Origin: Candidatus Coprousia avicola
GTDB lineage: Bacteria > Actinomycetota > Coriobacteriia > Coriobacteriales > Coriobacteriaceae
Reading direction: 5' to 3'
Assembly: GCA_018715125.1 (NCBI GenBank)
Contig: DVMF01000056.1
Location: forward strand, 1-64,000
Length of the DNA: 64,000 bases
Shown: positions 1 through 64,000 of the stretch, one piece after another
Numbering within the stretch: position 1 is the stretch's first letter
How the letters are laid out: each line of letters starts with the position of its first letter
Made by a program: the position numbers and the translations under genes
Notes under the pieces: generated by a model
Database searches by the model: none
Told to the model about the DNA's origin: nothing
Seen by the model: the letters and a program-made list of their open reading frames with translations, nothing else

Positions 1-405
1 CCGATTTTTGAAGAGCTGTGGTATCGAGACCTCGGATTGTCCTCCCTCATGAATCTCGGTCTTTCTTTCAAACGCGCAAACGTTCTCCAGTCTTTGCTGT
101 TTGCATGTGCCCACCAGAGTATGCCGGAAAAGTTTCTCGGGTTTGCAGCGGGGTTGCTATTGGGGATGGTGAGGTTGAAAACAGGGCAGATATCATTTTG
201 TATTGTAGCCCACGGGGTGGTTAATTCGGATCTTGCCAATATTGGCGCGGCATTCATGTGTCAGGCTTTTTTAAAGGCTGGAGCTTTTACTGATACCCAA
301 GCTTCATCGGAAGCGCTTGTTGCTCCCGGTACACTCGCTTTTGCCGGCTTATTACTATTGATCGGTTTGTTATTGATATCTCCTCTTTGGAGAAAAAGGT
401 TATAG
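1..405 (+). CDS. CPBP family intramembrane metalloprotease, C-terminal part
   Basis: The reading frame is open from the first base, so the gene begins left of the window; 134 codons remain. The visible part starts with the EELWYR motif (EExxxR, CPBP motif 1), followed by FACAH (motif 2 His) and HGVVN (motif 3), with hydrophobic segments between them and at the C-terminus. These are the metal-binding signatures of CPBP (CAAX protease/bacteriocin-processing) membrane proteases. It ends 15 bp before a radical SAM maturase and an ABC exporter. In such settings CPBP proteins often act in bacteriocin processing or self-immunity; that role is inferred here. Base composition is clearly more AT-rich than most of the window. 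Confidence 0.8.
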   Translation, partial: PIFEELWYRDLGLSSLMNLGLSFKRANVLQSLLFACAHQSMPEKFLGFAAGLLLGMVRLKTGQISFCIVAHGVVNSDLANIGAAFMCQAFLKAGAFTDTQASSEALVAPGTLAFAGLLLLIGLLLISPLWRKRL

Positions 406-420
406 GTAGGGGGCTTTGCT

Positions 421-1710
421 TTGAAGCTATCAAAATACAACTGTGAAGTTGCATATGAAGATAAAGTAATTGTATCGAATTGCGCTAGCGGTGGTGCGCT
501 GTCGCTAAACGAAAAATATGCAAGGCAGCTTTTTTCAATGAAAACGTCAGGTAATATCGTCTGTCCGGAGTTGGCGGAAGAATTAGTGAAAGGGGGCATG
601 CTTGTAGAGGACGATTGTGACGAGTACGAAACCTTGCTTCTTAAGAGCAGAATCGCGCGATTTTCCAATTCTTTCCTTGCTCTTACCATTGCTCCCACAA
701 CAGCATGTAATTTCGCTTGCCCCTATTGCTACGAGAAAGGCCAAGCGTATGCAACCATGTCTGACGATGTTGAAGAAAGGCTATGTTCGTTTGTAAAGCA
801 AGAATTTCCTACAATAGGTCATCTTTCCGTATCGTGGTACGGAGGAGAGCCACTGCTGGGCATTGAGAGAATTGAGACTCTTACTGCGAAACTTAAGCAG
901 GCTATTCCAACTGAATGCGCATACTCTGCTTCGATTGTAACCAATGGCTTTCTGATGACTCCAGAAGTTGTGTCACGTTTGGCTGCATGTGAAGTCAAGT
1001 CGGCTCAAATAACGATAGACGGATCGAGAGCGAACCATGATATGCGAAGAGTTCTACATGGAGGCAAGCCGACGTACGATGCAATCGTGCGGAATATATG
1101 TGATTGTGCGGATGAAATTGGCATAACCATACGAGTGAACGTGGACAGAACAAACATCGGTGATGTTTCCGAGCTGCTCGAAGAACTTGAGAAGAACGAC
1201 CTTAATCGAAAAGTCGCAATCTATCTTGCTCTGGTGGACGACATTAACGAAACATGCCCAAACGATATTCACTGCATGACCGTTCAAGAGTTCTCTTCGA
1301 CTGAGACGGACTTCCTTCAGGAATTGATTCTGCGAGGGTTCTACGTTCAGCTAGTCCCAGCATGTAACTTATCAATTTGCGGTGCGGTCACACTCAATTC
1401 TTATGTTGTTGATCCAACAGGAGATTTATATAAATGCTGGGATGAGATTGGAATGAGAGAACGGCGAGTCGGCAGTGTGATGGATGGGGGCATATCCATG
1501 AACAAAAATCTGCTTCAATGGCTAAGTTATGAGCCACGGGACCAAGAGTGCGGCTCTTGTTTCGCTTTTCCAGTATGCCTAGGAGGCTGCCCGCATCACG
1601 CGCTTGAAGATAAGAGTAAATACTGCTCTACCCTACGGTATAACGCAGAGCAGCGTTTTCTTCTATCCGGGAAGTTGTATAAGCGAGCACGGGGCGGCTT
1701 TAATGTTTAG
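421..1710 (+). CDS. radical SAM/SPASM peptide maturase (RiPP-type)
   Basis: A 429-residue protein starting at TTG behind a purine-rich GGTAGGGGG. After an N-terminal domain of about 85 residues comes the radical SAM cluster motif CNFACPYC (Cys96, Cys100, Cys103) and GGEP-type glycines (WYGGEPLL). The C-terminal SPASM/twitch region has SICGAV, YKCWDE, ECGSCFAFPVCLGGCPHH and a last Cys, enough for auxiliary Fe-S clusters. The N-terminal LVxxGMLVEDDxDE pattern is typical of maturases that modify ribosomal peptides, using SAM to form thioether or C-C crosslinks. The exact modification cannot be read. No precursor peptide is visible in the window; it is probably upstream. The stop overlaps the start of the ABC exporter, so the two are translationally coupled. 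The gene is AT-rich, suggesting transfer. Confidence 0.85.
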   Translation: MKLSKYNCEVAYEDKVIVSNCASGGALSLNEKYARQLFSMKTSGNIVCPELAEELVKGGMLVEDDCDEYETLLLKSRIARFSNSFLALTIAPTTACNFACPYCYEKGQAYATMSDDVEERLCSFVKQEFPTIGHLSVSWYGGEPLLGIERIETLTAKLKQAIPTECAYSASIVTNGFLMTPEVVSRLAACEVKSAQITIDGSRANHDMRRVLHGGKPTYDAIVRNICDCADEIGITIRVNVDRTNIGDVSELLEELEKNDLNRKVAIYLALVDDINETCPNDIHCMTVQEFSSTETDFLQELILRGFYVQLVPACNLSICGAVTLNSYVVDPTGDLYKCWDEIGMRERRVGSVMDGGISMNKNLLQWLSYEPRDQECGSCFAFPVCLGGCPHHALEDKSKYCSTLRYNAEQRFLLSGKLYKRARGGFNV

Positions 1711-3322
1711 GCTTTGCATTAAGTACTTAAATAGAAACAGACTATTTTACCTGTATATTGTGGTAAATCTATTTTCGAGCATTATGATGCTTGCGCTCCC
1801 GTTTGTTACTGGGGTGGCAATAAGCCGGCTAACGGAGCCGGTTGTTGATCTGGCGGATGTGCTGCGTCCCTGCATAGCACTTTGTTTGATTGGTGTATTT
1901 CGGGCATTGTTATTGTTTATAGCGAATCGTCTGTATGTGAATGTGCAGGCTCATGCTGGATACAGACTGAACGCTGACGTTTTGGAGCACGTGCAGAAAC
2001 TGCCGCAGTCGTTCTTTGCTGCTTTCGATGCGGCTTATGCCAATCAGCAGATCAACCAAGATGCTAACAATTTGCTCATTTTCGCTATTACCTCTACAGT
2101 GCAGATCACGAGTAACGCCGTTTTGCTTATAGCAATAATATGGATTGTGTTTGCACAAAATATAACGCTAGGCAGCGTTTGCGTTGCCCTCGCATTCTGC
2201 AGTGGGTTGATGTATGTCCAATTTCGGCGGCGGTTGTTTTCCAAAAGCTTTTTAATGCGCGAGCAGCAATCTAAGTTTTTTTCAGACCTTCAGGCTCAAT
2301 TGGCCGATGTAGATTTCATTCGGCGTCATGCGTTGTTTAGACAATATCGAGCTCGCTTAGAAAAATCGTTTGGAAAGTTCTATCCTGCGGTACGAGACGC
2401 ACAAAAAGTAAACTTCCAGTTTGATTTGAGTAATTCGATTATCGCGGCACTTGCCCACGCAGCTTTGTTTTCAGTGGGAGTATTTGAGATAGTATCGGGA
2501 GACCTGCAGGTTGGTTTTCTGGTATCAGTAATGAGCTACTATGAAAGCCTGAGCAACTCTGTGCAGTTTTTTCTAACTTGGGGAAAATCGCTGCAGGAAA
2601 ATAGGGTGTGCTATGAGAGGCTTCGTCGAATCCTGGACATCAACGAGGAGGACAACGGAGAGAAAAGGATATCGTCTGTCACTAATATCGAGCTAGAAAA
2701 TGTCTCGTGCTCTTGGCAAGAAGGACAACCGCTGTTGCGGAATGTGTCGGTGCGGTTCGAAAAGGGCAAGCTTTATGGCATTGTGGGGGCAAATGGATGT
2801 GGAAAGAGCACGTTATTAGACGTCCTGTTAGGGTTGGGCCCTGGGAATAATACCGGAGTCGTTCGCTATGATGGAGTGGCGCTTCAAGAGGTTGATAAAT
2901 ACTACTTACGAGAAAACTGCGTTGGAATAACCGAGCAGGATTCGAAGATCATATCCGATTCTCTCCTGTCGAATCTTACGTTATTTTCAACGGATTTTGA
3001 CCGCGCTGCTCTTGATGAGTATTTGGATTTATTTGGTTTACGCAGCGTAGTTTGTAGCGTTTCCGACAGAACGGGGGCGCGCGACGACCAACGGGGACGT
3101 TTATCAGGTGGAGAAGAGCAGAAAATAGGCATTGTGCGACAACTCTTGCAGATGCCAGCAGTAATGCTGTTTGATGAGCCTACTTCCGCGCTGGATGCAA
3201 GGAGCCGCTCGTCGCTAACACAATTGCTTGTTAAGATGAAATCGCAAAGAATAATAATACTCGTATCTCATGATGAAGAACTTCTGAATGCATGCGATGT
3301 TGTTATTCCGTTAGATAGTTAA
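1703..3322 (+). CDS. ABC exporter, fused permease and ATPase
   Basis: A 539-residue half-transporter. The ATG at 1703 is chosen because it overlaps the end of the maturase gene (stop 1708-1710) and begins MFRLCIKYLNRN directly before the first membrane helix; upstream in-frame starts lie deep inside the maturase. Residues 1-300 form the transmembrane domain with about six helices. The nucleotide-binding domain has Walker A GANGCGKST, signature LSGGEEQK, Walker B AVMLFDEPTSALD and an H-loop His (VSHDEE). There is no N-terminal C39 peptidase domain, so it would export but not cleave a leader. Next to the maturase it most likely exports the modified peptide or gives self-protection (inference). 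Confidence 0.85.
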   Translation: MFRLCIKYLNRNRLFYLYIVVNLFSSIMMLALPFVTGVAISRLTEPVVDLADVLRPCIALCLIGVFRALLLFIANRLYVNVQAHAGYRLNADVLEHVQKLPQSFFAAFDAAYANQQINQDANNLLIFAITSTVQITSNAVLLIAIIWIVFAQNITLGSVCVALAFCSGLMYVQFRRRLFSKSFLMREQQSKFFSDLQAQLADVDFIRRHALFRQYRARLEKSFGKFYPAVRDAQKVNFQFDLSNSIIAALAHAALFSVGVFEIVSGDLQVGFLVSVMSYYESLSNSVQFFLTWGKSLQENRVCYERLRRILDINEEDNGEKRISSVTNIELENVSCSWQEGQPLLRNVSVRFEKGKLYGIVGANGCGKSTLLDVLLGLGPGNNTGVVRYDGVALQEVDKYYLRENCVGITEQDSKIISDSLLSNLTLFSTDFDRAALDEYLDLFGLRSVVCSVSDRTGARDDQRGRLSGGEEQKIGIVRQLLQMPAVMLFDEPTSALDARSRSSLTQLLVKMKSQRIIILVSHDEELLNACDVVIPLDS

Positions 3323-3429
3323 TTATTATCCGATAAAAAGAGATGGGTTTCGTACGCCTGACATAGCAAGTATCTCGTCATTGACAATAGAATGGAATTG
3401 GGTGCTCGTTCGCTAGGCTGGAAGGTATT

Positions 3430-3999
3430 ATGGCTAGAAGTGCGGAACACATAAGAGATTCTCTGAATAGGATGCGTCAGCTTGGCAGTGCGCTGCGCAT
3501 GCTGTTCTCTGCGCTTATGATACTAACTGTGCTGCTTGCGGTTTGTGTGGTCATGATGGTTGCGCTGCAATTGATCAGGACGCAAGAGGCGGAGCTCGGT
3601 GGAATCATTTCTACGACGGGCGTTAGCTTGTACATCATTCCTGCTGTTTTGTGGCTTGCAATTGGATTATCCCTCGAAGGGATACTTCGGGATGTCAGCG
3701 ACGATATTGCAAGGGGGCAGTCTCCATTTACGGAACGGCATGCAACTAAAATTGCATGGTTGGGACTGCTATTCGTAGCAAATGCAATTGTTGCCTTGTT
3801 TTACCGGGGAGATGTGGGGGTCGATTTTGGTGCCTTCTATTTCTCCTATCGGCCTAGTCCGATGGTCCTTATTCTGGCGATTGGCGATGGGATTACGGTA
3901 GACATCGGTTCGCTTCTGGTTGCTTTAGTGTGTTTTTCCGTTGCGGCTATGTGGCGATATGCTTCGCTGCTACAGACGCAGTCCGACGACCTGGTCTAA
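3430..3999 (+). CDS. DUF2975 family membrane protein
   Basis: A 189-residue protein with four predicted membrane helices (about residues 20-45, 60-80, 110-130 and 155-180) and the motif DISRGxSPF-like DIARGQSPFTERHATKI after helix 2, as in DUF2975 proteins. Members of this family are regularly encoded beside a small Cro/C1-type regulator, and here such a gene follows 11 bp downstream. The pair is thought to sense an envelope signal, but the molecular function is unknown. It lies 107 bp after the ABC exporter on the same strand, with the same AT-rich composition. Confidence 0.7.
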   Translation: MARSAEHIRDSLNRMRQLGSALRMLFSALMILTVLLAVCVVMMVALQLIRTQEAELGGIISTTGVSLYIIPAVLWLAIGLSLEGILRDVSDDIARGQSPFTERHATKIAWLGLLFVANAIVALFYRGDVGVDFGAFYFSYRPSPMVLILAIGDGITVDIGSLLVALVCFSVAAMWRYASLLQTQSDDLV

Positions 4000-4010
4000 G
4001 GGGAGCCGTC

Positions 4011-4337
4011 GTGGATTATCTCATCATTGAGCTGGAAGCACAGCTGCTAAAGGCGGGCAAAACGAGCGCGGATCTTATTCGCGTGACAGGCCATACTCCG
4101 GCTAACATCTCTAAGCTACGCAACGGCAAAATTAAGGCCATAAGACTTAAGACCCTATTGGACATCTGCATGGAGCTAGATTGTCAACCCGGTGATCTGA
4201 TTAAGCGCGTGAGCGAAGAAGAGCTGGATAACCTTGCGATTGAGCGAGCGCGTGCAAAGGTACGCTGTATGAAGGGGGACGAGACGGCGCAGCGGGTTCC
4301 TACTGCGGTGTATGCAGTAGATTTAAGTGATGAATAG
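4011..4337 (+). CDS. small XRE/Cro-C1 type transcriptional regulator
   Basis: A 108-residue protein. The GTG at 4011 is preferred because an AAGGGGAG ribosome binding site lies at 3998-4004, and longer in-frame readings would overlap the DUF2975 gene. The N-terminal 70 residues form a helix-turn-helix of the HTH_26/YozG kind: LLKAGKTSADLIRVTGHTP, then SKLRNGKIKAIRLKTLLDIC and LDCQPGDLI. The C-terminal 35 residues are charged and unlike known domains. Pairing with the upstream DUF2975 gene is typical and suggests that the two act together as a membrane-linked regulator. Its target is not visible. Confidence 0.75.
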   Translation: MDYLIIELEAQLLKAGKTSADLIRVTGHTPANISKLRNGKIKAIRLKTLLDICMELDCQPGDLIKRVSEEELDNLAIERARAKVRCMKGDETAQRVPTAVYAVDLSDE

Positions 4338-4390
4338 TCTGTTGCACAGATGTGTCGGCTGGGCGATTATTTGTCTTCTTTCACTTAACG

Positions 4391-4450
4391 GCTCGCCACT
4401 CTCGATGAAACAGTATTCGCACGCACGCTCATGGGTAAAGAGCTACTCGG
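4391..4450 (+). pseudogene. possible remnant of a small gene
   Basis: The frame starting near 4410 reads TLDETVFARTLMGKELLGEE and then hits a stop. The string FARTLMGKELL resembles the N-terminus of Rpn/PD-(D/E)XK nuclease-like transposase proteins, but only about 20 codons survive, with no start codon or ribosome binding site. It lies in the AT-rich junction between the XRE regulator and the ATPase gene. Recognition is weak and may be chance. Confidence 0.2.
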
Positions 4451-4533
4451 CGAAGAGGTTCCTTGAGCTGTTCCCGGCGCGCGGCGAGGACGTGCGGGAA
4501 AGCGGGTTAGTATAGGTTCAAATAATATAAAAC

Positions 4534-4549
4534 CAGTTATAATAAACTG
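4534..4549. promoter_or_regulatory. palindrome over a -10-like TATAAT upstream of the ATPase gene
   Basis: The stretch 4515-4600 is very AT-rich against a GC-rich background. It contains CAGTT (4534-4538) and AACTG (4545-4549) as an inverted repeat flanking TATAAT at 4538-4543, with a second AT-rich TATTATAA just after. This is the likely promoter of the ATPase gene at 4622, possibly with an operator over the -10 box. Confidence 0.35.
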
Positions 4550-4621
4550 TGTTATTATAAGAAACGTAATATTTAAGAAGCTTTCACCTATCTGCCCATT
4601 GCGAGCTTCGGAGCGTCTGGT

Positions 4622-6040
4622 ATGTCACGAACTCTTCCCTTCATCGGCCGTCAGCAAGAGCTCGAGACCCTCGAGCGAGAATGGAGGGAGGGCAACGGCT
4701 TTATCGTGGTGTATGGTAGGCGTCGCGTGGGTAAAACGCGCCTCATCAAGCGCTTCGCCGAAAACAAACGTGCCCTGTACTTTTTGGCTTCCAAAGAGGA
4801 TGAAGCACTCAATCGTCAGCGCTTCGCACGCGACGTGGCGACCTTTACCGGCAACGCGCTTCTTGCCGAGGCGCGCGTTGACGACTGGCGCACCATTTTC
4901 CAAGCGCTCGCCCAAGGCGCAGGTGGCGAACCGTACCTGCTTATCATTGATGAATTTCCGTACCTGGCATCTGTCAATCCCGCCTTTCCATCCATCATGC
5001 AGTACGTGTGGGACGAGATTCTGGCGGGGACGGGGGCGACGATGGTGCTCTGCGGTTCGTCGGTGAGCATGATGTACGATAAGGTTCTCGCGCACAAGAG
5101 CCCGCTCTACGGCAGGCGGACGGCGCAGCTGAGGCTTCGTCCCCTTTCGTTCCATGAGGTCTCGGATGCATTTCCCGAGGCGACGTTCGACCAAGTTATG
5201 GAGTCATATGCCCTCACCGGGGGAATCCCAAAATACCTTGAGTTTATGACTCCGGGCTCTGATATTGAGCTTGCTATCGAGCAGAATGTCCTGTCGACTT
5301 CGGGGTTTCTGTACGAAGAGCCCCTCTTTCTACTTTCTGAAGAGGGGAGAAGTTATGGCGGAGCGCTTTCGATACTTAGTGCCGTTGCCTTGGGAAACCG
5401 CAAGACGCACGAAATCGCGACGTTTTTGAGCCGCAAGGCGACGGATCTCTCGCCATACCTCAGACAGCTGATGGAGCTGGGCCTTCTCGAACGGCAGGTG
5501 CCGTTTGATGAACGGTATCCCGAGCGAAGTAAAAACGGGCTCTATCGTGTGGCGGACAACTTCATGAGGTTCTGGTTCACCTACGTGCATCCGTTTCGCG
5601 GTGAGTTGGAGATGGGAAACATGCGGCCGAGTAAGGATGCCATGTGCAGAACCCTGCGGAGCAAGTTCGTTCCCTTTGCGTTTGAGGAGGTGAGCGCCGA
5701 GGCGTTTGGTGAGCTTTGTCGAGCAGGGGAGGTTGAGCTAACGCCAAGTCGCATCGCTGGCTACTGGAATCGCAAGGGCTCGGTCGAGCTGGACGTGTGC
5801 GCGCTCGACGCAGCGGCACCCCGAGCGTTTGCAGGGGAGTGCAAATACTACGACCGCAGGCAAGTGGGCGTGGCCGAGTGGCGAGCGCTGGTGGAAAAAG
5901 CAACGCAGGTGCCGAGCTTGCGTGAGCGGGAGGTCATCTTTGGGTTGTTTTCCCATACGGGCTTTAGCGAGGAGCTCTTGGGAATTGCCCGGGCGGATGA
6001 CCGACTGGTCTTGGTGAACCACAACAAGCGCGTTGCGTAG
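4622..6040 (+). CDS. P-loop ATPase with DUF234 C-terminal domain
   Basis: A 472-residue protein. Residues 3-30 carry FIGRQQELETLE and the Walker A motif GRRRVGKTRL; Walker B is LLIIDEFPYL near residue 110, followed by the sensor-like LCGSSVSMM. This is the archaeal-type ATPase (STAND-related) group. The central winged-helix-like part is followed by a DUF234 domain with VELDVCAL and AGECKYYDR (D...ExK), resembling an Mrr/PD-(D/E)XK nuclease fold. Such proteins are common in anaerobes; nuclease or regulatory functions have been proposed but not established. It is a single-gene unit. Confidence 0.8.
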   Translation: MSRTLPFIGRQQELETLEREWREGNGFIVVYGRRRVGKTRLIKRFAENKRALYFLASKEDEALNRQRFARDVATFTGNALLAEARVDDWRTIFQALAQGAGGEPYLLIIDEFPYLASVNPAFPSIMQYVWDEILAGTGATMVLCGSSVSMMYDKVLAHKSPLYGRRTAQLRLRPLSFHEVSDAFPEATFDQVMESYALTGGIPKYLEFMTPGSDIELAIEQNVLSTSGFLYEEPLFLLSEEGRSYGGALSILSAVALGNRKTHEIATFLSRKATDLSPYLRQLMELGLLERQVPFDERYPERSKNGLYRVADNFMRFWFTYVHPFRGELEMGNMRPSKDAMCRTLRSKFVPFAFEEVSAEAFGELCRAGEVELTPSRIAGYWNRKGSVELDVCALDAAAPRAFAGECKYYDRRQVGVAEWRALVEKATQVPSLREREVIFGLFSHTGFSEELLGIARADDRLVLVNHNKRVA

Positions 6041-6127
6041 GGGCGCCACTTTGCGCAGCAACGATCCCATATCTTCGTGCGGCACGCCGGCGGCATCGGT
6101 TGACAGCTGGGTTTGAGCGCGTTATTA

Positions 6128-6156
6128 CTTGATACATCAACAATTGATACGTCAAG
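6128..6156. promoter_or_regulatory. inverted repeat, probable MarR operator
   Basis: CTTGATACATCAA (6128-6140) and TTGATACGTCAAG (6144-6156) form an inverted repeat with 10 of 13 positions matching and a 3-bp spacer. It sits 15 bp before the marR-type gene. MarR proteins usually bind such palindromes over their own promoter, so autoregulation of the regulator and the exporter behind it is likely. Confidence 0.6.
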
Positions 6157-6170
6157 TGTGGTGAGGCGCT

Positions 6171-6749
6171 ATGCAAGACGACAGACAGGAAGCGGCACCG
6201 ACGGGCGCGTCGCAAGCGGAGGATTTCAGCAGCTACCGCATGCTGCTCTTTAGGGCGAGCCATGCTCAAAAGCAGCTGCTGCATCCCTATATGGCGCGTA
6301 TCGGACTGGGTACCGGCCAGCCCAAGCTCTTAAGCTATCTTGCCGAGCATGGCTCGTGCACGGCGCGGGAGCTTGCCGATTTCTACGAGCTCGATCCGGC
6401 GGGCGTCTCTCGCATGCTCGACGCGCTCGCCCGCAAGGACTTTGTGACATTCGCTCCGCACGAGGGAGATAGGCGCTGCAAGATGGTGCAGCTTACGGCG
6501 GAGGGCGCCCGCGTCGCCCGTGCCTGGAACGCCGCCTGCAACGAGGAGGCGCACGCCATGCTCGCTGGCTTTACGCCTGAAGAGCGCGAGGCCTTTGCCG
6601 GCTTCCTGCGCCGCGCACACGCTAATCTTCGCGCGTACGGGCAACGGCTTTCGGCGTCGGCGACGGAGGGCCGCGTGGCGGGGCGCGGTGCCGCAGGCTC
6701 CGGGGCGTCATCAGACGCCGCCGCAGGGGAGGGGACCGCCCATGCATGA
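6171..6749 (+). CDS. MarR family transcriptional regulator
   Basis: A 192-residue protein. Residues 20-150 form a MarR winged helix: helices around LLSYLAEHGSCTARELADFY, recognition region DPAGVSRMLDALARKDFV and wing PHEGDRRCKMVQLTAEG. The N-terminal 20 and C-terminal 40 residues are Ala/Gly-rich and probably disordered. The stop codon (6747-6749) overlaps the start of the downstream ABC exporter gene, so the regulator and the two transporter halves form one operon. A palindromic operator lies directly upstream. By analogy it represses the exporter until a toxic ligand binds. Confidence 0.88.
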   Translation: MQDDRQEAAPTGASQAEDFSSYRMLLFRASHAQKQLLHPYMARIGLGTGQPKLLSYLAEHGSCTARELADFYELDPAGVSRMLDALARKDFVTFAPHEGDRRCKMVQLTAEGARVARAWNAACNEEAHAMLAGFTPEEREAFAGFLRRAHANLRAYGQRLSASATEGRVAGRGAAGSGASSDAAAGEGTAHA

Positions 6750-8604
6750 GATCGGACGCATCGTCTCCTATCTGGGGCACTACCGCAAAGATGCCATCCT
6801 CGGTATGCTGCTCGTGGTGATCGAGAGCGCCTTTGAGATGGTCATCCCCATCCTCATGGCGGACATCATTGACGTTGGCGTTGCCCGGCGCGACCTCGCC
6901 TACATCACCCGTCAGGGCATGCTCATGGGCGTATGCGCCATCCTCGCCCTCATCACCGGGCTTCTCTATGCGCGCTATGCCGCCCGCGCCTCGTACGGCT
7001 TGGGGGCGCACCTGCGCGCCGCTGAGTACGAGCGCGTACAGGAGTACTCGTTTGCAAACCTCGATCACTTTGAGACGTCATCGCTCATCACACGTATGAC
7101 CACCGACGTAACCGTCATCCAAAACGCCCTCAACGCAGGCTTTCGCCCCATGGTGCGAGGGCCGGTGATGCTCGTCATCGGCTTTGCGCTCGCGTTTTAC
7201 CTCAACGCGGAGCTCGCGCTGGTGTTTTGCGCCGTGGTGCCGGTCATGGTGATCGCCATCGTGTTGATCGTTCGCCGCGTGAGCCCGCTGTACAGCGTGC
7301 TGCAGGCCACGGTCGACAAGCTGAACGATGTGGTACAGGAGATGCTCACGGCGGTCCGCGCGGTCAAGGCCTATGTGCGCGGCGACTATGAGTGCGAGGA
7401 GTTTCGGCGCGTCAACGAGGGACTCGCCGCTACGAGCGAGCGGACGTTTCGTCTTGCGGTCTTCAACATGCCCGTACTCTACGTTTCCATGTACACGGCG
7501 ACGACTCTCATCATGTGGTTTGGCGGGCAGATGATCTTGGGCGGGACCTTGGCCGTGGGCGAGCTCACGGGCTTTCTGTCGTACGTGCTTCAGATCTTGA
7601 ACTCGCTCATCATGATTTCCAACGTGTTTTTGCTACTCACGCGCTCGCTCGCGAGCGTACACCGCATCTCGGAGGTGTTGGACGAAAAGATCGACCTCAC
7701 CTCGCCGGAAGATGCGCTCGAGACGGTGGCCGACGGCTCGGTGCGCTTTGAGGACGTCTCGTTCAAGTACCGTGCCGACGCGGCCGAGTATGTGCTCGAG
7801 CATATCTCTCTAAACATTCCCGCCGGTACGACGGTGGGCATTCTGGGGGGCACGGGGTCGGGCAAGACTACGCTCGTGCAGCTCATCCCGCGTCTGTACG
7901 ATGCGAGCGCAGGGCGGGTGCTCGTGGGCGGCCAAGACGTGCGCGCCTACGACGTGGCGGCGCTGCGCGATGCCGTGGCCATCGTGCTCCAGAAAAACGT
8001 GTTGTTCTCGGGCACCGTGCGCGAGAACCTGCGCTGGGGCAACCCCAAGGCGACCGACGAGGAGCTGCTCGAAGCATGTCGCCGGGCGCGGGTGGACGAG
8101 TTTTTGGACCGCTTGCCGGGAGGTCTCGACTACGACCTCGGGCAAGGCGGCGTCAACGTGTCCGGCGGGCAGAAGCAGCGCCTGTGCATCGCCCGTGCTC
8201 TCCTCAAGCACCCGAAGGTGGTCATTTTCGACGACTCCACGAGTGCGGTGGATATGGCCACCGACGCGCAGATTCGCGCAGCACTCGCCGAGCTCACCGG
8301 CGTAACCAAGATCATCATCGCGCAGCGCGTCAACTCGGTGGAGGACGCCGATCAGATCGTGGTGCTCGACGATGGGCGCGTCGACGCGGTGGGCACGCAT
8401 GACGAGCTGCTCGCCACCTGCGAGATCTACCGCGAGATCTACACCTCGCAGCAATATGCCGCATTGGGGGACGGGGTCGTTTCACGCACCGTTGCCGCAT
8501 CTGGGGACGGGGTCGATTCATGCACTTCCGTCGCCGCATGTAGCCAGGCCGTGCCGGTGCCCGTCGCCTCAGGAGCGGTACCCGCGAAGGGAGGTGAGCG
8601 CTGA
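6742..8604 (+). CDS. heterodimeric multidrug-type ABC exporter, degenerate-site subunit
   Basis: A 620-residue half-transporter. The ATG at 6742 follows AGGGGAGGGG and overlaps the MarR stop; it begins MHEIGRIVSYLGHY before the first helix. The transmembrane domain spans about residues 15-310. The nucleotide-binding domain has Walker A GGTGSGKTT, signature VSGGQKQR and Walker B VVIFDDSTSAVD. Here Asp replaces the catalytic Glu and the H-loop reads IIIAQRVNS, with Gln for His. That is the degenerate site known from heterodimeric exporters such as TM287/288, so it needs the partner encoded next. The last 50 residues come from an imperfect tandem repeat and are not part of the family fold. Confidence 0.88.
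   Translation: MHEIGRIVSYLGHYRKDAILGMLLVVIESAFEMVIPILMADIIDVGVARRDLAYITRQGMLMGVCAILALITGLLYARYAARASYGLGAHLRAAEYERVQEYSFANLDHFETSSLITRMTTDVTVIQNALNAGFRPMVRGPVMLVIGFALAFYLNAELALVFCAVVPVMVIAIVLIVRRVSPLYSVLQATVDKLNDVVQEMLTAVRAVKAYVRGDYECEEFRRVNEGLAATSERTFRLAVFNMPVLYVSMYTATTLIMWFGGQMILGGTLAVGELTGFLSYVLQILNSLIMISNVFLLLTRSLASVHRISEVLDEKIDLTSPEDALETVADGSVRFEDVSFKYRADAAEYVLEHISLNIPAGTTVGILGGTGSGKTTLVQLIPRLYDASAGRVLVGGQDVRAYDVAALRDAVAIVLQKNVLFSGTVRENLRWGNPKATDEELLEACRRARVDEFLDRLPGGLDYDLGQGGVNVSGGQKQRLCIARALLKHPKVVIFDDSTSAVDMATDAQIRAALAELTGVTKIIIAQRVNSVEDADQIVVLDDGRVDAVGTHDELLATCEIYREIYTSQQYAALGDGVVSRTVAASGDGVDSCTSVAACSQAVPVPVASGAVPAKGGER
8458..8540. repeat. imperfect tandem repeat in the 3' end of the exporter gene
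   Basis: Two units, 8458-8493 and 8494-8532, each begin GCCGCAT and contain GGGGACGGGGTCG followed by TTTCACGCA or ATTCATGCA; a third GCCGCATG starts at 8533. The GGGGACGGGGTCGAT string recurs in the intergenic repeat at 35.98 kb. The units encode most of the unusual C-terminal tail of the exporter subunit. Confidence 0.7.
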
Positions 8605-10628
8605 TGCCCGCACCCGGAAACAAGCCCAAGAACCTGCTTGCTACGCTGCGCGAGCTTCTCGCGTACCTCGGCAGGCACAAGCTGCTCTTTTTGGCGGTTG
8701 CCCTCATGGTGGCCGTCTCGGCTGTCGCCAACCTCGTCGGCACCTATATGATCCGCCCCGTGGTGGATGCGCTCGCGGCGGGCGACTACACGGCTTTTGT
8801 CAAGAACATCCTGCTTACGGCTGCCATCTACCTGGTCGGCGTGCTGGCGACCTTCGGTTACACGCAGACGATGGTGCATGCCGGGCAGAAGGTGCTCGTC
8901 GATATCCGCCGCGACCTCTTTGCCCACATCCAGACGTTGCCGCTCCGCTATTTCGATACGCGCAGCCGCGGTGACATCATGAGTTACTTCACCAACGACG
9001 TCGACACCGTGGCCGAGGCCATGAACAACAGTTTCGCCATGGTCATCCAGAGCTTCATCCAGATCGTCGGCACGCTCACCATGATCTTCATCCTTAACTG
9101 GCAGCTGTCGCTCATCGTGGTGGTGGGCTACGCCGTCATGTTTGCCTACATCTCGTTCTCCACGCGCCGGAGCCGCCGCTACTTCCAAAAGCAGCAGGCG
9201 GTCCTCGGCGAGCTCGACGGCTACGTGGAGGAGATGGTCACGGGTCAGAAGGTTGTAAAGGTATTCAACCACGAGAGCGCCAACGTGGCGACGTTTGGCG
9301 ATAAGAACGAGCAGCTGCGCGTGGCGGGCACCGGGGCGCAGGCGTATGCCGCGTCGATGATTCCCGCGGTCGTCTCGATCAGCTACGTCAACTACGCCAT
9401 CGTCGCCGCCGTGGGCGGCTGGATGGCCATCGCCGGGCTGACCGACGTGGGCGCGCTCGCGAGCTACCTCGTGTTTGTGCGCCAGACCGCCATGCCCATC
9501 AATCAGTTCACCCAGCAGTCGAACTTCCTGCTCTCAGCGCTCGCGGGCGCGGAGCGCGTCTTTGCTGCCATGCGTGAAAAGCCCGAGGTCGACGAGGGCC
9601 GCGTGGCGCTCGAGCAGACGGGTAAGGGCTCATGGGAGTGGCGCATCCCCGCAGGCTTGGGTGTTGGCGCCTGGGGCTCGCTTGTCGAGGTCGCCCCGGA
9701 GGAGGGGGCGGCGCCCCGGCCGGCCGCCGGTAGCGAGGACTTTGCCGCGGGGCGGACGGCCTCCGGGGATTCCGACCAGGCAGCGCCCGCGTTTGCGAAG
9801 CAGACCGCGCCCGCGGCGCTCGAGGCGGGCGCCCAGGTTGGGGCGACTGCGCGCGGCGTCGACGGGACAGTCCTCGCGGTGGGCTCGCTGCCGCTTTGCG
9901 GCGACGTGCGCTTCCATAACGTGAGCTTTGGGTACGAGCCCGGCCACGAGGTGCTCCACGACATCAACCTGTTTGCGAAGCCGGGGCAGACCATCGCGTT
10001 TGTGGGGTCGACGGGCGCCGGCAAGACGACCATCACCAACCTCATCAACCGCTTCTACGACGTGCAGACCGGCGAGATCACCTTCGACGGCATCAACGTC
10101 AAGAACATCGAGAAGGACTCGCTGCGCCGCTCGCTCGGCATCGTGCTGCAGGACACGCATCTGTTTACGGGCACCATCGCAGATAACATTCGCTTCGGCA
10201 AACTCGACGCCACCGACGAGGAGGTGCGCGCGGCGGCTCGGATCGCCAACGCGGATAGCTTCATCCGTCGCCTGCCGCGCGGGTACGACACCATGGTCAC
10301 CTCGGACGGCGCGAACCTCTCCCAAGGCCAGCGCCAGCTCCTCGCCATCGCGCGCGCCGCGGTGGCCGATCCGCCGGTGCTGATCTTGGACGAGGCGACC
10401 TCCTCGATCGACACGCGCACCGAGATGCTCATCAGCCGCGGCATGAAGCAGCTCATGGAGGGGCGCACCACGTTTATGATCGCGCATCGCCTCTCCACCG
10501 TGCGCGATGCCGACGCCATCATGGTGCTCGATCACGGGCGCATCATCGAGCGCGGCACGCACGAGGAGCTCTACGCGCTCGGCGGGACCTATTGGGAACT
10601 CTGCCAGGGTCTGAAGGAGCTCGACTGA
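8604..10628 (+). CDS. heterodimeric multidrug-type ABC exporter, consensus-site subunit
   Basis: A 674-residue half-transporter whose ATG overlaps the preceding stop (TGATG). The transmembrane domain covers about residues 15-320. The nucleotide-binding domain has Walker A GSTGAGKTT, signature LSQGQRQ, Walker B PVLILDEATSSID with the catalytic Glu, and an H-loop His (MIAHRLST). It therefore supplies the hydrolysing site, complementing the degenerate upstream partner. Between the two domains, about 9597-9900, lies an Ala/Gly/Pro-rich insertion of roughly 90 residues not found in ordinary family members. Export substrate is unknown; control by the upstream MarR protein points to drugs or other toxic compounds. 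Confidence 0.88.
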   Translation: MPAPGNKPKNLLATLRELLAYLGRHKLLFLAVALMVAVSAVANLVGTYMIRPVVDALAAGDYTAFVKNILLTAAIYLVGVLATFGYTQTMVHAGQKVLVDIRRDLFAHIQTLPLRYFDTRSRGDIMSYFTNDVDTVAEAMNNSFAMVIQSFIQIVGTLTMIFILNWQLSLIVVVGYAVMFAYISFSTRRSRRYFQKQQAVLGELDGYVEEMVTGQKVVKVFNHESANVATFGDKNEQLRVAGTGAQAYAASMIPAVVSISYVNYAIVAAVGGWMAIAGLTDVGALASYLVFVRQTAMPINQFTQQSNFLLSALAGAERVFAAMREKPEVDEGRVALEQTGKGSWEWRIPAGLGVGAWGSLVEVAPEEGAAPRPAAGSEDFAAGRTASGDSDQAAPAFAKQTAPAALEAGAQVGATARGVDGTVLAVGSLPLCGDVRFHNVSFGYEPGHEVLHDINLFAKPGQTIAFVGSTGAGKTTITNLINRFYDVQTGEITFDGINVKNIEKDSLRRSLGIVLQDTHLFTGTIADNIRFGKLDATDEEVRAAARIANADSFIRRLPRGYDTMVTSDGANLSQGQRQLLAIARAAVADPPVLILDEATSSIDTRTEMLISRGMKQLMEGRTTFMIAHRLSTVRDADAIMVLDHGRIIERGTHEELYALGGTYWELCQGLKELD

Positions 10629-10661
10629 CGGAGCCTCAGGGGGCTGCACTGGGGTCGCCCT

Positions 10662-10702
10662 GCCGGGGCATACGCAACCTTGCGGCTTGCGTATGCCCCG
10701 GC
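10662..10702 (+). terminator. 16-bp perfect hairpin after the exporter operon
   Basis: GCCGGGGCATACGCAA (10662-10677) and its exact reverse complement (10687-10702) are separated by a 9-base loop, 33 bp after the exporter stop. There is no T-run, so it may be a structural terminator or simply the first hairpin of the GTATAC array. Confidence 0.5.
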
Positions 10703-10705
10703 GAC

Positions 10706-11150
10706 GTATGTATACGCAACTCAGCTGGTCGTGTATACCTTTGCGGGCTGGGTATACACGACTCTCCCGTTTGCGTATACCTGACCGACTTAGGTATACG
10801 CAAATCCGCCGTATGTGTATACCTGACCGACCTTGGTAGGCCTTGGTATACACGAATCCGCAGCTTGCGTATACTTTGCCGACTTTGGTATACGCAAATC
10901 TCCCGTTTACGTATACCTAACTGACTTGTGTATACCTAACTCCGCCCTTTCAGGCACCTGCGCATATCACGCAAGCCCAGTACCTGCGGAGATGTTTTGG
11001 CGAGATAGAAGTAACCCCCTGGTTAGGTATACACAAATCACTTAGGTATACGCAACTCGGATAGTTGTGTATACCTAGATGGCGCGGCAGCGCGTGCTGC
11101 CTTGGTGGCGCCGGCGCGTGTATGCCTGGGTGAGGGCAGCACGTGTATAC
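10706..11150. repeat. GTATAC hairpin array, copy A
   Basis: By eye there are 15 GTATAC hexamers in about 445 bp. They lie in units of about 42 bp of the form AGGTATACGCAAATC-loop-TTGCGTATACCT, separated by spacers such as TGACCGACTT. Each unit can fold into a hairpin, and adjacent units can also pair across the spacer. Near 10927-11040 lies a conserved core, here in reverse orientation (TACCTGCGG ... GATAGAAGTAACCCCCT), shared with the arrays at 38.7 and 46.7 kb. No gene is supported between 10629 and 11282. Function unknown. Confidence 0.85.
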
Positions 11151-11282
11151 CTGGGTGACGGCAGCGCCCGTGCGGATAGGCTGGGCTGGGGGCCGGCGCG
11201 GCATCGCCTCCATTTGCACCCGGATAGTTCTGATGCGAGAATAAAGCGCGAAGGTGTTGGCGCGGCGCGCAGGGGAGGGCCC

Positions 11283-12380
11283 ATGACCGAAGAGCTCCAT
11301 GACGGCTTTGGACGCGGCATTACCTACCTGCGCATCGCGGTGACCGATAAGTGCAATTTCCGCTGCGTGTACTGCATGCCGTCCGAGGGCGTGGCGCCGC
11401 GGGCGCACGACGAGCTGCTCTCTGCCGAGGAGATCGCGCGCTTTGTGCGCATCGTGGCTGCCGAGGGCGTGCGCCGCGTGCGCCTTACGGGCGGCGAGCC
11501 GCTCGTGTCGCATCGCATCCTGCCGCTCATCCGCGATATCCGGGCGATTCCCCAGATCGAGGACATCTCGCTCACCACCAACGGTGCCCTGCTGCCCAAG
11601 TTGGCGCCGGCGCTCAAGGAGGCGGGGCTCGACCGGGTGAACATCTCGCTCGATACGCTCGACCCCGCGCAATTCTCCGCCATCACGCGGCTGGGGCGTC
11701 TCGCGCAGACGCTCGACGGCATCGATGCAGCGCTCGCGTTTGGCTTTGACCCCGTCAAGGTCAACTGCGTGGTGGTGCGCCGGCTCAACCAGGATGTGTT
11801 CGAGCTCGCCAAGCTGTCGCTCGAGCGTCCCGTGCACGTGCGCTTTATCGAGTACATGCCCATCGGAAACGAGGAGACGGGTGCCGACCGCGCGCACGAC
11901 GTGGCGCAGGACACCCCTTCGCGCGGATCCGCGGCGGCGGATCCCCATTGCCCCGGAGGCGTCGACGCCTCCCTGTGGGATGCAAGCGACACCGTCCCGT
12001 CCGCTGAGCTGCGCGACCGCATCTCACAGGCGGCGGTGGCAGCGGGTATCGGCGCGCTGGAGCCGGCCGGCGAGGGCACCGGCCCCGCAGGCGCCGGGCC
12101 GGCGACCTACTGGCGCTTCCCCGGTGCAGCGGGTACCGTCGGCTTCATATCCGCCATGTCCAATCACTTCTGCAGCTCGTGCAACCGTATGCGTCTTACA
12201 GCCGACGGCGCGATTCGACCGTGCCTGTTCTCAGATGCCGAGTACCGCGTGCGCGAGGCGCTGCGCTCAGGCGACGACGCGGCAGTTGCCGCTGTCTGGC
12301 ACGACGCGGTGGCGCACAAGCCGCAGGAGCACCAGGCAATCGAGGGCACCGAGCGGTTCATGTCCCAGATCGGAGGATGA
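11283..12380 (+). CDS. moaA: GTP 3',8-cyclase MoaA (molybdopterin synthesis)
   Basis: A 365-residue protein; the ATG at 11283 follows GCAGGGGAGGG, while earlier in-frame starts run into the repeat array. It catalyses the radical SAM step turning GTP into 3',8-cyclo-GTP. Motifs: first cluster CNFRCVYC (Cys24, Cys28, Cys31), TGGEPL, NISLDTL, second cluster [21 protein letters not shown], and the C-terminal double Gly (QIGG) needed for activity. Between [10 protein letters not shown] and SAELRDRI, about 11875-12005, there is an extra stretch of roughly 40 low-complexity residues. It overlaps the front of the moaC-mobB gene, giving a short molybdenum cofactor operon. Confidence 0.93.
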
Positions 12381-12385
12381 TCGAA

Positions 12386-13687
12386 ATGGCCGAGGCAGCC
12401 GAAAGCACCGCGTGCGAGGGTACGGCCCGCGGGCGCGATGCCTATCGCGACGAGCTCACCCACGTGGACGAGCGCGGCGACGTGCGCATGGTGGACGTTT
12501 CGGAGAAGGCGACGACCCGGCGCATCGCCATCGCCGAGGGCACCATCCTCATGCATCCCGAGACGCAGGCCATGGTGCTCGAGGACCGCGCCAAGAAGGG
12601 CGACGTGCTCGCGTGCGCGCGCGTGGCGGGCATCATGGCATCCAAGCGCACGAGCGACCTCATCCCCATGTGCCATCCGCTCATGATCACCAAGGCCAAG
12701 GTCGACATCGAGCCCATTGCTGCGCCCGCAGGAGGCGCCTTTCCGATGAGGGGCGCTGCCGACGCCCCGGCGCCGGGCGCTGCCTCGACGCCGGATGCCG
12801 TGGTGCCCGAAGGCTGGGCGCCGCCCCGCCCCGATGGCCGCGTGGGCTTTCATGTGAAGGCGACCTGCGGCGTCACCGGCGTCACCGGCATCGAGATGGA
12901 GGCGCTCACCGCGGCGAGCGTCGCCTGCCTCACCATCTATGACATGTGCAAGGCGGTCGACCGCGGGATGGAGATCGTCGACGTTCGCCTCCTGCGCAAG
13001 GAGGGCGGGCGCAGCGGCCTTTGGGAGCGCGCGTCCGCAGCCGATGCCGCGCCCGACGCCACCGACGCGCCCAGCGCTGTCGACGCGCCCGACGCTGCCG
13101 ACGCGCTCGGCGGCGCCGCAACGGCGCTCGAGGGCGCTCTTGCCGCCATGGAGCCCGCGCACGAGTCTCCGCGTCCGTCGGCTCCCGCCCTTGCGTTCAT
13201 CGGATACCAGAACTCCGGCAAGACGACGCTCGTCGAGAAGGTGATCGCCGTCCTCACGCGTCGCGGGCTGCGCGTAGGCACCGTCAAGCATCATGGGCAC
13301 GCCGGGTTCGATATCGATGTGCCCGGTAAGGACTCGTGGCGCCATGCGCGGGCGGGCAGCCGGCACGTCGGCCTCATCTCCGCCGACCGTTACGCCGAGT
13401 ATGCGGACACAGCGGCCGAACTCCCCCTCGAAGAGCTGCTTTCGCGCTATACCGACGTCGACGTGGTGCTCGTCGAGGGCTACAAGGCGGCGGGGCTGCC
13501 CAACATCGTGGTGGCGCGCGCCGGCGTGGACCGGCTGCGCGGGCGCGACTCGTGCGACCTTCTCGATGACGGCACGGTGGCCGTTGCCTGCGACGAGGCG
13601 TTTGCCGGGCTTGTTGCCGGCGCGCCCGCAATCGACATCAACGACGAGGAGTCGGTGGCCGACGCCGTGGTGCGTTTTCTGGGGTAG
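12386..13687 (+). CDS. MoaC-MobB fusion protein (molybdenum cofactor)
   Basis: A 433-residue fusion. The start at 12386 is spaced correctly from GGAGG at 12372-12376; an in-frame ATG at 12377 is too close to it. Residues 1-205 match MoaC (cyclic pyranopterin monophosphate synthase): [32 protein letters not shown] and [11 protein letters not shown]. An Ala/Pro-rich insert lies at about 12711-12840. A second low-complexity linker (13030-13180) leads to a MobB domain with P-loop [16 protein letters not shown] and [16 protein letters not shown]. MobB binds GTP and assists guanine-dinucleotide cofactor maturation. Joining an early synthesis enzyme to a late assembly factor in one chain is unusual. 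No mobA is in view. Confidence 0.9.
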
Positions 13688-13732
13688 TGCCGCCGCGCGA
13701 GGCGACGGGAGTTGAGCGGGCAGGAGTTCGGC

Positions 13733-14452
13733 ATGGTGTACGTCTTGATTGCGGTGGCGTCGTTTGCGGGCGGTGTGCTGCAAGGGGTGACGGGCTTTGG
13801 CGCCGGTCTGGTGCTGATGATGGCGCTGCCCGCGCTGTACCCCGTGCCCACGGCGGCCGCCCTCTCCGGTGTCATCTTCTTCGCGCTCTGCGCGTCCATG
13901 GTCTGGCGCTACCGCTCCCATCTGCGCGTGCGCGAGATCATCCCGCCGCTTGTCGTCTATATGGTGCTGAGTGGGTCGTCGGCCTACTTCTCGTCCGTCG
14001 CGCCCGACCAGGAGCTCGTCAAGCGGGCCTTCGGCATCTTCCTCATCGTGCTCTCCGCCTATTACCTGCTCGTGGCCGACCGCGCCGACGGGCATGCGAT
14101 GGGCCCGGCGGCGCAGTGGTTCTGCGTGGCGGTTTCGGGGCTCTGCGACGGCCTGTTTGGCATCGGCGGCCCGCTTCTGGTGGTGTACTTTCTCGAGCGC
14201 TTCCCCCGGCGCGAGGAGCGGCTGGGGTCGCTTCAGCTGTTCTTTGCGATCAACGTGGTGTACACGACGGTCATCCGGGCGCTGGCGGGTGCGTTTCCGC
14301 CCGACCCGCTGCCGATTCTCGCGCTCGGCATCGCGGCGATCTCGGCGGGTCTCGCCCTCGCCAACGTTATCGCGCGCTACATCGACGACCGGCAGCTCCG
14401 TCGGCTCACCTATGTGCTGATCGGCATCTGCGGCGTCATGAACGTGTGGTAG
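13733..14452 (+). CDS. TauE/SafE family sulfite/organic anion exporter
   Basis: A 239-residue membrane protein. The ATG at 13733 has GCAGGAG 6 bp upstream; a TTG at 13712 is the alternative. About eight helices are visible, with the family's duplicated motif: GVLQGVTGFGAGLVL near the N-terminus and GLCDGLFGIGGPLLVVYFL in the second half. TauE/SafE proteins move sulfite, sulfoacetate or related anions across the cytoplasmic membrane. It follows the molybdenum cofactor genes by 45 bp and may share their transcript, but a link to molybdate or sulfite metabolism is only inferred. Confidence 0.8.
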   Translation: MVYVLIAVASFAGGVLQGVTGFGAGLVLMMALPALYPVPTAAALSGVIFFALCASMVWRYRSHLRVREIIPPLVVYMVLSGSSAYFSSVAPDQELVKRAFGIFLIVLSAYYLLVADRADGHAMGPAAQWFCVAVSGLCDGLFGIGGPLLVVYFLERFPRREERLGSLQLFFAINVVYTTVIRALAGAFPPDPLPILALGIAAISAGLALANVIARYIDDRQLRRLTYVLIGICGVMNVW

Positions 14453-14816
14453 CGTCGGCTGAGCGAGCGCATCCTGTGCCGGCCGCGCGCCCCGGCGCGG
14501 CGAAGGCGGGCTCCCGGCGGCTTTCGTTTGGTTTTGCTTCCGGAACCGATTCGTACGAACGGTAGCTTTTGGCCCGCGAACGGCGGGCGCTGCTGGGGCG
14601 ACCCTCGCGCCCATGCATGCCGGAATGGTAAAAAGCGCCCGTTACCAGCAAGGATGAGAGCGTTCGGATGACTTCCATTTTATATGGAAGGGTTCGAAAT
14701 GAAACCGCGGTTCGAGCGCTCTACTATCTAGTGTGTGCGGTCTGTGAACGGCAGGGCGCATGGGTAGCAGGAGTAAGAGAAGCGGCGCCGCCGCGCGTAC
14801 GGAAAGGGGTGTGGTG
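14453..14816. other. intergenic region with inverted repeats before the PRD regulator
   Basis: No gene is supported in these 364 bp. The segment holds a hairpin CTTCCAT (14672-14678) / ATGGAAG (14684-14690) with a 5-base AT loop, followed by GGTTCGAAATGAAACC and GGTTCGAG. This lies about 130 bp before the PRD regulator start and may be an operator or leader structure. The first half shows only GC-rich sequence. Confidence 0.4.
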
Positions 14817-16781
14817 ATGGAGACGCAAGACATCGTGCGCTACGTCTACGACCACCCCCAGACCACGCAGGCGGAACTTGCCGAGCTGTTTGGCGTGACG
14901 GGACGGACCATCCGCGAGCATGTACGGCGCGCCAACGAGATGCTTGCCGGCGCGGCGCGCATCGAGCTCGCCCGCGGCTGCGGCTATTCGGTCGAGGTGC
15001 TCGACGAGGACCGCTTCGCGGCGTTTGGCCGGCGGATGGCGCACGACGTCTCGGCTGCCCCCTCGACCCCGCGCGAGCGCATCGGCTATCTGCTCAACGA
15101 CCTGTTGGCGCGCAACGACTGGGTGACGCTCAAGGATCTCTCGGGCATTCTGTATGCGTCCAGGAGCGTGCTCTCCGGCGACCTTAAAGAGGTCGAGCGC
15201 AAGCTCGATGAGTACGGGCTCACGCTCGAGAAGCGCTCGCACTACGGCATCCGCGTGGCGGGGTCCGAGATGGCGCGCCGCCTCTGTTTGGCGTCGGTCA
15301 TCATGGAGTACGGCATTCAGTCGCCCGATCCCGTGCAGACGGTCATCTCGCAGCCCACGTGGGCGGGGGAGAACGCACAGGAGCTCATCGCGCAGATATC
15401 CTCGAGCGTGGAGGACGCGTCGCAGCGGTTTGAATTCCATATCAACACCGTGGCGTACCAGAACCTCATCGTGCACATCGCCATCGCGCTTCTGCGCATC
15501 AAAGAGGGCTGCTACATCCCTATGGAGCCCACGCACCTGGAGAATCTGCGCGAGATGCGCGAGTACGCCGTTGCGCGCGAGATCGCGCGCCTTTTGGACG
15601 AGAAGCTCGGCATCGCCCTGCCCGACGAGGAGGTGGCCTACATCGCCATTCACCTTGCCGGCAAGCAGACGGTCTACAGCGCCGCAGACGATGCGGAGGG
15701 CGAGGGGCTCGTCATCTCCGACGAGGTGTGGGACGTGGTGACCGAGGTGCTCGAGCGCGTGTGGGAGACGTTCAAGTTCGACTTCCGCAACGACCTCGAG
15801 CTCCGCATGAACCTCGCGCGCCATATCGTGCCGCTCGCCGTGCGGCTGCGCTACCACATGGAGCTCAAAAACCCGCTGCTCCAAGACATTCGCTCGCGCT
15901 ATCTGCTCGCGTGGACCATCGCCGTCACCGCGGCGGAGGTTATCGACGAGCACTACGGCGCGTCGCTCTCGACCGACGAGATCGGCTATATCGCGCTTGC
16001 CTTCGCCCTTGCCCTCGAGCGCCAGAAGAGCGCGCCCGTCAAGAAGAACGTGCTGGTGGTCTGCGCCTCGGGTGCGGGCTCGGCGCGCCTGCTCGAGTAT
16101 CGGATGAGCCGCGAGTTTGGCGATTACCTCGACCAGATCAAGACGTGCGATGCGCTGCACCTCGGCAACGTCGATTTCTCGCACATCGATTACGTCTTCA
16201 CCACGGTTCCCCTCGACCGCGCGCTCCCCGTGCCGGTGCGCGAGGTGAGCTCGTTTTTTGACGCCAAGGATGTCAACGAGGTGAAGGACCTCTTTCGGGT
16301 GGGCAACACCACGGGTGTGCTCAGCCGCCACTTTGACCGGGAGCTCTTCTTTCCGCACCTGCGCGTGCGCGAGAAAGACGACGTGCTGCGCCTGCTCTGC
16401 GCTAAGGCGGCGCGACGCCTGGGGCTCGACGACGAGGGGCGCTTTACCGAGCTCGTGTTTGCGCGCGAGACGACGACGCCGACCTCGTTTGGTAACAACA
16501 TCGCCATGCCCCACCCGTTGGAGCCGGTGAGCGACGAGACGATTGTCACCGTGGGGCTTCTCGACGAGTCCGTGGCGTGGGATACGCGCGGCACGACGGT
16601 GCAGGCGGTGTTTCTGATCTCGTTCGCCCGGAACGCGCGAGGGGAGCTGCCGGAGTTCTTCGGCACGCTCGCCGATTTCCTTATCGACGAACATGCCGTG
16701 GCGCGGCTGGTCGCCGAGCAGAGCTGGGAAACGCTCATGAGGCTGCTCGCCGCGTGCGAGCTCGCCCACGGAACAGGCTAG
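14817..16781 (+). CDS. PRD-domain transcriptional activator with EIIB and EIIA modules (BglG/LicR/MtlR type)
   Basis: A 654-residue regulator. ATG 14817 has GGAAAGGGG 7 bp upstream. Order: N-terminal HTH (AELAELFGVTGRTIREHVRR) and second winged helix (LKDLSGILYASRSVLSGDL), PRD1 with NLIVHIAIALLRI and IAIHLAGK, PRD2 with NLARHIVPLAVRL and IALAFALALER, an EIIB-like module (VLVVCASGAGSARLLEYRM, Cys near residue 420), and a C-terminal type-2 EIIA module (FGNNIAMPHPLEP with its His). It is a DNA-binding activator tuned by PTS phosphorylation. Directly downstream are EIIA and EIIB genes of the lactose/cellobiose family, probably its targets. No matching EIIC is in the window. Confidence 0.88.
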   Translation: METQDIVRYVYDHPQTTQAELAELFGVTGRTIREHVRRANEMLAGAARIELARGCGYSVEVLDEDRFAAFGRRMAHDVSAAPSTPRERIGYLLNDLLARNDWVTLKDLSGILYASRSVLSGDLKEVERKLDEYGLTLEKRSHYGIRVAGSEMARRLCLASVIMEYGIQSPDPVQTVISQPTWAGENAQELIAQISSSVEDASQRFEFHINTVAYQNLIVHIAIALLRIKEGCYIPMEPTHLENLREMREYAVAREIARLLDEKLGIALPDEEVAYIAIHLAGKQTVYSAADDAEGEGLVISDEVWDVVTEVLERVWETFKFDFRNDLELRMNLARHIVPLAVRLRYHMELKNPLLQDIRSRYLLAWTIAVTAAEVIDEHYGASLSTDEIGYIALAFALALERQKSAPVKKNVLVVCASGAGSARLLEYRMSREFGDYLDQIKTCDALHLGNVDFSHIDYVFTTVPLDRALPVPVREVSSFFDAKDVNEVKDLFRVGNTTGVLSRHFDRELFFPHLRVREKDDVLRLLCAKAARRLGLDDEGRFTELVFARETTTPTSFGNNIAMPHPLEPVSDETIVTVGLLDESVAWDTRGTTVQAVFLISFARNARGELPEFFGTLADFLIDEHAVARLVAEQSWETLMRLLAACELAHGTG

Positions 16782-16877
16782 GTGTCCGTGCCGAAGCGCA
16801 CACGCGTCGCTTCGGAAGACATAGACGGGTACGGAGTGCGCGGAAGCGCGAGGAATAGCAACGGGGAGGTGAACGAT

Positions 16878-17204
16878 ATGGCAGAAGAGGAGTTCAACCA
16901 GGAGATGATCTCGTTTGGGATCGTGGCCTCCGCTGGCCAGGCGCGTTCGATGGCTTTCGAGGCGCTGGCCGAGGCGAAGAAGGGTGACTTCGACAAGGCC
17001 GACGAGCTGCTCAAGCAGGCGGAGGAGGCCGGTCTCGAGGCGCATCACGCCCAGACGCAGCTATTGGCCAAGGAGGCCTCGGGCGATCACACGCCTGTGG
17101 ACGTCCTTTTGGTCCACGCTCAGGACCACCTCATGACCTCCATGCTCGCCCAGGAGCTGATCCGCGAGATCATCGAGCTTCGTCGCGAGCTTGCGACAAA
17201 ATAG
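16878..17204 (+). CDS. PTS lactose/cellobiose-type EIIA
   Basis: A 108-residue protein; ATG 16878 follows GGGGAGGTGAACGAT. It is the usual length for LacF/CelC-like EIIA. The family signature VHAQDHLM contains the phosphorylated His80 and the metal-binding Asp83; the start of the three-helix bundle reads GIVASAGQARSMAFEALAEAK. It receives phosphate from HPr and passes it to EIIB, encoded 78 bp downstream. It lies 96 bp after the PRD regulator. Confidence 0.92.
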   Translation: MAEEEFNQEMISFGIVASAGQARSMAFEALAEAKKGDFDKADELLKQAEEAGLEAHHAQTQLLAKEASGDHTPVDVLLVHAQDHLMTSMLAQELIREIIELRRELATK

Positions 17205-17282
17205 GCAACTGAGCATCGGGCGCTATGCCCGCATCGTGCGGGGCGGCAAGGTTCCCGCACCTCAAGAAGAGGGAGTTTTACC

Positions 17283-17579
17283 ATGAAGGTTCTGCTCGTT
17301 TGCGCTGGTGGCATGTCCACGTCCATCCTCATGAAGAAGATGGAGAAGTACGCCGCCGAGAAGGGCATCGAGGGCTTTGAGGTCGCCGCGGTGGGCGTTG
17401 CCGAGTACAAGGACGTCTACGCGAAGTACGACTGCATCCTCATGGGCCCGCAGGTCGGTTACCGCAAGAACGACATCGCGGCCGACGTGGACATCCCGGT
17501 CGACGTCATCGCGCCCGCAGACTACGGCATCGGTAACTGCGAGCACATCTTTGCGCAGATCGAGAAGCTCATCGGCTAA
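17283..17579 (+). CDS. PTS lactose/cellobiose-type EIIB
   Basis: A 98-residue protein with the active-site Cys7 in VLLVCAGGMSTS, followed by the family's MGPQVGYRKND and IAPADYGIGNC segments. It passes phosphate from EIIA to the sugar during uptake by an EIIC permease. GAGGGAG lies 8 bp before the ATG. No EIIC of the Lac/Cel family follows; instead there are two hairpins and a BI-1 gene. The permease must be elsewhere, or the A-B pair serves a regulatory role. Confidence 0.92.
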   Translation: MKVLLVCAGGMSTSILMKKMEKYAAEKGIEGFEVAAVGVAEYKDVYAKYDCILMGPQVGYRKNDIAADVDIPVDVIAPADYGIGNCEHIFAQIEKLIG

Positions 17580-17598
17580 ACGTCGCGCTTGCCGGATA

Positions 17599-17656
17599 GG
17601 GGCCGCATGCGCGGCCCCGTCTGCTTCGAGGGAGAGGGCCCGCCCCCTCTCCCTCG
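17599..17656 (+). terminator. two consecutive hairpins after the EIIB gene
   Basis: First hairpin: GGGGCCGC (17599-17606) with GCGGCCCC (17611-17618). Second hairpin: CGAGGGAGAGGG (17627-17638) with its exact complement (17645-17656). Both are perfect, 20 bp after the EIIB stop. T-runs are absent, as is common in high-GC actinobacteria, so this is a probable terminator. Confidence 0.6.
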
Positions 17657-17817
17657 TCTCATACCGTTCGGCAGAGGGCGGAGGGGCCCTTTGAGGTGGA
17701 ATTCGCCGCGAGGGGCGATTCGGACGCGGCGATTCGGGTACCATAGGGGATTATCTGGTGCGTTTAGCCGCGCGTGCCGATTCTTTCCGACCACGCGGCC
17801 TGCAGAAGGAGGCTCTT

Positions 17818-18516
17818 GTGAACGAGCTCGAACGGTATGGATCGCCTATCTATACAGAGGAGCATACAGGCCCGGCGCCCAAGCTCATCTCCCGTCGTCT
17901 GTACAATCTCGTGCTTACGGGGCTTATCGTCCTGTCGTTTGCCATCATGGGCGCATGCTCGCAGATCACGTCGACCCTCGAGTTTTGGATGTTCGTCTCG
18001 CGCAACCCGCTCATGTTCTCGGTGCTGACGCTCGTCGGGTCCTTCGGCGGTCTCATCGTCATGAGCATCGCGCGCGCCCGCGAGAACATCACGATGGGCA
18101 TGATCGGCTTCACGATTTTCACGCTCACCTTCGGCTTCACCACCTCGCTGGCGCTGACGATGTACTCGCTCGAGACCATCTCCGTCGCGTTCACCGCCAC
18201 GGCGGCCATCATGGTCGTCTTCGGCGTGGCGGGCATCGCGTTCCCGCGGTTCTTCGAGCGCGTGCTCCCCGTGTGCTGCCTGGGGCTTTTTGCCGTTCTC
18301 ATCGTCGAGCTCGTGCTGATGCTGCTCGGCGTGCAGCAGACGATGACCGACATCGTGGTCATCCTGCTCTTCTGCGGCTTCATCGGCTATGACGTGCACC
18401 GTGCCGCCACGGCGGTGCCCACTCTCACCAACGCGGTGTGGTACGCCATCGAGCTCTATCTCGACATCATCAACGTGTTCTTGCGCCTGCTGCAGATCTT
18501 TGGCCGTCGCGACTAG
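17818..18516 (+). CDS. Bax inhibitor-1/YccA family membrane protein
   Basis: A 232-residue protein starting at GTG 17818 with AGAAGGAGG 6 bp upstream. After a cytosolic N-terminus come seven helices, starting RLYNLVLTGLIVLSFAIMG; the C-terminal motif IGYDVHRAA and the last helix (ALYLDIINVFLRLLQIFGRRD-like) match BI-1/YccA proteins. Bacterial members are pH-sensitive calcium-leak channels or inhibitors of the FtsH protease; which applies here is unknown. It ends 12 bp before the convergent rpiR-type gene. Confidence 0.85.
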   Translation: MNELERYGSPIYTEEHTGPAPKLISRRLYNLVLTGLIVLSFAIMGACSQITSTLEFWMFVSRNPLMFSVLTLVGSFGGLIVMSIARARENITMGMIGFTIFTLTFGFTTSLALTMYSLETISVAFTATAAIMVVFGVAGIAFPRFFERVLPVCCLGLFAVLIVELVLMLLGVQQTMTDIVVILLFCGFIGYDVHRAATAVPTLTNAVWYAIELYLDIINVFLRLLQIFGRRD

Positions 18517-18528
18517 GGTTTGCCGCGC

Positions 18529-21160
<2,632 letters not shown>

Positions 21161-21163
21161 GCC

Positions 21164-21355
21164 ATGCGCATCGAGCACGTGGGCTTCACGCACCTGGCGT
21201 TCTCGCTGGGCGATGCCCACGCGGTGGACGAGCTGACGGCACGTCTCGCGGCGGATGGCTACGAGGTGGTAAGCGGTCCGCGCACCACGGGCGACGGGTA
21301 CTACGAGAGCTGCGTGCTCGGCATCGAGGGCGCGCGCATCGAGCTCACGGTGTAG
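21164..21355 (+). CDS. half-size VOC (glyoxalase/bleomycin resistance) domain protein
   Basis: A 63-residue protein starting 4 bp after the glucosidase stop, with GGAG over that stop as ribosome binding site. It resembles only the second beta-alpha-beta-beta-beta module of a VOC protein: [35 protein letters not shown] and IELTV. Ordinary VOC proteins have two modules and about 120 or more residues. It may dimerise to rebuild a full domain, or be a decayed gene whose front half was lost. The intact frame and tight coupling favour expression. Substrate unknown. Confidence 0.65.
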
Positions 21356-21370
21356 AGGCTGCCAAACGTC

Positions 21371-21392
21371 GGGGCGGGCACCCGCCCGCCCC
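21371..21392 (+). terminator. GC hairpin between the half-VOC and HAD genes
   Basis: GGGGCGGGC (21371-21379) pairs exactly with GCCCGCCCC (21384-21392) around a 4-base loop. There is no T-run. It may partly terminate or stabilise the upstream transcript. Confidence 0.5.
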
Positions 21393-21410
21393 CTGTGGAA
21401 GGAGAGATGC

Positions 21411-22268
21411 ATGTCCGAGAAGAAGATCGTCTTCCTCGACGTGGACGGCACGATCACCGACTACGAGAACAACGTTCCCGAGTCGGCTAAGGCCGCCATC
21501 AAGCAGGCGCGCGCCAACGGGCACCGCGTCTACATGTGCACCGGCCGCAGCAAGGCCGAGAACCCTCCTGAGATCTGGGAGATCGGGTTCGACGGCATGA
21601 TCGGCGGCAACGGCTCGTATGTGGAGGACCACGACCACGTGGTGATGCATCAGCTCATCACCCTCGAGCAGTGCAAGCACATCGTCGACTGGCTCCACAG
21701 CCGCGGCCTCGAGTTCTACCTCGAGTCCAACAACGGGCTCTTCGCGAGCGAGAACTTCCGCGAAGCCGCCCGCCCGGTGCTTCGCAAGTACGCCATGGGC
21801 AAGGGTGTCTCCGAGGAGAAGGCGAGCCACCTCGAGACCGAGGACGTGATGCACGGCATGGTCTTCGGCGGCGAGCTCTACCGCGACGACCTCAACAAGG
21901 TGAGCTTCATTCTCTCGAGCTATCAGGATCATCTCGATTCCATCGACGAGTTCCCCGACCTCAAGCCCGGTACCTGGGGCGGCAAGGGCGAGGAGGCGCT
22001 CTTTGGCGACCTCGGCGTCAAGGGCATCGACAAGGCCCATGCCGTCCATGTGCTCGTCGACTACCTCAAGGCAGATATGGCGGATACCATCGCGGTGGGT
22101 GACGCCAAAGTCGACATTCCGATGTTCAAGTGCTGCGCGCAGAGCGTGTGCATGGGCTCGGGCGGAGAGGAGGCCAAGGCGGCCGCCGATTGGGTGACCA
22201 CCGACGTGGACGACGACGGCATGTGGAACGCCTTCGTGCATCTGGGGCTGATCGAGGACAACAAGTAG
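21411..22268 (+). CDS. HAD-IIB (Cof-like) sugar-phosphate phosphatase
   Basis: A 285-residue protein. Motif I FLDVDGTITD holds the nucleophile Asp, motif II is CTGRSK and motif IV GDAKVDIPMF. The type IIB cap lies between them. Such enzymes dephosphorylate sugar phosphates or similar metabolites in the cytoplasm. GGAAGGAGAG precedes the ATG by 6 bp. Its position behind a 6-phospho-beta-glucosidase suggests it removes phosphate from glycoside-derived sugar phosphates to relieve stress, but the substrate cannot be told from sequence. Confidence 0.85.
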   Translation: MSEKKIVFLDVDGTITDYENNVPESAKAAIKQARANGHRVYMCTGRSKAENPPEIWEIGFDGMIGGNGSYVEDHDHVVMHQLITLEQCKHIVDWLHSRGLEFYLESNNGLFASENFREAARPVLRKYAMGKGVSEEKASHLETEDVMHGMVFGGELYRDDLNKVSFILSSYQDHLDSIDEFPDLKPGTWGGKGEEALFGDLGVKGIDKAHAVHVLVDYLKADMADTIAVGDAKVDIPMFKCCAQSVCMGSGGEEAKAAADWVTTDVDDDGMWNAFVHLGLIEDNK

Positions 22269-22491
22269 CGCATCCCCCTGCGCCTTGCAGTACCGGGCGC
22301 GCTCCTCGCCCGGACTCGATAATCCCCAGCTCACAACGTGCAGATCGCGGTTGAGCATCCCTTATCTGCACCCTATCTGCAGGCGGGCGGTCACAAGGGT
22401 GGCCGTCCCCGCCCCCTCTTCGGTATACTGCCGTTTGCCGATGGTAATCGACCGTTTACCGGGAGAGTGTGCGGAGGGCTTGGACTCTGCG

Positions 22492-22606
22492 TACAATAAC
22501 CAACGTTTCGCGCACTTGTTACTCCTCGGGAGGCATTACGCGCGCACAAAGGTCGGGGGCCTTGCGGCCACCGGTTTTGGCGCACGAATGTCCGAGGAGT
22601 TTTTTC
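22492..22606 (+). promoter_or_regulatory. RAT antiterminator/terminator leader 1 (LicT type)
   Basis: A -10-like TACAAT (22492-22497) is followed by TTGTTACTCCTCGGGAGGCA (within 22512-22541), which matches the ribonucleic antiterminator pattern of the LicT/BglG family. Its CTCCTCGG can instead pair with CCGAGGAG at 22592-22599, which is followed by six T: an intrinsic terminator. The same GAGGAG is the ribosome binding site of the ATG at 22607. The rest of 22269-22490 shows no gene. Confidence 0.75.
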
Positions 22607-23440
22607 ATGCTCATTCTCAAGAAGATCAACAACAACGTCGCCCTCGCCTGCAGCGACGCGGGTGACGAGATCGTGGTCTTCGGGCGCGGGGTCGGTTTTC
22701 CCGAGATGCCCTATGAGCTTGAGGACGAATCGGTCATCCAGCGCATCTTTACCAGCGTAGACGAAACCGTGGTAGGTGTTGTTGGCTCCATATCGGACGA
22801 TGTGCTTCTGGCTGCGTCCGATATCGCCGACCTCGCCGGCAAGACCCTCGACTGCAAGCTCTCTCCCAACTTGCCGTTCATGCTCGCCGACCATCTGCAG
22901 TTTGCGGTTGAGCGCGACGATGACAGCATCGTGGTGGAGAACCCGCTGTCGCACGAGGTCGCCTTCGTCTATCCGCGCGAGCACGGCATCGGCCTCAAGG
23001 GCATCTCCATCGTGCGAGAGCGCACCGGCGTCGAGATCCCCGAGGTCGAGGCGACCTCCATCGCCCTGCACATCGTAAACGCCGAGATCGACGGCATGGG
23101 ATCGGCGCAGGACATGGACTTCGTCATGAAGAGCACCGCCGTCATCCAGGCCATCACCGAGATCGTGGAGCGCCTGCTCGGCGTCGAGCTCGACCGTAGC
23201 TCCTATGCCTACGTGCGCTTCGTGGCGCATCTGCGCTTCTTGGTGCGGCGCCTCATGAAAGGCGGCGTCAGGGAGACCGAGAACTCCTCGCTTTTCCGCC
23301 AGGCGGCGCGCGACTTTGCCGAGTCGTACCGCTGCGCCTCGGCAATCAACAACTACCTCATCAAAACCTACAACTGGAGCTGCTCCGATGAGGAGATGCT
23401 CTACCTCATGATGCACATCAACCGGCTGCGGTCGAGTTGA
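22607..23440 (+). CDS. LicT/BglG family transcription antiterminator, copy 1
   Basis: A 277-residue protein. ATG 22607 follows GAGGAG by 7 bp; it opens with the RNA-binding CAT domain MLILKKINNNVALACSDAGD...EIVVFGRGVGF (residues 1-55). PRD1 (about 65-170) has His in ADHLQFAVER and ALHIVNAE; PRD2 (175-277) has RFVAHLRFLVRRL and LMMHINRL. When PRD2 is phosphorylated by HPr and PRD1 is not, it binds RAT RNA and prevents termination. A RAT/terminator lies in its own leader, so it is autoregulated, and it should also control the EIIBC and glucosidase genes downstream. Confidence 0.93.
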   Translation: MLILKKINNNVALACSDAGDEIVVFGRGVGFPEMPYELEDESVIQRIFTSVDETVVGVVGSISDDVLLAASDIADLAGKTLDCKLSPNLPFMLADHLQFAVERDDDSIVVENPLSHEVAFVYPREHGIGLKGISIVRERTGVEIPEVEATSIALHIVNAEIDGMGSAQDMDFVMKSTAVIQAITEIVERLLGVELDRSSYAYVRFVAHLRFLVRRLMKGGVRETENSSLFRQAARDFAESYRCASAINNYLIKTYNWSCSDEEMLYLMMHINRLRSS

Positions 23441-23581
23441 TGCGCCAATTAGGCGGGCGCTTGGGGCCTGTGCGGGCAACCGCGGACCCAAAGCGGCGGT
23501 CATCAGGTGTTTTTCGCGCGGCACCACGCCATATACCGCGCGAGAGCATAGACGTATCCGTGAAACGGAAGGAGAGGGAAC

Positions 23582-25033
23582 ATGGCAAAGGCCAACTATG
23601 ACGACTTTGCCACCACGATCATCGAGCTCGTGGGCGGCAAGGAGAACGTCAACTCCGTGGCGCACTGCATCACGCGCGTGCGCTTCAAGCTCAAGGATGA
23701 GTCTAAGGCCAATACCGAGGCGCTCGAGGCTACCGAGGGCGTCATCAAGATCATGCAGGCCAATGGCCAGTATCAGGTCGTGGTGGGCAACAACAAGGTC
23801 GAGGACGTCTACGACGCCGTTCTGAAGATCGGCGGGTTCGCCGGCGGCGGCTCTGTCGACGAGGATGAGGACGAGGGCCCTAAGACGCTTGGAGCCCGCG
23901 CAATCGACCTCATCTCGGGCATCTTCTCGCCCATGCTCGGCACCTTTGCGGCCGCCGGTATCATGAAGGGCCTGCTCGCGCTCATCACGCAGTTCTTCCC
24001 TGCGTTTGCAAACGATGGCGCCTACACGGTGCTTTACACCGTGGCTGACGGCATGTTCTACTTCCTGCCTGTGGTGCTCGCCTACACCGCTGCCAAGAAG
24101 TTTAAGATGAACGAGTTCACGGGCATCGCCATCGGCCTCGCCCTCGTGTACCCCACCATGGTGGCGCTTACCGGCGGCGAGATCGTGGGTAGCATCGATA
24201 TACCGCTTTTGGGCACCTTCTCCTGGTATTCGACCTTCTTGGGCCTGCCGCTCATCATGCCGGCCTCGGGCTATACCAGCTCGGTTATCCCGGTCATTCT
24301 CATGGTGTGGTTCGGCTCGATGGTCGAGCATTGGAGCAAGAAGTGGATGCCGGCCTCTGTCAAGATGTTCTTCATCCCGCTGCTCACCATGACGCTTGCA
24401 GTGTGCCTGGGATACCTGGTCATCGGCCCGGTCGCCACCGCAATCACCAACATCCTGGCGACCATCTTCCAGCTGCTGTTCAACCTGCCTGTCGTGGGCT
24501 CCATCGTGGGTTCGCTCGTGGTCTCCGCCTTCTGGATGTGCCTTGTCATCTTCGGTTTCCACTGGTCGCTCATTCCCATCTGCCTTGTGAATCTCCAGCA
24601 GCTCGGTTACGACTACGCTCTCTGCTCCCAGATCGGGCACAGCTTCGCCCTGGGTGCGGTGCTGATCGCGATGTACATCAAGAACAAGGATGCGAACTTC
24701 CGCGGCATCGCGCTGCCGGCGGCCATCTCGGCGTTCTTCTTCGGCATCACCGAGCCCGCCATCTACGGTGTTGCGCTTCCCAACAAGAAGGCGTTCGTCA
24801 TCGCCTGCATCGGCTCTGCCGCCGGCGGTCTCGTGATCGGTCTCACCGGCTCGGTCATCTTCATGTCCGGTGGCCTGGGTGTCTTCAACTGGCTCAGCTA
24901 CATTGACATCAACAACGTGCTCGGTGCCGGTTCCACGTACATGATCTGGGCGATCGTTGCCTCGGCGGTTTCGGCCGTGGTGGGCTTCGTGCTCGAGTTC
25001 GTGACCTACAATCCCGAGAAGGAGCACGCCTAA
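23582..25033 (+). CDS. PTS beta-glucoside-type EIIBC, copy 1
   Basis: A 483-residue permease. Residues 1-85 are EIIB with the phosphorylated Cys29 in NSVAHCITRVRF. After an acidic linker (VDEDEDEGP), residues 105-475 form the EIIC channel with about ten helices and the conserved GITEPAIYGV loop. It imports and 6-phosphorylates a beta-glucoside. Unlike BglF or BglP there is no C-terminal EIIA domain, so it needs a separate Crr-like protein. GGAAGGAGAG lies 6 bp before the ATG. It lies between an antiterminator gene and a 6-phospho-beta-glucosidase gene. Confidence 0.93.
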   Translation: MAKANYDDFATTIIELVGGKENVNSVAHCITRVRFKLKDESKANTEALEATEGVIKIMQANGQYQVVVGNNKVEDVYDAVLKIGGFAGGGSVDEDEDEGPKTLGARAIDLISGIFSPMLGTFAAAGIMKGLLALITQFFPAFANDGAYTVLYTVADGMFYFLPVVLAYTAAKKFKMNEFTGIAIGLALVYPTMVALTGGEIVGSIDIPLLGTFSWYSTFLGLPLIMPASGYTSSVIPVILMVWFGSMVEHWSKKWMPASVKMFFIPLLTMTLAVCLGYLVIGPVATAITNILATIFQLLFNLPVVGSIVGSLVVSAFWMCLVIFGFHWSLIPICLVNLQQLGYDYALCSQIGHSFALGAVLIAMYIKNKDANFRGIALPAAISAFFFGITEPAIYGVALPNKKAFVIACIGSAAGGLVIGLTGSVIFMSGGLGVFNWLSYIDINNVLGAGSTYMIWAIVASAVSAVVGFVLEFVTYNPEKEHA

Positions 25034-25046
25034 GCGTAAGCGATAG

Positions 25047-26666
<1,620 letters not shown>

Positions 26667-26690
26667 CTCTCAGGCACGTTTTGGGACGGG

Positions 26691-26919
26691 TTCGAAACAC
26701 GTCATCGTAGAACCTTGGGGCGGCGCGTTCGGGCAACCGGGCGCGCCGCTTCTCCAACCATCCGATGTTGGTCGCCACCGGCGTTCCGCCGGTCCCGGCT
26801 GCTTCCGTTCTACACCAACGCGCCCTAGAATTCCCGTGTGCAGGAACGGCACTTTCAGGCTTCCGAGAAAGGCAGAAAGAGGCATTCTCGCACACGGGAA
26901 CACGGTGGTCTGCGCGCCG
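26691..26919. repeat. hairpin repeat family 2, copy 1
   Basis: Begins with GGGACGGGTTCGAAACACG, then a GCGGCGCG...GCGCGCCGC hairpin sharing TTCGGGCAACCGGGCGCGC with copy 2. The end is a long stem-loop whose outer arms TTCCCGTGTGC (26831-26841) and GCACACGGGAA (26890-26900) match perfectly and whose inner arms (GGCACTTTC / GAAAGAGGC) match imperfectly. Relative to the copy at 36.0 kb there is an extra segment of about 70 bp (26750-26825). Both copies lie just behind a 6-phospho-beta-glucosidase gene. No gene is supported in 26667-27302 apart from the doubtful remnant listed separately. Confidence 0.75.
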
Positions 26920-26965
26920 TTTGTTCTGTATAGCCGTCCGTCTGGGGTTTCTCCGCTTTCTGAAT

Positions 26966-27045
26966 GCCCGGAAAATCTATAACGACATTGCCGGAAAAAC
27001 TATAACGATGATGCCGGAAAAACCATAATGAGAGTGCCGGAAACC
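26966..27045 (+). repeat. 23-bp tandem repeat, three and a half units
   Basis: Units 26966-26989, 26990-27012 and 27013-27035, plus a partial at 27036-27045, follow the pattern GCCGGAAAAACTATAACG with variable ends. The repeats are A-rich in an otherwise GC-rich setting. They may be operator sites or a promoter region of a gene since lost. Confidence 0.7.
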
Positions 27046-27135
27046 ATGCGGGCGGTGCTCATGGGGGCCTCCGAATGCGCGCGCAAGGTCGAGGACGGGC
27101 TGTATGTGATACCCATCACCTGCTTGGGTGCGTAG
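27028..27135 (+). pseudogene. possible C-terminal remnant of a DUF4143-type ATPase gene
   Basis: An ATG inside the tandem repeat opens 35 codons ending in EDGLYVIPITCLGA and a stop. The DG-x-YVIP-CLGA ending resembles C-termini of DUF4143 AAA-type ATPases, suggesting that most of such a gene has been deleted between its promoter repeats and its last codons. No ribosome binding site is evident. Recognition is tentative. Confidence 0.25.
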
Positions 27136-27302
27136 ACCGTGTGTGCGGGCAGCGCCCTCGGTTCGGGCGCCCTTCCTCATACGTTCTGGTCGCATGGGTT
27201 CTGGTCGCATGGGTTCGCGAGGCGGGTTTGCGCGCGAATCGGCGCGGGGTTCGCGCTATGCTTAGGGCCATGTTGAGACGAGGGCGGCGGACGGAGGAAA
27301 GC

Positions 27303-27818
27303 GTGGATGCCGTCGAGAAGAGCGATCAGGGGAGGCGCGTGCTGCCAGAGCGGCTCGGCGCCTCGGGCACGTGCCGTGTGGCCGTGCTCGGTCAGGACAT
27401 CGATGCCCTCAAGGAGTTCGCGAGATGGTGCCTCTCCTTTTCCTGCGATGCGGTGCGTGAGGCGCGCGCCCCAGCGTTTGAGGTGTTTATTGAGCCGGAG
27501 GATGGCGCGCGTGCGCGCGGCGTTGCTCGGGCGGCAGCTTTTGCGGCGGAGATGATCTGGGGTCCCGCGCACTGTCCCGCGCTCGCCCATGTAGCGGAGG
27601 AAGGGGCGCACGTACTCTATGGCAGCCACCTGGTGGTGGACATGCGCGCCGGCGATGAGGCCGCACGGCAACGGGACCTTTCCTTCCAAGTGCCGTTTCT
27701 CTGCCCGCAGGCGGTGCTCGTCGTGCATCGCGCGGGAACGTCTTTGGCATCTGAGCTCGCCCAAGCACTCGTCTCGGTGACAGGAGAGGCACCGGACGCT
27801 GCGGCGGATGCGTCGTAG
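27303..27818 (+). CDS. hypothetical protein
   Basis: The frame is open further upstream, but GTG 27303 is preferred because GGAGGAAA lies at 27293-27300; this gives 171 residues. No family was recognised. Features: a beta-alpha start CRVAVLGQDIDALKEFARWCLSF, a central Ala-rich helix (ARGVARAAAFAAEMIWG), GAHVLYGSHLVVDM, and QAVLVVHRAGTSLASELAQAL. There are no membrane segments or signal peptide. The last 10 residues are Ala/Asp-rich. It sits just before the leader of the second antiterminator gene and may be unrelated to it. An in-frame ATG at 27258 would add 15 residues. Confidence 0.55.
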   Translation: MDAVEKSDQGRRVLPERLGASGTCRVAVLGQDIDALKEFARWCLSFSCDAVREARAPAFEVFIEPEDGARARGVARAAAFAAEMIWGPAHCPALAHVAEEGAHVLYGSHLVVDMRAGDEAARQRDLSFQVPFLCPQAVLVVHRAGTSLASELAQALVSVTGEAPDAAADAS

Positions 27819-27901
27819 GGACGCCGGTCGCGCTCACCGGCGAAAAATGACCGGTGGCGGAAAAATACGTTTAGTGACGGCGGCGACACGGGTGGTTTCG
27901 C

Positions 27902-28011
27902 TATAGTTATCCCGTGTTTGCACGGTGTCACTCCTCGGGAGGCATCACGTGCGGTCGGGGCCTCAGGGGAGGTTTCCGTATCGCCGTAGCTGTTCTCAGG
28001 GGAGTTTTTTC
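27902..28011 (+). promoter_or_regulatory. RAT antiterminator/terminator leader 2 (LicT type)
   Basis: A -10-like TATAGT (27902-27907) precedes GTGTCACTCCTCGGGAGGCA (within 27921-27951), nearly identical to the RAT of leader 1. The downstream arm CTCAGGGGAG (27995-28004) is followed by six T (28005-28010) and then C and the ATG. Pairing of CTCC with GGGGAG would form the terminator and hide the ribosome binding site. Spacing between promoter, RAT and terminator matches leader 1. Confidence 0.72.
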
Positions 28012-28851
28012 ATGCTCATTACCAAGGCAATCAATCACAACGCAGCTCTCGCCCGAGATGAGCAGGGCAACGAGCTGGTGGTCTTTGCTACGGGTGTGGG
28101 ATTCCCCAAGACGCCCTACGTGCTTGACGACGAGTCCAAGATCCAGCGGGTGTTCCATCACGTGGGCAGCGACCTACTCAAGACCATCGGCTCGCTTTCC
28201 GCGGAGACCATCGCCGCCGCCATGGATATCGTGCACATGGCTGAGCAGGAGCTTTCCTGCACGCTCAACCCTAACCTCTACCTCACCCTTGCCGACCACC
28301 TGCAGTTTTCTGCCGATCGCTATGCTCGGGGCGTGGTGATCGAGAATCCGCTCGCGGGTGAGATTCCCTTTGTGTACCCCCGCGAGTACGCTCTCGGCAA
28401 GCAGGGTCTCGTCATCATGAAGCAGCACAGCGGTTACGATCTGCCTGAGGTCGAGGCCTGCGCCATCGCCCTCCACATCGTCAACGCCGAGGGTGACGGG
28501 GCCGCCTTCTCAACCAATCTTCAGAGTGTGATGAAAAGCGTCGAGATTATCGACCAGATTATCGCGCTCATCGAGAGCCGCATGGGCGAGCTTGACCGCA
28601 CCGCCCACGGCTACCTGCGCTTTGTGGCGCATCTGCGCTACCTCATCAAGCGCTTGGCGACTAACACCGCCGTCATGCAGGAGGACGCCACCCTGCTGAA
28701 TCAGGTGGCGAAGGATTTTCCCGCTTCGTTTGATATGGCGAGCGCGGTAGGGGAGTACCTCACCACAAACTATGGCTGGCATCTCACGAGCGAGGAGATG
28801 CTCTACCTCATGATGTATATCAACCGCCTGGAGTCTGACCACTCTAGGTGA
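28012..28851 (+). CDS. LicT/BglG family transcription antiterminator, copy 2
   Basis: A 279-residue paralogue of the antiterminator at 22607. CAT RNA-binding domain at residues 1-55 (MLITKAINHNAALARDEQGN...LVVFATGVGF), PRD1 with ADHLQFSADR and ALHIVNAEGD, PRD2 with RFVAHLRYLIKRL and LMMYINRLE; the last motif has Tyr where copy 1 has His. Its leader contains a RAT and terminator, so it is autoregulated. It precedes EIIBC copy 2 and glucosidase copy 3 in the same order as the first module, pointing to duplication of a regulator-permease-enzyme cassette. Since the two RATs are nearly identical, cross-control is possible. Confidence 0.93.
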   Translation: MLITKAINHNAALARDEQGNELVVFATGVGFPKTPYVLDDESKIQRVFHHVGSDLLKTIGSLSAETIAAAMDIVHMAEQELSCTLNPNLYLTLADHLQFSADRYARGVVIENPLAGEIPFVYPREYALGKQGLVIMKQHSGYDLPEVEACAIALHIVNAEGDGAAFSTNLQSVMKSVEIIDQIIALIESRMGELDRTAHGYLRFVAHLRYLIKRLATNTAVMQEDATLLNQVAKDFPASFDMASAVGEYLTTNYGWHLTSEEMLYLMMYINRLESDHSR

Positions 28852-28939
28852 TTCTCGTTGCTATTTGTCGCGCAGCGCAAAGGGCCCTGCGGTGCGCGAG
28901 GGAATAGATGTCGTGTCGTTTTCCGAGTAAGGAGCACCC

Positions 28940-30427
28940 ATGGCTAGTAAGTACGACGGCCTTGCGCGCATCATCATCCAGAATGTGGGCGGCAAGGACA
29001 ATATCAACAGCGTGGCGCACTGCGTGACGCGCCTGCGCTTTAAGCTTAAGGACGAGGGCAAGGCTAACGACGAGGTGCTGGAGCAGACCGACGGCGTGCT
29101 GCAGATCATGCACGCCGGGGGCCAGTACCAAGTGGTTATCGGCCCGCACGTGACTGACGTGTACGAGGCGGTGCTTCAAGTCGGGCACCTTACGGGTGGC
29201 GGCGAGGTCGACCTCGACGGCAACCCTGTCGAGGGCGGTGCCGATGATCGCCCCAAGGGCGCCCTCAATTTCATCATGGACCTCGTCTCGGGCATCGTGC
29301 AGCCCACGCTCGGCTTGCTCGCCGCGGCGGGCACGCTCAAGGGCCTGCTGTCCCTCCTGGGGTTCTTGGGGGTTATGACCAGCACTGATGGCTCCTATAT
29401 GGTCATCAACGCGGTGGCGGACGGCTTTTTCTACTTCCTCCCCATCATGCTCGGCTATACCTCGGCCAAGAAGTTTGGCTGCAACGAGTTCGTCGGCCTC
29501 GCCATGGGCGCGGCGCTCGTCTATCCCGCGATGGTCAACTCCACGGCGGGCGAGGCGCTCGGCAGCGTGCTCGGCGGTACGCCGTTTGAGATGAGCTACT
29601 ACCACACCTTCTTCGGCATTCCCATCATCATGCCTGCCTCAGGCTACACGAGCTCGGTGGTCCCCATCATCGTGTCGATGTTCTTCGTTGCGAAGATCGA
29701 GAAGTTCTTCAAGAAGATCGTGTCCTCTCTCGTCGCGTTCTTCATGGTTCCCATGCTTACCATCCTGGTGGGCGTCGTGCTGACCTACCTCCTGATCGGC
29801 CCGGTCGCCAGCATGCTCACGAGCCTCGTCCTGTTGCTCTTCAACGTGGTCACCGCTCTGCCCGTGGTAGGCGGCACGCTCGCCGGCGTTGTGGTGGGCG
29901 GTCTGTGGCAGGTGCTCGTCATCTTCGGTCTCCACTGGGCGCTCGTGCCGCTCTCGATCGCTAACATCGGCGCCAACGGCATGGACACGGTGCTCGTGGG
30001 CAAGGTCGCCTGCGAGATGGGCCAGATCGCCGTCGTGCTCGCCATCTATCTCAAGACGCGCGACAAGAAGGTGCGCGCCATCGCGCTGCCCTCGATTGTC
30101 ACGGGCCTCTTCGGTACCACCGAGCCGGCCATCTACGGTGTGACGCTGCCGCGCATGAAGCCGTTTGTGTTCTCGTGCATTGCCGGCGCCATCTCGGGCG
30201 GTGTGGCGACGTTCTTCGGTGCGAAGATCTTTGTCTCGGGCTACTCGGGCATCCTGGCGCTCGCGCGCTACATCGACCCCAACCCGGGCGGAATGGGCAT
30301 CATGAGCGCTGTGTATGCGGGTATCGCCATGGTCGTCGCCGTGGTCATCGGCTTCCTGCTCACCTGGTTCTTCTGGGATGAGAAGGGCTGGGAGGCGCGC
30401 AAGGGCGCCAAGAAGCGGGCTGCGTAA
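28940..30427 (+). CDS. PTS beta-glucoside-type EIIBC, copy 2
   Basis: A 495-residue paralogue of the permease at 23582. EIIB Cys28 lies in NSVAHCVTRLRF; the EIIC domain has IIMPASGYTSSVVP and GTTEPAIYGVTLP. As in copy 1 there is no EIIA domain, so the phosphate must come from a free Crr-like EIIA such as the one encoded at 59252. AAGGAG stands 6 bp before the ATG. It likely imports a different beta-glucoside from copy 1. Confidence 0.93.
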   Translation: MASKYDGLARIIIQNVGGKDNINSVAHCVTRLRFKLKDEGKANDEVLEQTDGVLQIMHAGGQYQVVIGPHVTDVYEAVLQVGHLTGGGEVDLDGNPVEGGADDRPKGALNFIMDLVSGIVQPTLGLLAAAGTLKGLLSLLGFLGVMTSTDGSYMVINAVADGFFYFLPIMLGYTSAKKFGCNEFVGLAMGAALVYPAMVNSTAGEALGSVLGGTPFEMSYYHTFFGIPIIMPASGYTSSVVPIIVSMFFVAKIEKFFKKIVSSLVAFFMVPMLTILVGVVLTYLLIGPVASMLTSLVLLLFNVVTALPVVGGTLAGVVVGGLWQVLVIFGLHWALVPLSIANIGANGMDTVLVGKVACEMGQIAVVLAIYLKTRDKKVRAIALPSIVTGLFGTTEPAIYGVTLPRMKPFVFSCIAGAISGGVATFFGAKIFVSGYSGILALARYIDPNPGGMGIMSAVYAGIAMVVAVVIGFLLTWFFWDEKGWEARKGAKKRAA

Positions 30428-30481
30428 GCAGGCTCGGCAGATAACGTGGGACGGTAGCCCTGGCCTTCCGTTCTAGATGGG

Positions 30482-30512
30482 GGAGGCCGTAGACGCAGCG
30501 TCTGCGGCCTCC
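30482..30512 (+). terminator. hairpin between EIIBC 2 and glucosidase 3
   Basis: GGAGGCCGTAGACGC (30482-30496) pairs with GCGTCTGCGGCCTCC (30498-30512) at 14 of 15 positions, the exception being a G-U type pair. The one-base gap means the inner pairs would open into a small loop. There is no T-run. It lies 55 bp after the EIIBC stop, a position comparable to the terminator after EIIBC 1. Confidence 0.55.
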
Positions 30513-30560
30513 GTCATGACAGGGCACCCTAAGCGCGCGCGACCCTCCCGACACAGTTAG

Positions 30561-32039
<1,479 letters not shown>

Positions 32040-32101
32040 TCCGTCGCGGCGCCCACATGCGGCGTCGCCTCTCTCACCACCCGCGGGAAAGGAGTCCCTC
32101 G

Positions 32102-32956
32102 ATGGATGTGAAAGCGGTCATGTGCGATGTGGACGGCACGCTCCTCACGAGCGAGCATGCCGCGTCCCCGCGTACGGTGGCGGCGCTGCGGCGCGCGCGG
32201 GAGCAGGGCATCCTCGTGGGGCTCTGCACGGGGCGCGATGTCATCGGCACGGAGAAGATGCTGGAGGCATGGGGGCTCGCGGGCGCCATCGACGCCATCG
32301 TGGGCTCTGGCGGAGCGGAGCTGCGCGATTATGGCAAAGATGTCTTCGAGCTCAACTATCCGCTCGCGGGCGACGCCATCAAAGAAATCATGGCGCACTT
32401 CACCGATCTGCCGGTGAGCTTTGTGATTCCGTATCACGGCGTGCTCTACACGACGGCCGATGATTGGCGCGTCCGGCGGCTCTCAAAGGTGGACGGCCTA
32501 CCGTTTGAGGTGGTGGACTTTGATGGGTTCCTAACCGAGCCGCGCCCCAAGCTCATGCTCGCCTGCGCGCCGGAGGACCTGCAGGCGGTCGTCGAGCGCG
32601 CGCAGACCTTTTCGAGCGAAAGCTACCGTTCGGCTTCGCTCATCACCTCCGCGCGCTTATACGAGTATATGGACCCGCGCATCACCAAGACCTTCGGCCT
32701 TGCCAAGCTCATGGGGCTTCACGCTTGGACGCTCGATGACCTGTTGGTATTTGGCGATGCCGACAACGATTGCGATATGGTGGCGAACGCCGGCGTGGGC
32801 GTGGTCATGGGCAACGGGAGCGAGAAGACGAAGGCCGCGGCGGACTATGTGACGGCGGATAACGACCACGACGGCATCGCCGTCTTCCTCGAGGAGCATG
32901 TGCTCGCGCAAGTGCGCGACGGCGAGACGGGGCGCGTGGACCCGCCGCGCATCTGA
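32102..32956 (+). CDS. HAD-IIB (Cof-like) phosphatase
   Basis: A 284-residue protein. ATG 32102 has GGAAAGGAG upstream. Motif I is MCDVDGTLLT, motif II CTGRD, the Lys region ITKTFGLAKLM and motif IV FGDADNDCDMV. It is likely a cytoplasmic sugar-phosphate phosphatase. It lies between two 6-phospho-beta-glucosidase genes, so it may act on products of those enzymes, as suggested for the homologue at 21411; the substrate is unproven. Confidence 0.87.
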   Translation: MDVKAVMCDVDGTLLTSEHAASPRTVAALRRAREQGILVGLCTGRDVIGTEKMLEAWGLAGAIDAIVGSGGAELRDYGKDVFELNYPLAGDAIKEIMAHFTDLPVSFVIPYHGVLYTTADDWRVRRLSKVDGLPFEVVDFDGFLTEPRPKLMLACAPEDLQAVVERAQTFSSESYRSASLITSARLYEYMDPRITKTFGLAKLMGLHAWTLDDLLVFGDADNDCDMVANAGVGVVMGNGSEKTKAAADYVTADNDHDGIAVFLEEHVLAQVRDGETGRVDPPRI

Positions 32957-34411
<1,455 letters not shown>

Positions 34412-34458
34412 CCGGATCGACCTCGAGCAGGGGGCATCGTCCCAGTTGCGAGGTATGA

Positions 34459-35955
<1,497 letters not shown>

Positions 35956-35969
35956 ACAGCCGCGCATAT

Positions 35970-36158
35970 TTGGGGACGCATATTTGGGGACGGGGTCGAT
36001 ACGCGTCACTCATAAAGATGCCGGAGAGCGCGCTCGGGCGACCGGGCGCGCGGCTTCTCGGCATTCCCGTGTGCGGGAATGCCACTTTCGGCCCTCTGAG
36101 AACGGCGAAATGTGGCAGATGCGCACACGGGAACAGAGACGCTCCCGTGTGCGCGCCG
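35970..36158. repeat. hairpin repeat family 2, copy 2
   Basis: Contains GGGGACGGGGTCGATACGCG, then GCGCGCTCGGGCGACCGGGC and a long stem-loop with outer arms TTCCCGTGTGC (36064-36074) and GCACACGGGAA (36123-36133). Its inner arms, AATGCCACTTTC against GAAATGTGGCA, are mostly paired. It ends GTGTGCGCGCCG. It matches the copy at 26.7 kb in order and sequence but lacks that copy's extra segment of about 70 bp. It fills most of the 291-bp gap before the next gene. Confidence 0.75.
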
Positions 36159-36246
36159 GTACGGTTACCTGCAAGTGCGTACTGGTAGGGCTTGGTGTGC
36201 TCGCGTACGATGGCGGTGTTGAAGGCCAGAAGAGAGGAAGACTTCC

Positions 36247-37533
36247 ATGGCACATGACGCAGCAGACAGGTTTGTCGCAGGCGAGCAGGAGCTCATCGCA
36301 TATACGGCGCGCACGTTTGAGCGCAGGCGCACCGACTGCGGCCGGGCGCACCACTACGCGGGCTGGGCGCACAGCTCGGCCACGATTATCGAGGGCGCGA
36401 CCTCGCTCATTCTGGTGGATGCGCTCGACAGCCCCGATAGCGCGCGCGAGATGCTCGCCGACGCGCGCACGTATACCGACAAGCCCGTCAAGACCATCAT
36501 CTACACCCACGGCCACCCCGACCATCGCGGCGGCTCCGGCGCCTTTCGCGATACAGCCGAGGACGTTATCTGCATGGCTCCATCGGCGGTACCGCTGCCC
36601 GGCTACAACCGCTTGGACGATGTGCTCGGAGTGCGCGGTCGCCGTCAGCACGGGTACGGTCTGACCGACGAGGAGGCCATCTGCCAGGGCATCGGCATCC
36701 GCGAGGGCAAGGAGCGTGGTCTTGCCGGCTACGATATGCTCGCGCCCACGCGCGTCCTCGCCTCGGGCCGCCATAAGCTCGCGATCGACGGGGTGGAGCT
36801 CGAGCTCATCGCCGCCCCGGGGGAGATGGACGACACGCTCTACGTGTGGCTGCCCGCTGAGCGCGTGCTGTGCTGCGGGGATAACTACTACGCCTGCTGG
36901 CCCAACCTCTACGCCATCCGCGGCACGCAGTATCGAAGCGTGGCGCAATGGGCCGACGCGCTGAGTGCGCTTATCGCCCTGGAGCCCGAGGTGCTGTTCC
37001 CGGGGCACACGCCGGCGCTGGTGGGCGCCGCCCTCATCCAAGAGCAGGTGGGGACCTACCGCGACGCCATCGCGTGGGTGTTTGACCAGACGCTCGCCTG
37101 CATGAACGAGGGTATGACGCTCGAGGAGACGGTCGAGGCCGTGCAGCTGCCCGAGCGTTTTGCCAGCAAGCCCTATCTGGGGGAGTTCTACGGCACCGTG
37201 GCGTGGTCGGTTAAGAGCATCTACACGGGCTATCTGGGGTGGTTCGACGGCGCGCCCGAGCACCTGGTGCCCGTGCCTGCGCGCGAGAGGGCGCTCGAGC
37301 TCGTGGCGCTTATCGGTGAGGAGCGCCTGCAGGGGCGCATCGAGGAACTCGCCCGCGACGGCTCGTACCAGATGGCGCTCGAGCTTTTGGCCCTCATGGC
37401 GCAGGCGGGCTGCGCATACGCCGAAAGCGAGAGTGCGCGGGACCTCAAGCGGGCGTGTCTCAAGGGTCGTGCGCGGGAGATGACCTCGGCAAATGCCCGG
37501 CACTATCTCATAGCGAGCGCTCGCGAGCTTTAA
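36247..37533 (+). CDS. metallo-beta-lactamase-fold hydrolase, alkylsulfatase-like
   Basis: A 428-residue protein. The metal-binding motif THGHPDHRGG gives His88, His90, Asp92 and His93; further ligands are probably in APGEMDDT, CCGDNYYACWPN and PGHTPAL. The region after residue 270 (YRDAIAWVFDQTLACMNEG ... YLGEFYGTVAWSVKSIYTGYLGWFDG) is the alkyl sulfatase dimerisation domain, with YxGWFDG as its hallmark. Related SdsA1-type enzymes hydrolyse long-chain alkyl sulfates. There is no signal peptide, so a cytoplasmic role is expected. The physiological substrate is unknown. Confidence 0.85.
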   Translation: MAHDAADRFVAGEQELIAYTARTFERRRTDCGRAHHYAGWAHSSATIIEGATSLILVDALDSPDSAREMLADARTYTDKPVKTIIYTHGHPDHRGGSGAFRDTAEDVICMAPSAVPLPGYNRLDDVLGVRGRRQHGYGLTDEEAICQGIGIREGKERGLAGYDMLAPTRVLASGRHKLAIDGVELELIAAPGEMDDTLYVWLPAERVLCCGDNYYACWPNLYAIRGTQYRSVAQWADALSALIALEPEVLFPGHTPALVGAALIQEQVGTYRDAIAWVFDQTLACMNEGMTLEETVEAVQLPERFASKPYLGEFYGTVAWSVKSIYTGYLGWFDGAPEHLVPVPARERALELVALIGEERLQGRIEELARDGSYQMALELLALMAQAGCAYAESESARDLKRACLKGRAREMTSANARHYLIASAREL

Positions 37534-37592
37534 ACCCCGGGCGTCTGTGGGGACGGCAGGCGTACCATAGGGTGCGGTGAGAGGGGGCGCGC

Positions 37593-38513
37593 ATGGATAT
37601 GGGTGCGACAATGACGATTATGGTGACGCAGACGGCGGCCATGTTCCTTATGATGGCCATCGGGATCGCGCTCTCGCAAGCGCGCTACCTCGACCGCGCC
37701 GGCGCCCAGCAGCTCGCGAGCATCGCGGTGTATGTGGCGACGCCCGCGGTGGTCGTCAATTCGCTCGCCACCGATTTCTCGGCGGAAAAACTCGCCAACG
37801 CCGGTATCTGCGCCGCGCTCTGCGTGGGCCTCACGTTGGGTTCGGCGGCGCTTGCCTGGCTGGTGTATCGCGACCGGCAGCGCATCTCGCAGTTTGCGAT
37901 CATGATCTCCAATATGGGCTTCATCGGCATTCCGCTGGTGCAGAGTGTGCTCGGGGAGGAGTACGTCTTCTACGTATCGGCCGCCATCGCCGCGCAGGTG
38001 CCCATCTCGTGGACGTACGGCATCTGGCTCGTCTCGCAGGACAAGAGCCTGATGTCACCGCGCAAGGTGCTGACGAACCCCTCGGTCATCGCCGTGGCGG
38101 TGGGTGTCGTTTTGTTCTTCGGCTCGGTCAGCCTAGAGGGCGTGCTCCAGGTGACGGTAGCAGACATGGGGAACCTCAACACCGGTCTTGCCATGCTGGT
38201 GCTGGGAAGCTATCTTGCCGAGACCGATTTTCGCTCCATCCTGCGCAACAAGAACGTCTATCTCACCAATGTGCTGCGCCTGCTGGTGGTGCCGCTCTTA
38301 ACCATTGCCCTGCTGGCGCCCCTGCCGATCGCCATGGAGGCAAAGCTGGTGATGCTCATTGCGTTTGCCGCGCCGTGCGGTACCACGACGGCGATGTTCT
38401 CGCAGATGTTTGGCGGTGACTACCGGTTTGGCGCGGGACTGGTCTCCATCTCCACGTTGCTCTCGATGGTGACGATGCCGGCGATGCTGTTCTTGGGGCT
38501 GCTGGCGTTTTAG
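37593..38513 (+). CDS. AEC family transporter (auxin efflux carrier type)
   Basis: A 306-residue membrane protein with about ten helices in two inverted halves. Family features: VYVATPAVVVNSLA in the first half, MISNMGFIGIPLVQSVLGE (the NxGFxGxP motif) and AAPCGTTTAMFSQMFGGD near the end. In bacteria the family exports or exchanges organic acids such as malate; substrate not determinable. The ATG at 37593 lies in a run of alternatives (ATG 37599, ATG 37608), so the true start may be a few codons later. It is convergent with the two-component operon, with GTATAC array B between them. Confidence 0.85.
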   Translation: MDMGATMTIMVTQTAAMFLMMAIGIALSQARYLDRAGAQQLASIAVYVATPAVVVNSLATDFSAEKLANAGICAALCVGLTLGSAALAWLVYRDRQRISQFAIMISNMGFIGIPLVQSVLGEEYVFYVSAAIAAQVPISWTYGIWLVSQDKSLMSPRKVLTNPSVIAVAVGVVLFFGSVSLEGVLQVTVADMGNLNTGLAMLVLGSYLAETDFRSILRNKNVYLTNVLRLLVVPLLTIALLAPLPIAMEAKLVMLIAFAAPCGTTTAMFSQMFGGDYRFGAGLVSISTLLSMVTMPAMLFLGLLAF

Positions 38514-38693
38514 CGCGCGCATCTGACGGGGCCCTCGCGGTGCGAAACGTGACGTTTGGGATGGCCACTATGGGGAGGCGCCGATGCGGGACGGGGTGAG
38601 GCCCCTATTGGCGCGGGTTCGGATCCGATAGCGCTCGAGCCGCCGCGCTCGTGTTGCCGCGCTAATGTTGCTGCGCTCGCACTGCCCTTCCTA

Positions 38694-38972
38694 CAGCTTG
38701 GTATACGCAAATCCCAAAGTTGTGTATACCAAGCTGAGTTGTGTATACCTAGCTAAGGGGGTTATTTCTATCCCCCTAAACGTTACCGCAGGTATAGAGC
38801 TTGCTGTTTCTCGAGGGGCCCTTTTTTGGCGCGAGTTAGGTATACACAAATTGCTTAGGTATACGCAGACGGGAGAGTTGTGTATACCTAGGTCGGCAAA
38901 GTATACGCAAACGGGAGAGTTGCGCATACCTAAGCGTCCCCGGTATACACAAACGGCGGATTCGCGTATACC
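38694..38972. repeat. GTATAC hairpin array, copy B
   Basis: Opens with a perfect hairpin CAGCTTGGTATAC (38694-38706) / GTATACCAAGCTG (38724-38736). It is followed by the conserved core of about 110 bp (38741-38851: GGGGGTTATTTCTATC ... AACGTTACCGCAGGTA ... GCTGTTTCTCGA ... GGCGCGAGTTAGGTATAC). Further hairpins with loops such as GACGGGAGAG end near 38972. Nine GTATAC hexamers by eye. It lies between two convergent gene ends, so no promoter role is expected. The remaining parts of 38514-39076 show no gene. Confidence 0.85.
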
Positions 38973-39076
38973 CGAGGTGACAGTCGGCAATCTCAGAGAG
39001 AGGGGTTGAGCAGAACTGGTTCCCCCTCTGCAGAATTGGACGGCAGGCTGGCGGCAGGCAGCTTTGGGCGCCCTAT

Positions 39077-40069
39077 CTAAGTCCGGTTTCCCCGTGGCTC
39101 ACCGTCCTGCGCATCCTCGGTGCGCTGCGCGTCCGCGTGCAGCTGGCATCGCAGTACCTCAACGTACGCCCGTGCCCGCTCGCCGTCACCACGCTCCACC
39201 AACATGCCGAGGGTTTGCAGGTGATTGCGCGCGTCGTGCCGGAAGCGCGCGGCGCGCTCGCCTTCGGTATTCATGGCGCGCGCGGTCTTCACATACAGCT
39301 CGAGCTGGTTTGACAGGGAGCGTGTCCGTTCGCGTTCGTGCTGAAGGCGCAGATACCGCTTGAAAGAGAGGATCGCCGCTAAGTCCGACGCCACACAGGT
39401 GCCGGCGAGAACAAGGGCGCATGCCACCCAAGGGAAAGGAATGGGCTGGGGATTGCTGCCAAAGAACAGGATGTAGAGCGCGGCGAGTGGAAAAGCCTGC
39501 GCGAGGAAGAACCAGGCGAAGCCTGACCTGGATCGCGTGCTGCGCACGGGCATCGTCCAGAAGGCAGCGGGCGATGCGGATTCGCCATCGTCTGCCCGTG
39601 CGGAGAACACCCGTTTGAGGACGGCCGCTGCTCCGAGGGCGATGGCGAAGGCAGCAAGGCGCGCCGCGAGCTCGCCGATATGGGTTGTACCCTGCTCTGA
39701 TAGCGAAAGGCCGAAGACGCTGTAGAGTGCCATGCAGGCTATCTCGGTGAGTAGCTGGGCCGTGATGAGAACGGATGCAGCCACGATGCGCGTGAGGTAG
39801 GGCGCATTCCACCACAGAAACGGGACGAGAGCGTAGTCTGCCACGTACCACGCGAGGCGTACGGGGATGCCGGGATCGGTCATCAGGATGAGGTTCCCGA
39901 CAGCCCACATGACGGCGAAGCAGATCCAATACCCCGCCCTGCTTCTGGGTGGCAGCACCCATACGGCGAGGGCGTGGTAGAGGAGGTCGAACAGAAAGTA
40001 CTTGATCAGTAGGTTCAATGCGCCGATTACCGGGGCAAGGCGGTCGGCGATGAGCGGGAGCATGTCCAT
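39077..40069 (-). CDS. membrane protein with histidine-kinase DHp helices but no ATPase domain (B)
   Basis: A 330-residue protein. Residues 10-235 hold about six or seven membrane helices; then a coiled-coil linker (YLRLQHERERTRSLSNQLELYVKTAR) leads to ERAARFRHDARNHLQTLGML, the phospho-acceptor His motif (RHDxxNH) of AgrC/LytS-type kinases. The chain ends about 40 residues later, with no N, G1 or G2 boxes of a GHKL ATPase. It begins at the base after the stop of the ATPase-bearing gene and is the last gene of a four-gene minus-strand operon. It probably works as the sensor/acceptor half of a split kinase. Confidence 0.7.
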   Translation of the reverse strand: MDMLPLIADRLAPVIGALNLLIKYFLFDLLYHALAVWVLPPRSRAGYWICFAVMWAVGNLILMTDPGIPVRLAWYVADYALVPFLWWNAPYLTRIVAASVLITAQLLTEIACMALYSVFGLSLSEQGTTHIGELAARLAAFAIALGAAAVLKRVFSARADDGESASPAAFWTMPVRSTRSRSGFAWFFLAQAFPLAALYILFFGSNPQPIPFPWVACALVLAGTCVASDLAAILSFKRYLRLQHERERTRSLSNQLELYVKTARAMNTEGERAARFRHDARNHLQTLGMLVERGDGERARAYVEVLRCQLHADAQRTEDAQDGEPRGNRT

Positions 40070-41071
40070 CTAGAGCCTCCAGATGGCGCTCGACTTGAAG
40101 GTGCTGCCATCCTGCGTACAGGAGAGGTCGCCCGCGTGGCGCTCCACGATCTCGCGCATGATGGAGAGGCCGAGGCCATGGCGCGGCAGGGTTCCCGCAT
40201 CGTCATGTGCGGGGTGGGGCGCGCCTTCGGTGGTCGCAGCGTCCGCGTGCTGGGCGTCGACGTCGGCTTGCGGCGCTTGCTGCGTCTTGCGCGGGGCGGC
40301 AAGTCCCGGGGCGGCGCAGCTGTTCTCGACCTCGAGCAAGAAGTGCCCGTGAGCGGGATGGGCACGAAGGCGTATCCACCGGGCGCCTTCGGGCACCGCG
40401 GCGCAGGCGTTGATGGCGTTGTCGAGCGCGTTGGCAAACAGGGCGCAGAGCTCTACGTCGGGCGTGGTGAGGTCGTCGGGCACCTCGGCCTCGATGGTGA
40501 GGTCGATGTTCTGCTCGCGGCACCAGAGGTCTTTAGCGGCGAGCAGCGCGTCGACCACCGGGTGCTGGCAGCGCCTGCCCTGGGGCGTCCGCACCGCGTG
40601 TACGGCCCCCGCAAGGTGCGCTTGCGCCGAGGCCGCATCGCCCGCGTCGAGCGCCTCCTCCACGCCGGCGAGCTCGGCGTCCAGCTCGGTGCGGATGCGG
40701 GCGGCCTCGCGTTGCGTCTGCTGCATGAGGAGGACATAATGCTCCTGCGCCGCCACCTGGTCCTCAAGGAGGGCTGCGCGCTCCGCCTCGATGTCTGCCC
40801 GCTCCGCGTCGAGCAGGCTTTTGAAGAACATCGGGTTGAGCGCGGCGCAGATGATGCCCGTCACCGCGGCGAGAAACGCGATGAGGTTCCAGTGGACAAA
40901 GTAGGGCCGCAACATGAAGGAGCAGATCACAAAAGCGATCTGGCTCAAGGGCATGAGCAGGTTGACGATCCGGCGGGAGAGGGGCAGCGTGCGCAGAAGG
41001 CGCCACAGGTAGGCGGCGGAGCAGCACAACGCCACCACTGCCCCCGCCCCCAGCGCAACGATTGCGGTCAT
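40070..41071 (-). CDS. GHKL ATPase membrane protein, histidine kinase with degenerate His box
   Basis: A 333-residue protein with three to four N-terminal membrane helices (to about residue 90), a linker helix, then a DHp-like segment reading ARIRTELDAELAGVEEALDAGD. The usual RHDxxNH is replaced by RTELDAE, so the phospho-accepting His is missing. The GHKL ATPase is intact: LCALFANALDNAINA (N box) and GLGLSIMREIVERHAGDL (G box), with a low-complexity Ala/Pro insert between them. It starts by ATGA overlap with the preceding gene. It probably phosphorylates His residues of its two neighbours, which have the His box but no ATPase (inference). Confidence 0.75.
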   Translation of the reverse strand: MTAIVALGAGAVVALCCSAAYLWRLLRTLPLSRRIVNLLMPLSQIAFVICSFMLRPYFVHWNLIAFLAAVTGIICAALNPMFFKSLLDAERADIEAERAALLEDQVAAQEHYVLLMQQTQREAARIRTELDAELAGVEEALDAGDAASAQAHLAGAVHAVRTPQGRRCQHPVVDALLAAKDLWCREQNIDLTIEAEVPDDLTTPDVELCALFANALDNAINACAAVPEGARWIRLRAHPAHGHFLLEVENSCAAPGLAAPRKTQQAPQADVDAQHADAATTEGAPHPAHDDAGTLPRHGLGLSIMREIVERHAGDLSCTQDGSTFKSSAIWRL

Positions 41072-41979
41072 GCGCGCTCGCCTTCTGTCGACAACGCCTG
41101 CCGCAGCTCGGCCGCATAGGAGGCGGCGCGCGTTATCTGACCGCTTTCGATCAGCGCCATGAGCGCTTGCAGGTGGTTGCGCTCGTCGTGCCTGAAGCGC
41201 GCGGCGCGTCCCGCCTCCTCTCTCATGGCATCTACGGCGGCGAGATGCGTGTCGAGCTGTCGTTCGAGGTGGGTGGCATGCGTTCGGGCGCGCTCAGCCG
41301 CCGCGAAGCGCTTCCAGGAGGCGAGGGCTATGACATCGACCGCAAAGCACGCGGCAATAAGCGCCACCATGATGAGGTAGACGCGGGGATCGTTGTTGCG
41401 ATAGGTCATGAGCAGGAGGGTTGCCTGCGCGATAAAGATGAACTGCATGAGGAAGAACAGCAGGTACGAGCGCCCATGCTGCCGCGTGCCTGCAAGGCGC
41501 CCTGCGCGATGCGGGCGCTGCGGGAAGCCGAGGCTCTGCCCAAGCGTGCGGGCGATCACACGTGCGGCGACGCGGCCCATCACGAGGAAGAGGGCGATGT
41601 TGCAGCAGCGAACTACGAAAAACTCAAGTCCTCCGGTATCGCGATCGAGGGGGATGCCGAGGCAGGCGAAGACAAGGCCGGTCGTCATCTCGAACAGAAA
41701 TTCGAAAAACAGCAGAAGGATTGCGCAGACGAAGCGATGTGCACGAGGTGCCTTCCAAAACAGATACGGAAGGATGGCGTAGTTGACGAGGTACCCGGTG
41801 ATGTTCCAGACGTTCATGGAGACGGGGCTGGCACATGCAAGGGAGATAAAGGGCATCACGCCTACGGAGAGCGCCAGAAACGGTAGGGGGCGGGGCATCG
41901 GGAGGAGCCAGATGGCAACGATGCCGAGCGCGGCGTTGACACCATACAGGGCGATGAGGTTGAGTGCGTGAAGAACCAT
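41068..41979 (-). CDS. membrane protein with histidine-kinase DHp helices but no ATPase domain (A)
   Basis: A 303-residue protein organised like that at 39077: six or so membrane helices (residues 5-220), a linker (RFAAAERARTHATHLERQLDTHLAAVDAMREEA) and RAARFRHDERNHLQALMALIESG with the phospho-acceptor His. It stops about 30 residues later with no ATPase domain. The stop overlaps the start of the ATPase gene (ATGA), and the LytTR regulator gene ends 4 bp upstream. The similar architecture of proteins A and B around the central ATPase gene suggests duplication of a sensor half. Confidence 0.7.
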   Translation of the reverse strand: MVLHALNLIALYGVNAALGIVAIWLLPMPRPLPFLALSVGVMPFISLACASPVSMNVWNITGYLVNYAILPYLFWKAPRAHRFVCAILLLFFEFLFEMTTGLVFACLGIPLDRDTGGLEFFVVRCCNIALFLVMGRVAARVIARTLGQSLGFPQRPHRAGRLAGTRQHGRSYLLFFLMQFIFIAQATLLLMTYRNNDPRVYLIMVALIAACFAVDVIALASWKRFAAAERARTHATHLERQLDTHLAAVDAMREEAGRAARFRHDERNHLQALMALIESGQITRAASYAAELRQALSTEGERA

Positions 41980-41983
41980 GGTG

Positions 41984-42778
41984 TTACCGGCGCGCTTCGC
42001 GGATATGGGCGAACAGCGCGTCGCGTACGGCGGCGCGCATACGGCGGCTCACGGGGACGGCATCGCCCGTGGCGAGGGTGATGGAGGTGGCGTCGAGGGC
42101 GCTCACCGCATCGAGGTTTACCGCGAAGCTCTGGTGCGTGCGGACAAAGTGCGCGGGAAGTTGCCGCAGCAGGTCCCCGAGCTTGATGTAGGCCTCGATG
42201 GTTTCCGTTGCCGTGTGGATGCGCACCAGATGAAGGTTGCTTTCCAAATATAGGATCTCAGCGGGGCGGATGACGCGCTCGGCGCCCCGGACGCGCAAGG
42301 TCAAGGGTGTCTCGACGGCGCGCTGGCGGGCGGCGAGGGCCAGGTCGACCGCACAGGAGACGTCGGAGGCCGTAAAGGGCTTGGCAAGGTATGCGGCATG
42401 GGGCGTGCGGTATACCTGCGTATGGAAGGAATCGTAGCCGCTCACGTAGATGACCTGCGTTTGCGCCCCGGGTGCGAAGAGCTGCGCCACCGCGTCGATG
42501 CCGGCGGGCTGCGGGGCATCCGGGGTGCCCGATGCAGGGGCTGCGGGATCCAGCACGATGTCTACAAAGGCGAGGTCCGGCTCGTAGCCCGTATCGAGGC
42601 GCGCGGCGAGGGCGCTGGCGGTGGGGAAGCGAGAGATCTCCCAGACGGGCCCGGGCCCCGCGGTGGCGGGGCGGCAGCGCTCGAGCGCCTGCGCCAGCGC
42701 CTCCGCGTCTTCGGCTTGGTCGTCTACGATGGCTACGCGATACACGCGGTCCCTCCCCGATTGCCCCCGGCTCATCAT
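41984..42778 (-). CDS. LytTR-family response regulator
   Basis: A 264-residue protein. Residues 14-140 form a receiver domain: acidic Asp19/Asp20 (AIVDDQ), phospho-acceptor Asp73 (LAFVDIVLD), Ser/Tyr region VIYVSGYDSF and Lys in AAYLAKPF. Residues 160-262 are a LytTR DNA-binding domain (RVIRPAEILYLESNLHLVRIHT; FVRTHQSFAVNLDAVSAL). It is the first gene of the minus-strand operon with the three sensor-like proteins and is presumably phosphorylated by them. LytTR regulators usually control extracellular, competence or peptide-signalling genes. An in-frame second ATG follows immediately. Confidence 0.9.
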   Translation of the reverse strand: MMSRGQSGRDRVYRVAIVDDQAEDAEALAQALERCRPATAGPGPVWEISRFPTASALAARLDTGYEPDLAFVDIVLDPAAPASGTPDAPQPAGIDAVAQLFAPGAQTQVIYVSGYDSFHTQVYRTPHAAYLAKPFTASDVSCAVDLALAARQRAVETPLTLRVRGAERVIRPAEILYLESNLHLVRIHTATETIEAYIKLGDLLRQLPAHFVRTHQSFAVNLDAVSALDATSITLATGDAVPVSRRMRAAVRDALFAHIREARR

Positions 42779-43008
42779 TCAATCCATTATAGGGGCCCGC
42801 GCGGAGGCGTTACTATCGCCGAATATGCGCAACGACATACCGGATATGCACCGCCCCATTCCGTTCAGTGCTCGAGGTATGCGGGCTCGACCCAGCCGCA
42901 GAGCCTGCGAGGCCTGGTTTGTGGCGGTGGGCACGGGCTCGTGGCGCCGCACCACGTTGCCATCGCGTGACCGGAGGGCTCCACCTGCGCCGCAACACGC
43001 ACCTTACG

Positions 43009-43014
43009 TATAAT
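43009..43014 (+). promoter_or_regulatory. -10 box of the gatCAB operon
   Basis: A perfect TATAAT 34 bp before gatC, in the gap between the divergent LytTR regulator and gatC. The -35 region is poor. A GGAAGGGAAG ribosome binding site follows before the ATG. Confidence 0.55.
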
Positions 43015-43047
43015 GGTGCGGATTGACCGACGGAAGGGAAGTCCCCC

Positions 43048-43356
43048 ATGGCACTTACCAACGACGACGTGCTCGGCATCGCCGATTACGCGCGCATTGC
43101 GCTTGAGGGCGACGAGCTCGCCCAGATGACGGCGTACATGAACGACGCCGTGGCGATGCTCGAGCCCGTGCTCGCCTATAACCTGCCCGATGTGGAGCCC
43201 ACGTTCCACCCCATCGGGGACCTGTCGAACGTCATGCGCGTCGACGCGGTAGCCCCCGAGCGCGACCTCGCGCGCGAGACGGCGCTCGCCAATGCGGCAT
43301 CTGCAAAGGGAGACAGCTTCCGCGTCCCCTCGATTCTGGGAGAGGGTGAGGCCTAA
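43048..43356 (+). CDS. gatC: Asp-tRNA(Asn)/Glu-tRNA(Gln) amidotransferase subunit C
   Basis: A 102-residue protein matching GatC: ADYARIALEGDELAQMTAYMN, then DLSNVMRVDAV, and RVPSIL near the end. GatC stabilises the GatA-GatB interface in the enzyme that amidates misacylated Glu-tRNA(Gln) and Asp-tRNA(Asn). Its TAA stop is directly followed by the gatA ATG. Confidence 0.94.
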   Translation: MALTNDDVLGIADYARIALEGDELAQMTAYMNDAVAMLEPVLAYNLPDVEPTFHPIGDLSNVMRVDAVAPERDLARETALANAASAKGDSFRVPSILGEGEA

Positions 43357-44877
43357 ATGGCACGATCGTTTGACGAGCTGACCGCCCAAGAGATTGCTGC
43401 GGGCATTGCGGCGGGGACGTTCAGCGCGGCCGAGGTTACCGCTGCGGCGCTTGACGCCATTGCGGCGCGCGAGACCGAGGTCCAAGCGTTTCTGCAGGTA
43501 ACGCCCGAACTCGCCCAGGAGGCGGCAGCCCGCATCGACGCGGCACGCGCCGCCGGCGAGGCGCTGCCCCCGCTCGCGGGCGTGCCCCTGGCCGTCAAGG
43601 ACAACATGAACCTCGTGGGCACGCGCACCACCTGCGCCTCGCGCATGCTCGAGACCTACGAGTCGCCCTATACCGCCACCTGCGTGGCGAGGATGCTCGC
43701 CGCCGGGTGCATCCCCGTGGGCAAGGCGAATATGGACGAGTTCGCCTTCGGCTCCTCGACGGACAGCTCCGCCTTCCACCCCACCAACAACCCGTGGGAC
43801 ACCGCGCGCGTGCCCGGCGGCTCGTCGGGTGGTTCCGCCGCCGCGGTTGCGGCGGGCATGGTGCCGCTCTCGCTCGGTTCGGACACGGGCGGCTCGATCC
43901 GCCAGCCTGCGGCGCTGTGCGGCGTCGTGGGCATGAAGCCCACGTACGGCGCGGTGAGCCGCTACGGCGTCGTCGCCTTTGGTAGCTCGCTCGACCAGGT
44001 TGGCCCCTTTGGCCGCACCGTCGCCGACGTGGCGCTCGCCATGGATGCGCTCGTGTCCGGCGGGCGCGACCCGTATGACTCGACGGCGCAGGACGTCGTC
44101 CCGGGCTTTGCCGCCGCTGCCGCCTCGGCAGAGGACCTCGCCGGCACGCGCATCGGTCTGGTGCCAGCGTTTATGGAGGCAGAGGGCCTGACGGCTGAGG
44201 TCCGCACCGGCGTCGAGCGCGCCGCCTCTGCGCTCGAGGCAGCGGGCGCCGAGCTCGTCGAGGTCGACCTGCCGCACGTTGACGCAGCCATCGCCGCCTA
44301 TTACGTCATCGGCCCCGCCGAGGCGTTCTCCAACCTCGCCCGCTTCGACGGTATCCGCTACGGGTACCAGGAGCCCGGCTGCACCAACCTCGCCGACCAG
44401 AGCGCCCGCTCGCGCGCGCACGGCTTTGGCGCGGAGGCCAAGCGCCGGCAGATGCTCGGCGCGTACCTTCTGTCGAGCGGCGTCTACGACCAGTACTACT
44501 ATGCGGCGCAGAAGGCGCGCACACTTATCACCGAGGATTACTCCGCTGCGTTTGCCCGGGTGGATGCCATCCTCATGCCGGCGACGCCGCATGCGGCCTT
44601 CCGCCATGGGGAGATCTCCGATCCCACGCAGATGTACCTTTCGGACATGTACACCATCTCGCTCAACATCGCCGGCAACGGCGGTATCTCGGTGCCGGTG
44701 GGGTTGGGCGCGGACTCGGGCTTGCCCATGGCGGCCCAGCTCGTGGCGCCGGCGTTTGCCGACGAGCGCCTCATCACGTACGCCGCGGTGATCGAGCGCG
44801 CGCTGGGTCGTGCCGCCGGCGGGTCGGTTCTCGGTGTCGCCCCGGCGTTTGCCGGGAAAGGGGGTGAGCTCCGATGA
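43357..44877 (+). CDS. gatA: Asp-tRNA(Asn)/Glu-tRNA(Gln) amidotransferase subunit A
   Basis: A 506-residue amidase-signature enzyme. The catalytic triad is Lys81 (PLAVKDNMN), cis-Ser156 (GGSSGGSAAA) and nucleophile Ser180 (GSDTGGSIRQPA). It hydrolyses glutamine to provide ammonia to GatB. It starts directly at the gatC stop and its end overlaps gatB by 4 bp (ATGA). Presence of gatCAB implies that the organism lacks at least one of GlnRS and AsnRS; that cannot be checked here. Confidence 0.96.
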   Translation: MARSFDELTAQEIAAGIAAGTFSAAEVTAAALDAIAARETEVQAFLQVTPELAQEAAARIDAARAAGEALPPLAGVPLAVKDNMNLVGTRTTCASRMLETYESPYTATCVARMLAAGCIPVGKANMDEFAFGSSTDSSAFHPTNNPWDTARVPGGSSGGSAAAVAAGMVPLSLGSDTGGSIRQPAALCGVVGMKPTYGAVSRYGVVAFGSSLDQVGPFGRTVADVALAMDALVSGGRDPYDSTAQDVVPGFAAAAASAEDLAGTRIGLVPAFMEAEGLTAEVRTGVERAASALEAAGAELVEVDLPHVDAAIAAYYVIGPAEAFSNLARFDGIRYGYQEPGCTNLADQSARSRAHGFGAEAKRRQMLGAYLLSSGVYDQYYYAAQKARTLITEDYSAAFARVDAILMPATPHAAFRHGEISDPTQMYLSDMYTISLNIAGNGGISVPVGLGADSGLPMAAQLVAPAFADERLITYAAVIERALGRAAGGSVLGVAPAFAGKGGELR

Positions 44878-46610
44878 AGGAGCTGTCAGAGGTGCTTGAG
44901 GATTGGGAGGCCGTCATCGGCCTCGAGATCCATACCGAGCTCACGGCGCTCGACACCAAGATGTTCTGCAATTGCAAGCTCACGCATGATGACGAGCCCA
45001 ACACGCACGTCTGCCCGGTGTGCCTGGGGCTCCCCGGCGCGCTGCCCGTGCCTAATCGCCGCGCGATCGAGAGCATCGTCAAGGCGGGTATCGCCACCAA
45101 CTGCGAGATCCAGAAGCACTCGATGTTCTACCGGAAGCACTACTTCTATCCGGATATGGCCAAGAATTTCCAGACCACGCAGGGGCCCGTCGCCTTCTGC
45201 ATGCACGGTCACTTGGACCTCGAGGTCACGGGCCGTGGCGCGGCCGAGCGGCCCGCCTGCGCCTTTGGCGAGGCGGAGGCCGAGAGCCTGGCGTCGGCAT
45301 CGGCCGGCGCGGTTGGCCTCTCCGCCGATCTCTCCCGGCGCGCCGACAGTCAGCCTGCGGGTGCGGGAGACGCCTGTGGCGCGACTGGGGCAGACGCCTC
45401 TGCGGGTGCGACGGCGCTCGCCGGGCTCTCCGCCTATGACACGGCGGCGGGAGCCGGCCCGGTGCGCCACGAGGACGGTTCCTACACGGTCCCCATCCGC
45501 ATCCTGCGCATCCATATGGAGGAGGACGCTGCCAAGATGGTGCACGTGGGCGGCGAGGAGGGCCGCATCGGCGGCGCCGCTGAGTCGCTCATCGACTACA
45601 ACCGCTGCGGCACGCCGCTCATCGAACTCGTTACCGAGCCCGATCTTCGCACCCCCGAGGAGGCGCGCCTCTTTATGGAGAAGCTCCGCCGCATCTTTGT
45701 GACGCTCGGCATCTCCGACTGCTCCATGGAGAAGGGCTCCATGCGCTGCGACGGCAACGTGAGCCTGCGCCGTCGCGGCGAGCGCACCCTCGGCACCAAG
45801 ACCGAGCTCAAGAACCTCAACTCCTTCAAGGCCCTGCACGACGGCCTCGCCTATGAGATCTGCCGCCAGGCCGAGGTGCTCGAGGAGGGCGGCGAGATCT
45901 ATCAGGAGACGCGCCACTGGGAGCCCTCCCGCAAGCGCACGGTCGTCATGCGCACGAAGGAGACGGCGGACGACTACCGGTTCTTCCCCGACCCGGACCT
46001 CGCCCCCTTCGACCTCACCGACGAATTCATCGCGCATTGCGCCGCCGAGATTCCCGAGCTGCCGGATGCCAAGCGCGACCGCTTCGAGCGTGATTTTGGC
46101 ATCAAGCGCGCCGATGCCGAGCAGCTGGCGGGCGATCCCGCCTTGGCGGCGTTCTTCGAGGCTGCGGCAGCGGGGCTTTCCGGCAAGGCCGCCCAGACGG
46201 TGGCGAATCTCATCGTCAACGAGCTCATGGGTTACCTCAACGCCGCCGGGGCAGACGTGACCCTCGAGACGTGCGGCATCGCGCCGGCGCAGGTCGCGTC
46301 GCTCGCGGGGTTGCTGGCCGAGGACGCCATCAGCTCCAACCAGGGTCACGAGGTCTTCCTCCTGATGGCGCAGATGGGCGACGACCCTGCCAAGATCGTG
46401 GACGAGCGGGGCATGCGCCAGGTGAGCGACACCGCCGCGCTGCAACCGATTGTGGATGCGGTGCTCGCGCGCTGCACCGATCAGGCGCAGCAGTACCGCG
46501 ACGGCAACCAGAAGGTGATCGGCTTTTTGGTGGGCCAGTGCATGCGCGAGAGCCGCGGCCAGGGCAACCCCAAGCTCTTTAACGAGCTGTTGCGCGCCTC
46601 GCTCTCCTAA
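44874..46610 (+). CDS. gatB: Asp-tRNA(Asn)/Glu-tRNA(Gln) amidotransferase subunit B
   Basis: A 578-residue protein, longer than the usual 470-500. The kinase-like cradle has VIGLEIHTEL, zinc-site cysteines FCNCKL and HVCPVCLGLPGALPV, MFYRKHYFYPDMAKNFQ, RIHMEEDAAK and SLIDYNRCGTPLIELVTEP; the C-terminal YqeY tail domain includes ISSNQGHEVFLLM. Extra length comes from an Ala/Gly/Ser-rich insert of about 77 residues (45235-45465) between strands that normally adjoin. It activates the misacylated tRNA and transfers ammonia from GatA. Confidence 0.95.
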   Translation: MKELSEVLEDWEAVIGLEIHTELTALDTKMFCNCKLTHDDEPNTHVCPVCLGLPGALPVPNRRAIESIVKAGIATNCEIQKHSMFYRKHYFYPDMAKNFQTTQGPVAFCMHGHLDLEVTGRGAAERPACAFGEAEAESLASASAGAVGLSADLSRRADSQPAGAGDACGATGADASAGATALAGLSAYDTAAGAGPVRHEDGSYTVPIRILRIHMEEDAAKMVHVGGEEGRIGGAAESLIDYNRCGTPLIELVTEPDLRTPEEARLFMEKLRRIFVTLGISDCSMEKGSMRCDGNVSLRRRGERTLGTKTELKNLNSFKALHDGLAYEICRQAEVLEEGGEIYQETRHWEPSRKRTVVMRTKETADDYRFFPDPDLAPFDLTDEFIAHCAAEIPELPDAKRDRFERDFGIKRADAEQLAGDPALAAFFEAAAAGLSGKAAQTVANLIVNELMGYLNAAGADVTLETCGIAPAQVASLAGLLAEDAISSNQGHEVFLLMAQMGDDPAKIVDERGMRQVSDTAALQPIVDAVLARCTDQAQQYRDGNQKVIGFLVGQCMRESRGQGNPKLFNELLRASLS

Positions 46611-46693
46611 GCGTCCCGCGCGCTCTGTGCGCTGATCTTTGTTGCGGTCCGCACCCCGCCCTACGGGTCCGGCTGCCGGCAGCGACGCTTCTC

Positions 46694-47058
46694 TCGGCTG
46701 GGTATACGCAAACGCTCGAGTTGTGTATACCCAGCCGACTTGTGTATACCTAACGAGGGGGTTATTTCTATCCTGCATTAACGTTACCGCAGGTACAGAG
46801 ATCGCTGTTTCTCGACAGGCTCTATTTAGGCGCGAGTTAGGTATACACAAATCAGATAGGTATACGTGAACCGAGGATTTGCGTACACCTAAGTTGGTCA
46901 GGCATACGCGGTTTTATGTATACCAAGGTCGGTCAGGTATACACAAATCGGGCAGCTGCGTATACCTAAGTCGGTCAGGTATACGCAAATCAACAAGTTG
47001 CGTATACCTAGGGCAGAGACGTATACGCACATCGGGAAGTTGCGTATACCTGGGCCGG
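46694..47058. repeat. GTATAC hairpin array, copy C
   Basis: Opens with a perfect 14-bp hairpin TCGGCTGGGTATAC (46694-46707) / GTATACCCAGCCGA (46725-46738), then the conserved core (46742-46852) that is nearly identical to copy B over TAACGTTACCGCAGGTA and GGCGCGAGTTAGGTATAC. Units of about 42 bp follow (hairpins with spacers like AGTCGGTCAGG) to about 47058. Twelve GTATAC hexamers by eye. It fills most of the 707-bp gap between gatB and the peptide importer; 47059-47217 shows no gene. Confidence 0.85.
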
Positions 47059-47217
47059 GGGAGCTCCCGGATCAGGGGCGGAGCTTGCGCCGAAGGCGTG
47101 ATCCCCTCCGCGGCCCTGAATGGGGCCCGCCCCGCAGCGCCCCCGTCGTCCCACCACGCCCCTCAACACCCCGACGGCCCGCCCGCCTGTGTTTCAGAAT
47201 CGTTTCGAGCCCATATC

Positions 47218-47237
47218 CACTTTATTTCAGTAAAGTG
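47218..47237. promoter_or_regulatory. inverted repeat upstream of the peptide ABC importer
   Basis: CACTTTA (47218-47224) and TAAAGTG (47231-47237) form a perfect palindrome with a 6-base spacer in an AT-rich patch 81 bp before the binding-protein start. This is a plausible operator or promoter-linked site. Confidence 0.45.
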
Positions 47238-47317
47238 CAATTAGGGGTTTGCAGCCCAAGGTGACACTCCATCGAGCTAAAGTACCTCCTACCTCGAACA
47301 GATGGAAGGAGTTACTC

Positions 47318-48928
47318 ATGTTCATGGCAGATATTTCTCGTAGGCGTTTTGTACAGGCGTTTGGCGCCGTCGCAGCCACGAGCTCGTTTGCGCTCGCCGG
47401 CTGCGGTGCCCAGCGCGCGAGCGAGGCGGACGGCAGCGCTGCGGCAGGCGGCACGGCCGATACCATCACCTTCGCCCAGGGTGCCGACCCCCGCGGTCTC
47501 GACCCCGCGTACGTTGACGACGGCGAGTCCGCAAAGATCATGTGCAACATCTACGACACGCTGCTTCGCTATGACACGGAGACCTGCGACATCGTACCCG
47601 GCCTGGCCGAGCTGCCCGATGTCTCCGACGACGGCCTCACCTACACCTTCACGCTGCAGGGGGGCGTCAAGTTCCACGACGGCACCGACTGCAACGCCGA
47701 GGCGGTCATGACCTCCATCGTCCGCCAGCTCGAGCCCGAGCGCACCGAGGACATGCCCTACGCCTCCTTCGTCTTTGGTTCTGAGGCGTCCAACAGCGGC
47801 GTCGCCTCCGTCGAGGCGCCCGATGACACCACGCTCGTCATCACCCTGCGCGCCGCATCCACCCCGTTCATCAAGAACATGGCGATGGCGCTCGCCGCGC
47901 CCGTGGTGGCGCCGTCCGCCATCGAGGCCGGCGACTCCAACGAGAACCCCATCGGTTCGGGCCCCTACAAGTTCGTCTCCTGGAACAAGGGCGAGAACGT
48001 CGTGCTCGAGGCCAACGAGGACTACTGGGATGCCGACCACATGCCGCAGACCAAGAACGTCATCTTCCGCTTCATCGCCGAGAACTCGAGCCGCGTGACC
48101 GCCCTCAACAACGGCGAGGTCGACATCATCGATGGCATCGACGCCTCCGTGGTGCCCACCATCACCGACGCGGGCAACGAGCTCTTCGAAGAGGACGGCA
48201 TGAACATCAACTACATGGCGTTCCGTAACGACGAGGGTGCGTTCTCCACGCTCGAGGCGCGCCGCGCGTTCTGCCAGGCGGTGAATGTCGAGGAGATGGT
48301 CGAGAGCCTCTACGGCGATTACGCCGGCGTCGCGACCTCCGTCATGCCGCTGTGGATGGCCCCCTACGATGAGGACATCCAGCAGACCGCCTACGATCCC
48401 GAGACCGCCAAGGCGGCGTTTGCCGAGCTCGGCATCACGAGCTGCACCATGCTCACCTACACCAACCCGCGTCCCTACAACTCCATCGGCGGCCAGGCGC
48501 TCGCCGAGGCGATCCAGGGCTACCTGGCCGACGCCGGCGTTGACATGGAGATCGTCTCCTACGACTGGACGACCTACCAGACCAAGATCGAGACCGACGC
48601 CTTCGACTGCTGCCTCTACGGCTGGGTGGGCGACAACGGCGACCCGGACAACTTCATGAACCTGCTCGCCGACGAGAACGTCTCTATGAACGTCGGCCGC
48701 TATCGCAGCGATGCGTACAACGCCCTCATCCAGCAGGGCTTGGCCACGCCCGAGGGCGACGAGCGCGACAACATCTACAAGCAGTGCGAGCAGATGGTCG
48801 CCGATGAGATGCCCTGGATGCTCATCAGCCACTCGAAGAACCTCGCGGGCTACAGCCCCAAGGTCAAGGGCTTCTACTATCACCCGACCGGCGTCGTGCA
48901 CCTGGAGGGCGTCACGAAGGAGGCGTAG
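47318..48928 (+). CDS. peptide/nickel ABC transporter substrate-binding lipoprotein (SBP_bac_5)
   Basis: A 536-residue protein. The N-terminus has RRRF, a hydrophobic stretch and the lipobox LAGC (Cys near residue 27), so it is a lipoprotein, perhaps exported by the Tat route in view of the RR. The mature part matches the DppA/OppA family: ADPRGLDPAYVDDG, ANIYDTL-like CNIYDTLLRY, LTYTFTLQGGVKFHDG and NPIGSGPYKFVSW. GGAAGGAG precedes the ATG at 47318. It captures peptides outside the membrane for the permease encoded next; a hairpin follows the gene, which would favour higher expression of the binding protein. Confidence 0.92.
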   Translation: MFMADISRRRFVQAFGAVAATSSFALAGCGAQRASEADGSAAAGGTADTITFAQGADPRGLDPAYVDDGESAKIMCNIYDTLLRYDTETCDIVPGLAELPDVSDDGLTYTFTLQGGVKFHDGTDCNAEAVMTSIVRQLEPERTEDMPYASFVFGSEASNSGVASVEAPDDTTLVITLRAASTPFIKNMAMALAAPVVAPSAIEAGDSNENPIGSGPYKFVSWNKGENVVLEANEDYWDADHMPQTKNVIFRFIAENSSRVTALNNGEVDIIDGIDASVVPTITDAGNELFEEDGMNINYMAFRNDEGAFSTLEARRAFCQAVNVEEMVESLYGDYAGVATSVMPLWMAPYDEDIQQTAYDPETAKAAFAELGITSCTMLTYTNPRPYNSIGGQALAEAIQGYLADAGVDMEIVSYDWTTYQTKIETDAFDCCLYGWVGDNGDPDNFMNLLADENVSMNVGRYRSDAYNALIQQGLATPEGDERDNIYKQCEQMVADEMPWMLISHSKNLAGYSPKVKGFYYHPTGVVHLEGVTKEA

Positions 48929-48976
48929 CACACGGTGCCGTAACGGCACGTATGAGCGCTAAGACCTGGTAGACAG

Positions 48977-49002
48977 ACGGGCCGGGCTCACCCTCGGCCC
49001 GT
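48977..49002 (+). terminator. intercistronic hairpin after the binding-protein gene
   Basis: ACGGGCCG (48977-48984) pairs with CGGCCCGT (48995-49002), 49 bp after the stop. There is no strong T-run. Such hairpins commonly attenuate transcription or protect the upstream message in ABC importer operons. Confidence 0.5.
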
Positions 49003-49078
49003 CGTTGTTTCCGCCGCGCCCCGCGCGGCACCGGCGTGTGGCAGGCGCGCCGCAGATATTGGGGAGGAGGAAGGTAGC

Positions 49079-50095
49079 GTGCTGAAATACATCTTGAAGC
49101 GCATCTTGCTGGCGATACCCGTGCTTCTGGGCGTCTCCATCATCGTGTTCCTCATCATGCGCGTGTTTTCAGCTGACCCGGCGCCCGTGGTGCTCGGGCA
49201 GCACGCTACGGCGGAGGCCATGGAGGCATGGCGCGACGCCAACGGGCTCAACGACCCGCTAATCGTTCAATACTTCAACTTCTTGACGGGGGCGCTCACG
49301 GGCAACCTCGGCGAGAGCTACTACACGCACACCCCCGTGACGCAGGAGCTGCTCAGCCGCTTCCCGGCTACGGTGGAGCTCGCGCTGGTGGCCATCGTCA
49401 TCGCCGCGGTCGCGGGCGTGGCACTCGGCGTGGTCTCGGCCACGCACAAGAACTCGCCCATCGACGGCTTGGCGACGATCCTCGCGCTCGTGGGCGTGTC
49501 CATGCCCATCTTCTGGCTGGGCGTGCTGCTCATCATCCTGTTTGCCGGCGTCTTTCATATACTGCCGAGCTCGGGGCGCATCGACCCCTTGCTCCAGCCG
49601 GTGGGCGGGACGGGCCTCTATCTTATCGACACCCTCCTCATGGGCGACTTCGAGGCGTTTGCCGACGCGGCGAGCCATATCGTGCTGCCGGCGCTCGCGC
49701 TCTCGATGTACTCCATGGCGGTCATCACCCGTATGACCCGCTCGAGCATGCTCGAGACGCTTAACGAGGACTACGTGCGCACCGCGCGCGCCAAGGGTCT
49801 GAAGAAGCGCCGCGTGGACATTCATCACGCGCTGCGCAACGCCATGCTGCCCGTGACCACGGTCATCGGCCTGCAGCTGGGAAGCCTGTTGGGCGGCGCC
49901 ATGCTCACCGAGACCGTCTTCGCCTGGCCGGGCATCGGCAAGTACGTGGTCGATTGCATCTTAAAGTCGGACTTTCCCGTCGTGCAGGGGGCGGTCCTCC
50001 TCATCGGCGTCATCTTCATCGTGATCAACCTCGTGGTGGACGTCATCTACGCCTACCTCGATCCGCGCATCACCTACACCAAGGAAGAGGGGTGA
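49079..50095 (+). CDS. peptide ABC transporter permease, DppB/OppB family
   Basis: A 338-residue protein starting at GTG behind GGGGAGGAGGAAGG. Six helices; opening LKYILKRILLAIPVLLGVSIIVFLIMR is typical of DppB/OppB. The EAA loop reads DYVRTARAKGLKKRRVDIHHALRNAMLPVTT and contacts the ATPases. It forms the channel with the DppC-type protein encoded 5 bp downstream. Confidence 0.93.
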   Translation: MLKYILKRILLAIPVLLGVSIIVFLIMRVFSADPAPVVLGQHATAEAMEAWRDANGLNDPLIVQYFNFLTGALTGNLGESYYTHTPVTQELLSRFPATVELALVAIVIAAVAGVALGVVSATHKNSPIDGLATILALVGVSMPIFWLGVLLIILFAGVFHILPSSGRIDPLLQPVGGTGLYLIDTLLMGDFEAFADAASHIVLPALALSMYSMAVITRMTRSSMLETLNEDYVRTARAKGLKKRRVDIHHALRNAMLPVTTVIGLQLGSLLGGAMLTETVFAWPGIGKYVVDCILKSDFPVVQGAVLLIGVIFIVINLVVDVIYAYLDPRITYTKEEG

Positions 50096-50100
50096 TAACC

Positions 50101-51027
50101 ATGGCAGCAGCAGTAGCAGAGCTCAAGGGCGCCGGCCCCGAGGGAGCGCCCGAGGCGCGCCCCGCCGAGAAGACCGAGTCGCTCTGGAAAGACGTATGGT
50201 ACGCGCTTCGCCAGAATGTGCCCGCCATGGTGAGCCTCGTCGTCATCGTGTTGCTCGCCCTCGTGGCCATCGTCACGTTTGTGGCGCCGGGCATCTTGCC
50301 CTACGACCCGTATCAGCAGGATCTCTCGGCCTCGTTTGAGGGGCCGAGCATGGCGCACTGGTTCGGTACCGACCAGCAGGGGCGCGACATCTTCTGCCGC
50401 ATCCTCATCGGCAGCCAGATCTCGCTCACGGTCGGCCTGCTCTCGGTCGCCATCTCGCTTACCATCGGCGTGGCCCTGGGTGCCATCGCCGGTTACAAGG
50501 GCGGTGTCGTCGACACCATCATCATGCGCTGCATGGACATGATGCTCGCCATCCCGTCGATCCTGCTCGCCATCGCCTTCATGGCGGCGCTCGGTCGCGG
50601 CATCGACAAGGCGATCATCGCCATCGGCTTCGTCTCCATTCCCGAGTACGCGCGCATCGTGCGCAGCCAGGTGCTGGCCGTCAAGCAGTCGGACTACGTG
50701 GCCGCCGCGCGCGTCATCGGCGATTCGGACGCGACCATCATCTTCCGCCACGTGCTCCCCAACGTCATGCCCTCCATCATCGTTCGCGCAACGCTCGGCA
50801 TCTCGAGCGCCATTCTCGACGCGGCGGCGCTCGGTTTTCTGGGCCTCGGCGTGCAGCCGCCGGCAGCGGAGTGGGGCGACATGCTCGGCCGCGGCCGCAA
50901 CTACATCTTCGCGGCGCCGCATGCCATGATCTTCCCGGGTCTCGCCATCACCGTCACGGTGCTTGCGTTCAACCTGCTGGGCGACGGCATCCGCGACGCG
51001 TTTGATCCCAAGAGCAGGGCGAGGTGA
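50101..51027 (+). CDS. peptide ABC transporter permease, DppC/OppC family
   Basis: A 308-residue protein; ATG 50101 follows AGAGGGGTGATAACC, and longer readings overlap the DppB gene heavily. After a cytosolic Ala/Pro-rich N-terminus it has six helices, the DppC hallmark [24 protein letters not shown], and an EAA loop [31 protein letters not shown]. The stop overlaps the region preceding the first ATPase gene. Confidence 0.93.
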
Positions 51028-51032
51028 GTGCC

Positions 51033-52148
<1,116 letters not shown>

Positions 52149-52151
52149 CAC

Positions 52152-53303
52152 ATGGCAATCGATAAGACCGACAACCTGATCGAGGTGCAGCACCTCACGA
52201 AAAGCTTTGTGGCCGCCACCAACTTCTTTGGCAAGCCGACGTCCTTCGTGCAGGCGGTGGACGACGTCAACTTCACCATCCGGCGCGGCGAGGCGTTTGG
52301 CCTCGTGGGCGAGTCGGGCTGCGGCAAGACCACCATCGGCAAGATGATCGTGGGCCTCTTGAGGCCCACGAGCGGCCGTATCCTGTTTGAGGGCGAGGAC
52401 ATCACCGCGCTCTCGCCGCGCGACCGCCGGCGCCTGAGCACCGACATCCAGCTCATCTTCCAGGACCCGTACGCGAGTCTGAACCCGCGCATGACCATCG
52501 GCCAGATTGTGGCCGAGCCCATCCTCACCAACAACATCCTGCCAAAAGACCAGGTGGATGCCCGAGTGGATGAGCTGCTGGAGCGCGTGGGCCTGGCGAG
52601 CTACATGAAGAACCGGTATCCGCACGAGTTCTCGGGCGGGCAGCGCCAGCGCGTCGGCATCGCCCGCGCGCTCGCCGTCAACCCCAAGCTCATCGTCTGC
52701 GACGAGCCGGTCTCGGCCCTTGACGTCTCCATTCAGGCCCAGGTGCTGAACCTTCTGGACGACCTGAAGGACCAGTTTGGCCTCACATACCTCTTCATCG
52801 CGCACGGCCTGAATGTCGTCAAGCACATCTCCGACCGCGTGGGCGTCATGTACCTCGGCCGCCTGATGGAGGTTGCTCCCAAAAACAGCCTCTACCACGA
52901 GCCGCTCTGCCCCTATACGCAGGCGCTCCTCTCCGCTATCCCGAGTCCCGACCCCAAGCTGCAGCGCCGTCGCATCATTCTCGAGGGCGACGTGCCGAGC
53001 CCCATCGACCCGCCCGCGGGCTGCCGGTTTGCGAGCCGCTGCTTCGCCAAGGTGGGCGCGTGCGACGTCTCGGCGCCCGAGCAGCGCGAGGTCCTGCCCG
53101 ACCATCTGTGCTCGTGCCATCGCTACGACACGGTCGATGCCGATGACGTGCGCCAGCTCGCCCTCGACATCCAGTACGCGGCCGCGCGCCCGAGCTACGG
53201 GCGAGGCAGCGACCTTATGAACGCCGACCCGGTCGTCACGCCCGAGGCCGACCTCGCAGCCGAGGACGATGCCCCCGGCACCACCCCGGCCGCAACCGAC
53301 TAG
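52152..53303 (+). CDS. peptide ABC transporter ATPase, DppF/OppF family
   Basis: A 383-residue protein. Walker [11 protein letters not shown]-loop [18 protein letters not shown], signature FSGGQRQR, Walker [15 protein letters not shown], and the C-terminal [17 protein letters not shown] cysteine motif. After residue 340 there is an acidic, Ala-rich tail. ATAAGGAGG lies 10 bp upstream of the ATG. It ends the importer operon; a strong hairpin follows. Confidence 0.92.
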
Positions 53304-53378
53304 CGGCCCTACTGCGACCTCCTTCCCCGGGGCGCGGGTCTGTTCCTGCCATGCCGGACCCGCTGCCCCCATCGAGGT

Positions 53379-53410
53379 GCGGCCCCGCGAGCATATTGCC
53401 GCGGGGCCGC
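53379..53410 (+). terminator. terminator of the peptide importer operon
   Basis: GCGGCCCCGCG (53379-53389) and its exact complement (53400-53410) form an 11-bp GC stem with a 10-base loop, 76 bp after the operon's last stop. A weak GTTCTTGT follows. Confidence 0.65.
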
Positions 53411-53456
53411 GTTCTTGTGGGTATAAATGCCCTTAGCCGCTCGCAGGAGGTGCGCC

Positions 53457-54833
53457 ATGTTCAGCCCGTTCCGCGACGAGCAGGGCCGGCCGCTCGGCCT
53501 TGCCGCCCTCACCTACGCCGACCTCGCCCAGCTTGCGACCATGGACGAGGGTTACGTGCTCGAGTTCAAGCGCTCGTTCGCCGCGAGCGTCAAGGCAAAG
53601 GTGCCCAAGATCATCGCCTCGTTTGCCAACTCGGGCGGCGGATGGCTCGTCATCGGCATCGCCGACGACGACCATGCCATCTGCCCGGTACCCAGGCTCT
53701 CGGCGGACTACAGCCAGATTATCGGCGAGCTCTGCCGGCGCCATGTTTCGCCCGCACCGCCCTTCGACGTGCGCTTCATCGCCGATCCCAAAAACGATGC
53801 GCAGGGCGTGGTTGTCGTGCGGGTGGACGAGGGCAGTTTTCCGCCGTACGTGGCCGACGGCATCGTGGAGATTCGCGAGGGCTCGACGTCGGGACCGGCT
53901 ACGGGCACCGCGCTTGTGGAACTCTACGACAAGGCGATGCGGCGGCGCTCGCACATCGCCGAGTTCTGCCGACGCACGGTGTTCTTCGCGCGCCCGGTGC
54001 CGCTTTTTGACCTGTATCTCTACCGGATGGACGGCCCCTCGCGCGACGTGCCCTCGCGCGATGAGGTGAGCGCATGCGCCGCCGCCATGCGCCGCGCCTT
54101 TGCCGCCCAGAGGCTCGACTGCCATGTGCAGCACGCGCACGACTCGCTCATCTTCCGCACCTCGATCGCCTTCGACGGCCTGGTGCCGCACTCGGCCATC
54201 GAGCTCTTTCCCGACGAGTCGATCAAGCTCACGGTTCCCGCCGTGCTCTGCGGCCCCCTCGAGCGGGCGGAGGCCCTGGCGTCGCTGCGCGCCGCCTGCG
54301 GTCCGCTGCTCGGCGGGGTGGGGGAGGCCGCCCTCGCACAGGGTAGCGCTGCCGCTGAAGCGGGCTCCGTTCAAGGTGAGGGCGCGGCGCCGGGCGTCTC
54401 GCCCGCGGGCGGGGGCGTATCCGCGCCAGATGGCGCCCAGCCCCGCGTCATGTCCGCCTCCGACACGCTCCGCCGCGTCACGCGCATGGCGTCGCTGCTC
54501 GACCGTTATATTCGCGAGCGGGGCGGGCGATGGCAGGCGTATGCCGCCGCCTACGAGCTCGAGAACATGGCCGGTGTTCTCTTGTGGTCGCGCGACCCCC
54601 TCTATCTCGATTACGTACGGGGCCACGGCCCGCTCTTCTGCGGTACGACGGATTGCCGCAGCCGGGTGCGCTACCTCGACGACGGCGATCACGACTCGTT
54701 TCGGGCGCGGCAGTTTGCGGGCAGCCATTTCTTCGAGGCGTGCGGCCTGCCGCTCGGCTCGCCCGACCCCGAGGACAACGCGCTGGTCGATGCCCTGCTG
54801 CGCACCGAGCGCGGCGCCCGGCGCGGCGAGTGA
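53457..54833 (+). CDS. AlbA_2 (Schlafen-like) putative DNA-binding protein
   Basis: A 458-residue protein; the ATG at 53457 follows GCAGGAGG. Residues 30-150 match the AlbA_2/divergent AAA_4 domain: EGYVLEFKRSFA, KIIASFANSGGGWLVIGIADD and DGIVEIREGSTSGPAT. These domains occur in transcriptional regulators and defence-linked proteins. Residues 300-345 are Ala/Gly-rich and probably disordered; the remaining C-terminal part (YLDYVRGHGPLFCG ... GSHFFEACGLPLG) is not recognised. It appears to be a single-gene unit between two GC-rich gaps. Confidence 0.7.
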   Translation: MFSPFRDEQGRPLGLAALTYADLAQLATMDEGYVLEFKRSFAASVKAKVPKIIASFANSGGGWLVIGIADDDHAICPVPRLSADYSQIIGELCRRHVSPAPPFDVRFIADPKNDAQGVVVVRVDEGSFPPYVADGIVEIREGSTSGPATGTALVELYDKAMRRRSHIAEFCRRTVFFARPVPLFDLYLYRMDGPSRDVPSRDEVSACAAAMRRAFAAQRLDCHVQHAHDSLIFRTSIAFDGLVPHSAIELFPDESIKLTVPAVLCGPLERAEALASLRAACGPLLGGVGEAALAQGSAAAEAGSVQGEGAAPGVSPAGGGVSAPDGAQPRVMSASDTLRRVTRMASLLDRYIRERGGRWQAYAAAYELENMAGVLLWSRDPLYLDYVRGHGPLFCGTTDCRSRVRYLDDGDHDSFRARQFAGSHFFEACGLPLGSPDPEDNALVDALLRTERGARRGE

Positions 54834-55039
54834 CGGAGCTGGGTGCGCAAGGGGGGCGCTGATGAGTTCGGCCGGGGACGGCGGCGCCGCCGCGCGGGCT
54901 GCCGGGCGGTGCGCATCTGCGAGAATCCGCTCTGCGGCGGCCCGCTTCTCGTCGGATGGTGCCGCTCGGTGCCCCGCGCCCTGCCGGTTGTGCGATACTG
55001 TGACGCCGGAAATAAGCGGGACGGCGCCGGGGGACGCGC

Positions 55040-56035
55040 GTGGATATTCTCATCATCATGGTCGTGGGCATGCTCGCGGGGCGCTTCGCGGTGCCCGAGC
55101 GCTTTCGGCCCTATAACGGCAAGCTGCAAACCGTCTGCACCTGCCTGCTCATCGGCTCTATGGGCGCCTCCATCGGCTCGGGGGAGGGCTTTCTCGCCAG
55201 CGTTGCCGCTTGGGGTGGCAAGAGCCTCGTTTTCTGCCTCATCCCCACGGCATGCTCCGTGGTGCTCGTCTACCTCCTGACCGCCCGCCTGCTCGACGCG
55301 CCCGCGCCAGGCACCGTTGCAACCGCCTCGGCTTCTGCCGGTGGCGCAGTCGCCCCTGCCTCCGATCCCGCCGGTGACGCCGCCGCTCCCGTGGCCGACC
55401 GTGCCGGCAGAACGTCCAAGCCGCGCCTGCCCATCGACGGCATGGCGGTCGCCGCGCTCATTATGCTCGCTCTCGGCATCGCCCTCGGCGTGGTTGCGCC
55501 GGCCAGCGCGCTCGTCCGCGTGCTGGGGGATGCGAGCGAGCCCGTGCTCTGGGTGCTCATGGCGCTTGTCGGCATCGGTGTCGGCATGCACCGCGGCCTG
55601 GTGGCGAGCATTCGCGAGCATCATCTCAAGATGCTCGTCATCCCGGCGGGCGTTGTCGTCGGATCGCTCGTGGGCGGTGCGCTCGCGGCGCTCCCTCTCG
55701 GCTTCACGGTGCGGGAGGGCATGGCGGCGGCGAGCGGTTTGGGGTGGTACAGCCTCGCCGGCGTCACCATCGAGAGCGCCGCGGGTGTCGAGCTCGGTGG
55801 CATCGCCTTTCTCGCCAATCTCATGCGGGAGCTGCTCTCGTTTTTCTGCATCCCCTGGATCGCGCGGCATCTGAACGGGTACGCCTGCATCGCCGCCGGT
55901 GCCGCCACGAGCGAGGACACCACGCTTCCCATGATGATCCGCTATACCGATGGGCGCTGCGTGGTCTACTCCCTCATCAACGGCGTCATCTGCTCGGCAT
56001 GCGTGCCGGTGCTCATCGCCCTCTGCCTGGGTTAG
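55040..56035 (+). CDS. LysO family (DUF340) L-lysine exporter-like protein
   Basis: A 331-residue membrane protein with a GTG start (DILIIMVVGMLAGRF). About eight helices. The second half has the conserved ASGLGWYSLAGVTI and FLANLMRELLSFFCIPWIA segments with acidic and Arg residues in the membrane, and GAATSEDTTLPMMIRY, all as in LysO (YbjE). E. coli LysO exports L-lysine and thialysine. An Ala/Pro-rich cytosolic loop insert lies at about 55293-55440. No clear ribosome binding site is seen, so the start is less certain than the family call. Confidence 0.8.
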   Translation: MDILIIMVVGMLAGRFAVPERFRPYNGKLQTVCTCLLIGSMGASIGSGEGFLASVAAWGGKSLVFCLIPTACSVVLVYLLTARLLDAPAPGTVATASASAGGAVAPASDPAGDAAAPVADRAGRTSKPRLPIDGMAVAALIMLALGIALGVVAPASALVRVLGDASEPVLWVLMALVGIGVGMHRGLVASIREHHLKMLVIPAGVVVGSLVGGALAALPLGFTVREGMAAASGLGWYSLAGVTIESAAGVELGGIAFLANLMRELLSFFCIPWIARHLNGYACIAAGAATSEDTTLPMMIRYTDGRCVVYSLINGVICSACVPVLIALCLG

Positions 56036-56059
56036 CGCGTCTTTGACGGCGCGGCTACA

Positions 56060-56330
56060 CCGGCGGGTACATAACCGCGTACATTGCGAGGCCTTTTGCC
56101 GGGGCGTCGGTGCAATATCGCGCGCAATGCACCCGGAAATGCGCTGCGGGGGCGGAAATCGGGCCACGGGTACATTGCGAGCGGAAATGTACACCCCGCT
56201 ACCAGCGGTTTTGTCGACCGTACATTCGCGCGTACATTGACGGGTTCTTTGCCGCGAGAAATGTCCCGAGGCCCGGGCAAAACGCGCGGCAATGTGCGCA
56301 CGAGTGTACGGTGGGGCCGCGGTGCCGCTG
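56060..56330. repeat. cluster of GTACATT inverted motifs
   Basis: Within this gap GTACAT or its complement occurs several times, for example GCGTACATTGCGAGG, GGGTACATTGCGAGCGG next to AAATGTACACC, and CGTACATTCGCGCGTACATT, plus a GGTGCA...TGCACC hairpin. The arrangement recalls the GTATAC arrays but with a different hexamer and less regular spacing. The whole 56036-56449 segment shows no gene. Confidence 0.45.
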
Positions 56331-56449
56331 ACGGGGCGGCATGTCTTGTGTACCGTGTCATCGTCTAGGCGGGCCGGCCTCGTGCGAGATCGCGCGAGGA
56401 CCTGCTGTCCTCGTTGGTGCGCGGGGTGCACGCCCGTGCTGTAAGAAGG

Positions 56450-56489
56450 AAAAAAGGGACCCTCTACCAGCACGTTGGTAGAGGGTCCC
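56450..56489 (-). terminator. rho-independent terminator of tmRNA
   Basis: On the minus strand GGGACCCTCTACCA (56489-56476) pairs exactly with TGGTAGAGGGTCCC (56469-56456), followed by six T (56455-56450). It lies 51 bp after the tmRNA 3' end. Confidence 0.9.
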
Positions 56490-56539
56490 TTACAAGGCGG
56501 ACAGCGCTCCGAAGAGCGCAGTTCGCCTACATGCTACGT

Positions 56540-56907
56540 TGGTGGAGGCGCGGAGAATCGAACTCCGGTCCACGAAAGCCCCCTGATCGGCATCTCCAGG
56601 CTCAGTCGCTGGTTTGATCTCGGACGCGTTGCGCGCAGCGACACGCTCGCGGCATCCCAACCGGTTCGGTCTTAGCCCGCGCCATACCGATTACGTGCGC
56701 GGGAGCATTCCCCTGAAATGACACCGCACCCGGGGCGGGGAAATCCCGGGATTGGCGTGCCAGCTATAAACTAAGCGGCAAGAGCCAGCTGGGGCTCGTA
56801 AGAAGAGTTCTTGTCAATTCATTTTGACGGTACCCCTGTTTAACGTGGCGAGGAGACCACGGCCTGCTTCCTCTCTCAGAGCTATCGCGTCGAAACCAGT
56901 CGCCCCC
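56540..56907 (-). ncRNA. ssrA: transfer-messenger RNA (tmRNA)
   Basis: A 368-base RNA. The 5' end GGGGGCGACTGGTTTCGACG and 3' end GGAGTTCGATTCTCCGC...CCTCCACCA form the tRNA-like domain: acceptor stem GGGGGCG with CGCCTCC, T-arm CGGAG/CTCCG, and encoded CCA. The tag frame runs 56815 down to 56771 and reads DKNSSYEPQLALAA followed by TAG. It rescues ribosomes stalled on broken messages, with SmpB (not in the window), and the LALAA ending targets the tagged protein to ClpXP-type proteases. A promoter lies upstream and a strong terminator downstream. Confidence 0.97.
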
Positions 56908-56934
56908 ATCACAAGAGACTGCCGGCGTCCCCAC

Positions 56935-56963
56935 CCGATAGGCGGGGCCATCGACCTTGTCAA
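56935..56963 (-). promoter_or_regulatory. tmRNA promoter
   Basis: On the minus strand a perfect -35 TTGACA (56963-56958) is separated by 17 bp from TATCGG (56940-56935). The mature tmRNA 5' end is 28 bp further, consistent with a short precursor trimmed by RNase P. Confidence 0.6.
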
Positions 56964-57172
56964 TGTTCCCATCGCGCGACACGCAATCGAATCGCGCTGA
57001 CATTTCATCATACCACAAGATGGACCGGTGCATGCGTGCGGCCATCTCGCGCGGTGCTGGCAGGGTTGCGTTGCGCACGTCTCGAGGCAAATCGACACAA
57101 GAGAGCCTGACAGGCGGCGCACCATTGGGGTACAAGAAGCGCGTTGGTCTGCGTATGGCAAAGGAGCGCATC

Positions 57173-58054
57173 ATGACGACGGCTGCGGGTACCACGGGCA
57201 AGACGGCTCTCGTGCTGGAGGGCGGCAGCTTCCGCTGCCAGTTTACGGCGGGTGTGCTCGACGTGCTGATGGAGAACGGCATCACGTTCGACGCGTGCTA
57301 CGGCGTGTCGGCGGGCACCCTCTGCGGCCTCAGCTTCAAGTCCCATCAGATCGGCCGCGCCAACCGCGTGAACCTCGCCTTCTGCAACGACAGCCGCTAC
57401 ATGGGCTCGCGCGCCGTCGCGCAGTCGGGGAGCCTCGTGGGCTATGACTTCATGCTCTATGACGTGCAGGACCGCATCGATCCGTTTGACACGCAGGCCT
57501 ATCTCGCCAACCCCATGCCGCTGTTTGCGACGGTCTCGGACATCGTCTTCGGCACCCCAGCGTATCTGGTGGTAAAGGACCCGATCCTCGACATCGACGC
57601 GGTGCGGGCCTCGACGTCGATGCCGCTCGTGACCCCTCCGGTCGAGATACAGGGGCACTTCTACCTCGACGGCGGCATCACCGACTCGGTTCCGGTGGAG
57701 CGGGCGCTCGAACACGACGGCTATAGTCGGGCACTCGTGGTGCTCACGCAGGATCGCTCTTACGTTAAGGGCCCCTACGAGCTCATGCGCGCGGCCCGAG
57801 CGCGCTACGGCGAGTACCCGTATTTCCTGGACGCGCTCGAGAACCGTCACGAGCGCTACAACGAGCAGCGCGCTCACATCGACGCCTATGAGGAGGAGGG
57901 TCGCGCCCTGGTGGTGGCGCCGCCCACGCCGGTCGAGGTCGGCCATGTGGAGCGCAATCCGGAGAAGCTCCTCACCCTCTACATCCAGGGTCGCCAGGAG
58001 GCGCAGCGCCTTCTGGGGAGCATTCGGGAGTATGTCCATCAGAATCATGCATGA
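57173..58054 (+). CDS. patatin-like phospholipase family protein
   Basis: A 293-residue protein; ATG 57173 has AAAGGAG 7 bp upstream. The patatin fold shows the oxyanion loop LEGGSFRCQFTAGVLDVL (GGxxR), the nucleophile Ser46 in YGVSAGT (GxSxG) and Asp166 in LDGGITDSVP, completing the Ser-Asp dyad. It resembles the RssA/YjjU group of cytoplasmic serine hydrolases acting on acyl lipids; the physiological substrate is unknown. It stands alone between tmRNA and the ribosomal protein operon. Confidence 0.88.
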   Translation: MTTAAGTTGKTALVLEGGSFRCQFTAGVLDVLMENGITFDACYGVSAGTLCGLSFKSHQIGRANRVNLAFCNDSRYMGSRAVAQSGSLVGYDFMLYDVQDRIDPFDTQAYLANPMPLFATVSDIVFGTPAYLVVKDPILDIDAVRASTSMPLVTPPVEIQGHFYLDGGITDSVPVERALEHDGYSRALVVLTQDRSYVKGPYELMRAARARYGEYPYFLDALENRHERYNEQRAHIDAYEEEGRALVVAPPTPVEVGHVERNPEKLLTLYIQGRQEAQRLLGSIREYVHQNHA

Positions 58055-58090
58055 CATGCGGAGACTCTGAGAATGACCAGCGGTTGACGG

Positions 58091-58118
58091 TTGACGGCGG
58101 AGCGTAGGGCGGTATACT
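58091..58118 (+). promoter_or_regulatory. rplM-rpsI promoter
   Basis: TTGACG (58091-58096), a 16-bp spacer and TATACT (58113-58118), 66 bp before the rplM start. A second TTGACG lies just upstream at 58084. GGAGGAG precedes the GTG start. Confidence 0.7.
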
Positions 58119-58183
58119 CGACAAGTTACTTTTCAGAGCCCCGTGAATCTCTGTCAAGACACGTAACTGTTGGAGGAGTCCAA

Positions 58184-58627
58184 GTGATTTCTAAGTCGAC
58201 TCACTACGCCAAGCAGGGTGAGGTCCAGCGCAACTGGGTTCTCATCGATGCCGAGGGTGCCGTGCTGGGCCGTCTTGCCACCCAGATCGCCATGATCCTG
58301 CGTGGTAAGAACAAGCCTCAGTTCACCCCCAATTCCGACTGCGGCGACTTTGTGGTGGTCATCAACGCCGATAAGGTCCAGCTTACCGGCAACAAGGCCG
58401 CTCACAAGACCTACTATCGCCACAGCGGTTGGAACGGCGGCCTCAAGGCGGAGAGCTTCCGCGCCGCTATGGAGAAGCACCCCGAGCAGGTCATCGAGCG
58501 CGCCGTTCGCGGCATGCTCCCCAAGACCACGCTCGGCCGCAAGCAGCTGACCAAGCTCAAGGTCTATGCTGGCACCGAGCATCCCCATGCTGCCCAGAAC
58601 CCCGTCAAGATCGAGCTGGAGGCGTAA
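58184..58627 (+). CDS. rplM: 50S ribosomal protein L13
   Basis: A 147-residue protein starting at GTG ([24 protein letters not shown]...). Family signatures [64 protein letters not shown] and [17 protein letters not shown] are intact. It is an early-assembling protein of the large subunit. GGAGGAG lies 8 bp upstream. It forms the conserved pair with rpsI, 3 bp downstream. Confidence 0.97.
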
Positions 58628-58630
58628 ACC

Positions 58631-59026
58631 ATGGCTGAGAACTCCGTTGTCTACCAGGGCACCGGCCGTCGCAAGAATGCCGTGGCCCGTGTCCGTCTCG
58701 TCCCCGGTACCGGCAAGGTGACCGTCAACAAGCGTGACGCTCTCGAGTACTTCGGTCGCAAGAACCTGCTCGACGACGCCCTCGCTCCCTTCAAGGTGAC
58801 CGACACCCAGGGTGCCTTCGATGTCATCGCCCTCTGCGATGGCGGTGGCATCTCCGGTCAGGCCGGCGCCCTTCGCCTGGGCATCGCCCGCGCGCTTCTT
58901 GATGCCGGCGATTACCGCGCCGACCTCAAGCGTGCCGGCTTCCTCACGCGCGATGCGCGCGTGGTCGAGCGCAAGAAGTACGGTCTCAAGAAGGCCCGTC
59001 GCGCTCCCCAGTTCTCCAAGCGCTAA
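58631..59026 (+). CDS. rpsI: 30S ribosomal protein S9
   Basis: A 131-residue protein with [71 protein letters not shown] and the C-terminal Arg whose side chain reaches the P-site tRNA. It ends in SKR, as the family does. A rho-independent terminator follows. Confidence 0.97.
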
Positions 59027-59054
59027 TCCGCACGAGACATCGCTGGTTGTATGC

Positions 59055-59083
59055 GGGGCCGCCTTTGGGCGGTCCCGTTTTTT
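59055..59083 (+). terminator. rho-independent terminator of rplM-rpsI
   Basis: GGGGCCGCC (59055-59063) pairs with GGCGGTCCC (59068-59076) around TTTG, followed by G and TTTTTT (59078-59083). Confidence 0.95.
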
Positions 59084-59251
59084 GTGCCATCTCCACCTGT
59101 TTTTCTTTAGAAAAGTGCTCCTAGCCGGTGTTGGCTCCAGCCTGTGCATCTGCACCGCGCAAAGGTGGGTGGTGAGGACGATAGACACCCAAAATTGGGG
59201 TACCATTGAGACGTAACCGAAGGCGGATGCGTCGAGTGGGAAAGGGGGATC

Positions 59252-59749
59252 ATGTTCAGCCGTTTTCTGAGTTCGCTATCATCGCGGAGTAAGAGCGAGG
59301 TGCTTCTGGCACCTTTGGCTGGTACCGTGATACCGCTTTCCGAGGTGCGCGATACGACGTTCTCCTCGGGGGCGCTGGGCGATGGCGTTGCCATACGTCC
59401 CACGGGCACCACGGTGGTCGCCCCGGCAGACGGCAAGGTAAAGGCGATATTCCCCACGGGGCATGCGGTCGCCTTGCATACCGATAACGGCCTCGATGTC
59501 CTGATCCACCTTGGGCTCGACACCTATAAGCTGGAGGGTCGCCATTTTACGGTCCATGCCCAAGTGGGTGATACGGTCAAATGCGGCGACGTGCTCATCG
59601 AGTTCGATCGGGACGCCATTCTGGCAGAGGGTTATGATTTGACTGCGCCGATTCTCATCTGCAATGCGGTCGAGTTCTCTAGCATTAAAGGTAGCGTGGG
59701 AGAGACGGTCCATGAGCTCGACAAGCTCATGACGGCTCGAGAACGATAG
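59252..59749 (+). CDS. crr: PTS glucose-type EIIA (Crr-like)
   Basis: A 165-residue single-domain protein. LLAPLAGTVIPLSEV opens the beta-sandwich; His71 in FPTGHAVAL and phospho-acceptor His86 in LDVLIHLGLDT form the active site. GAKGGG-type sequence GAAAGGGGG precedes the ATG. It takes phosphate from HPr and gives it to EIIB domains lacking a fused EIIA. In this window the two EIIBC permeases at 23.6 and 28.9 kb are such partners. It lies 72 bp before nagB, so the two may be co-transcribed. Confidence 0.92.
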   Translation: MFSRFLSSLSSRSKSEVLLAPLAGTVIPLSEVRDTTFSSGALGDGVAIRPTGTTVVAPADGKVKAIFPTGHAVALHTDNGLDVLIHLGLDTYKLEGRHFTVHAQVGDTVKCGDVLIEFDRDAILAEGYDLTAPILICNAVEFSSIKGSVGETVHELDKLMTARER

Positions 59750-59821
59750 GTGGGGTAAGGGGCGGCGCGCGTCACGGCGGGTGCCGCTTTTGGTAGATGG
59801 CTCTTTGAAAGGGGTCGCGCT

Positions 59822-60556
59822 ATGAAGATCGTTCGTGCTCGTGATTATGATGATATGAGCCGCAAGGTTGCCAATATCATCTCCGCTCAGGTTATCCTGA
59901 AGCCCGATTGCGTGCTGGGCCTGGCTACGGGTTCCACCCCCATCGGCGCGTACAAGCAGCTCGCCGAGTGGAACCACAAGGGCGACTGCGACTTCTCCCA
60001 GGTCTCGACCTACAACCTCGATGAGTATCGCGGTCTTTCGCACGATGACCCGCAGAGCTACCACTACTTCATGAAGACCAACTTCTTCGACCATGTGAAC
60101 ATCGACCAGTCCCGCACCCATGTGCCGGACGGCTCCAACCCCGATGCCGAGGCCGCGTGCAAGGAGTACGACCGCATCGTGGCCGAGGCCGGGTATCCCG
60201 ACCTGCAGCTGCTGGGCATCGGTAACAACGGCCACATCGGCTTCAACGAGCCCGACGACCACTTCTCCAAGGGCACGCACTGCGTCGACCTCACCGAGTC
60301 GACGATTCAGGCGAACAGCCGCCTGTTCGACCGCATCGAGGACGTGCCGCGCCAGGCGTACACCATGGGCGTGCAGACCATTATGTTCGCCAAGATGATC
60401 GTCATCGCCGCAAACGGTCCTGCCAAGGCGCAGGCTGTCTACGACATGTGCTATGGCCCCGTGACGCCCAAGTGCCCGGCCTCTATCCTGCAGCTGCACG
60501 ACAACGTTGTGGTTGTTGCCGACGAGGCGGCGCTCGCGCTCTGCCCCAAGGAGTAG
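59822..60556 (+). CDS. nagB: glucosamine-6-phosphate deaminase
   Basis: A 244-residue protein of the short NagB form. Signatures: LGLATGSTPIGAYKQL (phosphate binding), YNLDEYRGL with the catalytic Asp, HVPDGSNPDAEAAC, GIGNNGHIGFNEPDD with the His and Glu of the active site, and KAQAVYDM. It converts glucosamine 6-phosphate to fructose 6-phosphate and ammonia, feeding amino sugars into glycolysis. GAAAGGGG stands upstream. A terminator hairpin follows at 60638. Confidence 0.95.
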   Translation: MKIVRARDYDDMSRKVANIISAQVILKPDCVLGLATGSTPIGAYKQLAEWNHKGDCDFSQVSTYNLDEYRGLSHDDPQSYHYFMKTNFFDHVNIDQSRTHVPDGSNPDAEAACKEYDRIVAEAGYPDLQLLGIGNNGHIGFNEPDDHFSKGTHCVDLTESTIQANSRLFDRIEDVPRQAYTMGVQTIMFAKMIVIAANGPAKAQAVYDMCYGPVTPKCPASILQLHDNVVVVADEAALALCPKE

Positions 60557-60637
60557 CGCGGGGTGTTCGGCGCTTAGCTTGCGCGCGGTGCGGTCCTGTG
60601 CCTGACGCAGGCGCGCTGTATCAGAAGCCAGATGATG

Positions 60638-60664
60638 AGGGCGGTCCGCTTGCTCGGGCCGCCC
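60638..60664 (+). terminator. terminator after nagB
   Basis: AGGGCGGTCCG (60638-60648) pairs with CGGGCCGCCCT (60654-60664) with one G-U pair, and TT follows. It lies 82 bp after the nagB stop. Confidence 0.7.
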
Positions 60665-60727
60665 TTTCGCGTTGCGTAGCGGCGTTGCCCGCGCTCCGCT
60701 GGCGCGGCGCACGCTGTGCCAGGGGCC

Positions 60728-61576
60728 TTACCACGTGCCGACGAGCACCTCTGCCTCGACGGTCGCCTGCGTGAGGTCCGACCAATCGATGGCGGCGGCG
60801 TCGACCGAGAACAGAAGCGGCGTCATGGCGATGAGCGCGTCGCGCACCTTAGGCGTGAGCGCGAGGGTGTGGGAGACCGTCGTGCGGCTGATAAGCCTGC
60901 ACGATGCGGCAAAATGGTCGATGACGCGCCGGTTGGAGTATGCGCTGTGGCGCAGCTGGCCGGCGGCGAGCTCGCGCACCTCGTGCAGGTGATGCGCCGT
61001 AGGGACGACCTTGATGACGCGCCCGCCGCCGGCGAGCACGCGCTGGAACTCCCCGTAGTGCGCGGGCGAGAACACGTCGATGACAGCGTCGATGGCTCCG
61101 TCCTGCACGGGAATGGCGGCGAGGTCGGCTACGAACCAGAGGATGCCGTCCTCGGCGTTTTGCCCTGCGGCGAGCTGTATGGAATCGCGCGAGATGTCGA
61201 AGGCGCACACCGCGGCGCCCGTACGGCGCACGGCCTCGGCAAAATAGCCCTCGCCGCAGCCGGCGTCGAGGACGCGCAGCGGCTGACCAGATGAGGACGA
61301 CCTCTCGGCGAGGGCCGTGACGACGGCTTGGGCCACCGGGGCATAGAGGCCGCTTGCAAACACGCGGCGACGCTGCTCAAACGAGGAGCGGTCGTACGCG
61401 TCGTGCGCATGGGCGCCGCGGAGAAGGTTGACGTAGCCCTGGCGGGCTATGTCGAAGCGGTGCCCGTGGGCGCAGGCGAGGCATGTGCCCTCGCGCGAGA
61501 CGGGCCGTCTACAGATGGGGCATGCGAGTACCTGCGCGCATGCGTCAAAACGGTGCAGTTTACGTTGGTCCATCAT
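60728..61576 (-). CDS. putative 23S rRNA (guanine-N1)-methyltransferase, RlmA type
   Basis: A 282-residue protein. The N-terminal zinc finger CPICRRPVSREGTCLACAHGH (CxxC...CxxCxxGH) and HRFDIARQGYVNLL are diagnostic of RlmA/TlrB, which methylate G745 or G748 in 23S rRNA helix 35. The SAM-binding fold follows: VLDAGCGEGYFAEA, CAFDISRDSIQLAA, and VIDVFSPAHYGEFQRVLAGGGRVIKVVP. Either of the first two Met codons could be the start. It is a single-gene unit. Confidence 0.85.
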   Translation of the reverse strand: MMDQRKLHRFDACAQVLACPICRRPVSREGTCLACAHGHRFDIARQGYVNLLRGAHAHDAYDRSSFEQRRRVFASGLYAPVAQAVVTALAERSSSSGQPLRVLDAGCGEGYFAEAVRRTGAAVCAFDISRDSIQLAAGQNAEDGILWFVADLAAIPVQDGAIDAVIDVFSPAHYGEFQRVLAGGGRVIKVVPTAHHLHEVRELAAGQLRHSAYSNRRVIDHFAASCRLISRTTVSHTLALTPKVRDALIAMTPLLFSVDAAAIDWSDLTQATVEAEVLVGTW

Positions 61577-61663
61577 GCCCTCTCGGCTTGCCGTGTCAGG
61601 CCGCTACCGCAGGCCGTATGCAGCAGTATAGCCAACGGGACGGGACGGGGTGGCCGGCGCGTG

Positions 61664-62575
61664 CTACGCGTGCAGAAGCGACGTCAGCTTGAACGCGGAG
61701 CGGAGCTGCTGTTCGAGCTTGAGGTACGCCTCGCTCTTGGTTGTCTTGAGGGTGACGAGGCAGATGGGAATCGAGATCGCCTCGGATGCGTCGATGGGGA
61801 CGACGCGGCTCTCGCGAAACGGCTGGCCAAAGGGAGACAGGTACACCGAGAAGTAGACGGCTTTGGTGAGGTCGGTATCGGCGGGGTCGCACGTTCCGTC
61901 CTCGTTGATGCGCACGATGGGGGCGGTGAGCCCCCGCTCTTGGTAGACGGTGCAGATCGAGCGGTTGAACGAGTCGAAGCTCTCGGACCAGATGATGGGG
62001 TAGGGGGCGATATCGGCAAGGCGCAGGGTTTTGCGCCGCGCCAGAGGATGGTCCTTCGTCATGCCCACACCCGTCGGCAGACTGCCGATGGAGATGCAGT
62101 CGGTGTCCGGTGCGCTGTACGAGCCGATCATGCAGAGGGTGTCGACGGTGCCGGCGCGCAGCGACTCGAGTGACGTTTTGCCGGGGGCGATAAGTATCTC
62201 GATCTCGATGCCGAGCTTGGCGCCCACGATATCCGCAAGGCGCTTCATGGCCACGTCGCCACCCTCAAACGGCGGCGCGCAGAAGGAGAGCAGCAGCCGC
62301 TCGCGCGAGTGCTGGGTGGTGACGCGGTCGGAGAAGGCCTCCAGCTCGTTGAAGCTATCGAGGATGCGCCGCGCGCGGTTATAGAACCCCTGCCCGACCG
62401 CGGTGGGCTTGACGCCGTGATTGCTGCGGATGAGCAGCGGTGTGCCCACCTCCGCCTCGAGTTCGGAGATGCCCTTGGAAACGGCTTGGACGGTCACAAA
62501 CTGCTGCTTAGCCGCTGAAGAAAGCGAACCGCCGTCGACGGCGGAAACTAAATAGCGTATGTGACGAATGTCCAT
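61664..62575 (-). CDS. LysR family transcriptional regulator
   Basis: A 303-residue protein. Residues 1-65 form the LysR winged helix (MDIRHIRYLVSAVDGGSLSSAAKQQFVTVQAVSKGISELEAEVG), followed by a linker helix and a two-lobed effector domain (LLLSFCAPPFEGGDVAMKRLADIV; DTLCMIGS; GMTKDHPLARRKTLRLADIAPYPII). The effector is unknown. It is divergent from the ZIP transporter gene at 62865 with a 289-bp gap, so it might regulate it; no direct evidence is visible. Confidence 0.9.
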   Translation of the reverse strand: MDIRHIRYLVSAVDGGSLSSAAKQQFVTVQAVSKGISELEAEVGTPLLIRSNHGVKPTAVGQGFYNRARRILDSFNELEAFSDRVTTQHSRERLLLSFCAPPFEGGDVAMKRLADIVGAKLGIEIEILIAPGKTSLESLRAGTVDTLCMIGSYSAPDTDCISIGSLPTGVGMTKDHPLARRKTLRLADIAPYPIIWSESFDSFNRSICTVYQERGLTAPIVRINEDGTCDPADTDLTKAVYFSVYLSPFGQPFRESRVVPIDASEAISIPICLVTLKTTKSEAYLKLEQQLRSAFKLTSLLHA

Positions 62576-62864
62576 AGGTTCTCCGGCATGATAGGCGGCA
62601 ACTTGAGATGGCAGAAAGCTGCCAAGACATAAGTCTAGGCTCCGAGGAAGGCCGGGCGAAAGGTCCCGGCGGCGTGTTCAACTACTTGTTGATGGGGGTG
62701 CATGTTTGCGCGCCCGGGCCTTAAGGGGTGCACGGAAGCGTCACGCCTCAGCGTCTCTGTGTACGCGGAGTGCGGGTGGGGTATCCCTATGATTGCTATG
62801 ACGTACGTTGGAACAACCGACGGTCGCCGCACCTAAAGACGGCGGCCGCGCGAGGAGGTATCGC

Positions 62865-63686
62865 ATGTTTGACCAGCAGACACTCCAGGCGCTCGCATGG
62901 GCGGCGCTCGGCTGCGGCTTTACGTGGCTTATGACGACGGCGGGCTCAGCCGTCGTGCTCTTCACCTCAAACGACCCGGAGAAGGGACGGCTCACGCATC
63001 ACATCTTTTTAGGGTTCGCCGCGGGCGTGATGATCGCGGCGAGCGTCTGGTCGCTGCTGAACCCCGCGATCGAGCAGGCCGAGGAGCTCGGCCAGATAGG
63101 TTGGATCCCCGCTGCGGGCGGGTTTCTGCTCGGCGTCGCGTTCTTGATCGCGCTCGATACCCTGCTGCCCCATCTTCATGCGGAGGAGAGAGACCCCGAG
63201 GGGCTGCCCTCGTCGTGGAAGCGCACGACGCTTCTGGTCTCGGCGGTTACGCTTCACAACATCCCCGAGGGTATGAGCGTGGGCCTGCTCTTCGCCATGG
63301 CGTCGCAAGCACCGGGTGCGGCGGGCGAGGCGTATCTCGGTATGGCGTTCGCCCTCGCCATCGGTATCGGGCTGCAGAACTTCCCCGAGGGGGCGGCCAT
63401 CTCGCTGCCGCTGCGCCGCGAGGGGTTCAGCCGTGTAAAGGCTTTTGCAGCTGGCTCGCTTTCCGGCATCGTCGAGCCCATCTTTGGTATCCTCGTAGTG
63501 CTGGTAAGTGGCTGGATCGCCCCGTTCATGCCGTGGCTGCTCGCGTTTGCCGCGGGCGCCATGATTTATGTCGTGGTGGAGGAGCTCATCCCCGAGGCGC
63601 ATCTGGGCGAGCACTCCAACGTGGGCACGCTCGGCGTCATCGCGGGCTTCGTGATCATGATGGTGCTCGACGTCGCTCTCGGGTAG
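62865..63686 (+). CDS. ZIP family divalent metal transporter
   Basis: A 273-residue membrane protein; the ATG at 62865 follows GAGGAGG. Eight helices are expected. The metal path motifs are in helix 4, TLHNIPEGMSVGLLFAM, and helix 5, IGLQNFPEGAAISLPL, with VEELIPEAH near the end. A His-containing loop (LLPHLHAEERDPEG) lies before helix 4. The family (ZupT-like) imports zinc and other divalent metals. The upstream gap 62576-62864 holds no gene. Confidence 0.9.
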   Translation: MFDQQTLQALAWAALGCGFTWLMTTAGSAVVLFTSNDPEKGRLTHHIFLGFAAGVMIAASVWSLLNPAIEQAEELGQIGWIPAAGGFLLGVAFLIALDTLLPHLHAEERDPEGLPSSWKRTTLLVSAVTLHNIPEGMSVGLLFAMASQAPGAAGEAYLGMAFALAIGIGLQNFPEGAAISLPLRREGFSRVKAFAAGSLSGIVEPIFGILVVLVSGWIAPFMPWLLAFAAGAMIYVVVEELIPEAHLGEHSNVGTLGVIAGFVIMMVLDVALG

Positions 63687-63748
63687 GGCCTCCTCTCCCG
63701 GGCCCGCCCTTGCCGGCGCGGTACCAAGAGAGAACGGATGCTTACCTC

Positions 63749-64000
63749 ATGATCAAGCTGTTTGCCTGCGATCTGGACGGCACGCTGCTGAACGTGCGCC
63801 ATGCTACCGACCGAACCATCCTGCGCTGCGTCGAGGCCGTCGTCGCGGCGGGCGCGCACATCGCCGTCGCTACCGGTCGTGCCGTGCAGACCACCCATGA
63901 CCACGGTTTTGACGGGGCTCCCGTCGACATGCTCGGATCTAACGGCACGATCGTGCGCGACCGCGAGGGCAACCTGCTCAAGACCTTCCCCATCGACCCC
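63749..64000 (+). CDS. HAD-IIB (Cof-like) phosphatase, N-terminal part
   Basis: The first 84 codons of a gene cut by the right edge. ATG 63749 lies 62 bp after the ZIP gene. Motif I LFACDLDGTLLN carries the nucleophile Asp and motif II is VATGRAVQTT; NGTIVRD follows as in Cof-type phosphatases. It is the third HAD-IIB protein in the window, after those at 21411 and 32102. Substrate unknown. Confidence 0.88.
   Translation, partial: MIKLFACDLDGTLLNVRHATDRTILRCVEAVVAAGAHIAVATGRAVQTTHDHGFDGAPVDMLGSNGTIVRDREGNLLKTFPIDP

Follow-up and report, generated by a model that had tools for sequence, protein, structure and literature searches.

A probable radical SAM peptide operon in Candidatus Coprousia avicola, divided between two contigs

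At its left edge, the DNA stretch analysed here (64,000 nucleotides of Candidatus Coprousia avicola, contig DVMF01000056.1, in the following the window) carries on the plus strand, within positions 1-3322, the end of a gene for a CPBP protein, a complete gene for a radical SAM/SPASM maturase and a gene for an ABC exporter without a peptidase domain (Table 1). This arrangement raises the question of whether a modified peptide is produced from the locus and, if so, where its precursor is encoded and what the CPBP protein contributes. The original prediction, derived from the sequence letters alone, was a RiPP-type cassette of three adjacent genes, cut by the window edge and with its precursor further upstream. 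All three genes are present at the predicted place and on the same strand. Window base 1 is the end of contig C32 in an assembly of 93 contigs (2.42 Mb), and the CPBP frame is open at this base, so that the cassette is indeed cut. The CPBP motifs were found as EELWYR, FACAH and HGVVN, and CNFACPYC at maturase residue 96 is accompanied by a complete seven-cysteine SPASM pattern. Pfam lists ABC_membrane and ABC_tran for the exporter, but no peptidase domain. Its longest frame begins at TTG 1604; comparison with the point where the C. aerofaciens protein begins makes ATG 1703 the likelier start. From there, gene and maturase stop share 8 nt, an arrangement also found in the C. aerofaciens locus L011 and in agreement with the overlap noted originally. 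Assignment to a gut actinobacterium also fits, since the relatives include Collinsella aerofaciens, which is assigned to the same family. The G+C content is 0.457 over window 1-3322 versus 0.644 over 6171-64000. No precursor gene had been seen in the window, and a scan of the plus strand from 1 to about 6,700 for small cysteine-containing frames behind a Shine-Dalgarno sequence (SD-plus-Cys scan) detected none.

Table 1. Features of the cassette and its right flank in the window
Feature	Position	Strand	Remarks
CPBP (Rce1-like) membrane protein, C-terminal 134 codons	1..405	+	Motifs EExxxR, FxxxH, HxxxN; N-terminal part on contig C54
Radical SAM/SPASM peptide maturase, 429 aa	421..1710	+	CX3CX2C at 96-103, SPASM cysteines 320-402
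ABC exporter, permease and ATPase, 539 aa from ATG 1703	1703..3322	+	No peptidase domain
Membrane protein, no Pfam family match	3430..3999	+	Linked to cassette
Cro/CI-type HTH_26 regulator, forming a pair with the membrane protein above	4011..4337	+	Probable regulator
Short fragment with an 85% repeat on C54 (reverse complement, 1498-1580), on the far side of the cassette	4404..4490	+	

To find the missing part of the cassette, an open hydrophobic frame was sought at contig starts, which covered 60 of the other 92 contigs, and at the ends of those contigs that had been fetched whole. Contig C54, read backwards, ends in such a frame (...VVACLVAPIF) and in the same ten bases as window positions 1-10; overlaps of 0-2 bases were obtained for the other 59 of the 60 contig starts compared. 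Joining the two sequences yields a CPBP frame of 331 codons from a GTG, the true start probably lying about 9-26 codons inside this frame. The joined protein scores 60.7 bits with PF02517 over profile positions 5-91, compared to 50.4 bits (cut-off 22.4) over positions 16-91 for the part in the window. On C54, the end of ligA is located just before the cassette. In all five genus relatives with more than 1 kb of sequence downstream of ligA, homologues (81-90%) of window 6520-10628 were found 3.5 to 6.5 kb past this gene; a sixth ligA locus, ending after 950 bases, is outside this count. Because overlap, reading frame, Pfam profile and synteny agree, C54 was considered to adjoin the window edge.

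The small precursor that had been predicted upstream is represented by a candidate on C54 (649-762, minus strand), an ORF of 37 aa starting with ATG and preceded by AAGGAGG. Its translation is MEWYMLPQGGGGGTCTAYCRSFDPCIAKNICYIRVSI. In the joined region it was the sole match of the SD-plus-Cys scan, the background being three matches per 54 kb on both strands. This precursor was found by position, not by sequence similarity: neither the C. aerofaciens precursor nor a profile from seven precursors gave a match in searches of the own genome, and of two leader-pattern searches of this genome the first yielded nothing and the second four matches, all rejected on translation. The N-terminus, MEWYMLP, is outside both leader patterns used. 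In local alignments with the precursors of the Collinsella loci L011 and L110, none of 2000 shuffles was as good; alignments with the other five precursors were weaker, 41 to 876 of 2000 shuffles being as good. The corresponding ORFs of the relatives, the recurrent ones carrying ribosome-binding sites, have a common start, M-x-[WY]-[IV] with an early proline. After the initial M, members of the precursor family show W or Y at position 3 and proline around position 7, and they have two or more cysteine columns in common; M, P, C and C are invariant in the alignment. Four cysteines (C15, C19, C25, C31) are present in the precursor of the joined locus, six or more in most of its relatives, and Tyr, Phe, Asn and Asp also occur in its core. 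The gap between the precursor and CPBP genes contains a hairpin of 12 pairs (z -4.1 for a stretch of 140 nt), and strong stem-loops 3' of the precursor were also detected in L011, L108 and L110, but not in L092. A promoter-like site in front of the precursor was dismissed as no better than chance (one found, 1.7 expected). A complete RiPP operon that is split by a contig end is the main reading of the locus, to which a probability of about 0.75 is given.

Of what kind is the maturase? It clearly matched the SPASM model TIGR04085 (57.1 bits, cut-off 27), but no specific peptide-maturase model was above its cut-off among the best 25 models listed. Highest scores were obtained with TIGR04463 (278.1 bits, residues 13-413, cut-off 525), the Clo7bot maturase model TIGR04334 (262.0 bits, cut-off 600) and the CefB model (225.5 bits, cut-off 600). 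The motifs CX3CX2C and CX2CX5CX3C are present in the window maturase and in all nine relatives checked, and the seven-cysteine SPASM pattern is complete in the window and in eight of these nine, L119 lacking the first SPASM part. In a tree of 33 maturases, which contains several long branches and leaves the deep forks open, the window sequence groups with Collinsella L108 and L011 (98/88) inside a coriobacterial clade of nine rows (96/99). The Clo7bot clade (ten rows, 100/98, among them one coriobacterial row, L120) is separate from it. The predicted structure (mean pLDDT 88.8, pTM 0.87) has an N-terminal domain at residues 1-80 with the element order b-b-b-a-a-a, which we take to be that of an RRE (PqqD-like topology). 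CteB ranked first in a Foldseek search and is also the nearest solved sequence (124.2 bits).

It is conceivable that the maturase modifies proteins, as sulfatase activators do, and that the small ORF occurs by chance. Anaerobic sulfatase maturases are second by sequence (98 bits), and by structural Z score they tie with CteB (28.6 versus 28.0, the latter over 394 residues). The alignment with CteB, however, covers model residues 4-420 and thus includes the N-terminal domain, while that with the sulfatase maturases covers 84-423, and the sulfatase maturase model TIGR03942 reaches only 73.3 bits (cut-off 349.45) as opposed to 278.1 and 262.0 bits for the peptide-maturase models. In addition, precursors with ribosome-binding sites recur. 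Identity with a sulfatase activator, which had been named as an outcome speaking against the cassette, was rejected on model scores and structural alignment and is considered highly improbable.

The chemistry of the product is less certain. Maturases with other activities, SuiB, TigE, ChlB and PqqE, are among the structural matches and share the fold, and the core has Tyr, Phe, Asn and Asp besides its cysteines; carbon-carbon or ether cross-links or epimerisation might be introduced in place of thioethers. It is the cysteines, however, that the precursors have in common, and CteB is the closest solved sequence; products without thioethers are regarded as rather unlikely.

At E 1e-40, the maturase was detected in nine of 65 genomes of the family, the own genome included, and at E 1e-60 in 13 of 395 genomes of the order; within the own genus, a single genome out of nine contains it. 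Absence of a small precursor gene from all relatives would have spoken against the prediction, but precursors are present in six of twelve order-level relatives, four of which also contain a three-gene ABC set and the other two a CPBP gene. The gene order in C. aerofaciens L011 is membrane protein, HTH regulator, precursor (42 aa, six cysteines), ABC ATPase, two membrane proteins, maturase and exporter. The same order was found in G066 with one precursor and in G070 and G080 with two, whereas G035 and G071 contain two precursors followed by maturase, exporter and CPBP. For five of the twelve (G073, G202, G135, G386, G138) the SD-plus-Cys scan revealed no precursor on the maturase strand, and the locus of G063 is cut at a contig end. 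The three-gene ABC set occurs in the loci L011, L108, L109 and L110 and is presumably LanFEG-like. This label is based on the order and the size of the genes, because the two membrane proteins of the L011 set have no Pfam family over the cut-off. CPBP genes are part of the cassette in the window, L092 and L113 only. Accordingly, in a Pfam census over 23 genomes, from which rows outside the order were left out as they could not be linked to maturase contigs, PF02517 was near the maturase in only the two CPBP-bearing relatives among the twelve order-level genomes. A census of 89 loci with regular expressions for the CPBP motifs was discarded, its sole match not being CPBP and the Pfam-positive L092 being missed. 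A viral collection contained one distant maturase match and plasmids gave 129 records, all below 60% identity and including some Clo7bot maturases; no close relative was found in either. In L016, L019, L021 and L029 (Clostridia, Paraclostridium), Clo7bot-like precursor ORFs form tandem arrays of as many as ten members upstream of the maturase.

In bacteriocin loci, CPBP proteins of the Ski/PlnI type confer immunity. Self-protection is also the more likely function of CPBP in the cassette, as judged from sequence comparison, since the ABC set replaces CPBP elsewhere and the CPBP copies of the two Collinsella cassettes are devoid of the catalytic histidines; both lack FxxxH and HxxxN, and one has no histidine at all. 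Within the same operon, CPBP might act as a leader peptidase or signal-peptide peptidase and not in immunity. The joined protein has all three motifs intact, and the exporter has no peptidase domain. There is also a precedent for a peptidase role apart from immunity, SilX of S. anginosus, a CAAX protease which an excerpt of PMC9298176 implicates in signal-peptide processing, with a mutant that was not bacteriocin-sensitive. Four of the six precursor-bearing relatives, however, retain precursor, maturase and exporter with no PF02517 near the maturase, and the histidines are missing in both relatives that do have CPBP. A peptidase role is accordingly a tentative alternative, and self-protection is favoured over leader cleavage.

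The region into which the cassette is inserted was compared in related genomes. The gap between ligA and the MarR/ABC genes (L206-L210) contains differing genes across species of the genus and represents a variable gene-insertion site. Low G+C content, presence in a single genome out of nine and the differing gap contents in relatives point to a gain of the cassette by transfer into this site. Three short related fragments flank the cassette, the one listed in Table 1 and two on C54 (reverse complement 1173-1280 and 1466-1580). They are perhaps tails of PIN-type genes, as if insertion or deletion had occurred repeatedly. Origin of the repeat from a PIN toxin was judged weak, as similarity to a PIN_3 protein (E 2e-4) was found for one C54 fragment and not for the window fragment. 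The membrane protein next to the exporter, which we assume to be DUF2975-like, forms with the HTH regulator a pair that is located downstream of the exporter in the window and upstream of the precursor in the four Collinsella loci with the ABC set. In the cassette-free genome G005 the pair directly follows ligA, its HTH protein being 88% identical. The pair may therefore be a component of the insertion site and not of the cassette. Elsewhere in the same genome, a repeated translated motif (FNPRTREGCD; contig C6, L131 1369-1638) suggests a CRISPR array. A tmRNA was predicted on the minus strand of the window (56540-56907); its tag peptide is long and unusual, and the prediction may be false or mis-framed.

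From these data, the genes at the left edge very probably encode a pathway by which a small peptide with cysteines is made, cross-linked and exported. A short leader (M-x-W-[IVY]-x-x-P) would be bound by the N-terminal domain of the maturase, which would employ a SAM cluster together with two auxiliary ones to form thioethers from C15, C19, C25 and C31 of the core. The ABC exporter would secrete the peptide, and the very short leader could be lost through some other peptidase or be kept. The producer would be protected by CPBP, or in the Collinsella cassettes by the ABC set of the LanFEG kind in its place, and the operon is probably regulated by the membrane protein/HTH pair 3' of the exporter. 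Most likely, the product is an antibacterial peptide directed against close relatives. A signal or metal-binding peptide would be compatible with the adjoining regulatory pair, and a title cited in PMC8326336 connects SCIFF-derived ranthipeptides to quorum sensing in clostridia; the LanFEG-like set in place of CPBP in four relatives fits self-protection, and the patchy occurrence in the genus also argues against this alternative, which appears rather unlikely.

To our knowledge, very few peptide antibiotics have been described from Coriobacteriia that are common in the gut, and full-text literature searches, judged by word matches, yielded no paper on a Collinsella radical SAM peptide of this type. 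With its tiny leader, the short and easily expressed precursor-maturase pair offers a test of the minimum leader for a SPASM maturase, and the cassettes provide a natural comparison of CPBP and the ABC set as means of self-protection.

Searches of the literature for Clo7bot, the model accessions and combinations with Collinsella or CPBP revealed no paper on the cassette system. A separate coriobacterial RiPP class is possible but doubtful. It would be defined by maturases of very small peptides, whose leader of 8-14 residues begins with the recognition tag M-x-W-[IV]-x-x-P, by exchangeable modules for self-protection (either a LanFEG-like ABC set or a CPBP protein that can function even when its catalytic histidines are missing) and by an undescribed cross-link pattern of four cysteines. 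Among known systems, Clo7bot (TIGR04333/TIGR04334) shares a short, cysteine-rich peptide, whose leader is a dozen residues long and starts M-x-aromatic-[IV]-x-[KE]-P, and an adjoining SPASM maturase, which is 31-36% identical; TIGR04334 is matched over residues 50-412. The window maturase differs in its score, 262 bits against the 600-bit cut-off, and in its separate clade, and cassettes of its kind have single or paired precursors, not arrays. With TIGR04333, the window precursor gave no match at E 10 and that of L011 9.8 bits (cut-off 31), while precursors of the loci L019 and L029, used as positive controls, reached 36.4 and 47.9 bits. Maturases of TIGR04463 provide the best model, but its cut-off is far from being reached. 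SCIFF peptides, in which non-alpha thioethers are known according to an excerpt of PMC8326336, are modified by enzymes such as CteB (PDB 5wgg, 5why), the nearest solved sequence and a full-length structural match; identity is only about 20%, the SCIFF model TIGR03974 gives 87.8 bits (cut-off 425), and the window precursor is without the SCIFF six-cysteine pattern. As in bacteriocin loci with CAAX/CPBP proteins such as SilX, a CPBP gene is located in a peptide locus, its catalytic motifs being intact in the window and incomplete in the two Collinsella copies. By these comparisons, the cassette represents a new branch, found in Coriobacteriia, of an already known type of system.

Follow-up and report, generated by a model that had tools for sequence, protein, structure and literature searches.

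Iterons and parS/parC-type arrays are sets of sites that have a direction, keep helical phase and flank a conserved centre. The lox and dif core sites of tyrosine recombinases have arms of about 13 bp and an asymmetric middle of 7-9 bp, and heterotypic arms occur at sites bound by two different recombinases. The BOX-type repeats of Streptococcus are modular intergenic elements in which one module recurs a variable number of times, while the attC sites of integrons carry outer RYYYAAC ... GTTRRRY boxes, with inner boxes paired beside them in one long imperfect hairpin. In REP/BIME repeats one foot of the palindrome bears a tetranucleotide, GTAG or CGTC (PMC3733652, PMC8266576), and REPs attract IS elements (PMC1525189).

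The repeat analysed here lies in a 64,000-nt stretch of the genome of Candidatus Coprousia avicola (the window). It shares with the iterons and the parS/parC-type arrays its phased, directional sites and its conserved centre, but it has many chromosomal copies and no adjacent partner gene, and its binding protein is a putative one. As in BOX, the number of modules varies from one intergenic site to another, but here the modules stand outside a constant centre, on both of its sides and directed outward. The consensus ends of the centre, ACCTAAC ... GTTAGGT, agree with the outer-box pattern of attC; however, its pairing stops after a 15-bp end repeat, and the genome has no integron integrase, none of its three PF00589 proteins scoring above the integrase_gron cut-off. 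By location and IS hits, the nearest known kind is the REP/BIME/REPIN class with its RAYT transposase (TnpAREP), likewise made of intergenic quasi-palindromic arrays at gene 3′ ends that are targets of IS elements; the present arrays fail its defining tests. They lack the GTAG/CGTC tag, possess a conserved core and a fixed 23/19 geometry, and occur in a genome whose RAYT goes with another repeat.

The initial annotation of this DNA had recognised no known family, and none was matched here either. Rfam searches of the window and eight array loci gave no match on the arrays, a tmRNA being the sole match in the window; phage and plasmid records gave no match to array A in distant blastn searches; and viral contigs yielded zero matches to the hairpin pattern and zero to the core pattern. 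The repeat is not described in the accessible parts of the non-subscription literature searched, including PMC12306157, PMC1525189, PMC8266576 and PMC3733652.

Phased units surround a conserved, directional core

The window contains 41 GTATAC hexamers, against 4.1 expected and a maximum of 9 over 100 shuffles: 15 in array A (10710-11150), 9 in array B (38701-38971), 12 in array C (46702-47049) and 5 elsewhere. A recount and TRF reproduced the hexamer tallies, the coordinates and the 42-bp period given for the three sites in the initial annotation, and all three are intergenic, as it had stated, within the intervals 10628-11283 (A), 38513-39077 (B) and 46610-47249/47318 (C). Its end of array A, 11150, stands, but its start, 10706, was moved to about 10660; the true start had been missed because the outermost hairpin of A carries GCATAC/GTATGC and not GTATAC. 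The stems that it had called perfect were found at their full lengths of 16 bp beside A (10667-10697 plus flanks), 13 bp at the start of B and 14 bp at the start of C, but in B and C a G.T pair at R interrupts them. The anatomy, however, differs from the one it had pictured: it overlooked the conserved core in each array, for which a sequence model (R1) was used in genome searches. The features are:

10660..11150, no strand assigned, array A, with an ABC-transporter gene on one side and moaA on the other
10925..11037, minus strand, core of A including its two orphan half-sites (R1 match, E 6.3e-29)
11004..11019, minus strand, first conserved core box of A, GGGGGTTACTTCTATC
38694..38972, no strand assigned, array B, flanked by a convergent gene and a gene with weak similarity to auxin efflux carriers
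38738..38850, plus strand, core of B (R1 match, E 8.2e-25)
38757..38772, plus strand, first conserved core box of B
46694..47058, no strand assigned, array C, downstream of gatB
46739..46851, plus strand, core of C (R1 match, E 1.5e-27)
46759..46795, plus strand, both conserved core boxes of C, spaced as usual

A complete array reads (><)n < core > (><)m, where > is the half-site AGGTATACRCAA and < is its reverse. In array A, for example, the outermost hairpin (10667-10697) and more units on the left are followed by the core and, on the right, by one unit and degenerate half-sites; extra units are mostly confined to one side of the core. The unit, 33 bp long, is made of two inverted half-sites, GGTATACRCAA, of 11-13 bp around an asymmetric middle of 7-9 bp, and is not a true palindrome. 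The 9-bp middle has a consensus of about A-Y-S-G-G-R-G-A-K and keeps its length whatever its sequence. Of 68 neighbouring half-site pairs that face inward, as within a unit, 66 have their hexamer starts 23 bp apart, and the linkers between units are mostly 19 bp; four are lengthened, to 29, 29, 29 and 39 bp, two of these coming from a single array. Since the longer linkers equal 19 bp plus 10 or 20 bp, the helical phase is kept, and both spacing and phase are those of a phased protein-binding array. A coding role (42 bp being 14 codons, with open reading frames through the arrays) seems unlikely, as the frame is lost at linkers of 18 and 29 bp and across the 97-bp core.

The core consists of two orphan half-sites, 97 bp apart from GTATAC to GTATAC (96 bp once), enclosing two boxes that are conserved in A, B and C (GGGGGTTAYTTCTATC and CCGCAGGTA; the core of A is on the minus strand). 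Allowing up to three mismatches, the consensus boxes GGGGGTTAYTTCTATC and CCGCAGGTACAGRGCTTGC lie at a constant distance in 10/11 cores of the window's genome (G000; 2.42 Mb, 93 contigs) and in 2/2 cores of its near twin, Collinsella sp. An268 (G002), the exception being B, where the distance is one base shorter. Two distinct boxes at a fixed distance give the core a direction. The core-bounding half-sites read ACAA in all 8 G000 cores scored, and the ends of the core form near-perfect 15-bp inverted repeats.

Unit orientation follows the side of the core. In a leave-one-array-out comparison, the middle consensus pointed outward, whichever arm it lay on, in 45/54 units (30/33 downstream and 15/21 upstream; sign test P 7e-7, which, like the other geometry and constraint statistics given here, is post hoc and drawn from few arrays). 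The two arms of a unit also tend to differ at R, as they do in 39 of 55 G000 units against 27-28 expected (P below 0.001, with shuffling over all units as well as array by array). No such preference was seen between half-sites that face one another over a linker (14/34), which indicates that two half-sites facing inward form the functional unit.

Constraint in a shared array and a putative protein-binding platform

R1 detected 11 cores in G000, and hairpin searches combined with flank reading brought the number of arrays to 12: A, B and C of the window and those on contigs C5, C17, C41+C49, C42, C44, C64, C65, C73 and C78. Among the genomes of the family, R1 found the core in 2/65, G000 and An268, with none among the 63 others, and the inner core boxes were found in the same 2 of 64. 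The hairpin occurs in 4/395 genomes of the order and is abundant in the same two alone (54 in G000, 10 in An268); the remaining two genomes have a single match each, about chance level by estimate. The proposal of a lineage-specific repeat family is borne out by this distribution. The 5 arrays and 2 cores of An268 all lie at places shared with G000 (An268/G000 contigs C3/C65, C8/C64, C9/C17, C12/C73 and C21/C42), with flanks 90-97% identical.

Sequence changes between the two genomes were compared in the shared arrays. In the intact C42/C21 array, they numbered 2/132 in half-sites, 1/84 in the core interior, 12/101 in spacers and linkers and 56/1010 in the flanks. Half-sites differed from spacers with P 0.0013, and half-sites plus core from flanks with P 0.008; the half-sites alone against flanks gave P 0.055 and the core alone P 0.12. 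The C65/C3 array had changes at 4/44 positions of half-sites, 11/85 of the core, 68/549 of the flanks and 0/20 of the spacers. With the two arrays pooled, half-sites (6/176) and spacers (12/121) still differed (P 0.026). Showing no constraint, C65/C3 is read as a probably decayed array.

Strict spacing, phase, direction, heterotypic pairs, constrained half-sites and freer spacers are expected of a cooperative array of protein sites on double-stranded DNA. Our preferred reading, to which we give an even chance, is that the arrays are a multi-copy non-coding double-stranded DNA platform for the cooperative binding of a sequence-specific protein; among the three roles offered in the initial annotation, a protein-binding array is the best supported, by the non-paired arms, the spacing, the constraint and the difference at R. 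One 33-bp unit would be bound by a dimer or by paired subunits, and successive units would lie on one face of the helix, 42 bp being about four turns. The core, with its orphan half-sites and two boxes, would be where the complex loads or nucleates before extending outward along both arms; that it starts at the core is suggested by the outward direction on both sides. The arms might grow by tandem duplication of units, as inferred from the likeness of neighbouring units, and shrink by deletion. The unconstrained C65/C3 array and the extended outer hairpins described below count against the platform.

Whichever reading holds, the constant centre, the bilateral outward arms and the phased heterotypic sites make the arrays a searchable family in Collinsella, a common gut genus, and array-rich G000 and array-poor An268 offer a ready natural comparison. 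If a protein spreads on the arrays, they would represent a new multi-site chromosome-marking system; if none does, they would be an example of a strongly organised non-coding palindromic repeat without an obvious transposase.

Array loss and the passive-repeat explanation

At three of the shared places (An268 C8, C9 and C12) the core is gone from An268 and one or two units are left; the junctions are internal deletions, of which one keeps the unit register and two break it. For seven of the G000 arrays, no counterpart was present at the orthologous places read in An268 (a single side was readable for C44, for B and for the far side of C78). At two of these, C5 and C41/C49, the difference between the G000 and An268 alleles includes array-free flank and is bounded by locus-specific direct repeats of 6-7 bp, so that deletion in An268 fits better than insertion in G000, a tentative polarity drawn from these two genomes. 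The initial annotation had suggested comparing loci with and without an insertion; at C5 and C41/C49 no clean insertion with target duplication was found. In the G000/An268 comparison, array loss is thus likely or shown, and no gain was seen.

These losses also bear on a second explanation, a passive palindromic repeat of MITE or satellite type, whose core with terminal inverted half-sites was moved by a transposase since lost and which, now spread and duplicated, has no function. The near-perfect 15-bp inverted repeats bounding the core, the 12 scattered intergenic copies in G000, the patchy distribution, the frequent decay in An268 and the unconstrained C65/C3 array all suit it, and the restriction to two close genomes is equally compatible with it. 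We nonetheless regard it as unlikely: the outer ends differ between loci, no element-owned target duplication was found, the two G000/An268 boundaries are locus-specific short direct repeats outside array-free flank, as in deletions, and the geometry and the constraint in C42/C21 are unexpected for junk. The combination that marks a MITE (constant ends carrying terminal inverted repeats, plus a target duplication) was not found at the two G000/An268 loci read, nor was an autonomous partner with matching ends seen in the stretches read.

Tyrosine-recombinase sites

The lengths of arms and spacer, the asymmetric middle, the heterotypic arms and the variable number of units would also agree with tandem core sites of a tyrosine recombinase in 13-7-13 lox-type geometry, at which opposed arms could invert the core or alter the unit number. 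The likeness to lox and dif lies in the arm and middle lengths; here, in contrast, the sites form tandem arrays without cargo, and no dedicated recombinase was found. G000 encodes three PF00589 proteins: two are Xer-type and have counterparts throughout the genus, and the third, an integrase, has no evident counterpart in An268. No such gene tracks the arrays, the two Xer-type proteins being the only ones common to both array genomes and present in relatives too. Moreover, the orientation of the core is identical at both shared core loci, and not every deletion junction in An268 falls in unit register. This explanation is accordingly improbable.

Hairpin pairing and the structured-RNA explanation

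If the hairpins functioned in RNA or single-stranded DNA, their paired positions should covary. Stem pairing is maintained on neither strand: the match between arms at variable positions 9, 13, 15 and 16 was at or below chance in comparison with shuffled arms, A.C mismatches at R were about equal by strand (17 outward and 18 inward, of 54 units), and none of 26 core pairs was altered on both sides. The structured RNA that the initial annotation had considered is therefore unlikely, and the arrays have no Rfam match.

The outermost units behave somewhat differently. The stems of several of those on the gene 3′-end side are extended by 4-9 bp (for end units overall against inner units the extension was not significant, P 0.066), and two outer hairpins of G000, in A and on contig C78, carry changes in both arms that preserve pairing. 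Such hairpins at gene 3′ ends may act as terminators, and their extension and compensation suit a transcript-level role at those places. In its full form, the RNA explanation holds that transcription proceeds outward from the core and that the loops capture an RNA-binding protein, or that the outer hairpins end the upstream transcript. The loops of the downstream arm carry GGA in 23/33 cases and TCC in none, but this count is not above that of column shuffles (P 0.11), and inner units lose the R pairing on both strands about equally; with the outer stems in its favour, we still consider it very improbable. A CsrA-sponge-like RNA was rejected, the frequent GGA loops being within column composition and pairing not being maintained.

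IS damage, RAYT genes and the REP/BIME explanation

IS elements struck 3/12 arrays of G000. In C5 the array is interrupted by an IS3-family element. A second such element divides one array between C41 and C49, the flanks of which adjoin in An268, and C78 terminates in the IS end that also opens C49. The IS3-family transposases within arrays are:

L068:6598-8019, IS3-family transposase
L070:5553-6575, IS3-family transposase

A RAYT-type gene, for which the initial annotation had advised looking, is present in G000, and its protein matches REP_Tyr_transpos below the curated cut-off (61.5 vs 80). PF01797 matches occur in 7/9 genomes of the genus and cores in 2/9. Five RAYT loci were read (L137-L140 and L142, from G007, G000, G001, G006 and G003). 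GGGGACGGG repeats stand inverted on both sides of the gene in 4/5 of them and on one side in L138, where the locus is cut short, and GTATAC occurs at 0/5. The RAYT thus seems to have another partner, and the GGGGACGGG repeats are probably the cognate REP family of the genus's RAYT. The GGGGACGGG nonamer is also present in the window at 5026, 8467, 8503 and 35986. The suggested RAYT-dependent mobility of the arrays finds no support: a RAYT is found in most of the genus, array-free relatives included, without following the distribution of the arrays, the repeats beside it are of another kind, and it was rejected as the mobiliser of the arrays.

An origin as REP/BIME-type repeats, single-stranded hairpins that a RAYT transposase recognises and moves, is the least probable explanation of all, despite the intergenic quasi-palindromes with mismatched stems arrayed after gene 3′ ends, the RAYT-type gene in G000 and the three arrays broken by IS3-type insertions, as there is no fixed tag (GTAG in 1/66 and CGTC in 4/66 units, within 10 bp of the feet), no RAYT gene flanked by the array repeat at the five loci read, and a presence of RAYT that does not follow that of the repeat.

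Candidate binding proteins and related sites in the genus

A search of 827,363 G000 bases for isolated half-sites gave 12, all with two mismatches and none convincing, and no binding-protein candidate emerged from it. A gene on contig C78, presumably of GntR type, has an isolated GGGTATACACAAT in its promoter and was rejected as the array-binding factor, the promoter being largely the same in array-free G003.

G008 is a more remote member of the genus, with about 81% identity across gatB and the neighbour of that gene. It carries a hairpin, GGCATACACAA-9-TTTGTGTATGCC, with 23-bp spacing, 187 bp after gatB, the place of array C in G000. Its contig C17 has a second array-like site with the half-site SCATACAYAATT and spacings of 22, 19 and 23 bp. 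The G008 core gave no R1 match, and its local alignment to the G000 core scored 31 against a shuffle maximum of 35. The G008 sites are a lead towards a possible relation to the G000 arrays, short of established core homology. Because of the 23-bp-spaced hairpin after gatB and the second site with SCATACAYAATT, one may go beyond the double-stranded platform and imagine a new class of chromosomal nucleation element, in which the core would load a heterotypic protein pair that spreads on the phased arms and the recognition sequence would have been re-invented between Collinsella species; we consider this conceivable but doubtful.

Other features were also observed. In relatives such as An268 (L126), the interval between gatB and the next gene holds a gene, which we take to encode a 4-alpha-glucanotransferase, and in G000 it holds array C instead (window 46610-47318). 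In G001 (L133), another palindromic array, with TTGACAATCTGC-type half-sites, lies downstream of gatB at the place of array C, and G006 (L130) has a TATTCAACAATCT ... AGATTGTTGAATA pair downstream of gatB. At locus A, between the ABC gene and moaA, G003 (L115) and G006 (L118) carry a long imperfect palindrome around GCTTGCGTACTTAGTACGC, and the G008 locus (L120) has a MITE-like element with terminal inverted repeats of about 40 bp (GTGTGCARTTSGGRGCTTAGTGAGTGCGG). Finally, the window contains at 26963-27043 a 23-bp tandem repeat of 3.5 copies, which is not related to the arrays.

Follow-up and report, generated by a model that had tools for sequence, protein, structure and literature searches.

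A probable split AgrC-type histidine kinase with a LytTR regulator in Coriobacteriia

A histidine kinase is normally one chain, and mutants are therefore needed to study phosphate transfer in cis and in trans and the mixing of sensors with catalytic parts. A stretch of 64,000 nucleotides from Candidatus Coprousia avicola (the window) raises the question of whether the acceptor histidine and the ATPase of one kinase can be encoded by separate genes. A preliminary description of its sequence had proposed that the middle of three membrane proteins (P0002) phosphorylates the histidines of its two neighbors (P0001 and P0003) in trans, so that a single catalytic subunit and a single regulator could serve two sensors. 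Comparative tests support this proposal. The operon very probably specifies a split histidine kinase of the AgrC type, made obligately of two subunits, together with a LytTR regulator; the ATPase subunit would phosphorylate the partner histidine in trans.

Architecture of the operon

All four open reading frames were found, in the minus-strand order LytTR regulator (42778-41984), P0001, P0002 and P0003. The features of the locus are as follows.

42819..42848, minus strand: predicted LytTR-type site, direct repeat CATATCCGG-N12-CATATTCGG (9-bp repeats, 12-bp spacer, period 21 bp)
42786..42791, minus strand: predicted -10 element TATAAT, read from the sequence, 27 bp downstream of the repeat
41984..42778, minus strand: LytTR response regulator (Pfam LytTR match); reading frame opens at ATG 42778, with GTG 42745 as the likely true start
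41068..41979, minus strand: sensor A (P0001), DHp-only membrane protein of 303 aa, with about six TM helices, a long signaling helix, acceptor His264 and a second DHp helix, without ATPase domain
41188..41190, minus strand: acceptor codon of sensor A (His264 in RFRHDERNH), from the sequence; His in this column in 57/57 DHp-only proteins
40070..41071, minus strand: ATPase subunit P0002, His-less, 333 aa, with three TM helices, an inert DHp hairpin and a GHKL ATPase domain
40688..40690, minus strand: codon of Thr128 of P0002, at the position of the AgrC acceptor His (sequence, alignments of relatives, AgrC profile alignment)
40073..40459, minus strand: GHKL ATPase domain of P0002, with the E207-N214-DN218A N box, VEN250 and the HGLG G box (Pfam match, invariant residues)
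39077..40069, minus strand: sensor B (P0003), DHp-only membrane protein of 330 aa, with about six TM helices and acceptor His278, without ATPase domain
39236..39238, minus strand: acceptor codon of sensor B (His278 in RFRHDARNH), from the sequence; the same invariant column (57/57)

The three membrane-protein genes had been called tightly overlapping. This holds for P0001 and P0002, which overlap by ATGA, whereas P0002 and P0003 abut (TAG then ATG). Both outer proteins indeed stop shortly past the RFRHDxRNHLQ motif, with 39 residues from His264 to the C-terminus in P0001 (within ARFRHDERNHL) and 52 from His278 in P0003 (within ARFRHDARNHL), and neither matches any Pfam ATPase family. Each DHp-only protein nevertheless has not a stub but a complete two-helix hairpin, formed in the AlphaFold model of P0001 by helices 198-278 and 282-302. 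No structural match to the membrane part of P0001 was found in the PDB. The middle protein had been read as a GHKL ATPase with intact N and G boxes that lacks the acceptor histidine, which is borne out by its match to HATPase_c_5 (51 bits, cut-off 22, residues 206-327) and by alignments of its relatives, in sets of 18 and 51. P0002 reads RIRTELDAELAG in place of the AgrC sequence RKFRHDYVNILT, and a profile alignment puts the AgrC histidine on an unconserved column. The best solved-structure match of P0002 is the AgrC kinase module 6e95/6e52. In automatic annotation, ATPase proteins of this kind would be labeled complete sensor kinases, and the DHp-only proteins, without a family match above cut-off, hypothetical.

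P0001 and P0003 weakly match SPOB_a, the Spo0B-type DHp family (P0001 at 17.5 bits, below the cut-off of 28.1), as do 12 of 17 relatives at E <= 0.01 (best E 1.2e-6). These matches would suit a scheme in which a distant complete kinase phosphorylates the DHp-only proteins, acting as Spo0B-like phosphotransferases or phosphatases, with P0002 as a regulator and not their kinase; the phosphatase-type HDxxN motif (PMC3591291) and the presence of complete kinases of the same superfamily in other Coriobacteriia point the same way. This scheme is improbable, however, given that the GHKL domain of P0002 is intact, that its gene is nearly always adjacent to a sensor gene and usually overlaps it, and that the ATPase protein is fused to a sensor in three genomes. 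Nor was a complete HATPase_c_5 kinase above cut-off found in the organism's own genome, where the only matches to the family lie at two split loci, the present one and another, and in one sequence below cut-off. Spo0B itself is soluble and its chain includes a degenerate ATPase-like domain, whereas the sensors have six TM segments and no such domain.

The regulator matches Pfam LytTR above cut-off (64.5 bits) and the receiver family only weakly (16.5 bits, below cut-off), its receiver retaining the acidic pair, Asp, Ser and Lys. Translation probably starts at GTG 42745, behind GGGGAGG, and not at ATG 42778, as judged from this GGGGAGG and from ortholog starts. The receiver aspartate first given as Asp73 is D73 when counted from the ATG, but would be Asp62 from the GTG. 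Upstream, the degenerate pattern of the predicted direct repeat has its sole exact match in the 2.4-Mb genome (0.01 expected in the window), and an unbiased scan of 24 upstream regions returned 21 bp as the top period. A relaxed genome search for further targets yielded just one site with two mismatches and one with three. No full sigma-70 site turned up at the operon promoter in a consensus scan, a result compatible with a weak -35 that depends on an activator. The location of the predicted repeat at the operon's own promoter suggests autoregulation.

The same repeat layout, a 9-bp direct repeat with a 12-bp spacer at the operon promoter, characterizes the autoregulatory LytTR Regulatory System, which consists of a LytTR regulator and a membrane protein (PMC6193735). 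By analogy, the membrane proteins could sequester or inhibit the regulator without phosphotransfer. This is very unlikely here: titration requires neither the acceptor histidine, nor the following aspartate, the ATPase motifs or the receiver aspartate, all of which are conserved, and the membrane partner in that system lacks kinase parts, whereas the ATPase domain and acceptor histidine are intact in the present operon.

Conservation across the class

The preliminary description had called for a search for the four-part arrangement in other Coriobacteriia. Across 44 genomes of the class, 51 His-less ATPase genes of the P0002 family were identified, as well as three natural DHp-ATPase fusions. 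A DHp-only gene adjoins the ATPase gene at 47 loci, 45 of which also have a LytTR gene; the split is kept across the class, and its recurrence is more than chance. The acceptor histidine is present in 57/57 DHp-only proteins, the next Asp in 56/57 and Asn at +4 in 54/57. In the 51 ATPase proteins, the corresponding column varies (E 14, A 9, R 6, T 5, H 3 among others), and the three with a histidine never have it in an HDxxN context. By contrast, the residues of the N box, VEN and HG.G do not vary across 18 aligned ATPase proteins. As read from these alignments, acceptor and ATPase motifs are lost in strictly complementary fashion. The inert hairpin is kept in 51/51 ATPase proteins and recurs as the second hairpin of the three fusions, single reading frames of 632-680 aa that run from sensor through active hairpin and inert hairpin to ATPase, each beside a LytTR gene. 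MAFFT kept aligning the DHp-only proteins to the inert hairpin of the ATPase protein and not to the sensor half, which is a sign of homology.

The arrangement might in principle be an artefact or a decayed locus, that is, a complete kinase broken by frameshifts, and P0002 and P0003 do lie in one frame with TAG alone between them. The probability of this is negligible. Identical boundaries recur in the 44 genomes, including the isolates Collinsella sp. An7, An268, An307 and C. tanakaei ET30, which rules out a frameshift or assembly error; dN/dS of 0.1-0.5 in close pairs indicates purifying selection on both subunits; and P0001, P0002 and P0003 each have their own membrane domain and start. Gene junctions overlap in 48/57 cases, 29 of them as ATGA.

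At orthologous loci, no complete kinase with a single intact hairpin-plus-ATPase chain was found. The complete kinases of the class (L051-L053, L137, L147, L151, L153) form a separate cluster, although the separation of the split clade from ordinary kinases is weakly supported (74). At one locus (L047, in genome G001, 94% complete) the ATPase gene stands alone, and no match to a DHp-only protein was found anywhere in that genome. Outside the class, a sample of 246 genomes of the phylum contained no split arrangement beyond relatives in the order; one hit in Flavonifractor proved to be a pair of ordinary complete kinases.

Pairing of sensors with the ATPase subunit

More than one DHp-only gene occurs at eight loci, seven of which have a single ATPase gene (the window, L035, L036, L046, L130, L143 and L145), while L128 combines four sensors with two ATPases. 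The sharing of one ATPase and one regulator by two sensors, as first suggested, is thus recurrent but not a defining feature, since many relatives have just one DHp-only gene. Sensor hairpins from the same locus resemble each other more than would be expected from their sensor domains, 13/13 pairs exceeding the mean of comparable pairs. In exploratory partial Mantel tests, where contact and shared descent are not fully separable, co-variation with the active hairpin was seen for the ATPase domain (r 0.36) and for the regulator (r 0.17, p 0.002), whereas the inert hairpin did not co-vary with the regulator (r 0.07, p 0.16). The hairpin-hairpin signal fades once the membrane part of the ATPase protein is controlled for (r 0.09, p 0.10).

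This last result would be expected if the DHp-only proteins, whose complete two-helix hairpins are able to homodimerize, formed a normal four-helix bundle on which the P0002 ATPase docks without hairpin pairing. The inert hairpin would then be a linker or a homodimer contact of P0002, and trans-phosphorylation would still hold. Such docking deserves consideration, but it is the less likely arrangement: the inert hairpin persists in every ATPase protein and in the three fused chains, and the sensors of the closest precedent, FasB/FasC, heterodimerize and do not homodimerize (PMC12675982). An AlphaFold model of the read-through chain P0002-Q-P0003 (across the TAG) had reasonable parts, and its pTM of 0.50 leaves the interface too uncertain to read.

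In the preferred mechanism, P0001 and P0003 would each contribute a membrane input domain and an active DHp hairpin, and P0002 the sole ATPase domain plus the inert His-less hairpin. P0002 would join either sensor, the inert and active hairpins most likely pairing as a four-helix bundle. Its ATPase domain would then phosphorylate His264 or His278 in trans, as complementary conservation, gene coupling and the natural fusions suggest. The phosphate would pass to the Asp of the LytTR regulator, a transfer established for AgrC/AgrA-type pairs, and the regulator would bind the predicted repeat of 21-bp period and drive its own operon. Sensors not paired with P0002 may dephosphorylate the regulator, since they retain HDxxN, a motif associated with phosphatase activity, and on the CheA3/CheA4 model, phosphatase activity combined with autoregulation could yield switch-like behavior.

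Known systems and significance

Split kinases are already known. In group A Streptococcus, FasB/FasC/FasA comprises two AgrC-type membrane sensors and a LytTR-type (ComE-like) regulator; FasB and FasC heterodimerize, FasC 1-286 (TM + DHp) and FasB 216-448 (DHp + ATPase) suffice, and FasC His246 is needed (PMC12675982). This pair already works much like the proposed Coriobacteriia kinase (PMC12675982). The likeness is one of parts: the DHp comes from one AgrC-type sensor and the ATPase from another, and the regulator is of LytTR type. However, FasC keeps a dispensable kinase domain and FasB keeps His residues in its DHp, whereas the Coriobacteriia sensors have no ATPase domain and the ATPase subunit no acceptor histidine. 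One ATPase gene also often accompanies several sensors, in an arrangement fixed across the class.

CheA3/CheA4 of Rhodobacter sphaeroides, active only together, likewise carry acceptor and ATPase on separate proteins and provide the HDxxN-type phosphatase reasoning (PMC3591291). They are soluble members of the CheA family, with a P1 (HPt-type) acceptor and a chemotaxis cluster, whereas the present system is AgrC-type, membrane-anchored and transcriptional; no Pfam matches to an HPt-type P1 acceptor or to CheA P3-P5 domains were found in the operon proteins. Hik36/Hik43 (PilL-N/PilL-C) of Synechocystis is a split kinase in which an HPt-bearing acceptor protein is separate from the ATPase protein, but it is of CheA/PilL type, with genes far apart and no LytTR (PMC7656254).

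Homologs of the ATPase domain, of the DHp hairpin and of the LytTR regulator occur in AgrC/AgrA, which has a complete HPK10 kinase, and P0002 has the intact GHKL N and G boxes and the LytTR partner typical of HPK10. AgrC differs in having histidine and ATPase in one chain, as HPK10 kinases do; here they sit on separate polypeptides, the general mark of a split kinase. In Mycobacterium tuberculosis, Rv0600c/Rv0601c and TcrA have been described as a 'three-protein two-component system' (FEBS Lett 2007, cited in PMC10017428). They reportedly have ATPase and His on two adjacent proteins and one regulator, but differ in being of the classical HisKA type, with one sensor half.

FasB/FasC and CheA3/CheA4 serve as precedents. 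Tentatively, a modular kinase may have evolved in Coriobacteriia, in which one membrane-anchored His-less ATPase is common to interchangeable DHp-only sensors, phosphatases when unpaired, and to one autoregulated LytTR regulator. Such a system would be combinatorial and possibly bistable, and sensors could be gained or lost without change to the catalytic subunit, with repeated sensor duplication and at least one re-fusion into a single chain. Acceptor and ATPase lie naturally on different genes throughout a class of gut bacteria, and this natural split makes trans-phosphorylation, sensor sharing and the ultrasensitivity predicted for split kinases (PMC3591291) directly testable.

Separated subunits in the window operon

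The operon consists of four genes, in which the catalytic and acceptor parts of a putative histidine kinase are separated on different membrane proteins:

42778-41984, minus strand: LytTR regulator, first gene in operon order
41979-41068, minus strand: DHp-only membrane protein P0001 (first sensor), second gene
41071-40070, minus strand: GHKL ATPase membrane protein P0002, third gene
40069-39077, minus strand: second DHp-only membrane protein P0003 (second sensor), fourth gene

The tight overlap of the three membrane-protein genes noted in the preliminary description holds for P0001/P0002 (ATGA), while P0002 and P0003 abut, the start of P0003 being the base that follows the TAG stop of P0002, in the same frame. 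GTG 42745 is a likelier start for the regulator than ATG 42778, given the GGGGAGG ahead of it and its agreement with ortholog starts. Hydropathy predicts six, three and six transmembrane segments in P0001, P0002 and P0003, respectively. P0002 matches HATPase_c_5 (51 bits); no ATPase family match was found for P0001 or P0003, both of which weakly match the Spo0B-type DHp. The AlphaFold model of P0001 (pLDDT 83, pTM 0.68), with a long helix 198-278 bearing His264 and then helix 282-302, predicts a complete hairpin followed by the C-terminus; structure search gave no convincing PDB match for its membrane part. The best match of a P0002-Q-P0003 read-through model (pLDDT 72, pTM 0.50), used for fold matching and not for the interface, is the AgrC kinase module 6e95/6e52.

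Conservation is complementary in the two subunits. The acceptor position is His in 57/57 DHp-only proteins, followed by Asp in 56 and Glu in one, with Asn at +4 in 54. The sole protein reading RHELSN instead of RHDxxN (L141:5548-6486) has exchanged Asp for Glu and retained His. Among 51 ATPase proteins the acceptor column is variable (E 14, A 9, R 6, T 5, D 4, H 3, others), and conservation is absent at +1 and +4; E207, N214, N218, N250, H298, G299 and G301 are invariant in an 18-row alignment. The ATPase-protein profile spans the whole AgrC kinase module, AgrC FRHDY landing on this same unconserved column. Since the DHp-only profiles also match the inert hairpin of the ATPase proteins, it is a relic DHp rather than an unrelated helix pair. 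Close orthologs of both subunits give dN/dS of 0.1-0.5.

Gene coupling and natural fusions

Family search, class search and fetched regions together yielded 51 ATPase genes lacking the acceptor His, plus 3 fusions, across 44 genomes from three or more families of the Coriobacteriia; Collinsella sp. An7, An268, An307 and C. tanakaei ET30 are among the named relatives. DHp-only and ATPase genes stand together at 47 loci, 45 of which also have a LytTR gene. The DHp/ATPase and DHp/DHp junctions overlap in 48 of 57 cases, by exactly ATGA in 29. LytTR-DHp-ATPase is the commonest order in a mechanical gene-order table, and the four-gene order proposed for a search in other Coriobacteriia was recovered at two further loci. 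In a phylum sample of 246 genomes, matches were confined to the window's order; this result applies to the phylum sample, few genomes outside the Actinomycetota having been covered.

Table. Other gene orders (L-numbers, loci in Coriobacteriia genomes)
LytTR-DHp-ATPase-DHp: window, L035, L036
LytTR-DHp-DHp-ATPase: L046, L145
DHp-DHp-ATPase-LytTR: L130
DHp-LytTR-DHp-ATPase: L143
LytTR-ATPase-DHp: L087, L090, L091, L135, L136
DHp-ATPase-LytTR: L040-L042
Four sensors, two ATPases: L128

The L128 cluster (G233:C16) has one LytTR gene, and a gap of ~1.2 kb separates two of its sensors. At L132 and L133 the ATPase and DHp-only genes overlap and no LytTR gene was recognised; their regulator would be either of another type or a diverged LytTR. 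A lone His-less ATPase gene lies beside purine genes at L047 (G001:C7). The genome, 94% complete, gave no DHp-only match at any place, and the gene is either a relic or has its partner on a missing contig.

Natural fusion of genes is a classical sign that their separate products act jointly. At L126, L127 and L129, a single ORF of 632-680 aa adjoining LytTR comprises sensor, active hairpin (RHDLRNQ), second membrane part, inert hairpin and ATPase. That the fused chains retain both hairpins points to a structural need for the inert one.

Proposed trans-phosphorylation, sensor sharing and autoregulation

The operon is best read as encoding a two-subunit kinase that works in trans, in which the hairpins of P0002 and the sensors would pair, phosphotransfer would occur between subunits, and the sensors may also have a phosphatase role. 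What the sequences show directly is the separation of the parts, their complementary conservation, the coupling of the genes, the fusions and the upstream repeat. Exploratory partial Mantel testing of 32 loci shows co-variation of the active hairpin with both the ATPase domain (r 0.36, p 0.0005) and the regulator (r 0.17, p 0.002), and none between the inert hairpin and the regulator (r 0.07, p 0.16). Hairpin-hairpin co-variation is weak and disappears once one further control is added, as would suit docking of the ATPase domain on a DHp homodimer without hairpin pairing; pairing is, for this reason, only moderately favoured over docking.

In all 13 same-locus sensor pairs, hairpin likeness exceeds the mean of pairs with equally different sensor domains, reaching the 97th percentile or above in 7; the two window sensors share 22% identity in the sensor part and 47% in the hairpin. 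This likeness supports a common partner, short of proof because about five independent duplications account for the pairs and gene conversion may play a part. The window's own genome carries a second, paralogous split system, with LytTR and DHp-only genes on the end of C51 (L156:985-end) and a His-less ATPase gene on C77 (L034:7946-8950); the contig end cuts it inside the DHp hairpin, a break to be expected where nearly identical hairpins stand in tandem. Three more LytTR-domain genes lie on C22, C44 and C57.

Upstream of the regulator gene, 27 bp ahead of TATAAT, lies the direct repeat CATATCCGG-N12-CATATTCGG, through which the regulator may control its own operon; published autoregulatory LytTR sites are nine-base direct repeats with 12-bp spacers (PMC6193735). 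A degenerate pattern derived from nine operons has its single match in the 2.4-Mb genome at this repeat, and one match each, at the operon, in five congeners retaining the upstream region; in a congener without the system, its one match is at another place. The pattern having come from the operons themselves, a fair test has to do without it: in an unbiased period scan of 24 upstream regions, the top period is 21 bp, at 8/9 or better in 6 regions vs 0.57 expected. No full sigma-70 promoter came up here in the consensus scan; the operon may have a weak -35 requiring an activator. Two intergenic palindrome clusters 8 kb apart (38694-38975 and 46694-46889; GGTATACRCAA/TTGTGTATACC, direct and inverted) look like a dispersed REP/BIME-type repeat.

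Relation to known split kinases

Split kinases are already known as a kind, reportedly including a three-protein system of M. tuberculosis (cited in PMC10017428). Described examples are CheA3/CheA4, along with a SMART-based proposal that 1.7% of HisKA proteins are bifunctional split kinases (PMC3591291), and Hik36/Hik43 (PMC7656254). The nearest is FasB/FasC (2025), which heterodimerise and for which the truncations FasC 1-286 and FasB 216-448 suffice (PMC12675982); the Coriobacteriia proteins resemble natural counterparts of these truncations. The literature searched on LytTR with Coriobacteriia or Eggerthella yielded nothing beyond a paper about transmembrane regulators of the one-component type, and no earlier description of this family was found there. 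Although it lacks the one-chain feature of AgrC, the Coriobacteriia split system would work like an AgrC-type kinase, in two pieces.
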